NCBI GenBank assembly: GCA_947644325.1
Contig: CANRZD010000012.1
Coordinates: 1 to 32,270, forward strand
From: an uncultured Clostridia bacterium
Lineage (GTDB): Bacteria > Bacillota > Clostridia > Oscillospirales > Acutalibacteraceae
Reading direction: 5' to 3'
Length of the DNA: 32,270 nt
The position numbers and the translations under genes were made by a program. The notes beneath the pieces are model-generated. The model was given only the letters and a program-made list of their open reading frames with translations, was not told where the DNA came from and did no database searches. This document shows, piece by piece, positions 1-32,270 of this stretch (positions within the stretch are counted from its first letter, which is position 1; each line of letters opens with the position of its first letter).

Positions 1-30
1 AGTGCCACCCTTTTTTAGGAGGGCTTTTGC

Positions 31-1512
31 TTATTTATGATACAATCGGTTGGACTGGTACACGGGCTCGCAGGTGAGATTGACGCCCAGCTTGCGGAAG
101 ACGTTTTCGTCTACGTGGGAGAGGATGACGGAGGCGTGGGCTTCGCAGCCGCGCAGCTTCTTTAGCTGCCGCATGGCAAGCTCCGCCGTGGGGTTCGTGG
201 CCGCGCAGATGGACAGGGCGATTAAGATCTCGTCTGTGTGCAGGCGGGGGTTCCGGCTGTCCAGGTGCTGGGTCTTCAGCTTCTGTATGGGCTCTATAAT
301 GATGGGGGAGATGAGATGGATGCTCTTTTGTATGCCCCCCAGCTCTTTCAGGGCGTTTAAGAGGGCGGCGGCCATGGCCCCCAGAAGGGGCGTGGTCTTG
401 CCGGTCACCAGGCGGCCGTCGGGCAGCTCGATGGCGGCGGCGGGCATGCCGGTCTCCTCGGCCCGCTTCAGGGCGGCGCTCACCACGGGGCGGTCTTCGG
501 TGCGGATGCCCGCCCGGTTCATCAGCAGCTCTATCTTATATACGTCGCCGCCGTCGGTGTTGCCCTGGCGCTGCTCGCACCGGGCGTTATAGTACCGGCG
601 GATAATCTCCTGCAGGGCCGCCTCACAGCAGGCTTCGTCGTCCACGATGCAGCAGCCCGCCATGTTCACCCCCATGTCCGTGGGGGACCTGTAGGGCGAC
701 TGGCCCGCGATCTTCTCGAAGATGGCGTTTAAGACCGGGAAGACCTCGATGTCTCTGTTATAGTTCACGGCCGTCTCCCCGTAGGCGTCTAGGTGGAAGG
801 GGTCGATCATGTTCACGTCGTTTAAGTCCGCAGTGGCGGCCTCGTAGGCCAGGTTCACCGGGTGGGTCAGGGGCAGGTTCCAGATGGGGAAGGTCTCGAA
901 CTTGGCGTAGCCGGCCTTCACGCCCCGGCGGTGCTCGTGGTAGAGCTGGCTTAAACAGGTGGCCATCTTGCCGCTGCCGGGGCCCGGGGCCGTCACCACC
1001 ACCAGGGAGCGGCTGGTCTCCACGTACTCGTTCTTGCCGAAGCCCTCCTCGCTGACGATGAGCGGGATGTTGGAGGGATAGCCCGGTATACTATAGTGGC
1101 GGTAGACCTTTACCCCCAATGCCTCCAGCCGGCTCTGGAAGGCCTGGGCCCCGGGCTGGGCGGCGTACTGGGCCAGCACCACGCTGCCCACGAAAAGGCC
1201 TTTTTCCCGGAAGGCGTCGATGAGCCTTAACACCTCCAGGTCATAGGTAATGCCCAGGTCGCCCCGGGCCTTGTTCTTCTCGATATCGGAAGCGTTGATG
1301 ACGATGACGATCTCCGCCTGCTCCTTGAGCTCCAAGAGCATGTTCACCTTGCTGTCCGGCAGAAAGCCCGGCAGCACCCGGGAGGCGTGGTAGTCGTCAA
1401 AAAGCTTGCCGCCAAACTCCAGGTAGAGCTTGCCGCCAAAGTGCTCGATGCGCTCTAAAATGTGCCGGGACTGCGTCCTCAGATATTTGTCGTTGTCAAA
1501 GCCCTGTTTCAT
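31..1512 (-). CDS. DUF1846 domain-containing protein
   Basis: A 493-residue protein matching the DUF1846 (UPF0371) family by overall sequence, including the early segment [13 protein letters not shown] and the P-loop-like run [12 protein letters not shown] near the middle. The family is widespread in Firmicutes; its biochemical role is not established, so none is assigned. No signal peptide or membrane segment is visible, suggesting a cytosolic protein of normal family length. The open frame extends upstream to 1551, but that longer start would lie inside the predicted promoter. The ATG at 1512 has a purine-rich GAAAGGGG site about 8 bases upstream and is preferred. It is transcribed alone, divergently from the MATE gene. 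Confidence 0.9.
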
Positions 1513-1541
1513 CCTTTTACCCCTTTCTCCGTAACAGTGCC

Positions 1542-1570
1542 AGTATAGCACATTTTTTTCCCCCGCGCAA
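1542..1570 (-). promoter_or_regulatory. sigmaA-type promoter of the DUF1846 gene
   Basis: On the minus strand, TTGCGC (1570-1565), a 17-base spacer and TATACT (1547-1542). It lies 30 bases upstream of the ATG at 1512. Its -35 is only 9 bases from the -35 of the divergent MATE promoter. Confidence 0.6.
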
Positions 1571-1579
1571 GATAACGGG

Positions 1580-1609
1580 TTGACTTTTATGGGGGTTTTC
1601 CCTTATAAT
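1580..1609 (+). promoter_or_regulatory. sigmaA-type promoter of the MATE gene
   Basis: TTGACT (1580-1585), an 18-base spacer and a perfect TATAAT (1604-1609). Transcription would start near 1616, giving a 5' leader of only about 20-30 bases. Confidence 0.75.
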
Positions 1610-1635
1610 TGTTAGGATACGAATTTTAAGAAAGG

Positions 1636-3048
1636 ATGAAAAAGAGAATGGCTGGAAAATTATCATCCATGTTCGGCGCGCAGGATATGACCCAGGGCAG
1701 CCCGGTCAGAAACCTCGTGCAGTTTTCCGTGCCGCTGCTTATCGGCAACCTGGCCCAGCAGCTTTACAGCACGGTGGATTCCATCGTAGTGGGAAACTAC
1801 GTGGGGGACGCGGCCCTGGCCGCCGTGGGCGCCAGCGGGCCCATTTTGAACCTGCTGCTGGTGCTCTTTATGGGCGTGTCCGTGGGCGCCAGCATCATGG
1901 CCTCCCAGGACTACGGCGCGGGGGAGCGGGAGAACCTTTCGGAGACTGTGGGCACCACCATCACCGCCACCTTCGTCTCGGCGGTGTTCATCATGATCGT
2001 GGGGCCGCTGATCACCCGGCCGGTCATGGCCCTGCTGGACACCCCGGCGGACATCTATGAGATGTCCTGTACATACCTGGTGATTTTGTTCTCGGGCATC
2101 ATCGGCTGCGCCTACTACAACATCGTCTCCGGCGTGCTGCGGGGGCTGGGGGATTCCATTATGCCCCTTATCTTCCTTCTGGTGGCCTGCTTCCTGAATA
2201 TCGGCCTGGACATCTGGTTCGTGGCGGGCTTCAAGATGGGGGTGGCCGGGGTGGCCTGGGCTACGATTATTGCCCAGTTCATTTCGGGGGCCCTGTGCCT
2301 TCTGCGGCTGGTGCGCATGAAGGACGTCTTCACCGTGACCCCCCGTATGCTCATCCCCAAGGCGGTCTTTGTGAAGAAGCTGGTGCAGCTGGGCCTGCCC
2401 AGCGGCCTGACCCAGGCCATCTTCTCCTTCGCCATGATCATCATTCAGTCTCTGACCAATTCCTTCGGCACCGCTGTCATCGCCGCCAACACCGTGGTCA
2501 TGCGGGTGGACGGCTTCGCCATGATGCCGAACTTCACCTTCGGCACCGCCATGACCACCTACACGGGCCAGAACATCGGCGCGGGCCGCATAGACCGGGT
2601 GGAAAAGGGCACCAAGGACGGCCTTAAAGTCGGCCTGTGCGTGTCTGTGGTGCTGGTGGGGCTCATCCTCCTCTTCGGCAAGTACCTGATGGAGATGTTC
2701 ACCTCCACCCCCGAGGTCATTGACCTGGGCCAGCAGATGCTGCGCACCCTGGCCGTGGGCTATGTAGCCATGGCCGTCACCCAGATCCTCTCCGGCGTCA
2801 TGCGCGGCGCGGGCGACACCATGACCCCCATGTGGATCTCCGTCATTACAACCGTCGTCATCCGGGTGCCCATCGCCTACGGCCTGGAGGCCCTCACCCG
2901 CCCCGAAGGCGGCGCCATGGGCTCTGGGGCCCCTACGCCTTTGTTCCTGTCCCTGTTGCTCTCCTGGGTCATCGGCGCGGCCCTCACCGCCGTGGCCTAC
3001 AAGATGGGCCGGTGGAAGAAGAAATCCATTATCGCCCCCAAGGGATAA
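1636..3048 (+). CDS. MATE family multidrug efflux transporter
   Basis: A 470-residue polytopic membrane protein with the two-lobed layout of the MATE family (NorM/DinF type), which exports cationic drugs or metabolites using a Na+ or H+ gradient. Family features seen are an N-terminal DMTQGSP segment, then VPLLIGNLAQQLYSTVDSIVVGNYVG, and a second-lobe counterpart beginning LGLPSGLTQAIF. About twelve hydrophobic segments are present and the length is normal. Start choice is uncertain: the ATG at 1636 directly abuts the AAGAAAGG purine site, while the in-frame ATG at 1648 has that site about 11-12 bases upstream, so 1648 may be used. Substrate cannot be inferred. The gene ends at a strong bidirectional terminator. 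Confidence 0.95.
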   Translation: MKKRMAGKLSSMFGAQDMTQGSPVRNLVQFSVPLLIGNLAQQLYSTVDSIVVGNYVGDAALAAVGASGPILNLLLVLFMGVSVGASIMASQDYGAGERENLSETVGTTITATFVSAVFIMIVGPLITRPVMALLDTPADIYEMSCTYLVILFSGIIGCAYYNIVSGVLRGLGDSIMPLIFLLVACFLNIGLDIWFVAGFKMGVAGVAWATIIAQFISGALCLLRLVRMKDVFTVTPRMLIPKAVFVKKLVQLGLPSGLTQAIFSFAMIIIQSLTNSFGTAVIAANTVVMRVDGFAMMPNFTFGTAMTTYTGQNIGAGRIDRVEKGTKDGLKVGLCVSVVLVGLILLFGKYLMEMFTSTPEVIDLGQQMLRTLAVGYVAMAVTQILSGVMRGAGDTMTPMWISVITTVVIRVPIAYGLEALTRPEGGAMGSGAPTPLFLSLLLSWVIGAALTAVAYKMGRWKKKSIIAPKG

Positions 3049-3062
3049 ACATGCGAAAAAAG

Positions 3063-3096
3063 AACAGCGCGGGCTTTTGGGGCCTGCGCTGTTTTT
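3063..3096 (+). terminator. Bidirectional intrinsic terminator between MATE and XRE genes
   Basis: Arms AACAGCGC (3063-3070) and GCGCTGTT (3086-3093) pair fully and extend inward through a G-T pair and three more pairs. A T-run follows on the plus strand (3092-3096). An A-run just before the stem (3056-3061) gives a U-tract on the minus strand, so it can end both convergent genes. Confidence 0.85.
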
Positions 3097-3101
3097 GCTT
3101 T

Positions 3102-3704
3102 TCACGAGAGCTTTTTGAGAACACGGTACGCTATAAAAAGCGCCGCCCCGTAGAGCAGCAGGAACACCGCCGTGGCGGGCACCCCCACGTCCAAGGGGTA
3201 CGGCGTGAGCCGCCGGAAGAAGAGATATGTGCTTGCCATGGAACAGGGCATAAAGAGCCCCAGGGCCCAATCAAGCATTTTTATCCAGAAGGGGCAGGGC
3301 TCTTTCCCCACCAGCCTGCCCGCAAAGTACCACACGGCCCCGGCCACCTGTATAATCATGCCGTGCCAGATGGCGCTGTCCGTCTGCTGCTCGTACCACG
3401 TGGCGAAGGCCAAAAGCAGCCCGATGGCCAAAAGCCCCGCCGACACCACGTACTGCACCTGGCCGATGGCCTTCCGGTCCCAGCCGCTTTTGGGGGCGGG
3501 GGCTTCCCCGCCGCCTTTTAAGAGATAGTCGGTGGTGACGCCGAAAAACTCGCTTAATACCAGCACCTTCTCCAGCTCCGGGGCCGACTCCCCCAGCTCC
3601 CACTTGCTCACCGCCTGCCGGGAGACCCCCAGCTCTTCCGCCAGCTGCTCTTGAGAGAGCCCCCGGGATTTCCGCAGCGCCTGCAGCCGTTCACCTAATG
3701 TCAT
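3102..3704 (-). CDS. XRE-family regulator with C-terminal membrane segments
   Basis: A 200-residue protein. Residues 1-65 form a Cro/CI-type helix-turn-helix; the segment [20 protein letters not shown] is the recognition unit. From about residue 80 onward there are three to four hydrophobic segments (for example [19 protein letters not shown] and [17 protein letters not shown]), so the DNA-binding domain appears membrane-tethered. This architecture is common in Firmicutes; ligands are generally unknown. The start at 3704 has GGCAGGGA upstream. An extended -10 promoter and an inverted repeat overlapping it lie upstream, consistent with autoregulation (inference). Its target is unknown; the neighbouring MATE gene is convergent and shares no promoter with it. 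Confidence 0.9.
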
Positions 3705-3736
3705 AGTTTTTCCCTGCCTTTCTGCCTTTACCGGCC

Positions 3737-3757
3737 CCCTGAGTATACCAGACAGGG
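3737..3757 (-). promoter_or_regulatory. Extended -10 promoter of the XRE gene overlapped by an inverted repeat
   Basis: On the minus strand TGGTATACT (3750-3742) is an extended -10 element; no good -35 is seen. It is bracketed by CCCTG (3737-3741) and CAGGG (3753-3757), an inverted repeat with an 11-base centre. A repressor bound there would cover the -10, so it is a candidate operator for the adjacent XRE protein. Confidence 0.4.
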
Positions 3758-3808
3758 TAGCCCTAAACCACCAACCCGGCCTGGAAATGCCGCAACCTGC
3801 GGTTGCAC

Positions 3809-4774
3809 TTAGGGAAAACGGCGGAAATCTTCCAGAAACCAGGGCTCATTGGCGGTAAACTCCCGGCCGTTTAAGTACGACAGGGCCCCGGTGGGGGTCT
3901 TAAAGGCGAAGCGCAGCTTATAGGAGCACAGGGCTTGATAGGGGAAGGCGATCTTCTTGTTGACGGCGTTTTTCCCGTACTTGCCGTCCCCGGCCAAAGG
4001 GTGGCCCAGGGCCGCGAAGTGGGCCCGTATCTGGTGGGTGCGGCCGGTGAGAAGCGATACCTCCAGGAGGGAAAAGTCCCGCTTTTCCTCCAGCACCCGG
4101 TATCTGGTGCGGATGCTCTTGCCCCCGGGCAGGGGCTTCTTTGAGATATACACCCGGTTCTGGGCCTCATTCTTTTCCAGGTACCCGGTGAGAAGGGCTT
4201 CCTTTTCCGGCAGACGGCCGCACACCACGCAGAGATAGGTCTTGTCTATCTCCCGGTCCTTTACCTTTTGGTTCAGGATGCGCAGGGTCTCGGCGTTTTT
4301 GGCGGCCATGACGATGCCCCCGGTGTTGCGGTCGATGCGGTTGACTAAAGCCGGGGCGAAGGAATTTTCCCTCTTGGGGTCGTACTCCCCCCGGTCATAG
4401 AGCACGTGCTGCACCCGGGCAATCAGGGAGTCGAAATGGTAGTGCTCGTCCGGGTGGACGATAAGGCCGGGCTTTTTGTCTAAGAGCAGCAGGTTCTCGT
4501 CCTCATAGACGATGGAGAGGGCCGTGGGCGCTTTCAGAAAGTCATAGGCCTCCTCCGCCTTCTGGAAAAAGTCCTCCTGCCAGTACAGACTCAGCACGTC
4601 CCCCTCGGAGAGGCGCTGGGAGGGCTCGCAGCGCTTGCCGTTTACCTTTACGTCTTTGGTGCGCACGCATTTATAAAGCACCGGCTGGGGCAGGTTGGGG
4701 TAGGTTTTTAAGAGGAACTTGTCAAGCCTTTGGCCCCCGTCGTTTTTTTCTATCACCACAGTCTTCCTTGGCAT
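3809..4774 (-). CDS. RluA-family RNA pseudouridine synthase
   Basis: A 321-residue protein predicted to isomerise specific uridines in rRNA or tRNA to pseudouridine. Residues about 14-65 form an S4 RNA-binding domain. The catalytic domain follows, with the family active-site motif as NRIDRNTGG; the aspartate at about residue 148 is the expected catalytic residue. The more usual histidine of the HRLD motif is asparagine here, a variant also met in other RluA-like proteins. The later segment [20 protein letters not shown] is a clear family signature. Which uridine is modified cannot be told. The start at 4774 has AGGAGGG six bases upstream. It is the last gene of the SdpI-ThrE operon, eight bases after thrE-C. 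Confidence 0.93.
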
Positions 4775-4782
4775 AGGCCCTC

Positions 4783-5241
4783 CTATTTTCCCTCCCGCCG
4801 CCAGGTGAACAGGAACCGGGGCAGGGACAGCACCAGGCCTATGCCTAAGGCGATGGCGATGGCTATTTTTATAGTCTCAAGGCCTGTAGCGAGGGCCTGG
4901 GAATTGTCGCTCATAAAGAAATGGTAGCCCGTGTAGTAGATGCCCGCCCCGGGCACCAGGGGGAAGATGCCGCAGATCAAAAACACCGTCACCGGGGCCC
5001 TGCGGGCAAAGGAGAAGCTGCGGGACACCCAGGTAAGGGCCACTGCCGCGAAGAACGACGCCCCCACCGTGCCCGACCCCAGGCCCATGCTGATAAGGTA
5101 CACCAGCCACCCCACGGCGCCGGTGATGCCGGTGCACAGCCACTCCCGCCGGGGGGTGTGAAAGATGATGGAAAAGGCCACCGTGGACACAAAGGCGATG
5201 AGGGTCTGAAAGGCCCAGGTGAAAAGAAGCATAGGGTTCAC
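4783..5241 (-). CDS. Threonine/serine exporter, C-terminal half (ThrE_2 type)
   Basis: A 152-residue protein of four to five hydrophobic segments, matching the ThrE_2 (DUF3815) family. In many Firmicutes the threonine/serine exporter is split into a large DUF1212 subunit and this small one; together they resemble full-length ThrE of Corynebacterium. The start is taken as GTG at 5241, overlapping the TGA of the upstream subunit (GTGA overlap), with a G-rich site about 8 bases upstream. An ATG at 5232 is the alternative but has no visible ribosome-binding site. Tight coupling with the other half supports one transporter. Confidence 0.85.
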   Translation of the reverse strand: MNPMLLFTWAFQTLIAFVSTVAFSIIFHTPRREWLCTGITGAVGWLVYLISMGLGSGTVGASFFAAVALTWVSRSFSFARRAPVTVFLICGIFPLVPGAGIYYTGYHFFMSDNSQALATGLETIKIAIAIALGIGLVLSLPRFLFTWRREGK

Positions 5242-6011
5242 AGCAGGGCACCCCCCGTCACAAGGGAGAGAAGGCGCACCACCACGCCCACCCCCACGGC
5301 GATGCAGCCGCCCACCAGCAGGGCGTCCAGCATGCGTATGGCGCCGCTTAAGTAATCGCCGTTGAAGAAGTCCCGGATAGAGGTGGTCAGGGCCACCCCG
5401 GGCACCAGGCGGATGATGGAGCCGATGATGATCTTGTCCATGTTTTCCCCCACGCCCAAAAGGAAGAACACCGCCCCCAGGAATGTAACAAGGGCGCTGG
5501 CGGAGAGGTTCGTGAGAAACTTCGAGAGGCCCCGCCTGCTTGTCCAGTATAAATAGAGCTCCAGGGCCACCCCGCAGAAGAAAGCGATGAGGGCGTCCCG
5601 CCAGCCGCCCCCAAAGAGGTAGCTGAAGCAGGCGCTGCCCACGGCGCAGGCCAGCACCGACAACAGGAGCTTCGTGTAGGGCAGGGCCCGCACTTCTTTT
5701 AAGATGGCGAAGGCCTCCTCTACCGTGTGCTGCCCCTGGGCGATCTCCCGGGAGAGCTGGTTCACCGCTTCTATGCGGCCGAAGTGGATGGTGGTGCCGG
5801 GCACGTGCTTCATGCGGGCGGCGTGCTCTATGCCCTGCTCTACCCCCGTGGCGAAGATGGCGTTTGTGAGCACGTAGACATCAAAGCTGTCTATCTCATA
5901 GGCCCCGGCCACCCGCTCCATGGTCTCCTGCACCCGGGAGATCTCCGCCCCGTTCTTAAGGAGCGTCTCCCCCATCTGGAAGGAGAGTTCCAGTGCGCTT
6001 ACGTTTTCCAT
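5238..6011 (-). CDS. Threonine/serine exporter, N-terminal half (DUF1212 type)
   Basis: A 257-residue protein matching the DUF1212/ThrE N-terminal family. A soluble N-terminal part contains the family pattern LLKNGAEISRVQETMERV and the segment VYVLTNAIFATG; about five membrane segments follow from residue 125. Predicted role is export of threonine or serine together with the adjacent small subunit. The GGAGGA site sits 7 bases before the ATG at 6011 but abuts the in-frame ATG at 6017, so 6011 is preferred. The 6017 start would overlap the SdpI-like gene stop. Substrate is by family analogy only. Confidence 0.87.
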   Translation of the reverse strand: MENVSALELSFQMGETLLKNGAEISRVQETMERVAGAYEIDSFDVYVLTNAIFATGVEQGIEHAARMKHVPGTTIHFGRIEAVNQLSREIAQGQHTVEEAFAILKEVRALPYTKLLLSVLACAVGSACFSYLFGGGWRDALIAFFCGVALELYLYWTSRRGLSKFLTNLSASALVTFLGAVFFLLGVGENMDKIIIGSIIRLVPGVALTTSIRDFFNGDYLSGAIRMLDALLVGGCIAVGVGVVVRLLSLVTGGALL

Positions 6012-6013
6012 GT

Positions 6014-6406
6014 TCATTCCTCCGGGCCCCGGGGGGTGCCGTCTTTATTAAAATTCCTGTGCAGGGCCAGCTCTGTGGGCAGGATGCTGAGAAGCATAGC
6101 CCCGCACTCCGCCATGGTGAGCCAGAAGCTGACCCACCCGGTGGCGTCCTTGTCCGGCCGCAAGATGAGCAGGACGAGGAACACAAGTACGGTAACAGGC
6201 AGCGACACCAGCCCTATCCTCCACCACAGCCTGCCTATGTACTGGCACGCGAAGGCGTTTGCCTCGTCGCTTTTACTGGACAGCGGCGTGCGGTAGCCGA
6301 AGGCGCTGTTGCGCCCTGGCGTATGGTGGGTAAAGTACCGCCCCACCCCTAAGAACGTGGCGGGGATCAGCATGTCGCAGAAAAAAAGGAAAAACCAGAA
6401 GCCCAT
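6014..6406 (-). CDS. SdpI/YhfL-family membrane protein
   Basis: A 130-residue protein with three hydrophobic segments and the SdpI-family signature FGYRTPLSSKSDEANAFA between the first and second. In Bacillus subtilis SdpI gives immunity to the SdpC toxin and acts as a signal receiver, but most homologues are uncharacterised and no sdpC-like gene is visible here, so immunity is not claimed. The start at 6406 has GAAAGGG nine bases upstream. It is the first gene of the operon leading into thrE and the RluA-type gene, driven by a near-consensus promoter. Confidence 0.8.
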   Translation of the reverse strand: MGFWFFLFFCDMLIPATFLGVGRYFTHHTPGRNSAFGYRTPLSSKSDEANAFACQYIGRLWWRIGLVSLPVTVLVFLVLLILRPDKDATGWVSFWLTMAECGAMLLSILPTELALHRNFNKDGTPRGPEE

Positions 6407-6407
6407 C

Positions 6408-6437
6408 TTGCATCGCCCTTTCTTTTTGGTGTATAAT
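6408..6437 (+). promoter_or_regulatory. Candidate promoter of the response regulator gene
   Basis: TTGCAT (6408-6413), an 18-base spacer and a perfect TATAAT (6432-6437). A second TATAAT at 6450-6455 is an alternative with a weak -35 (TTGGTG, 6426-6431). Either would give a short leader before the ATG at 6496. Confidence 0.5.
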
Positions 6438-6447
6438 CCTATTTGAT

Positions 6448-6475
6448 ATTATAATGGCTCTTTAACTAATGTCAA
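6448..6475 (-). promoter_or_regulatory. Near-consensus sigmaA promoter of the SdpI-ThrE-RluA operon
   Basis: On the minus strand, perfect TTGACA (6475-6470), a 16-base spacer and perfect TATAAT (6453-6448). The -10 lies within the palindrome ATTATAAT (6448-6455), which also presents a TATAAT on the plus strand. Confidence 0.8.
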
Positions 6476-6495
6476 GGCCGGGGGAAGGGAAAAAT

Positions 6496-7158
6496 ATGAA
6501 AACCATCGCGATCATCGACGACGACATCTATATCGGCGACATGCTGGAGGAGCTTTTGCGCCGGGAGGGCTACGCCACATTGCGGGCCTATTCCGGCACA
6601 GAGGCCCTGTACCTGCTGGAAAGCCGCCGCCCGGACCTGATCCTTCTGGACCTGATGCTGCCGGGGCTCTCCGGGGAAGAGGTGCTGCCCCATATTAAGG
6701 GCATCCCCGTCTTAGTCATAAGCGCCAAGGCCGACGTGGCCAATAAAGTGAACTTACTTTTGGGTGGGGCCTGCGACTACATCACGAAGCCCTTTGACGT
6801 GGAGGAGCTTCTGGCCCGCATCGTCGTTGCCCTGCGCCGGGGCCGGGAGGAGGAAAGCGGCCTTCTCTCCTTTGAAGGGCTGGAGCTTGACCTTTCCTCC
6901 CACGAGGCCACGGCCCTGGGGCACCCTGTGAAGCTCACGAAGACGGAGTTTGCCATCTTAAAGCTCTTGCTAAGGGAGCCCAAGCGGGCCCTGGCGAAAA
7001 GCGTGCTGCTGGAAAAGCTCTCGCTGGAGACGCCCGACTGCACGGAATCCTCCTTAAAGCAGCACGTGAGCAACCTGCGCCGGAAACTGCGGGGCGCCTG
7101 CGGCCGGGGGTATATAGAGGCGGTGTGGGGCATCGGCTTCCGGCTGGGGGAAGACTGA
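6496..7158 (+). CDS. OmpR-family response regulator
   Basis: A 220-residue two-domain regulator. Receiver domain (1-115): acidic pair DDD at 8-10, phospho-acceptor Asp about 52 in LLDLMLPG, and conserved Lys about 98 in ITKPFD. A winged-helix DNA-binding domain follows, with KLTKTEFAILKLLL and, at the end, RGYIEAVWGIGFRL. Start taken at 6496, where GGGGGAAGGGA precedes the ATG; an upstream in-frame ATG at 6469 has no such site. It heads a regulator-ATPase-permease-kinase cluster, so it is probably phosphorylated by the kinase at 9003-9902 and controls the transporter genes, likely via the repeats just downstream (inference). Confidence 0.93.
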   Translation: MKTIAIIDDDIYIGDMLEELLRREGYATLRAYSGTEALYLLESRRPDLILLDLMLPGLSGEEVLPHIKGIPVLVISAKADVANKVNLLLGGACDYITKPFDVEELLARIVVALRRGREEESGLLSFEGLELDLSSHEATALGHPVKLTKTEFAILKLLLREPKRALAKSVLLEKLSLETPDCTESSLKQHVSNLRRKLRGACGRGYIEAVWGIGFRLGED

Positions 7159-7161
7159 AAG

Positions 7162-7202
7162 CTTTACGAAATCTTTACCCTTTTCTTTACCGCTGCCTTT
7201 AC
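7162..7202 (+). promoter_or_regulatory. Four CTTTAC direct repeats, candidate response-regulator binding array
   Basis: CTTTAC occurs at 7162-7167, 7173-7178, 7185-7190 and 7197-7202, spaced 11, 12 and 12 bases start to start, about one helical turn. It lies directly after the response regulator stop and just before a TAGAAT element (7213-7218). OmpR-type regulators typically bind such phased direct repeats. There is no good -35 before the -10, as expected of an activated promoter. Function is inferred. Confidence 0.55.
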
Positions 7203-7212
7203 CTTTGGGGGG

Positions 7213-7218
7213 TAGAAT
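7213..7218 (+). promoter_or_regulatory. Candidate activated -10 element of the ABC transporter genes
   Basis: TAGAAT at 7213-7218 has no recognisable -35 at the right distance (the expected site is in the third and fourth CTTTAC repeats). It lies about 32 bases before the ATPase start codon. Confidence 0.4.
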
Positions 7219-7249
7219 AAGCCCATCACACAAAGGAGGTACGCACAAT

Positions 7250-8164
7250 ATGGAATACGTACTGAAAGCCTGTGGGCTTTCGAAGCACTACGGGCACTTC
7301 AAGGCCCTGAGCAATCTTTCCCTCTCGGTGCCAAAGGGCTCCATCTACGGCTTTGTAGGGAAAAACGGCGCCGGGAAGACCACGCTCATCCGGCTGATAT
7401 GCGGGCTGCAGCGGCCCACGGCGGGGTCTTACACCCTGTACGGGCTGGAGAACACCGCGAAAGACATCCCCCTGGCCCGCCGCCGCATGGGGGCCGTGGT
7501 AGAGACGCCCTCTGTCTACCTGCACCTGACCGCCGAGGAGAACCTACGGGAACAGTACCTGGTGCTGGGGAAGCCCGATTTCTCCCGCATCCCAGAACTT
7601 CTGGAGCTCGTAGGCCTTTCGGACACAGGGAAGAAGAAAGCGAGAAACTTCTCGTTGGGCATGCGGCAGCGCTTAGGCATAGCCGTGGCCCTGTGCGGGG
7701 ACCCGGACTTTCTCGTCCTCGATGAGCCCGTAAACGGCCTGGACCCCCAGGGCATCATCGAGATACGGGAGCTCATTTTGCGCTTAAACCGGGAGAAGCA
7801 GATCACCGTGCTCATCTCAAGCCATATCTTAGACGAGCTCTCCCGCCTTGCCACCCACTACGGGTTTATCGACGGGGGGACAATGGTAAAAGAGATCAGC
7901 GCCGAGAATTTAGAGGCCCAGTGCCGCAAGTGCACCCGTCTTACCGTCACGGACACCCGGGCCCTTTCCCGGGTGCTGGAAAGCATGGTGCTCAAATACC
8001 GCGTGGTAGACGACAGCACCGCCGACGTGTACGACCCCTTAAACATCACCCAGCTCATAAAGGCCCTGGACCAAGAGGGCTGTCAGGTGCTCTCCATGCA
8101 GGAGAGGGACGAGTCCCTGGAAAGCTACTTTATCAACTTAGTGGGAGGTGTGCAGCATGAATAA
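7250..8164 (+). CDS. ABC transporter ATP-binding protein, BcrA/lantibiotic-immunity type
   Basis: A 304-residue ATPase that would energise the adjacent permease. Walker A is GKNGAGKTT (about 37-45). The Q-loop position reads VVETPSVYLHLT, with the Glu typical of BcrA/LanF-like ATPases. The signature motif is FSLGMRQR, Walker B is FLVLDEPVNGLDP, and the H-loop is SSHILDEL. The FSLGMRQR variant and the C-terminal extension resemble bacitracin and lantibiotic transporters. The ATG at 7250 has a perfect AAAGGAGG site; the frame's earlier ATG at 7205 lacks one. The gene overlaps the permease gene by 8 bases. The substrate, possibly a cationic peptide antibiotic, is inference. Confidence 0.93.
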   Translation: MEYVLKACGLSKHYGHFKALSNLSLSVPKGSIYGFVGKNGAGKTTLIRLICGLQRPTAGSYTLYGLENTAKDIPLARRRMGAVVETPSVYLHLTAEENLREQYLVLGKPDFSRIPELLELVGLSDTGKKKARNFSLGMRQRLGIAVALCGDPDFLVLDEPVNGLDPQGIIEIRELILRLNREKQITVLISSHILDELSRLATHYGFIDGGTMVKEISAENLEAQCRKCTRLTVTDTRALSRVLESMVLKYRVVDDSTADVYDPLNITQLIKALDQEGCQVLSMQERDESLESYFINLVGGVQHE

Positions 8165-8987
8165 GCTTCTGTTCGCGGGGTTTGCCCGCTTAAAGAAAGA
8201 TTTGGCCTTTTGGGTGTGCTTTCTGGGCATGCTGGGGATGGGCGTCTTTCTTCCTGTGGGCCAATATTTTGACAGCATCAAATACAACACGGTCCCTATG
8301 CCGGACAATCTTATCTTCAATTACGTGCCCTTTGTCTGCCTGGCGGCGGCTCTGTTCATCAGCCTGTATTTAGGGGTAGACTACAGCGACGGCACGGTGC
8401 GCAACAAGGTCATGGTGGGCCGCACCCGAAAAGAGATCTACATGGCAAACTGGGTGGTGTGCGTCCTGGGGACCCTTCTCCTCTGCCTGGCCTTTGCCGT
8501 GCCTGCCACGGCGCTGTCCCTCCTGCTGCTGGGGGCCTGCAAGGCCCCAGCCATAGCCTTCGTGACAACGGCGGCGCTGAGCGTGCTGACGGCCGTGGCC
8601 ATCTCTTCCGTGTACACTCTGGTGGGCACGCTCTGCCAGAATAAGGCGGTCATATCGGCGGCCTGCCTGCTCATCGTCTTCGCCCTCTACATCTTTGCCA
8701 TGATGATAAACGGCGCCCTCAGCCAGCCCCCTACCCTGGAGGGCATGGTGACCCTCACCGAAAACGGCATGGAGGTGGACCAGGGCACCCCCAACCCCGC
8801 CTACCTGACCGGCGCAAAGCGGGCCGTGTACGAGTTTTTAGACGACTTCCTGCCTGTAAACCAGGGGATACAGTGCGCAAACATGCAGATCGCCCACCCC
8901 CTGCGCTTTTCCCTGTGCGATGTGGGCATCACCCTTGTGAGCATCCTTGCGGGGCTGTGGCTCTTTGGAAGAAAAGACTTGAAATAA
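8157..8987 (+). CDS. ABC-2 type transporter permease
   Basis: A 276-residue membrane protein with about six hydrophobic segments (for example DLAFWVCFLGMLGMGVFLP, FVCLAAALFISLYLGVDY, AVISAACLLIVFALYIFAMM). The segment DYSDGTVRNKVMVGRTRKEIYMANW between early membrane spans is typical of ABC-2 permeases of the BcrB/lantibiotic group. The start at 8157 is set by GGGAGGTG, which lies within the end of the ATPase gene, so translation of the two is coupled. An extracytoplasmic loop lies at about 185-230. Substrate unknown; context suggests peptide-antibiotic export or immunity. Confidence 0.88.
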   Translation: MNKLLFAGFARLKKDLAFWVCFLGMLGMGVFLPVGQYFDSIKYNTVPMPDNLIFNYVPFVCLAAALFISLYLGVDYSDGTVRNKVMVGRTRKEIYMANWVVCVLGTLLLCLAFAVPATALSLLLLGACKAPAIAFVTTAALSVLTAVAISSVYTLVGTLCQNKAVISAACLLIVFALYIFAMMINGALSQPPTLEGMVTLTENGMEVDQGTPNPAYLTGAKRAVYEFLDDFLPVNQGIQCANMQIAHPLRFSLCDVGITLVSILAGLWLFGRKDLK

Positions 8988-9002
8988 GTAGGAGGACTTA
9001 CC

Positions 9003-9902
9003 ATGATGTGGCTCATCTTCGGCGCGCTGGGGTGCGTTATCATAGGGCTTCTCATCCGGCTGGGGTTCATGCGCGGGGCCGCCCGGAAGCTTGCCCGGGA
9101 CCTTGCCCGGCGGCGGGAGATGGACACAAACACCCTTCTGGACCTTTCCACCCGGGATAAGACCATGCGGCGCTTGGCCTCAGAGCTCAACCAGGAGCTG
9201 CGGCTTCTCCGGGAGGAGCGCCTTAACTACCAGCAGGGGGACCGGGAACTGAAGGAGGCGGTGACGGGCATCTCTCACGACCTGCGCACGCCCCTTACGG
9301 CGGTGCGGGGCTACCTGCAGCTTTTAGAGCGGGAGGAGGACCCAGAGCTTGCCCGCAAGTACCTGGGCATCGTCTCCGGTCGGGTAGAGGCCATGAGCCG
9401 CCTGACAGAGGAGCTGTTCCGCTGCTCCATGGCGGCGTCTGAGCCGGTGGAGCTGCGCCCCCTAGACCTCTCGAGAGCGCTGGAAGAAAGCCTTCTCTCT
9501 TTCTACGGGGCCTTTGAGAGCCGGGGCATCACCCCGGACATCGCCCTGCCAGACACCCCCGTGCCCCGGGACCTGGACCCGGAGGCCCTGCACCGGGTGC
9601 TCTCAAACATCCTCTCAAACGCCCTGAAGTACAGCCCCAAAGACCTGAAAGTGGCCCTGACCGCAGAGGGCCGGGCCACTTTCCAGAATTCCGCGCCGGG
9701 GCTCACCCCCGTCGCCTGCGCCCGGCTCTTCGACCGCTTTTACACCATCGAGACCGGCCGGGACTCCACGGGCCTGGGGCTATCCATCGCAAAGCTCTTG
9801 ACAGAGCGCATGGGCGGCTCCATCGCCGCCCGGTGTGAAGGGGGGCGGCTCATTATAGAGCTTTTCTTCCCTCAGCCCAGCACTTTAATAGAGAAGGAAT
9901 AG
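9003..9902 (+). CDS. Sensor histidine kinase with a minimal membrane anchor
   Basis: A 299-residue kinase. One N-terminal membrane helix (about 2-22) is followed by a charged helical region, then the dimerisation/phospho-acceptor motif GISHDLRTPL with His about 92, and an ATPase domain ending in STGLGLSIAKLL. There is no extracellular sensor domain, so it cannot sense a ligand by itself in the classical way. In similar modules the transporter acts as the sensor. The AGGAGG site lies 7 bases before the ATG. It is the last gene of the regulator-ABC-kinase cluster, and its 3' end overlaps the convergent epimerase-like gene by 31 bases. Confidence 0.92.
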   Translation: MMWLIFGALGCVIIGLLIRLGFMRGAARKLARDLARRREMDTNTLLDLSTRDKTMRRLASELNQELRLLREERLNYQQGDRELKEAVTGISHDLRTPLTAVRGYLQLLEREEDPELARKYLGIVSGRVEAMSRLTEELFRCSMAASEPVELRPLDLSRALEESLLSFYGAFESRGITPDIALPDTPVPRDLDPEALHRVLSNILSNALKYSPKDLKVALTAEGRATFQNSAPGLTPVACARLFDRFYTIETGRDSTGLGLSIAKLLTERMGGSIAARCEGGRLIIELFFPQPSTLIEKE

Positions 9903-10747
9903 CTATACTTCTCCCCAGGGGCGATGGCCCGCATGTTGTGCTTTTGGGTGAACTCGTCCCCTTCTGTGGTCAGGGTGGCGCAGCCGGTCCAGGGCTCCAG
10001 GCACACATAGGGCCCGTCGTTTGCCGCGGACCAGATGCCCAGCATGGGGAACTCGCTGCCAAAGTACATTTCCAGGCCCCGGCCGGTCTTTTTGTTGAGA
10101 ATACGCACCCGGCGGGAGTTAAGGTTTTCAAACACCAAAGCGTCTTGGTAGAAAAGGCTGTGCTTTAAGGGGATCTCCCGGCCCTTTAAGGTAAAGCCCA
10201 CAGTTTCATAGTCCAACAGCCCCGCGCCCATGACCACAGCGGGGCATTTTTGGTCTTCGTCCTTTTCAAACTGAATGGTGTAGTCCTCGAACTCCGCCCC
10301 GTCCTCCATGGGCAGGTTAAAGCCCGGGTGCCCGCCGATGGCAAAGGGCAGGGGCTCGTCCCCCGTGTTCTCCACGGCAAACTGGGTGAAGTACCCCTCT
10401 TCGGTCAGGCCGTAGTCTACGGTCAAGGCGAAGTCAAAGGGGTACTGCTTTTTTGTGTCTTCGTCGGCCCGCAGGGTCAGAGAGGCGGCGCGTTCTGTCT
10501 GGAAGTTTAATGCGAACACCCGGCGCCGGGCAAAGCCGTGCTGGGCCATCTCAATCCACTGGCCCTTGATCTTCGCCCGACCCTGCCGCAGGGCCCCCAC
10601 AATGGGGAACAGCACCGGCGCACAGCCCCCCCAGTAGGCCGGGTCCCCGGTCCAGAGGAGCTCGCGCTGCCCCTCCCTGAAGGACACGATTTGGGCCCCC
10701 AGGGGGTCTATTCTGGCGGAAAACCGCCCGTTTTCCAATTCTATCAT
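9872..10747 (-). CDS. Aldose 1-epimerase family protein (LacX-like)
   Basis: A 291-residue cytosolic beta-sandwich protein of the galactose mutarotase superfamily, which interconverts alpha and beta anomers of aldoses or acts on hexose-6-phosphates. Family hallmarks are the opening IELENGRFSARIDPLGAQI, HGFAR with the first His, GGHPGFN with the second, and CLEPWTG with the catalytic Glu. Length fits LacX/YeaD-like members better than GalM. The specific sugar is unknown. It begins three bases after the mrp-like gene stop, at the end of a long minus-strand gene train, and overlaps the 3' end of the opposite-strand kinase gene. Confidence 0.88.
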   Translation of the reverse strand: MIELENGRFSARIDPLGAQIVSFREGQRELLWTGDPAYWGGCAPVLFPIVGALRQGRAKIKGQWIEMAQHGFARRRVFALNFQTERAASLTLRADEDTKKQYPFDFALTVDYGLTEEGYFTQFAVENTGDEPLPFAIGGHPGFNLPMEDGAEFEDYTIQFEKDEDQKCPAVVMGAGLLDYETVGFTLKGREIPLKHSLFYQDALVFENLNSRRVRILNKKTGRGLEMYFGSEFPMLGIWSAANDGPYVCLEPWTGCATLTTEGDEFTQKHNMRAIAPGEKYSYSFSIKVLG

Positions 10748-10750
10748 AGG

Positions 10751-11590
10751 TTACTCCACCGCTTCTATCTTGTCGGCGGCTTCCTCCAGCCAGTCCCCGT
10801 CAAAGAGCTCGATGGTGCCCTGGTCGCAGGCGGCGGCGAGCTTGGGGTCTAAGGGCAGCCGGCCCAGGACCTTCAAGTCGTACTTGGCGGCCACCTCTTC
10901 AATATGGCTTTCGCCGAAGACGGAGAAGGGCTTGCCGCAGTCGGGGCACTGGACGTAGCTCATGTTTTCAATGAGGCCCAGCACGGGCACGTCCATCATC
11001 TTGGCCATCTCCACGGCCTTGGAGACGATCATGGACACCAGCTCCTGGGGGGAGGTGACGATGAGGATGCCCGCTAGGGGCAGGCTCTGAAACACCGTAA
11101 GGGGGGCGTCCCCTGTGCCGGGGGGCATGTCCACGAACATATAGTCCACGTCGCCCCACACCACGTCGGTCCAGAACTGCTTGATGGCCCCGGCGATGAC
11201 CGGCCCCCGCCAGACCACCGGCGTTGTCTCCTCGTCTAAAAGCAGGTTGATGCTCATGACCTTCACGCCGGTTTTGGTGTCCATGGGGTACATGCCGTTT
11301 TCATCGGCCAGGCACTTGCCTTTAAGGCCAAAGCACTTGGGGATAGAGGGCCCGGTGATGTCCGCGTCCAAGATGCCCACAGACAGGTCCCGCCGGCGCA
11401 GGGTGGTGGCCAAAAGGGACGTGACCAGTGACTTTCCCACGCCGCCCTTGCCGCTTACCACGCCGATGACCTTCTTCACGTGGCTCAGATCGTTTGTCTT
11501 CTCCAGAAAGCTCTGGGGCCCTTCCCTGCTGGGGCAGTTCTCCCCGCAGGTAGAGCAGTCGTGGGTGCAGTTTTCGATTGCTTCGCTCAT
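10751..11590 (-). CDS. Mrp/NBP35-family P-loop ATPase, Fe-S cluster carrier
   Basis: A 279-residue protein. The N-terminus carries four cysteines in the pattern CTHDCSTCGENC (residues 8-19), a probable Fe-S site as in Nbp35/ApbC-type proteins. The deviant Walker A SGKGGVGKS is at about 46-54, followed by DADITGPSIP and the switch segment DMPPGTGDAPLT. A second cysteine pair, CPDCG, near residue 215 is the conserved cluster-bridging CxxC. The predicted role is assembly or transfer of Fe-S clusters in the cytosol, in keeping with the many Fe-S proteins encoded nearby (Rnf, radical SAM). AAAAGGAG lies about 10 bases before the ATG. Confidence 0.93.
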   Translation of the reverse strand: MSEAIENCTHDCSTCGENCPSREGPQSFLEKTNDLSHVKKVIGVVSGKGGVGKSLVTSLLATTLRRRDLSVGILDADITGPSIPKCFGLKGKCLADENGMYPMDTKTGVKVMSINLLLDEETTPVVWRGPVIAGAIKQFWTDVVWGDVDYMFVDMPPGTGDAPLTVFQSLPLAGILIVTSPQELVSMIVSKAVEMAKMMDVPVLGLIENMSYVQCPDCGKPFSVFGESHIEEVAAKYDLKVLGRLPLDPKLAAACDQGTIELFDGDWLEEAADKIEAVE

Positions 11591-11630
11591 GTTGTTCAGA
11601 CTCCTTTTAATGATTTATTTCTATCTTCTA

Positions 11631-12551
11631 TTATAAATAGGCAAGCGTCTTTTCTTCCCCATCTAGCCTGGCCCTCTGCCCTATGGGCAGTATGGCGTGG
11701 TTCTCCCCGTGGCCGAAGTCGTCGCAGTACACCACGGGGATATGATGGCGCTCCCCCAGAAGCTTCAGCCGGGCGTAGAGATTTGGGCAGGGGTGGTCGG
11801 CGAAATTGCCGAAAAGCAGGCCCGTCACCGTCTTCATGAAGGGGCTCTGCTCGATGCAGGAAAGCATGGAGCTCACGTGGGCCTCGTCCCCGAAGCGCTC
11901 GTGGTCCTCTAAAAACAGGATGTGGGGCTCGTTTAAGTCCACCGGGAAATAGTCTGTGCCCAGCAGCAATGCAAAATTCATGGTGTAGCCCCCGCACAGC
12001 ACGCCCTCGCCCACGCCGGGGGAAAGGGCGAGCCAGGGGGAATTCTTCTCGTGGGCCGCCATACTGTCGCTTAAAATATGCCCCGCAAAGTGCCGGCGGT
12101 TATAGTCCGTCCACCCGGTGAACATGGTGGGGTCCTGGCCGTAGTAGGTGATTAGGCCCGTCTTCGCCCATATGGCGTTTAAGAGCGTGGTGCCGTCGCT
12201 GTAGCTGCACACGCGCTTGGGGTTTTTCTGAAACAAATCGAAGTCAAGGTAGGGCAGCAGCTCGGGGCTTCCCTCCCCGCCGCCGAACAAAACATAGTCT
12301 ACAGACGGGTCTGCGGCCAGCTCATTGAGGTCCGCGGCGCGCTCTGTGTCTGAGGCCAGATACCCCCAGGTGTCCTTATAGAGATTCTGGGCGCAGACGG
12401 CCCGGAAGCCCTCTTTCTCCATCTCGCTGATGATGTTCTTATACTCCCGGCTCCAGGGGATCTCCTGCCCGGGGGCGGCCTCGTAAAGGGGCACGTGGCT
12501 GGGGGAGCAGATGCCAATGGCGCCGTTTTTCGGCAGCGGTCTTGCTTTCAT
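11631..12551 (-). CDS. S66 family peptidase (LD-carboxypeptidase / MccF-like)
   Basis: A 306-residue serine peptidase of family S66. The opening GAIGICSPSHV is typical. The nucleophile lies in CSYSDGTTLLNAI, the catalytic Glu in FLEDHERF and the catalytic His in DFGHGENHAILPIG, so the Ser-Glu-His triad appears complete. Family members either trim peptidoglycan tetrapeptides (LdcA) or inactivate microcin-C-like compounds (MccF); the sequence alone does not decide. No signal peptide is seen, so it acts in the cytosol on recycled or imported substrate. AGGAGG lies 7 bases before the ATG. It follows the histidine kinase gene by 20 bases. Confidence 0.9.
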   Translation of the reverse strand: MKARPLPKNGAIGICSPSHVPLYEAAPGQEIPWSREYKNIISEMEKEGFRAVCAQNLYKDTWGYLASDTERAADLNELAADPSVDYVLFGGGEGSPELLPYLDFDLFQKNPKRVCSYSDGTTLLNAIWAKTGLITYYGQDPTMFTGWTDYNRRHFAGHILSDSMAAHEKNSPWLALSPGVGEGVLCGGYTMNFALLLGTDYFPVDLNEPHILFLEDHERFGDEAHVSSMLSCIEQSPFMKTVTGLLFGNFADHPCPNLYARLKLLGERHHIPVVYCDDFGHGENHAILPIGQRARLDGEEKTLAYL

Positions 12552-12571
12552 AGCGGTTTCCTCCTATTATA

Positions 12572-13993
12572 TCACGTCTCGCGTTCCGGTACAACCGGCA
12601 GCTCGAACCAGAAGGTGCTGCCCTCTCCCAGGGTGCTCTCCACCCCGTAGAGCCCGCCGTGAAGCTCCAGTATATTCTTGACGATGGAGAGCCCCAGGCC
12701 CGTGCCCACCTGGGCCCGGCGGTGCTCCTTGTCCACCTTGTAGTAGCGGTCCCAGATGTCCCTGAGCTTGTCAGCGGGAATGCCCTCGCCGGTGTCCGTT
12801 ACAGAGACCCGCACCCGGCCCTCTTCCACGGTCTCACGCAGGGTGATGGTCTTATCCGCCCCGGCGTAGTGGATGGCGTTATTCACGAGGTTATACACCA
12901 CCTGGGAGATCTTCAGCTCGTCGGCCTCTACCAGAACGGGCCCGTCGTAATGGAAGGGGAAGGCGTAGTCGGCCAGCTTGTCATAGCGGGTGAGGATGGC
13001 CCCGATGCAGGCGGTGAGATCAAAGCGGGAGAGGGTGAGCCGGTCGGCCCCGGCCTCCAGCCTCGACAGGTCCAGCAGGTCGTTTACCAAGTCCGTCAGC
13101 CGCCCGGCCTCGTCGATGATCACCTGGACGTTTTCCGGGGTGTTCTCCCCGGGCAGGTCCCGCATGACCTCCGCGTAGCCCTTTATCATGGTAAGGGGCG
13201 TGCGCAGGTCGTGAGAGACGTTTGCAAGAAGCTCCCGCCGCGTCTGGTCCGCCTTGGAGAGCTCGGCGGCGGCGTAGTTGAGGGTGTGGGCCAGTTCGCT
13301 GACCTCCCTTGCCCCCTGGGGGGCAAAGCGGATGGTGTAGTCCCCCTCCCCCAGGCGCTTGGCCGACTGGCTCATGGCCGTAAGGGGCCCCGCCATTCGC
13401 CGGGAAAGAAAGGCCGCTAAGCCCGCCCCCAGCAGCAGCATCACCAGGGTGACGCAGAGAAGCTGCACCCGCAGGGTGTCCACCGTGGCGTCCACGGGGG
13501 TGATCTCCGACTCCACCAGCACCAGCCAGTGCTCGCCCCCGGCGGTGTGGGCCACCTTCCCCAGCAGGATCAGCTGGGCGCCCCCGGCCCGGGAGGTGAA
13601 GGTCTCGGTGTAAGAGCCGCCTAAGAGATTCACCTTGTCAAAAATAGCGATGCGCCCCATCCGGCCCAGGTCCGCTATCAGGCTCTCCTTAAAGCTCTGG
13701 CGGTAGGCCACCAGGCTGCGGCCGATGGGGTCTGTGACAAAGATATTGACCCCCGTGCGCAGGCAGGTGTCATAGGCCAGGCTGTCAAGGTTTGGGCTGT
13801 CGATGTCCTTTGCGATGGAATCGGCGATGCGCCTTGTCTCCCCGGTCTTGATGGCCCGGTAGAAGGGGGTCAGCAGCACCGTCTGCAAAACCCACAGCAG
13901 CACAAGGCTCAAAAGCGCGAAAAGGCAGAAGCCCGCGGTAATCTGCGCCCGCAGGCCCAACTGCCTTTTTTCCCTCCGCCCGCCGCCCTTCAT
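12572..13993 (-). CDS. Sensor histidine kinase with HAMP domain
   Basis: A 473-residue transmembrane kinase. A first membrane helix (about 18-42) is followed by an extracytoplasmic sensor region (about 43-175), a second helix (about 177-196), a HAMP domain and the phospho-acceptor motif NVSHDLRTPLTMI with His about 261. The ATPase domain follows with NLVNNAIHYA (N box), DTGEGIP (G1) and GTGLGLSIVKNIL (G2). The sensor region resembles a small extracytoplasmic PAS-like fold, but this is inferred. The gene overlaps the response regulator stop by four bases (ATGA), so the two form a cognate pair. The signal is unknown; the adjacent S66 peptidase hints at the cell envelope. Confidence 0.93.
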   Translation of the reverse strand: MKGGGRREKRQLGLRAQITAGFCLFALLSLVLLWVLQTVLLTPFYRAIKTGETRRIADSIAKDIDSPNLDSLAYDTCLRTGVNIFVTDPIGRSLVAYRQSFKESLIADLGRMGRIAIFDKVNLLGGSYTETFTSRAGGAQLILLGKVAHTAGGEHWLVLVESEITPVDATVDTLRVQLLCVTLVMLLLGAGLAAFLSRRMAGPLTAMSQSAKRLGEGDYTIRFAPQGAREVSELAHTLNYAAAELSKADQTRRELLANVSHDLRTPLTMIKGYAEVMRDLPGENTPENVQVIIDEAGRLTDLVNDLLDLSRLEAGADRLTLSRFDLTACIGAILTRYDKLADYAFPFHYDGPVLVEADELKISQVVYNLVNNAIHYAGADKTITLRETVEEGRVRVSVTDTGEGIPADKLRDIWDRYYKVDKEHRRAQVGTGLGLSIVKNILELHGGLYGVESTLGEGSTFWFELPVVPERET

Positions 13994-14670
13994 GCGTCAA
14001 AGCGGTAGCCTACGCCCCGCAGGGTGACGATGAACCGGCTGTAGGGCCCCAGAGAACGCCGCAGAAGCTTTATGTGGGTGTCTAAGGTCCTGTCGTCCCC
14101 GTAAAAGTCGTAGCCCCACACGTTCGTGATGAGCATCTCACGGGTGAGCGCCAGCCGACGGTTTCGCACCATATAGCTCAAAAGCTCGTATTCCTTGGGC
14201 GAGAGCTCGGCCCGCGCGCCGTCTATGGTGACCACCCGGGCGTCAAAATCGATGTGAAGCCCCTCTAATTCCACCACGTCCCGCTTCCCCCCGGGGCCCT
14301 GGGGCCGGGCCCGGTTCATGATGGCATTTACCCGCATCATCAGCTCCTTGGGGGAGAAGGGCTTCACCACGTAGTCGTCCACCCCCAGCTCGAAGCCGTG
14401 GATGCGGTCGTACTCCTCCCCCCGGGCCGAGAGCATGAGGATGGGCATGGGGCTCACCTTGCGTATCTCCCCCGCCGCCGAAAAGCCGTCCAGCTCCGGC
14501 ATCATCACGTCCAGTATGGCCATGTCGAAAGCGTCGGGGTTCTGGCGCACCAGGCCCACGGCCTCCATGCCGTTTTCCGCTTCCGTAACCTTGTGCCCTT
14601 CGAACTCCGCGTATTTGCGGATCAGCCTGCGTATCTTCTCTTCGTCGTCCACCACCAGCAAGTGGTACAT
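13990..14670 (-). CDS. OmpR-family response regulator
   Basis: A 226-residue regulator. The receiver domain has the acidic pair at residues 8-9, phospho-acceptor Asp about 54 in LDVMMPELDG and Lys about 103 in VVKPFSP. A winged-helix domain follows, with ELSPKEYELLSYM, NVWGYDFYGDDRTLDTHIKLLR and a C-terminal RGVGYRF, as in PhoB/WalR-like proteins. AGGGGGTGA lies before the ATG at 14670. It is translationally coupled to its kinase by an ATGA overlap and begins 11 bases after folK. Targets are not evident from the window. Confidence 0.94.
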   Translation of the reverse strand: MYHLLVVDDEEKIRRLIRKYAEFEGHKVTEAENGMEAVGLVRQNPDAFDMAILDVMMPELDGFSAAGEIRKVSPMPILMLSARGEEYDRIHGFELGVDDYVVKPFSPKELMMRVNAIMNRARPQGPGGKRDVVELEGLHIDFDARVVTIDGARAELSPKEYELLSYMVRNRRLALTREMLITNVWGYDFYGDDRTLDTHIKLLRRSLGPYSRFIVTLRGVGYRFDA

Positions 14671-14681
14671 CCCGTCACCCC

Positions 14682-15164
14682 CTATTTATAAAGCCGCACG
14701 CCGCTTTTGTCCACAGCCTCCCAGTCCTGCGAGAAGTCAAACCCAAAGGCCCCCGCCAGCCCCCCGGGGAACAAATCGGACAGGGGCGCCATCACAAAGG
14801 CCCTCTCCCGTATGCGTGGGTGGGGCACCGTCAGGCTCTCGCTTTCTCCCTTATAGCCCTCGTAGAGTAAGAGGTCGATGTCCACGGTGCGGGCCCCGTG
14901 ATACTCCGTGCGCACCCGGCCCAGCCTCGTTTCTATCTGAAGGCAGCGCTCCAGAAGCTCCCCCGGAGAGAGCTTCGTGTCCACCATCACGCAGCAGTTT
15001 AGGTAGTCCGGCTGCTGTGAGAGCACGTCAAAGGGCGCGGTCTCGTAGATGTTCGACATGGCAAGGACCCGGGTCCTCGGCAGCTTTTCCAGGCCCTCCA
15101 GGGCGGCGGCCAGGTTCTCCTCCCGGTCCCCCAGGTTGCCCCCCAGGCCCAATACGGCCTTCAT
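14682..15164 (-). CDS. folK: 2-amino-4-hydroxy-6-hydroxymethyldihydropteridine diphosphokinase
   Basis: A 160-residue enzyme that transfers pyrophosphate from ATP to 6-hydroxymethyl-7,8-dihydropterin, giving the substrate for dihydropteroate synthase. Family signatures are LGGNLGDREENL at the start, SNIYETAPF and YLNCCV in the pterin-binding part, and the ATP/Mg motif GARTVDIDLLLY followed by PHPRIRERAFVMAPL. The frame is open upstream to 15296, but that extension is the antisense-like overlap with folB. The ATG at 15164 overlaps the folB TGA (ATGA) and starts exactly at the family N-terminus. It works with folB, folE and folP in this window. Confidence 0.95.
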   Translation of the reverse strand: MKAVLGLGGNLGDREENLAAALEGLEKLPRTRVLAMSNIYETAPFDVLSQQPDYLNCCVMVDTKLSPGELLERCLQIETRLGRVRTEYHGARTVDIDLLLYEGYKGESESLTVPHPRIRERAFVMAPLSDLFPGGLAGAFGFDFSQDWEAVDKSGVRLYK

Positions 15165-15532
15165 ACCTTTTCCCCCCTTCTCTTTGTGACCTCCACCGCC
15201 ACGTAGTCGAAGACGGCGTTCATGGGCGCCTGGGGCTTTTTGAGTGTTAGGGTGATCTCCTGCACCCGGGGGTGCTCCCGCAGCACCGCCCTGCACACCG
15301 CCTCCGCCGCCCGCTCGATGAGGTCGTAGCTTTTTTCCGTAAAGGCCCGCTGCACGGTCTTGCGCACGGCGGCGTAGTTTACGGTGTCGTTTAAGGCATC
15401 GCTTTCCCTTGCCCGGCTCAGGTCCGCCGAAAGGGCCATGTCCAGCACGAACTCCTGGCCGTCCCGCTTCTCCTCGGGGTTCACCCCGTGGCAGGCGAAA
15501 AGGCGCAGGCCTTTGATGAGTATCTTATCCAT
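15161..15532 (-). CDS. folB: Dihydroneopterin aldolase
   Basis: A 123-residue enzyme that cleaves 7,8-dihydroneopterin to 6-hydroxymethyl-7,8-dihydropterin and glycolaldehyde. Family features are the opening DKILIKGLRLFACHGVNPEEK with the FACHGVNPEE core, the central TVNYAAVRKTVQ, the active-site region SYDLIERAAEAVC and VQEITLTLKKPQAP near the end. Length is typical. GGAGGAGG lies about 6 bases before the ATG. It overlaps the upstream acetyltransferase gene by 8 bases and folK by 4, so the three are co-translated. Confidence 0.95.
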   Translation of the reverse strand: MDKILIKGLRLFACHGVNPEEKRDGQEFVLDMALSADLSRARESDALNDTVNYAAVRKTVQRAFTEKSYDLIERAAEAVCRAVLREHPRVQEITLTLKKPQAPMNAVFDYVAVEVTKRRGEKV

Positions 15533-16118
15533 TTACATCCTCCTCCACAAACCAGGGGTATTCCTGCCGGTAGCGGCCGAACACCCGGTCCTCCCGGCCG
15601 TCCAGGTTCCGCTGGTACAGGCGGAACACCACGGGGATGTTTTTGGGCATCCACTGCTCCCGGTAAGAGTACCGGTACCGCAGCCCCGCCGCCGCCATGA
15701 CAAAGCCGCTGTGGGGGTTCTCCCGGTCGTGGGTGGCGGTGACAAAGGGCACGCCGTCCGCCTGGGCCCGGGCCACCAGGGCCCTTGCCGCCTCTGACGC
15801 CACGCCCCTGCGCCACCAATCCCTGCGCAGGCCGTAGCCCAGGTCATGGGCCTCCCCCTCCATGTCGATGTGGATGTACCCGATGACCTCCCCGGTATCC
15901 CCCAGGCAGATGACGTACTGGTACTGGTCCGGTGCCTGGTAGCAGGGGGCCCACTTCTCCTGGTATATCTTTTCCATCTGGGCCAGATTTTCTGCCGGGA
16001 ACACCGGCACGAACCGCATGACCTCCGGGTCCTTGTAGATTTCAAAGAGCCCGGGGATGTCCTCTGGGAAAGCCCGCCGCAGAAGCAGCCTGGGCGTCTC
16101 TATCTTTGGCGTGTTCAT
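15525..16118 (-). CDS. GNAT family N-acetyltransferase (RimJ/RimL-like)
   Basis: A 197-residue acetyltransferase. The N-terminal IETPRLLLRRAFPEDIPGLFEIY is characteristic of the RimJ/RimL/Acetyltransf_3 group. The acetyl-CoA-binding motif appears as LRRDWWRRGVASEAARALV. It would transfer an acetyl group from acetyl-CoA to an amine of a protein, antibiotic or small molecule; the acceptor is unknown. A G-rich site (GGGGGG) precedes the ATG. It overlaps the DUF4091 gene stop by four bases and folB by eight, so it sits within the same transcript but has no obvious link to folate synthesis. Confidence 0.9.
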   Translation of the reverse strand: MNTPKIETPRLLLRRAFPEDIPGLFEIYKDPEVMRFVPVFPAENLAQMEKIYQEKWAPCYQAPDQYQYVICLGDTGEVIGYIHIDMEGEAHDLGYGLRRDWWRRGVASEAARALVARAQADGVPFVTATHDRENPHSGFVMAAAGLRYRYSYREQWMPKNIPVVFRLYQRNLDGREDRVFGRYRQEYPWFVEEDVNG

Positions 16119-17749
16119 GGCTTTCCCCCCGCCCTCTCCCTGATCTCCTTATTGACCGCCTCCCGCCAGGCCAGCAGGCTGCCCGGGGAGCGGGGGTAGG
16201 TGGAGAAGGTCAGCCACTCGTAGCCGGGCAAGGCCTTTATGGCCTCCTCCCCGCCCAAAGACTCCAAAAGCGTCAGGGCCCGCAGGTCCTGCAGGGCGTG
16301 GTGGAAGACCTTCATGCGAAGGGACTTTATGGGCCCCTCTGGCCCCGGGTACACGGAGAAGGCGTCTCCCCCGGGGAAAGCCCGGCCTGCGTCTGTGACG
16401 GTGTAGGGGTCGATGGGAGAGCGGGAGTTCTGGGTGTTCCAGAAGTTATAGCCCCAGTGCAGGAACCCGGCGCACCGGTACTTATAGAGCTGCCAGCCCA
16501 ATATACGGCTGCGGTAAGAGGGCATGGCCAGAAAGCGGTTCCCCACGTCCACGTTCTGAGAGCAGCAGGTGTAGGCCCACAGCCCCGGCACCTGCCGCTG
16601 CAGGAAGCCCTCTATGTGGTCGGTGGCGGCGATGGGGTGATCGACCAGCCCTTTGTCAAAGTACCCGGGGTCTGACAAAGCGTCGTAAAGGGGGAAGCCG
16701 TCTAAGTACGGCAGCACCGACTCCCGGGCTGACTTGTAGGCTTCCAGGTGCTCCTCCCCGGGCTCGTCCGAGATGTGGAAGATGGCCTTGCCCTCCAGCC
16801 CCGCGCGCTTGAGGAACGCCGTCAAGGCCGGCAGCAGCTGAGAGAGGAAGCTCTTATATTCCTTGGAGCCCGCCGGGGTGTCCCAGCCGAAGCGGCGTAT
16901 CTGCGCGCCGTTTTCGATGACATACACCGCCGGGGCGAAGCCCGCCCCCCACTGGGTGAACAGGTGGGAAATTTCAAAGTACTCGATGCCCGCCTCCCGG
17001 GCGACGCGGATAAAGTGGGAGAGCTCGGAAAAATCGAAGGTGTAGCTCTCCCCGGTCCGGCGGATCTTTACAAGCTGGGTGCAGGGGCGCTCCGCTCCCA
17101 CCTCCGTGTCCAGGGCCGGGGTCAGCACGGGGGTGAGCACCATGTTCATGCCCTCCTCCGCGGCGGCCCGCAGGTAGCTTTTGAGAAGCCCCCAGTACTC
17201 ATGGCTGTACACCGGCACGCGGTACCACTGAGAGAGGCAGTCCCCGTGCACCCACTGGGTGTAAAGGAGCTTCTGCTCCGGCAGCTTCTCCCCTATGACC
17301 TCCAGGGTGAAGGCGCTCTGGGCCTCCTCCCCCTCCCCCTGGGCCCGCACGGTCACGGTGACTTCCCCGGCCTGCCAGTCCCCAGGCACCTGGGCCTCCA
17401 CCCACACCACGGTCTGGGTGAAGCCGTTTATGTCCAAGGCCCCCTCCAGGGGGAACAGCGGGTCCGGGAAGAGCCCGGGCTTTACAGAGAGGTAGTCGCT
17501 GTCGTGGCGCTCCGGGTAGGCGGGCAGCTCGCAGGGGACGCTGCCCACCCGGTACAGGCGCACGTGGTCCTTTAAGGGGGAGTCTACCGTAAGGGCCACG
17601 GGCTTTGTGCCCCAGCCGTCCCATTTCAGGGCCAGCTGCCAGGAAAAGCTCTCCCCCAAAAGGCAGCTGCCCCTGCTGTATTCCACCCGGAAATCCCCCG
17701 CGTCCGTAAAGATCTTCTCTAACGCCGAACGGCTGTGCATCTCTATCAT
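16115..17749 (-). CDS. DUF4091 domain-containing glycosidase-like protein
   Basis: A 544-residue protein. An N-terminal beta-rich part (about 1-170) is followed by a TIM-barrel-like part and a C-terminal DUF4091 region. Supporting segments are FHISDEPGEEHLEAYKSAR, where an acidic residue could serve catalysis, and WQLYKYRCAGFLHWGYNFWNT, characteristic of DUF4091 proteins. Some relatives are glycoside hydrolases, but activity is not established for this protein. No signal peptide is visible. AAGGAGG lies 7 bases before the ATG at 17749; an in-frame ATG at 17740 is an alternative. It begins 14 bases after the radical SAM gene. Confidence 0.87.
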   Translation of the reverse strand: MIEMHSRSALEKIFTDAGDFRVEYSRGSCLLGESFSWQLALKWDGWGTKPVALTVDSPLKDHVRLYRVGSVPCELPAYPERHDSDYLSVKPGLFPDPLFPLEGALDINGFTQTVVWVEAQVPGDWQAGEVTVTVRAQGEGEEAQSAFTLEVIGEKLPEQKLLYTQWVHGDCLSQWYRVPVYSHEYWGLLKSYLRAAAEEGMNMVLTPVLTPALDTEVGAERPCTQLVKIRRTGESYTFDFSELSHFIRVAREAGIEYFEISHLFTQWGAGFAPAVYVIENGAQIRRFGWDTPAGSKEYKSFLSQLLPALTAFLKRAGLEGKAIFHISDEPGEEHLEAYKSARESVLPYLDGFPLYDALSDPGYFDKGLVDHPIAATDHIEGFLQRQVPGLWAYTCCSQNVDVGNRFLAMPSYRSRILGWQLYKYRCAGFLHWGYNFWNTQNSRSPIDPYTVTDAGRAFPGGDAFSVYPGPEGPIKSLRMKVFHHALQDLRALTLLESLGGEEAIKALPGYEWLTFSTYPRSPGSLLAWREAVNKEIRERAGGKP

Positions 17750-17763
17750 GCCCGCGCCTCCTT

Positions 17764-18633
17764 TTAGTCAAACTGATGAAAATTCGGTATATACTTTTCC
17801 CCCCGGGCCGACCGCTCCTGCACGAAGCCCGGTATGTCCAGCTGAAAGAGCCTTTCCTGCACCTTCTCAAGCTCCCGCCGGGTGATGGGCCGGGAGAGCT
17901 CCGGGCGCCCCGTCACAGGCCCCTGGGGGGTGTACTGGGCCATAAGGCTCACGGGGATGCCGGGGAAGCGCTCCCCTATGAGTTCCAGGGCCTTTAGGGA
18001 GTTCTTCGTGTGCCCGGGCAGTATCAGGTGCCGTATGAGCACCCCCCGCTGCATGAGCCCGTCTTCCCCGTAGACCGGCGGGCCCGCCTGCCGCACCATC
18101 TCATCAATGGCGGAAAGGGCCGTCTCCGGGTAGTCCTCCGCCCGGGAGAGGGCCAGGGCCAATTCCTTTTCGGCGTATTTGAAGTCCGGCAGGTAGATGT
18201 CCACAGCGCCTTCGAGGGTCTTCAGCGTCTCCACCCGCTCATACCCCGAGGTGTTATACACCACCGGCACCCGGGGCCCGCAGAGGCGAAGGGCCTCTAA
18301 TATGCCCGGCACGAAGTGGGTGGGGGTCACAAGGTTCAGGTTGTGGGCCCCCTGGGCGATAAGGCCGGAGAAGATATCACTTAACTCCTCCGGGGTCACG
18401 GCCCGGCCAGGGTTTTCCAGGCGGCTGATTTCCCCGTTCTGGCAGTACACGCACCCTAAAGGGCACCCGGTGAAGAACACTGCCCCCGAGCCCCGCTCTC
18501 CGCTGATGGGCGGCTCCTCCCACCGGTGCAGGGCCGCCCGGGCGATGCGTATCTCAGGGCCGCTTTTGCAGAAGCCCCTCTGCTGTTTCCGGTCCACCCC
18601 GCAGCGGCGGGGGCACAGGGTGCAGCCGCTCAT
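17764..18633 (-). CDS. Radical SAM protein, PflX/activating-enzyme-like
   Basis: A 289-residue radical SAM enzyme. The N-terminus has CTLCPRRCGVDR and a following GFC, a cysteine-rich lead-in typical of PflX and related putative glycyl-radical-activating proteins. The cluster motif is GCPLGCVYCQN (Cys about 57, 61 and 64, in C-x3-C-x2-C spacing), which would hold the [4Fe-4S] cluster that cleaves S-adenosylmethionine. The target is unknown and no glycyl radical enzyme lies in the window. The frame is open to 18789, but the ATG at 18633 overlaps the TGA of the upstream gene (ATGA). No Shine-Dalgarno is seen, suggesting translational coupling. Confidence 0.9.
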   Translation of the reverse strand: MSGCTLCPRRCGVDRKQQRGFCKSGPEIRIARAALHRWEEPPISGERGSGAVFFTGCPLGCVYCQNGEISRLENPGRAVTPEELSDIFSGLIAQGAHNLNLVTPTHFVPGILEALRLCGPRVPVVYNTSGYERVETLKTLEGAVDIYLPDFKYAEKELALALSRAEDYPETALSAIDEMVRQAGPPVYGEDGLMQRGVLIRHLILPGHTKNSLKALELIGERFPGIPVSLMAQYTPQGPVTGRPELSRPITRRELEKVQERLFQLDIPGFVQERSARGEKYIPNFHQFD

Positions 18634-20315
18634 AAAAGGGCCAGCATGGCGCAGTTTGAGCCCCGGTGGCCCCGGGTGCGCCGGTGGGAAAAGAGCAGGT
18701 CGCTTTCGCACATGGTGCACACGCCGCCTACGGTGATGTTCTCCTCCGGCACCCCCGCCGAGAGCAAAAACTGGCGGTTGCACTCCCACAGGTCCACGTG
18801 GTACTTGGGGTCTGTTTCCGTGGGCAGGGCCACAAAGCTTTCCGCCCCGGGCAGGGCGAGAAACTCCGCTGCCACGGGCTCATCCACCTCGAAGCAGTCC
18901 TTGCAGATGGAGGGCCCTATGGCGGCTTTCAGCTTTTTGGGGTCGGTGCCGAACTCCTTTTCCATGCGCTCTGTCATGACCCTTGCCATGCCCGCCGCCG
19001 TACCCCGCCACCCGGCGTGGGCCAGGCCGATGGCATGGTGCTCCTCGTCCACAAAGTAAAGGGGCACGCAGTCGGCGGTGTAGATGACTAGGGTCACGCC
19101 CCGCTCATCGGTGCACAGGCCGTCTATGCTCTCCCTGTCCTTTTCCCGCCAGATGCCGATGCCCCGCTCCGGCTGGCCCACCCGGCGGATGTTCACGTGG
19201 TGGTCCTGGGCGCCGGTGACGAGAGACGCGGCCTCAAACCCCGCGGCCTTACAGAAAATATGGAAGTTCTGCGCCACGTTCTCGTTGGGGTCGCCCCGGT
19301 TCATGCCCAGGTTCATGTTAGCAAATTCCTTCTCGCTTACGCCCCCCAGGCGGGTGGAAAAGGCGTGGTTCACAGTCTCAAGGCCGTCAAAGGCCGGAAA
19401 GCGCAGCAGCCCCACGCCGTCTGTAATCTCCAGGCGCATATGGCCTATGGGGCCGGGGGAAGCGTCCCGGGGCTTTTGTATCTCGGGCAGGGGAAATGTT
19501 TTTTTATTCACGGATAAGCCCTCGTATTTCTCTTTGATGATGAGCCGCCCGGCAAAGGGGCAGCCGCAGGTCTTGCAGATAAACTCCGCCCGGAAGCTCT
19601 TGTTTTTCAGGCTCCAGCGGCTGGTGCGCTTCGTTCCTCCCCCGCACCGGGGGCAGGCAAAGCGCAGGTGCCCCGCCTCCACCAGGGGGCTGGAGAGGTC
19701 GCAGATGTACTGGGTCTTGAAGGTTACGCGCCGGTAGAACTCATCGTCGCACAGGTCCGCGGCCGCTTCCACGGCCTTTTCGTCGTACACCCGCCGCAAT
19801 ATCTCCAGGGTCATAAGGCTGTCGTCCCCGGCCCTGTGGTGGTCCATGCCGCTTACGTCCAGCTCCAGGCGCTCCGCCGCCGCAGCCAGCCCCACCTGGG
19901 CCTTGGTGCCCCAGCCCATGCGCACCTGGCTGTAGCGCTGCAGGTCAAGGTAACGGGACAAAAAAGGCACCCGCTCCGCGTGGCCGAAGTAGCGGAAGTT
20001 TTCAATAAGCGTCAGAATGTCCGAGGTGCCCCAGGTCATGATGAGGCACTCCCCGGCCCAGCGCCTGAAGCGGGCCGCCGCCCGCATGAAGGGCAGGCCC
20101 TCCTCCAGGTTCTCGTCAGTGATGCTGGTAAGGCTCGAAATGGTGCTGCTGATGCGCTTTCCCACCTGGGGCTTCACAAAGCAGGAAAAGGACGACTTCA
20201 CCTGCAGATCGGGCCCGCACTTCACCGCGCCGAACTCGATGATCTCATTGATATACCCCGAGAGCCTGCGGCTGTAGGCCGCGTTCCACTCCAGGTCCAA
20301 AATTACTATATCCAT
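18630..20315 (-). CDS. Fusion: DEDDh 3'-5' exonuclease + zinc ribbon + peptidoglycan editing factor PgeF
   Basis: A 561-residue protein with three parts. Residues 1-180 are a DnaQ-like exonuclease: DLEW (Asp7, Glu9), an Asp in WGTSDIL (99) and the terminal HRAGDD motif (160-165), so the DEDDh set looks complete. Residues 221-252 hold CPRC and CKTCGC, a likely zinc ribbon. After a Pro-rich linker, residues 293-561 are a full-length PgeF/YlmD (laccase-like) domain with AQDHH, TADCVPLY (Cys 416) and LAHAGWRG (His 433), the expected zinc ligands. PgeF proteins remove mis-incorporated residues from peptidoglycan precursors or act as purine nucleoside phosphorylases. Met293 could start a separate PgeF but has no ribosome-binding site. 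The fusion is unusual. Confidence 0.85.
   Translation of the reverse strand: MDIVILDLEWNAAYSRRLSGYINEIIEFGAVKCGPDLQVKSSFSCFVKPQVGKRISSTISSLTSITDENLEEGLPFMRAAARFRRWAGECLIMTWGTSDILTLIENFRYFGHAERVPFLSRYLDLQRYSQVRMGWGTKAQVGLAAAAERLELDVSGMDHHRAGDDSLMTLEILRRVYDEKAVEAAADLCDDEFYRRVTFKTQYICDLSSPLVEAGHLRFACPRCGGGTKRTSRWSLKNKSFRAEFICKTCGCPFAGRLIIKEKYEGLSVNKKTFPLPEIQKPRDASPGPIGHMRLEITDGVGLLRFPAFDGLETVNHAFSTRLGGVSEKEFANMNLGMNRGDPNENVAQNFHIFCKAAGFEAASLVTGAQDHHVNIRRVGQPERGIGIWREKDRESIDGLCTDERGVTLVIYTADCVPLYFVDEEHHAIGLAHAGWRGTAAGMARVMTERMEKEFGTDPKKLKAAIGPSICKDCFEVDEPVAAEFLALPGAESFVALPTETDPKYHVDLWECNRQFLLSAGVPEENITVGGVCTMCESDLLFSHRRTRGHRGSNCAMLALL
19499..19505 (-). other. A7 homopolymer just upstream of the exonuclease/PgeF junction
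   Basis: On the coding strand seven consecutive A residues encode the Lys-Lys pair at residues 271-272. Loss of one A would bring a TAG (19447-19445) into frame 5 bases before the ATG of the PgeF part. It is therefore a possible slippage site or sequencing-error site. Confidence 0.5.
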
Positions 20316-20335
20316 GGGAAACCCACATCACCCCC

Positions 20336-22171
20336 TCAGGCCTTTTTGCGGCTCTGCTGCTTCATGCGCTGCTCTTTGTCCAAGATGGTCTTTCTCATGC
20401 GTATGCTCTTGGGCGTGACCTCCACCAGCTCGTCTGTGGCGATGAATTCCAGGCACTGTTCCAGGCTCAGGACAGAGTGGGGCGTCAGCTTCAATGCCTC
20501 GTCGGCCCCGGAGGAGCGGGTGTTGGTGGCGTGCTTTTTCTTGCATACGTTCACCACGATGTCTTCGTTCTTGGGGTTCGCCCCCACGACCATGCCCTCG
20601 TAGACCTCCACCCCGGGCCCGATAAAGAGCCTTCCCCGGTCCTGGGCGTAAAAGAGCCCGTAGGCGGTGGACTCCCCGGCCTCGTGGGCGATAATAGAGC
20701 CCTGCTGCCGCTGCTGGATGTCGCCCTTATAGGGCTCGTAGCCGTCGAAGACGTGGTTCATGATGCCGTTGCCGTTGGTGTCGGTGAGGAACTCCGACCG
20801 GTAGCCCATGAGCCCCCGGGCGGGGATCTTAAACTCCATATGGGTAGAGCCCGTCTCACGGGAGCCCATGTTCAAGAGCTCTGCCTTTCTGGCGCCTATT
20901 TTCTCCATCACCGCCCCCACATAGCTGTCGGGCACCTCGATCATCAGAAGCTCCATGGGCTCCAGCCGCGCGCCGTCCTTTTCCTTATAGATGACGCTGG
21001 GGGGCGACACTTGGAACTCGTACCCCTGCCTTCTCATCTGCTCGATAAGGATGGAAAGGTGCAGCTCGCCGCGCCCTGAGACCTTGAAGGTGTCGGTGGA
21101 GTCGGTCTCCTCCACCCGCATGGCCACGTTTGTCTCCACTTCCTTAAAGAGCCGGTCCCGTAAATTCCGGGAGGTCACGTACTTGCCCTCCCGCCCGGCG
21201 AAGGGGGAGTTGTTGGCCATGAACATCATGGACACGGTGGGCTCGTCGATCTTCACAAAGGGCAGGGGCTCCACGTGCTCGGTGTCGCAGGCGGTCTGGC
21301 CGATGTTGAGGTCTGTGATGCCCGACACGGCGATGATGTCCCCTAAGGAGGCTTCCTGGGCCTCCACCCGCTTTAGGCCCTCGAACTGGTAGAGCTTTGT
21401 GACCCGGGCGTTTCTCCGGGTGTCCTCCGGGCCGCCGCAGATGGTCACTGTCTGCCCCACCTGAATGGACCCCCGCTCTACGCGGCCGATGCCGATACGG
21501 CCCACGTAGTCGTCGTAGTCGATGTTGGAAAAGAGCACCTGGGTGGGGCCGTCCATCTCCCCTATGGGGGCGGGCACTTCGTTTATAATCATCTCGAAAA
21601 GGGGCGTCATGTCCTCCCCGGGCTTCTCGGGGTCCAGGGTGGCGTAGCCGTCCCGGGCGGAGGCGTAGACCACCGGGAAGTCCAGCTGGTCGTCGTTTGC
21701 CCCCAACTCGATAAAGAGGTCCAGGACTTCGTCCACCACCTGGGCGGGCCGGGCCCCGGGGCGGTCTACTTTGTTGAGGACCACAAGGGGCTTTTTCCCT
21801 AAGGCCAGGGCCTTTTTCAGCACAAAGCGCGTCTGGGGCATGCAGCCCTCGAAGGCGTCTACTAAGAGCAGCACGCCGTCCACCATCATCAGCACCCGCT
21901 CCACTTCGCCCCCGAAGTCCGCGTGGCCCGGGGTGTCCACAATGTTTATCTTCGTGTCCTTATAGAGCACCGCCGTGTTCTTGCTCAAGATGGTGATGCC
22001 CCGCTCCCGCTCCAGGTCCCCCGAGTCCATGACCCGCTCGGCCACGGCCTCGTTCTGCCTAAAGACCCCGCTCTGGCGCAGAAGCTGGTCTACCAGTGTC
22101 GTCTTTCCGTGGTCCACATGGGCGATGATGGCCACGTTCCGTAAATTTTCTCTCTCGCTGATGGTTCCCAT
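20336..22171 (-). CDS. typA: Translational GTPase TypA/BipA
   Basis: A 611-residue ribosome-binding GTPase, close to the usual family length, involved in 50S assembly and stress or cold adaptation. The G-domain motifs are AHVDHGKTT (about 17-25), GITI in switch I, DTPGHADF and [10 protein letters not shown]. Domain II and the TypA-specific C-terminal part follow, with [18 protein letters not shown], a strong TypA hallmark. The ATG at 22171 has only a distant AAGGAAAGG site (about 14 bases), a weak arrangement. The gene is driven by a good promoter divergent from folE and leads a long minus-strand gene train. Confidence 0.97.
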
Positions 22172-22212
22172 TTCTGACCGTCACATTCCTTTCCTTAAAA
22201 AACCTGGCAACT

Positions 22213-22241
22213 ATTATAGCAAATTCCCGGGGTTTCGTCAA
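22213..22241 (-). promoter_or_regulatory. sigmaA-type promoter of typA
   Basis: On the minus strand TTGACG (22241-22236), a 17-base spacer and perfect TATAAT (22218-22213). Transcription would start near 22206, about 35 bases before the typA ATG. Confidence 0.8.
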
Positions 22242-22264
22242 TGGAGAACCCATGCACTTCCGCC

Positions 22265-22294
22265 TTGACCTTCCCCCCGTCTATGGATTATAAT
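22265..22294 (+). promoter_or_regulatory. sigmaA-type promoter of folE
   Basis: TTGACC (22265-22270), an 18-base spacer and perfect TATAAT (22289-22294). It is back to back with the typA promoter, 23 bases between the two -35 elements. Only about 25 bases remain before the start codon, leaving no room for a tetrahydrofolate riboswitch. Confidence 0.75.
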
Positions 22295-22324
22295 AGGGGG
22301 AAAGAAACCGGAAGGGGGAAAAGG

Positions 22325-22888
22325 ATGGACAGGGAGAAAATAAAGCGCGCGGTGGCGGATATACTGGAGGCCATCGGCGAGGACCCGGACAGGGAGGGCC
22401 TGCGGGAGACGCCGGACCGGGTGGCCCGCATGTACGAGGAGATTTTTTCGGGGCTTTCAGCAGACCCCGGGGAGCACCTTAAGATCTTTCACGAGGGGGG
22501 CCGCCACGGGGAACTGGTGCTTATAAAGGACATCCCCCTTTACTCGGTGTGCGAGCACCACCTGCTGCCCTTTGTGGGCCATGCCCACATCGCCTACATC
22601 CCAAAGGACGGGCGGGTGCTGGGGCTGTCGAAGTTTGCGAGAATTGTAGACGCCTTCGCCCGCAGGCCCCAGGTGCAGGAGAGGCTCACGAGGCAGATTG
22701 CCGACTTCCTCTATGAGAGCATGGAGCCCCTGGGGGTGGCGGTGTTCATCGGGGCCGAGCACCTGTGCATGACCATGCGGGGGGCCCGGGCCGCCGGGGC
22801 CCTTACAGAGACCTCGGCCCTCAGGGGCTGCATGCGCTCTGACGCCAAGACCCGGGCGGAGGTCATGGCCCTTTTAGGGGGGAAATAG
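22325..22888 (+). CDS. folE: GTP cyclohydrolase I
   Basis: A 187-residue enzyme converting GTP to 7,8-dihydroneopterin triphosphate and formate, the first step of folate synthesis. Zinc ligands are visible: Cys76 and His79 in CEHHLLPF and Cys148 in [13 protein letters not shown], which marks the zinc-dependent type IA enzyme. [23 protein letters not shown] is the conserved mid-region. Start at 22325 follows GGAAGGGGGAAAAGG; an in-frame ATG at 22241 lies upstream of the promoter and is rejected. It is followed after three bases by folP. Confidence 0.96.
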
Positions 22889-22891
22889 CCT

Positions 22892-23710
22892 ATGGAGACC
22901 CCCGTTTTCAAAGCCCGGGGGCATATCCTGCCCCTAAATAGGCCCTACATCATGGGCATACTGAACGTGACCCCCGACTCCTTCTCTGACGGCGGGCGGT
23001 ACTTTTCCCCGGCCGCGGCCCTGAAAAGGGCCCGGGAGCTGGAGGCGGAGGGGGCGGACATCCTGGACGTGGGCGGGCAGTCCACCCGGCCGGGGCACAG
23101 GCCCATCCCCTGGGAGGAGGAGTGGGAGCGCCTCTCCGCCGTGCTGCCGGGCATTCTGCGGGAAACGGCCCTGCCGGTATCTATTGACACCTTTTACCCC
23201 CAGGTGGCCAAAAAGGCCCTGGAGATGGGGGCCCACATCATAAACGATGTGGGGGGCTTCCCCGACGAAATGCTGGAGGCCGTGGCGGGCTCGGGCTGCG
23301 GGTGCGTCGTCATGTGCCCTGCGGGGGGCGGGGAGGACATCTTCGCCCAGGTGAAAAACTTTTTCTTAGACCGCCTTGCCGCCGCCGGGCGCTTCGGCAT
23401 CGAGAAAGCGCGCCTGTGCTTTGACCCGGGCATCGGCTTCGGCAAAACATTAGACGAAAACCTGGCCCTCATCGCCCGGGTGGACAAGACACGCATCCCC
23501 GGCATCGCTTATCTCATGGCCGCGTCCCGCAAGCGTGTCACCGGCGCGCCCTGCGGGGACCCGCCCTTTAACGAGCGCCTGCCCGCTACCATAGCGGCCC
23601 ACACGGCGGCTATTCTGGGCGGGGCGGACATCGTGCGCGTGCACGACGCAGCCCCCGGGAAGCAAGCCGCCCTTATGGCCGCGGCCCTTAAACGAGCCTA
23701 TTCTTTTTAG
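22892..23710 (+). CDS. folP: Dihydropteroate synthase
   Basis: A 272-residue enzyme that joins 6-hydroxymethyl-dihydropterin pyrophosphate with p-aminobenzoate, the sulfonamide target. Family motifs are MGILNVTPDSFSDGG, DILDVGGQSTRPG, the ALEMGAHIINDVGG segment, DPGIGFGKT, SRKRVTG and a terminal IVRVHDA. One oddity: the segment usually written MHMxGxP reads VVMCPAGGGED here, replacing the His with Cys and losing the Met-Gln-Gly-Asn-Pro pattern. Length is normal and other motifs are intact, so the enzyme is probably active. It follows folE by three bases and precedes the M18-GH13 fusion gene by 18 bases. Confidence 0.95.
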   Translation: METPVFKARGHILPLNRPYIMGILNVTPDSFSDGGRYFSPAAALKRARELEAEGADILDVGGQSTRPGHRPIPWEEEWERLSAVLPGILRETALPVSIDTFYPQVAKKALEMGAHIINDVGGFPDEMLEAVAGSGCGCVVMCPAGGGEDIFAQVKNFFLDRLAAAGRFGIEKARLCFDPGIGFGKTLDENLALIARVDKTRIPGIAYLMAASRKRVTGAPCGDPPFNERLPATIAAHTAAILGGADIVRVHDAAPGKQAALMAAALKRAYSF

Positions 23711-23728
23711 ATTTTGGGAGGAATCATT

Positions 23729-26482
23729 ATGCAAAGCACTGTTTCAAAGCTGCTGGACTTCATAAACCAGAGCCCCACCGCCGCCCACGCCATAGAGGCG
23801 GCCCGGGCCCGGCTGGAGGAGGCCGGGTTCACTGAGCTGAAGGAATCGGAGCCCTGGGCCCTGGCCCCCGGCGGGAAGTACTTTATGACCCGCTCTCTTA
23901 CGAGCCTCATGGCCTTCAAGTTCCCCCAGCGGGGCTTCCGGGGGTTTTCCGTCTGCGCCGCCCACAGCGACTCCCCTGCCTTCAAGGTAAAGGGCAGCCC
24001 TGAGATGCGGGTGGAGGACCACTACACCCGGCTCAACACCGAGGTGTACGGCGGCGCGCTTTTGAACCCCTGGTTCGATCGGCCCCTGTCGGTGGCGGGG
24101 CGGCTGGCCCTGCGCACGGGGGAGGGCGTCAAGACCGTCCTCACCAACATCCCCCGGGACCTGCTGGTGATCCCCAGCCTTGCCATCCATCTGGACCGGG
24201 AGGCCAACAACGGCCGGAAGCTGGACGCCCAGAAGGACACCCTGCCCCTTTTGGGCGGCAAGGAGGCCGACGTGCTGGCCCTGGCCGCCGAGGCCGCCGG
24301 GGTCAGGAAGGAAGACATCCTCTCTTATGACCTGTATCTCTATAACCGGGCCCCGGGCGCTTTGGTGGGGGCGGGGGAAGAGTTCATCTGCTCGCCCAGG
24401 CTCGACGACTTAGAATGCGCTTTTTCGGCCCTTTCGGCCTTTTTGGAGGCGGAAAACGGGGAAAACGTCACCATCTGCGCCATTTTTGACAGCGAGGAGA
24501 CCGGCAACCAGACCCGCCAGGGGGCGGACTCCCACCTGCTTTCGGACCTGCTCTCCCGCATCTCCCTGTGCGCGGGCAAGAGCCCGGAGGAGCACCTGCG
24601 GGCCCTGTCCCAGAGCTTCCTGCTCTCCGCCGACAACGCCCACGCCGTGCACCCCAACTACGCCGACAAGTCGGACCCCACCAGCCGCTGCTACTTAAAC
24701 GGCGGCGTGGTGGTAAAGCACGGCGTGCGCTACGGCACCGACGCCGTGTCCGCCGGGGTCTTCGCGAAGCTCTGCGAGGACGCGGGGGTGCCGGTGCAGA
24801 GCTATTATAACCACTCCTCCATCCCTGCCGGGGGCACCTTGGGGAACATCTCCGGCTCCCACGTGTCCATCCCCACGGTGGACATAGGCCTTACCCAGCT
24901 TTCCATGCACTCCCCCTGCGAAACCGCCGGGCGGGAGGACCTCACCCACATGATAAACGCCATGACGGCCTTTTACCGCAGCGCCATCCTCTGTGAAGGG
25001 GACGGCCAGTACACCCTGCGCCCCGCGGGCGAGGCCCCGGCCCCCGAGCCCGAGCCGGAGCCGGAGCCGGAGCCTGTACCCCAACCGGAGGAGAAAAAAG
25101 AAGAAAAGAGAGAAGAAAAGAAAGAGGAAAAGAAGTTGGAGATAAAAGCACAGCCCTGGAAGATCGAGAACAAGCCCGGGTGGCAGAACGAGTCGGTGTT
25201 CTACCAGATTTACCCCATGGGCTTCTGCGGCGCGCCCTTTGAAAACGACGGGAAGCTCACCCACAACATCCTGAAAGTCAAGGACTGGGTGCCCCACCTG
25301 CAGAAGCTGGGGGTAGGGGCCGTGTACTTCTCCCCGGTGTTCGAATCGGACACCCACGGCTACGACACCCGGGACTACCGGAAGATCGACACCCGCCTGG
25401 GCACAAACGACGATTTCAAGGAGGTCTGCGGCGCCCTGCACAAGGCGGGCATCCGGGTGGTCTTAGACGGTGTGTTCAACCACGTGGGCCGGGGCTTCTG
25501 GGCCTTCAAGGACGTGCAGGAAAAGCGCCAGGCTTCCCCCTATAAGGACTGGTTCCACATCAATTTCGGGGGCAACTCCGGCTATAACGACGGCTTCTGG
25601 TACGAGGGCTGGGAGGGGCACTTCGAGCTGGTGAAGCTGAACCTTCGCAACCCCCAGGTGGCGGAGCACCTGCTCTCCTGCGTGGGCCAGTGGATGGAGG
25701 AGTTCGGCATAGACGGCCTGCGGCTGGACGTGGCCTATATGGTAGACCAGGACTTCATGCGCAGGCTCCACAGCTTCTGCCGGGAAAGGCGGCCGGACTT
25801 CTTCCTTTTAGGGGAGATGATACACGGGGACTACCGCCGCATTATGAACCCGGAGATGCTCGATAGCGTCACGAACTACGAGTGCTACAAGGGCCTTTAC
25901 TCCTCCTTTAACTCCCTCAATATGTTCGAGCTGGCCCACTCCCTCAACCGCCAGTTCGGGCCCGAGGGCTGGACCCTCTATAAGGGCGAGCACCTGGTGT
26001 GCTTTGCGGATAACCACGACGTGTCCCGCATCCACAGCATATTGACCGACAAGAACCAGATAAAGCCCCTGTACGCCGCCCTTTACGGCATGCCGGGCAT
26101 CCCCTGCCTCTATTATGGCAGCGAGTGGGGCGCCCTGGGCGACAAGAAGGACGGGGACCCCGCCCTTCGCCCCTGCTTCGATAAGCCGGTGGAAAACGAC
26201 CTGACGGAGTTTTTGGGGGCCCTGGGCCGGGCCAAGGCGGGAAGCCCCGCCCTGTGCTACGGGGACTTCAAAAACGAGACGCTTCTCAACAAGCAGTGGG
26301 TCATGCGGCGCTCGTGCCCGGAGGAGACGGTGCTGGTGGCCGTAAACGCCGACGGGAGCGGCTTTAACATCCAGGTAAACCACCACGGCCCCGCCACGGA
26401 CCTGCTCACCGGGGAGCGGGTGAACCTGAACGGCTGCATCGAACTCCCCCCCTACGGGGTGAAGCTCTATAAATTGGGCTGA
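23729..26482 (+). CDS. Fusion: M18 family aminopeptidase + GH13 alpha-glucan glycosidase
   Basis: A 917-residue protein. Residues 1-435 are an M18 aminopeptidase (aspartyl aminopeptidase type). Metal-binding segments are AAHSDSP (His79), PRLDDLE, DSEETGNQ, SADNAHAVHPNY and QLSMHSPCE, all expected motifs in order. A linker of about 30 residues follows (440-471), Pro-Glu repeats then Lys/Glu-rich. From about 486 to the end is a GH13 alpha-amylase-family domain: DGVFNHVG (region I), GLRLDVAY with nucleophile Asp667 (II), LLGEMIHGD with acid/base Glu696 (III) and FADNHDVSR with Asp764 (IV). No signal peptide, so cytosolic. GGGAGG lies 7 bases before the ATG at 23729. It would be a bifunctional peptide and glucan degrader; this pairing is not one I recognise from known families. 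Confidence 0.92.
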   Translation: MQSTVSKLLDFINQSPTAAHAIEAARARLEEAGFTELKESEPWALAPGGKYFMTRSLTSLMAFKFPQRGFRGFSVCAAHSDSPAFKVKGSPEMRVEDHYTRLNTEVYGGALLNPWFDRPLSVAGRLALRTGEGVKTVLTNIPRDLLVIPSLAIHLDREANNGRKLDAQKDTLPLLGGKEADVLALAAEAAGVRKEDILSYDLYLYNRAPGALVGAGEEFICSPRLDDLECAFSALSAFLEAENGENVTICAIFDSEETGNQTRQGADSHLLSDLLSRISLCAGKSPEEHLRALSQSFLLSADNAHAVHPNYADKSDPTSRCYLNGGVVVKHGVRYGTDAVSAGVFAKLCEDAGVPVQSYYNHSSIPAGGTLGNISGSHVSIPTVDIGLTQLSMHSPCETAGREDLTHMINAMTAFYRSAILCEGDGQYTLRPAGEAPAPEPEPEPEPEPVPQPEEKKEEKREEKKEEKKLEIKAQPWKIENKPGWQNESVFYQIYPMGFCGAPFENDGKLTHNILKVKDWVPHLQKLGVGAVYFSPVFESDTHGYDTRDYRKIDTRLGTNDDFKEVCGALHKAGIRVVLDGVFNHVGRGFWAFKDVQEKRQASPYKDWFHINFGGNSGYNDGFWYEGWEGHFELVKLNLRNPQVAEHLLSCVGQWMEEFGIDGLRLDVAYMVDQDFMRRLHSFCRERRPDFFLLGEMIHGDYRRIMNPEMLDSVTNYECYKGLYSSFNSLNMFELAHSLNRQFGPEGWTLYKGEHLVCFADNHDVSRIHSILTDKNQIKPLYAALYGMPGIPCLYYGSEWGALGDKKDGDPALRPCFDKPVENDLTEFLGALGRAKAGSPALCYGDFKNETLLNKQWVMRRSCPEETVLVAVNADGSGFNIQVNHHGPATDLLTGERVNLNGCIELPPYGVKLYKLG
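25046..25075 (+). repeat. Five tandem GAGCCN hexanucleotides
   Basis: Units GAGCCC, GAGCCG, GAGCCG, GAGCCG, GAGCCT encode five Glu-Pro pairs in the inter-domain linker of the M18-GH13 fusion. Such repeats can vary in copy number by slippage, which would keep frame and change linker length. Confidence 0.8.
25087..25135 (+). repeat. Purine-only tract of 49 bases
   Basis: Every base from 25087 to 25135 is A or G. It encodes the Lys/Glu-rich part of the M18-GH13 linker and is strikingly A-rich compared with the GC-rich surroundings. The region could form triplex or slipped structures. Confidence 0.8.
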
Positions 26483-26499
26483 TATCCCGCAAAATCCTG

Positions 26500-26528
26500 T
26501 TGCAAGAAGACGGATTCTGTATTAAAAT
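26500..26528 (+). promoter_or_regulatory. Candidate promoter of the rnf operon
   Basis: TTGCAA (26500-26505), a 17-base spacer and TAAAAT (26523-26528), one mismatch from the -10 consensus. It lies 44 bases before the rnfC ATG. No terminator is visible between the preceding gene and this promoter. Confidence 0.55.
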
Positions 26529-26572
26529 AGGAACGGACCTTTTTGCAGAAAAGTTTGAGAGAAAGGCTGGAA

Positions 26573-27922
26573 ATGACCATGCAAGAGCAATTTCCAAAGC
26601 ATCCTTTCAGGACCCACGGCGGAGCGCCTGTCCCCCACCACAAGAACACGTGGCGGGAGCCCAGCGCCGTGATGCCGCCCCCTGAACGGGTGGTGATCCC
26701 TATGCAGCAGCACATCGGCGCACCCTGCAGGCCCCTGGTGAAAAAGGGCGACCACGTGTACGCGGGCCAGGTCATTGGGGACAATGACGCCTTTGTGTGC
26801 GCGCCCATCCACGCTTCCGTGTCCGGCACGGTAAACGGCATCGTGAAGGTGCTGCTCTCCGGCGGGCAGACCACAGAGGCCGTGGTCATCGACTCGGACG
26901 GGCTGATGGAGGAGGACCCCTCTATCACGCCGCCGCCCCCCATCACCAACAAGAAGGAGCTGGCGGAGGCCGCCCGGAAGTCGGGGCTGGTGGGCCTGGG
27001 AGGCGCGGGCTTCCCGGCCCATGTGAAGCTGAACGTCCCCGAGGGCAAGTCCATCGACACCCTCATCATCAACGTGGCCGAGTGCGAGCCCTATGTGACC
27101 TCTGACCACCGGGAGGCCCTGGAAAACGGCAAGAACGTGCTGGAGGGCATCTACAAGGTCAAGGAGATCCTGGGCGTGCACCGGGTGCTCATCGCCGTGG
27201 AGGACAATAAGCCCGACGTGATAGAAAAGCTCACGGAGATCGCCGACGACCCGGAGAAGGACCCCAAAGACGAGGTGCGGGTGCTGACCCTTAAAAGCCG
27301 CTACCCCCAGGGCGCGGAGAAGGTGCTGGTGCAGGCCTGCACCGGGAGAAAGGTGGCCCCCGGGCAGTTGCCCGCCGACGTGGGGTGCTTGGTGATGAAC
27401 ATCGCCTCTGTGTCCTTCTTAGCCAGCTACATGCGCACGGGCTTCCCTTTGACATTAAAGCGGGTGACCATCGACGGCTCGGCCATCAAAGAGCCCAAGA
27501 ACGTCATCGTGCCCATCGGCACGCCCATAAAGGACGTGGTAAAGTTCTGCGGCGGGTATAAGGCGGAGCCCAAGAAGCTGCTCATGGGCGGGCCCATGAT
27601 GGGCATCGCCATCACTTCCGACGAGCTGCCTATCTTAAAGCAGAATAACGCCATATTGGCCTTCGACGAAAAAGAGGCCCGCCAGTATGAGACCACCGCC
27701 TGCATCCGCTGCGGCCGGTGCGTGGCGGCCTGCCCCATGGAGCTGATGCCCACGAAGCTGGAGAAGGCCGCGGAGAAAAAAGATGTGGAAGCCCTCCAGT
27801 CCCTGGATGTGATGACCTGCATGGAGTGCGGCTGCTGCGCCTTCTCGTGCCCGGCCGGGCGCAGGCTGGTGCAGGCCATCCGGCTGGGGAAATCCATTGT
27901 GAGAAAGGCAGGGAAGAAATAA
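26573..27922 (+). CDS. rnfC: Rnf complex subunit RnfC
   Basis: A 450-residue peripheral subunit of the ferredoxin:NAD+ oxidoreductase, on the cytosolic face, holding the NADH/FMN site and two [4Fe-4S] clusters. Seen are the N-terminal PFRTHGGAPVPHHKNT segment, VGLGGAGFPAHVKLN (nucleotide-binding glycine motif), and two ferredoxin motifs, CIRCGRCVAACP and CMECGCCAFSCP, near the C-terminus. The ATG at 26573 has GAAAGG six bases upstream; TTG at 26543 would extend it but has no support. The stop overlaps the rnfD start by one base (TAATG). First gene of the clostridial order C-D-G-E-A-B. Confidence 0.96.
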   Translation: MTMQEQFPKHPFRTHGGAPVPHHKNTWREPSAVMPPPERVVIPMQQHIGAPCRPLVKKGDHVYAGQVIGDNDAFVCAPIHASVSGTVNGIVKVLLSGGQTTEAVVIDSDGLMEEDPSITPPPPITNKKELAEAARKSGLVGLGGAGFPAHVKLNVPEGKSIDTLIINVAECEPYVTSDHREALENGKNVLEGIYKVKEILGVHRVLIAVEDNKPDVIEKLTEIADDPEKDPKDEVRVLTLKSRYPQGAEKVLVQACTGRKVAPGQLPADVGCLVMNIASVSFLASYMRTGFPLTLKRVTIDGSAIKEPKNVIVPIGTPIKDVVKFCGGYKAEPKKLLMGGPMMGIAITSDELPILKQNNAILAFDEKEARQYETTACIRCGRCVAACPMELMPTKLEKAAEKKDVEALQSLDVMTCMECGCCAFSCPAGRRLVQAIRLGKSIVRKAGKK

Positions 27923-28884
27923 TGGACAAGCTCATCGTATCGTCTTCCCCCCACTTTAACGGGAAAAAGACCACCCAGAACATCATGCTGGACGTTATCA
28001 TCGGCCTTGTGCCCGCCATGATCGCCTCTGTGGTGATCTTCGGCATACGGGCGGCGGTGGTGATTGTCACCTGCATCGCCTCCTGTGTTCTCAGCGAATA
28101 CCTCTGCCGCCGGGTCATGAAGCGCCCCCAGACCGTGGGGGACCTGTCCTGCGTGGTCACGGGCATTTTGCTGGCCCTCAATCTGCCGGTGACCATCCAC
28201 CCCTTGATGGCGGTGTTCGGCAGCGTGGCGGCTATTGTCGTGGTAAAGCAGATGTTCGGCGGCATCGGGCAGAACTTCGTAAACCCGGCCCTTACTGCCC
28301 GTATCATTTTGATGAACTCTTTCCCCGCCCCCATGACCCACTGGACGGCGGCCTTCGACTACTCGGCCACGGCCGACGCGGTGACCACGGCCACGCCTCT
28401 TTCGGGGCAGATGTATACATACTCTCCGGGTAGCGCCCCGGACTATTGGCAGCTGTTTTTAGGCACCCACGGGGGGTGCCTGGGCGAGACCTGCGCCCTG
28501 GCCATCATCATCGGCGGGGTGTACCTGATTTTAAGGAAAGTCATCAGCCCGGTCATCCCGGTCACCTACCTGGGCACGGTGGCGGTGTTCTCCGCCCTGC
28601 TGGGCCGGGACCCCCTCTTTGACCTTTTGGCGGGCGGGCTCATGCTGGGCGCCTTCTTCATGGCCACGGACTACACCACCAGCCCCCTGTACTTTAAGGC
28701 CCGCATCGTCTTTGCCGTGGGCTGCGGCCTGCTGACGGTGCTGATACGGGAGTTCGGTTCCCTGCCCGAGGGCGTCAGCTACTCCATTGTGCTCATGAAC
28801 ATCATGACGCCGCTCATTGAGCGCTACGTGAAGCCCCGGGCCTTCGGCAAGCCCAAGGAGAAAAAAGGAAAGGGGGCGGCGTGA
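27922..28884 (+). CDS. rnfD: Rnf complex subunit RnfD
   Basis: A 320-residue integral membrane subunit with about ten hydrophobic segments, relating to NqrB. The loop segment VTTATPLSG matches the region where RnfD carries covalently bound FMN through a threonine; the exact residue is inferred. GGIGQNFVNPALTARI is a conserved RnfD motif. Predicted to move electrons and Na+ or H+ across the membrane with the other Rnf subunits. The start at 27922 is fixed by the family N-terminus and one-base overlap with the rnfC stop. It is followed by rnfG with a four-base overlap. Confidence 0.95.
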   Translation: MDKLIVSSSPHFNGKKTTQNIMLDVIIGLVPAMIASVVIFGIRAAVVIVTCIASCVLSEYLCRRVMKRPQTVGDLSCVVTGILLALNLPVTIHPLMAVFGSVAAIVVVKQMFGGIGQNFVNPALTARIILMNSFPAPMTHWTAAFDYSATADAVTTATPLSGQMYTYSPGSAPDYWQLFLGTHGGCLGETCALAIIIGGVYLILRKVISPVIPVTYLGTVAVFSALLGRDPLFDLLAGGLMLGAFFMATDYTTSPLYFKARIVFAVGCGLLTVLIREFGSLPEGVSYSIVLMNIMTPLIERYVKPRAFGKPKEKKGKGAA

Positions 28885-29459
28885 GCATGACGGCGAAATT
28901 AGACGCGAAAAGCGTGCTGGCCCCGGCGGCCATCCTCTTTGCCATATGCATCGTGGTGGCGGCGGCTTTGGCTGGCACCAACGCCCTGACAAAGGACCGC
29001 ATCGCCCAGGCGGCTTTGGCGAAAGCCGAGGAGAGCCGCATGGTGGTGCTGCCCGGCGCGGAAAGCTTTGAGGAAGCGGACGGCCACTACGCCGGTTTAG
29101 ACGGCGCGGGGCAGACCGTGGGCTATGTCTTTGAGACGGAAGGCAAAGGCTACGGCGGCACGGTGAAAGTCATGACCGGCATAAGCTGTGAGGGCGATGT
29201 CACCGGCGTGGTGATCTTGAGCCACAGCGAGACCCCGGGCCTGGGGGCGAACGCCGAGAAGGAAAGCTTCAGAGAACAGTACAAGCAGCCCGTGGCAAAT
29301 CTTCCCGGCGGCCTGCAGGTGATAAAGTTCCAGGCCCCAAAGGAAGGCGAGATACAGGCCATGACCGGCGCCACCATCACCAGCACGGCGGTGACAAACG
29401 CCGTGAACGCGGCCATCGAGCAGTACCAGGACGCCTACGCGTCGGAAGGGGGGAACTAG
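28881..29459 (+). CDS. rnfG: Rnf complex subunit RnfG
   Basis: A 192-residue subunit. One N-terminal membrane helix (about 15-33) anchors an FMN-binding domain outside the cytoplasmic membrane. The flavinylation motif is MTGATITS near residue 156, where the second Thr of TGAT is expected to take FMN covalently from an ApbE-type transferase, not encoded in this window. SHSETPGLGA is a further family motif. The GTG at 28881 overlaps the rnfD TGA; the ATG at 28887 is an equally reasonable start, both behind AAAGGGGG. The stop is one base before rnfE. Confidence 0.94.
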   Translation: MSMTAKLDAKSVLAPAAILFAICIVVAAALAGTNALTKDRIAQAALAKAEESRMVVLPGAESFEEADGHYAGLDGAGQTVGYVFETEGKGYGGTVKVMTGISCEGDVTGVVILSHSETPGLGANAEKESFREQYKQPVANLPGGLQVIKFQAPKEGEIQAMTGATITSTAVTNAVNAAIEQYQDAYASEGGN

Positions 29460-29460
29460 C

Positions 29461-30153
29461 ATGGATGAGAAAAAGAGCCTGTGGCAGGAATTTACCAAGG
29501 GCATCATAAAGGAAAACCCAGTGCTGCGGCTGATCTTAGGCTGCTGCGCCACCCTGGCCGTGACCACCGCCGCTTCTAACGCCATCGGCATGGGCGCTGC
29601 CACCACCTTCGTGCTGGTGTGCTCCAACGCGGCCATCTCCCTTCTGCGCAACATCATCCCCAACAAAGTGCGCATCCCGGCGTTCATCACCATCATCGCG
29701 GGCTTTGTGACGGTGGTGCAGCTGTTTATAAAGGCTTTCTCCCCGGCGCTGGACACGGCCCTGGGGGTGTTCCTGCCGCTTATTGTGGTAAACTGCATCA
29801 TTTTGGGCCGGGCGGAGATGTTCGCAAGCAAGAATAAGGTCCTGCCCTCCATTATAGACGGCCTGGGCATGGGCGTGGGCTTTACCGCCGCCATGCTCGC
29901 CATGGGCATCATACGGGAGCTTCTGGGCGCGGGCACGGTTTTCGGCCTGCCCATTCTCTCCGGGTTTATGGAGCCCATCATCATCTTCCTGCTGCCCCCG
30001 GGGGGATTCTTCGTGTTCGGCATGCTCATCGCTTTGGCGGGCAAGCTCTCGAAAGAGGGCCATGCCCCGGAGTCTACCGCGTGCGCCCACTGCCCCTTGG
30101 CGCAGAGCTGCTCGAAGATCAGTGAAAAACAGGGAAAGGGGGCGGCTGAATAA
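29461..30153 (+). CDS. rnfE: Rnf complex subunit RnfE
   Basis: A 230-residue integral membrane subunit with about six helices, related to NqrD. Conserved segments are GIIKENPVLRLILGCCATLAVT, NAAISLLRNIIPNKVRIP and NCIILGRAEMFA. The tail after the last helix is longer than the membrane core requires and holds three cysteines in CAHCPLAQSC, a small possible metal-binding group of unknown function. The Shine-Dalgarno is weak (AAGGGGGG inside rnfG). The stop overlaps rnfA by one base (TAATG). Part of the ion-pumping core with RnfA and RnfD. Confidence 0.95.
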   Translation: MDEKKSLWQEFTKGIIKENPVLRLILGCCATLAVTTAASNAIGMGAATTFVLVCSNAAISLLRNIIPNKVRIPAFITIIAGFVTVVQLFIKAFSPALDTALGVFLPLIVVNCIILGRAEMFASKNKVLPSIIDGLGMGVGFTAAMLAMGIIRELLGAGTVFGLPILSGFMEPIIIFLLPPGGFFVFGMLIALAGKLSKEGHAPESTACAHCPLAQSCSKISEKQGKGAAE

Positions 30154-30770
30154 TGGACGCCCAATCGGTAAAAACCCTGGTGGCCATCTTCCTGGCGGCC
30201 ATCCTGACGGAAAACTATGTGCTCAATAAGTTTTTGGGCATCTGCCCGTTTCTGGGCGTATCGAAAAAGCTGGACACGGCCTTTGGCATGAGCTGCGCGG
30301 TGACGGTGGTCATGGTCATCGCCACGGCCGTGACCTGGCCCCTTTACACCTACCTGCTGGTGCCAAATGGGCTCGAGTATTTGCAGACCATCGTGTTCAT
30401 CCTGGTCATCGCGGCACTGGTGCAGCTTTTAGAGACGGTGCTGCGCAAATACATGCCGCCCCTTTACAGCGCCCTGGGCATCTACCTGCCCCTTATCACC
30501 ACCAACTGCGCCGTGCTGGGCGTGACCATGCTGGTGCTGGAAAAGGGCGCCGCGGACCCCAGCTTCGGGTTCGTGCAGTCTTTAGTCAACGCCTTTGGCT
30601 CGGGCGTCGGGTTCCTGGTGGCTATGCTCCTCTTTGCGGGGGTGCGCGAGCGCCTGGAGGACTGCGACATCCCTGAGACCTTCCGGGGCCTGCCCATCAC
30701 CCTGGTAGCCGCGTCCCTGGTGGCCGTTTCCTTCTTAGGGTTCAATGGCCTCGTGGACCGCTTGATGTAA
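30153..30770 (+). CDS. rnfA: Rnf complex subunit RnfA
   Basis: A 205-residue integral membrane subunit with about six helices, related to NqrE. Hallmarks are the early AAILTENYVLNKFLGICPFLGVSKK and YLPLITTNCAVLGVTML. RnfA and RnfE are inverted homologues that share a membrane-embedded iron site between half-helices with cysteines; the Cys in NCAVLG here and in NCIILG of RnfE fit. The start is set by the family N-terminus and the one-base overlap with rnfE, with GGAAAGGGGG upstream. It is 14 bases before rnfB. Confidence 0.95.
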   Translation: MDAQSVKTLVAIFLAAILTENYVLNKFLGICPFLGVSKKLDTAFGMSCAVTVVMVIATAVTWPLYTYLLVPNGLEYLQTIVFILVIAALVQLLETVLRKYMPPLYSALGIYLPLITTNCAVLGVTMLVLEKGAADPSFGFVQSLVNAFGSGVGFLVAMLLFAGVRERLEDCDIPETFRGLPITLVAASLVAVSFLGFNGLVDRLM

Positions 30771-30784
30771 GGAGGACGAAGCTT

Positions 30785-31576
30785 ATGGAATTTATTACCC
30801 CTATAGTCCTTGTGGGCGTCATCGGCCTTTTGGCCGGCGTCATACTGGCGGTGGCCTCCATCGTCATGGCCGTGCCCAAAGACGAAAAGGCCGAAGCCCT
30901 GGAGGAGATCCTGCCCGGGGCCAACTGCGGGGCCTGCGGGTACTCCGGGTGCCCGGGGTACGCGGCGGCCATGTCAAAGGGCGAGGCCCAGCCGGGGCTG
31001 TGCTCCCCGGGCGGCCCGGCGGTGGCGAAGAAGTGCGCGGAGATTTTAGGCGGCGGCGACGTGGAAATGGAAATTAAATGCGCCCTGGTGCGCTGCATGG
31101 GCAGCTACGACAATACCGCTGACAAAATGGAGTACGACGGCCTGGAGGGCTGCAACGCCGCTGTTTTGCTGGCGGGGGGCTCCAGCAGCTGCCTTTCCGG
31201 CTGCATGGGCCTTGGCGACTGCGTGCGGGCCTGCGAGTACGGTGCCGTGGAAGTCTGCAACGGCGTGGCGAAGATAGACCCCGCATTGTGCAAAGCCTGC
31301 GGCAAGTGCGTGAGCGCCTGCCCCAAGGGGCTCATCACCCTGGCCCCTGTGAAGAAGCAGGCCGTGGTGCGCTGCCATAACTGCGACAAGGGCAAGGCCG
31401 TCATGGACGTGTGCAAGGTGGGGTGCATCAGCTGCACCAAGTGCGTGAAGACCTGCCCCGAAGGGGCCATCGCTATGGAAAACGGCTGCGCCGCTGTGGA
31501 CCCCAAAAAGTGCACCGGCTGCGGCCAGTGCGTGGAAAGCTGCCCCCGACACGTGATCACCCTGCTGGACGTGTAA
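30785..31576 (+). CDS. rnfB: Rnf complex subunit RnfB
   Basis: A 263-residue subunit that accepts electrons from reduced ferredoxin. An N-terminal membrane helix is followed by the RnfB-specific cluster motif GANCGACGYSGCPGYA and a run of cysteine motifs: GCMGLGDCVRAC, CKACGKCVSACP, CHNC, CISCTKCVKTCP and CTGCGQCVESCP. They suggest several [4Fe-4S] clusters, as in other clostridial RnfB proteins, which are richer than the gammaproteobacterial form. AAGGAGG lies 8 bases before the ATG. It closes the operon and is followed by an intrinsic terminator. Confidence 0.95.
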   Translation: MEFITPIVLVGVIGLLAGVILAVASIVMAVPKDEKAEALEEILPGANCGACGYSGCPGYAAAMSKGEAQPGLCSPGGPAVAKKCAEILGGGDVEMEIKCALVRCMGSYDNTADKMEYDGLEGCNAAVLLAGGSSSCLSGCMGLGDCVRACEYGAVEVCNGVAKIDPALCKACGKCVSACPKGLITLAPVKKQAVVRCHNCDKGKAVMDVCKVGCISCTKCVKTCPEGAIAMENGCAAVDPKKCTGCGQCVESCPRHVITLLDV

Positions 31577-31599
31577 GGCGTGTAATAGAAAAAAATATG

Positions 31600-31638
31600 G
31601 CAAGCGGCCCAGAAACCCTCTGGACCGCTTGCTTTTTT
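31600..31638 (+). terminator. Bidirectional intrinsic terminator after rnfB
   Basis: Arms GCAAGCGG (31600-31607) with CCGCTTGC (31625-31632) and CCAGA (31609-31613) with TCTGG (31619-31623), one mismatch between them and a five-base loop, then TTTTTT (31633-31638). A-rich sequence just before the stem makes it usable for the minus-strand spore protein gene as well. Confidence 0.92.
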
Positions 31639-31676
31639 GCCCGTTTGGGGCATTTTCGAAGGCTTTCGGGAGAAGC

Positions 31677-31868
31677 TTACTTCATGCCCTTCTCGTAGCT
31701 TTCGATCATTTTCTTGACCATCTGGCCGCCCACAGAGCCGGCCTGGCGGGAGGTCAGGTCGCCGTTGTAGCCCTGCTTCAGGTTCACGCCTACCTCACTG
31801 GCAGACTCCATCTTAAACCGCTCCATAGCTTCCTTGGCCTCGGGGACCATAACAGAATTGCTCTTCAT
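31677..31868 (-). CDS. Alpha/beta-type small acid-soluble spore protein
   Basis: A 63-residue protein that binds and protects spore DNA and is degraded on germination. The family core is evident: VPEAKEAMERFKME, SASEVGVN and GYNGDLTSRQAGSVGGQMVKKMI. Germination protease cleavage would fall in the MESASE segment (after Glu21). This is strong evidence for a sporulating organism. The ATG at 31868 follows AAGGAGAG by about 8 bases. Expression is expected in the forespore; a candidate sigmaG/F-type promoter lies upstream. It converges on rnfB across a shared terminator. Confidence 0.93.
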   Translation of the reverse strand: MKSNSVMVPEAKEAMERFKMESASEVGVNLKQGYNGDLTSRQAGSVGGQMVKKMIESYEKGMK

Positions 31869-31911
31869 GATACTCTCTCTCCTTCAAAAGTTTTTTCGCG
31901 TTTGCATTACC

Positions 31912-31940
31912 TATTGTGACTCCGGCCTTGGAGTTTATGA
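31912..31940 (-). promoter_or_regulatory. Candidate forespore (sigmaG/sigmaF-like) promoter of the spore protein gene
   Basis: On the minus strand TCATA (31940-31936) and CACAATA (31918-31912), 17 bases apart, fit the loose sigmaG pattern of a short ATR -35 and a CAnnnTA -10. The spacer contains the inverted repeat ACTCC/GGAGT (31919-31923 and 31930-31934). Confidence 0.35.
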
Positions 31941-31995
31941 GTGTTAAATTTTGTCTGTTTTTGAGACGCGGGCCGGGCTTCCGGCGGGACTAGGC

Positions 31996-32024
31996 TTGCT
32001 TTCATAAGAAAAACATGCTATACT
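31996..32024 (+). promoter_or_regulatory. Candidate promoter of the DUF5060 gene
   Basis: TTGCTT (31996-32001), a 17-base spacer and TATACT (32019-32024). It lies about 65 bases before the ATG at 32090; nothing else was recognised in the leader. Confidence 0.55.
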
Positions 32025-32089
32025 TACGGGAAGAAAAAAATGCCGGCTGGAAAAACGCCGTATGCTGCAGAAATAAGGGAGGTCAAACC

Positions 32090-32270
32090 ATGCAGACAGT
32101 AGAAAAATGGGGCGTGCTGGAGATCAGCGCCCCGGGCAAAACGGCAGGCAATCCCTTCACGGACTACACCTGCGCCGCCGCCTTCAAGGGCAGGAATGAG
32201 ACGGTCGTTGTGGACGGCTTTTACGACGGGGAGGGCGTGTATAAGGTGCGCTTCATGCCCAGCTTTGAGG
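32090..32270 (+). CDS. DUF5060 domain glycosidase-like protein, 5' end only
   Basis: Only the first 60 codons are in the window. They match the DUF5060 N-terminal beta domain: VEKWGVLEIS, NPFTDY and GFYDGEGVYKVRFMP are diagnostic. In complete proteins this domain precedes a DUF4038-like or related TIM-barrel catalytic domain acting on polysaccharides, but that part is outside the window. No signal peptide is visible. AAGGGAGG lies 6 bases before the ATG. Confidence 0.85.
   Translation, partial: MQTVEKWGVLEISAPGKTAGNPFTDYTCAAAFKGRNETVVVDGFYDGEGVYKVRFMPSFE

Follow-up and report, generated by a model that had tools for sequence, protein, structure and literature searches.

The M18 aminopeptidase DNPEP has five metal ligands, H.D.E.D.H; its His170 comes from the adjacent subunit and acts in the active site of the neighbour, and Lys374 is a criterion for acidic specificity (PMC3472314). 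The same paper states that Lys374 is absent from the bacterial M18 enzymes solved by then, whose acidic specificity was doubted by the authors (PMC3472314). Two M18 relatives of known structure, 2ijz and 7u5h, each contain 12 chains in a single entry. Entry 7dde also contains 12 chains; its chain is 929 residues long, the M18 part covers residues 16–461 only, and further proteins appear in the entry name. In the nearest set of bacterial structures (3wt4, 4njq, 4njr), the 12 chains are spread over three entries, so that this set by itself is no proof of a dodecamer. The chains of 3wt4 and 2ijz, which we take to be the M18 aminopeptidase of Pseudomonas aeruginosa, and those of DNPEP (7u5h, 4dyo) resemble the M18 half of the protein described here over nearly the whole chain.

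The corresponding relatives on the GH13 side are a cyclomaltodextrinase, a neopullulanase and a maltogenic amylase (1ea9, 1j0h, 1sma). Their catalytic and C-terminal domains align with 433–435 residues of the query, and the catalytic Asp, Glu and Asp are common to all of them. About 120 N-terminal residues of these enzymes, presumably the CBM34 domain, have no counterpart in our protein.

The window, that is, the whole stretch of 32,270 bp analysed, contains a gene that joins both families. Whereas the M18 chains listed above (3wt4, 2ijz, 7u5h, 4dyo) are single enzymes, the protein encoded in the window adds a linker and a GH13 domain. This is a new, unusual combination of two known families and a rare architecture. 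An earlier interpretation made from the letters of this DNA (the sequence-only reading) knew of no description of such a protein, and our search of literature listings, for the most part of non-subscription papers, likewise found no M18-GH13 protein. In annotation, these proteins are easily named for one half only.

The fused gene and its neighbours

The M18-GH13 gene occupies positions 23729..26482 of the forward strand and encodes 917 aa followed by a stop. The single uninterrupted frame with two enzymes described in the sequence-only reading is indeed open, and both domains are recognised by Pfam; the M18 and GH13 motifs named there are all present in the translation. A TTG located 15 bases 5' of the ATG provides an alternative start, giving 922 aa. 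On the reverse strand of the gene, the one frame translated is interrupted by stops.

The upstream neighbours are folE (22241–22888) and folP (22892–23710), and the downstream one is rnfC (26543..27922), the first gene of an Rnf cluster; all three are on the forward strand. The folP stop at 23710 is followed by 18 bases up to the fusion ATG. These bases include GGGAGG (about 23716..23721, forward strand), read from the sequence as a likely Shine-Dalgarno element, 5 bases from the folP stop and 7 bases from the ATG. Because of these short distances, folE, folP and the fusion probably form a single transcript. Elsewhere, the genome has one further M18 match, a distant one, and four further GH13-type matches, of which two are weak; hence neither activity need be provided by the fusion only.

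The two halves

The M18 aminopeptidase domain comprises residues 1–418 (23729..24982, forward strand), as determined by Pfam, NCBIfam and alignment. Pfam Peptidase_M18 (PF02127) matches residues 11–416 over the whole model (1–432; E 3.7e-111, 372 bits vs the cut-off of 24), and NCBIfam NF002759 (M18 family aminopeptidase) scores 497 bits vs the cut-off of 356. The metal signature H.D.E.D.H consists of H79, D226, E257, D302 and H394, with E256 as the catalytic Glu. When we placed the DNPEP residue numbers on the M18 alignment, H154 aligned with the loop-swapped His170 and K330 with Lys374. At all these positions the residue is the same in 33 of 33 M18 domains; the alignment comprised 28 domains of the genus, that of the window among them, and five of other genera. 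The M18 half and the comparison set of 3wt4, 2ijz and DNPEP have in common the five metal ligands, the catalytic Glu and the loop-swapped His; K330 aligns with the Lys for which a role in selecting acidic residues has been proposed. Given the position of K330, a preference of the M18 half for acidic residues is plausible.

The GH13 catalytic and C-terminal domains comprise residues 485–917 (25181..26479, forward strand; Pfam and alignment with relatives of known structure). Pfam Alpha-amylase (PF00128) matches residues 493–806 (E 1.6e-50, 173 bits vs the cut-off of 22). Seven residues of regions I–IV are present (D580, H585, R665, D667, E696, H763, D764) and identical in 117 of 117 GH13 orthologs. 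We take D667 to be the nucleophile, E696 the acid/base and D764 the third Asp; region V, LVKLN, resembles that of the neopullulanase type (MPKLN). Among the best 25 of the 43 NCBIfam models matched, the GH13 models all scored below their own cut-offs, including the best equivalogs, cyclomaltodextrinase (176 vs 540 bits) and maltodextrin glucosidase (172 vs 568 bits). Despite the missed cut-offs, the GH13 half may act like one of these enzymes.

The earlier prediction of two full-length, catalytically equipped enzymes is in agreement with the match to the whole M18 model and the invariance of the catalytic residues in both alignments. Both halves look catalytically competent, and both are under purifying selection: in three pairs of fused genes, dN/dS was 0.155–0.193 for the M18 part and 0.073–0.104 for the GH13 part.

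Distribution of the fusion

All genome-search counts refer to sampled genomes, mostly with two or three candidates scored per genome, among the matches listed. One of the tests proposed beforehand was whether relatives always encode two separate proteins, and they do not. Of the 29 genomes of the genus, the window's own included, six carry the fusion (G000, G127, G129, G136, G143 and G144), and 22 of 29 have separate M18 and GH13 genes, the fusion thus being the minority state. The separate genes lie close together on one strand, M18 first, in 20 of the 29 genomes. In 16 of these pairs the GH13 match starts 29–391 bases after the M18 stop; in the other four (G121, G126, G133, G145) the distance is 478 to 1908 bases, with coding sequence inserted. 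The two genes are on different contigs in G131 and G139, and G120 yielded nothing but a GH13 fragment at the end of a contig. Overall, of the 28 genomes of the genus with both genes, 26 keep them linked: 22 directly adjacent or fused and four with an insert.

An assembly or sequencing artefact merging two genes might be suspected, given that the window was taken from an assembly in 136 contigs and that most members of the genus keep the genes apart. However, the other five fused genomes carry the fusion on contigs between 27 and 757 kb long, with linkers that differ and are all open. Since it recurs in this form, the fusion is neither a chance event nor a frameshift nor an assembly error; the artefact is refuted for the lineage, which leaves it next to no probability.

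A scan of species genomes yielded at least three confirmed loci. One of them, L036:5001-7856 in Neglectibacter sp. X58, encodes 951 aa, and the match spans all 917 residues of the window protein with 77% identity in the best segment (80% in alignment A1). G129 is apparently this genome; the gene next to the fusion is identical in both. The X58 protein has the same architecture, with a longer chain and a different linker, and a Mrp-like ATPase (named by eye) lies downstream of its gene where the window has rnfC. The two other confirmed loci are weak GH13 matches (25 and 27%). NCBI places Neglectibacter in Oscillospiraceae, Clostridia.

Outside the genus, no M18-GH13 fusion was found among the matches listed in 120 genomes of the family, 394 of the order and 245 of the class (overlapping sets). 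Unfused tandem genes were present, among the matches listed, in G355 and G364, which belong to two other genera of the same family; in G747 the M18 and GH13 genes are divergent and about 2.5 kb apart. Two long frames were considered as further fusions and rejected: the 891-residue frame of G364, which would have extended the fusion to a second genus, since one stop parts the genes, and the 837-residue frame of G441, as an M18 fusion, since it has no second domain.

Origin of the fusion

Maximum-likelihood trees were built for the concatenated M18 and GH13 domains of the 31 genomes with both, and for each domain alone. G120 (gene truncated by a contig end), G060 (a distant paralog) and G079 (a fragment) had been dropped. 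The concatenated tree unites five fused genomes in a clade with support 100 and places the fused G143 apart from them, beside the unfused G138 (support 97). G143 is beside G138 in the M18-only tree too (92); in the GH13-only tree it is placed beside G131, G132 and G139 instead (79). Forcing all six fusions together made the tree worse by 26.5 log units. A single origin is thus disfavoured by the AU test (p = 0.041), a marginal rejection, and we conclude from these trees that the fusion probably arose twice.

Among the fetched stretches, folE and folP lie 5' of the fusion in G000, G127, G129 and G144, that is, beside it in three of the four other members of the larger fused clade; rnfC is 3' of the fusion in G000, G127, G136 and G144. 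None of these three genes was found by the G143 fusion in the 6.8 kb fetched, nor around unfused pairs in the fetched stretches. Two origins fit the different flanks of G143, yet the same genes are equally absent by the unfused pairs, and the flanks add little weight.

In G140, G142 and G364, the last of which belongs to another genus, the unfused genes are in one frame with a single stop between them, so that a natural starting point for fusion exists today. Separate genes, same-frame genes parted by one stop and probably two fusion lineages coexist in the genus, which makes this gene fusion traceable step by step.

Linker

The halves are joined by a low-complexity linker, Pro/Glu and then Lys/Glu, at residues about 432–480 (25022..25168, forward strand). 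The sequence-only reading had called it purpose-built. It is certainly distinct: P, E, K and A make up 83% of residues 433–478 (n=46), whereas their share never exceeds 46% in stretches of that length within the domains. In the six fused genomes, 64 to 104 codons separate the aligned domains, more than most gaps between the unfused genes. It is not clearly purpose-built, however: the linkers of different fusions have a common composition but no conserved sequence, and the window's genome has P/E tracts in five or more other proteins.

The latter was studied with the pattern (PE)3 in eight genomes of the genus, using the reversed pattern as a control. Matches were found in 8 of 8 genomes. There were 16 overlapping matches on six contigs in the window's genome (control 0), 16 in G144, 11 in G127 and 6 in G129; the control gave 0 to 2 matches in the seven other genomes. 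The tracts are located within many unrelated proteins (20 fetched stretches), although one, L184, resembles a spurious frame. Eight tract-containing proteins were scanned with Pfam. Those from the window's genome are RpoC, FliF, one ComFB protein, one MORN-repeat protein and a fifth that matched no family; the others are an FtsY-type GTPase in G144, and MutL and Obg in G129. As long P/E repeats are common in the proteome, by themselves they are no argument for a fusion-specific linker. The habit is uneven. Only one or two matches each were found in G136, G143, G147 and G138, and in the fused G136 and G143 (1 and 2 matches) the argument against a fusion-specific linker is weaker for this reason.

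The linker could be where the chain is cut, or where the GH13 half is also started internally. In the latter case the gene would have a dual output, the fusion and a stand-alone GH13 protein. In-frame starts with SD-like stretches are present in six of six linkers, for instance AGGAGG-8-ATG in G129 and AAGGAGG-8-GTG in G144. However, such sites arise from E and K codons, and out of 2000 synonymous reshuffles of each of the six genes, 432 to 1254 gave a site at least as good as the real one. For the gene in the window, even the best candidate, GAGG-8-TTG, is weak. We regard dual output as very unlikely.

Proposed mode of action

Our preferred reading, to which we assign a probability of about 0.72, is that of a two-enzyme gene that originated from a conserved gene pair, probably by two fusions, and encodes two independent cytosolic enzymes, the M18 part probably forming a dodecamer with GH13 arms. 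The ancestor would be a conserved pair of an M18 gene followed by a gene for a GH13 alpha-glucan hydrolase in a Neglectibacter-like genus. The boundary between the two genes would have been lost, and a linker rich in Pro, Glu, Ala and Lys grown, probably twice. As no signal peptide is evident by eye, both enzymes are probably cytosolic. The M18 half would have to oligomerise to be active, since its active site needs a residue of the neighbouring subunit (the counterpart of His170), and judging from the solved relatives it would probably assemble into the M18 dodecamer. Such a particle would bear as many as twelve GH13 domains, each on a flexible arm; the 12 chains of 929 residues in 7dde suggest that it can accommodate a large C-terminal partner. 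The M18 half would trim N-terminal residues, possibly acidic ones, from peptides, and the GH13 half would hydrolyse short alpha-glucans. As a null assumption, no substrate would pass between the halves, and the benefit of the fusion, if any, would be co-production at a fixed ratio.

An alternative is that the fusion was selected because the two activities belong together, either in a particle scavenging peptides and glucans or in the turnover of glycoproteins or glycogen-bound proteins. The linkage of the pair in nearly all genus genomes with both genes though the flanks differ, the apparently repeated fusion and the purifying selection on both halves are what one would expect then. On the other hand, beyond the genus adjacency was seen only in G355 and G364, both from the same family, and the genes of G747 are divergent (among the matches listed), while GH13 proteins of this lineage are also fused to enzymes of no common pathway known to us. 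For the role in glycogen- or glycopeptide-linked turnover proposed in the sequence-only reading, we found nothing in support: the fusion is flanked by folate and Rnf genes, and the flanks differ between the fused lineages. We consider a joint role unlikely.

Other fusions of the GH13 lineage

The most interesting thread is the hub pattern of the GH13 half. The set of 117 distinct GH13 ortholog sequences combines best matches with loci picked for long frames, which inflates the share of fusions among them. It contains six proteins with M18, 16 with DUF1653, one with a hexapeptide-repeat protein and one with CobA/CobO. Gfo/Idh/MocA is the N-terminal partner in four. A C-terminal GNAT domain is present in four, all in members of the genus with a separate M18 gene, and nine have C-terminal tails without an assigned domain; Pfam, run on two kinds of such tails, gave no match there. 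The literature search found no description of DUF1653 combined with an alpha-amylase. Parsimony on the GH13 tree gave two changes for M18, two for GNAT, three for DUF1653 and one each for Gfo/Idh/MocA, hexapeptide and CobO. Like M18-GH13, the Gfo/Idh/MocA-GH13, GH13-GNAT, GH13-hexapeptide, GH13-CobA/CobO and GH13-DUF1653 proteins have an orthologous GH13 half and, in many cases, similar linkers; their partners are unrelated to M18.

These observations could mean that the GH13 domain is a generic tether by which various partner enzymes are brought to a particular place, such as alpha-glucan, and that it collects partners for this reason. By our count, a second recognised domain is present in 14 of 34 family genomes with a GH13 ortholog among the matches listed (the family search covered 120 genomes, each a different genus, and one GH13 fragment was left out of the 34). 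Six kinds of partners are recognised by Pfam, and no partner domains were found on M18 orthologs outside the genus, among the matches listed. However, this M18 control is partial, as long frames of distant M18 paralogs (G001, G060) are outside its scope, and the 117 sequences are enriched in fusions, as noted. Moreover, the invariance of all seven catalytic-region residues indicates that GH13 has been kept as an enzyme, not as a binder only, and no glucan-binding module was recognised. We give the tether very little probability. The broader proposal that this GH13 lineage of Oscillospiraceae-related Clostridia is a promiscuous hub, its intact hydrolase domain repeatedly capturing unrelated enzymes, often through long disordered linkers, and serving them as a common anchor, perhaps on intracellular alpha-glucan, with M18-GH13 as a glucan-docked peptidase particle, seems to us quite unlikely. 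One GH13 domain with many unrelated partners raises the question of what a glycosidase does for its partner enzymes. In 7 of the 31 loci examined, further GH13 orthologs, from outside the order, bear a small module at the C-terminus, and the end of this module is conserved.

Other partners of the GH13 domain

In four genomes of the same genus, where the GH13 gene is located downstream of a separate M18 gene, the C-terminus of GH13 carries a GNAT acetyltransferase, connected via a low-complexity linker (loci L082 in G121, L079 in G133, L075 in G145 and L081 in G126). The GNAT domain was assigned using Pfam, run on L082. In some of these genomes, GNAT-like and proline-iminopeptidase-like hydrolase frames were seen by eye in the interval between the M18 and GH13 genes.

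Orthologs of the GH13 half of the fusion bear a Gfo/Idh/MocA oxidoreductase at the N-terminus in four genera (L132, 479–2908; L136, 896–3382; L133 and L135). At L120 (2417–4585) a long P/E/A linker connects GH13 with an ATP:corrinoid adenosyltransferase (CobA/CobO/BtuR), and the partner of GH13 at L134 (1457–3319, minus strand) is a hexapeptide-repeat protein, which may be gamma-carbonic-anhydrase-like. A conserved small module of about 45 residues follows the GH13 domain C-terminally after a charged linker in several families (L126, L129, L130, L227–L232 and L234); no Pfam match to this module was found in L126.

Pro-Glu tracts and the downstream region

In the window's own genome, Pro-Glu repeat tracts are contained in unrelated proteins, namely RpoC, FliF, ComFB, a MORN-repeat protein and one unnamed protein (L168–L172 on contigs C23, C60, C80, C83 and C103); the reversed pattern had no matches in this genome. 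Directly downstream of the M18-GH13 fusion lies an Rnf cluster (26543–31576) with the gene order rnfC-rnfD-rnfG-rnfE-rnfA-rnfB.
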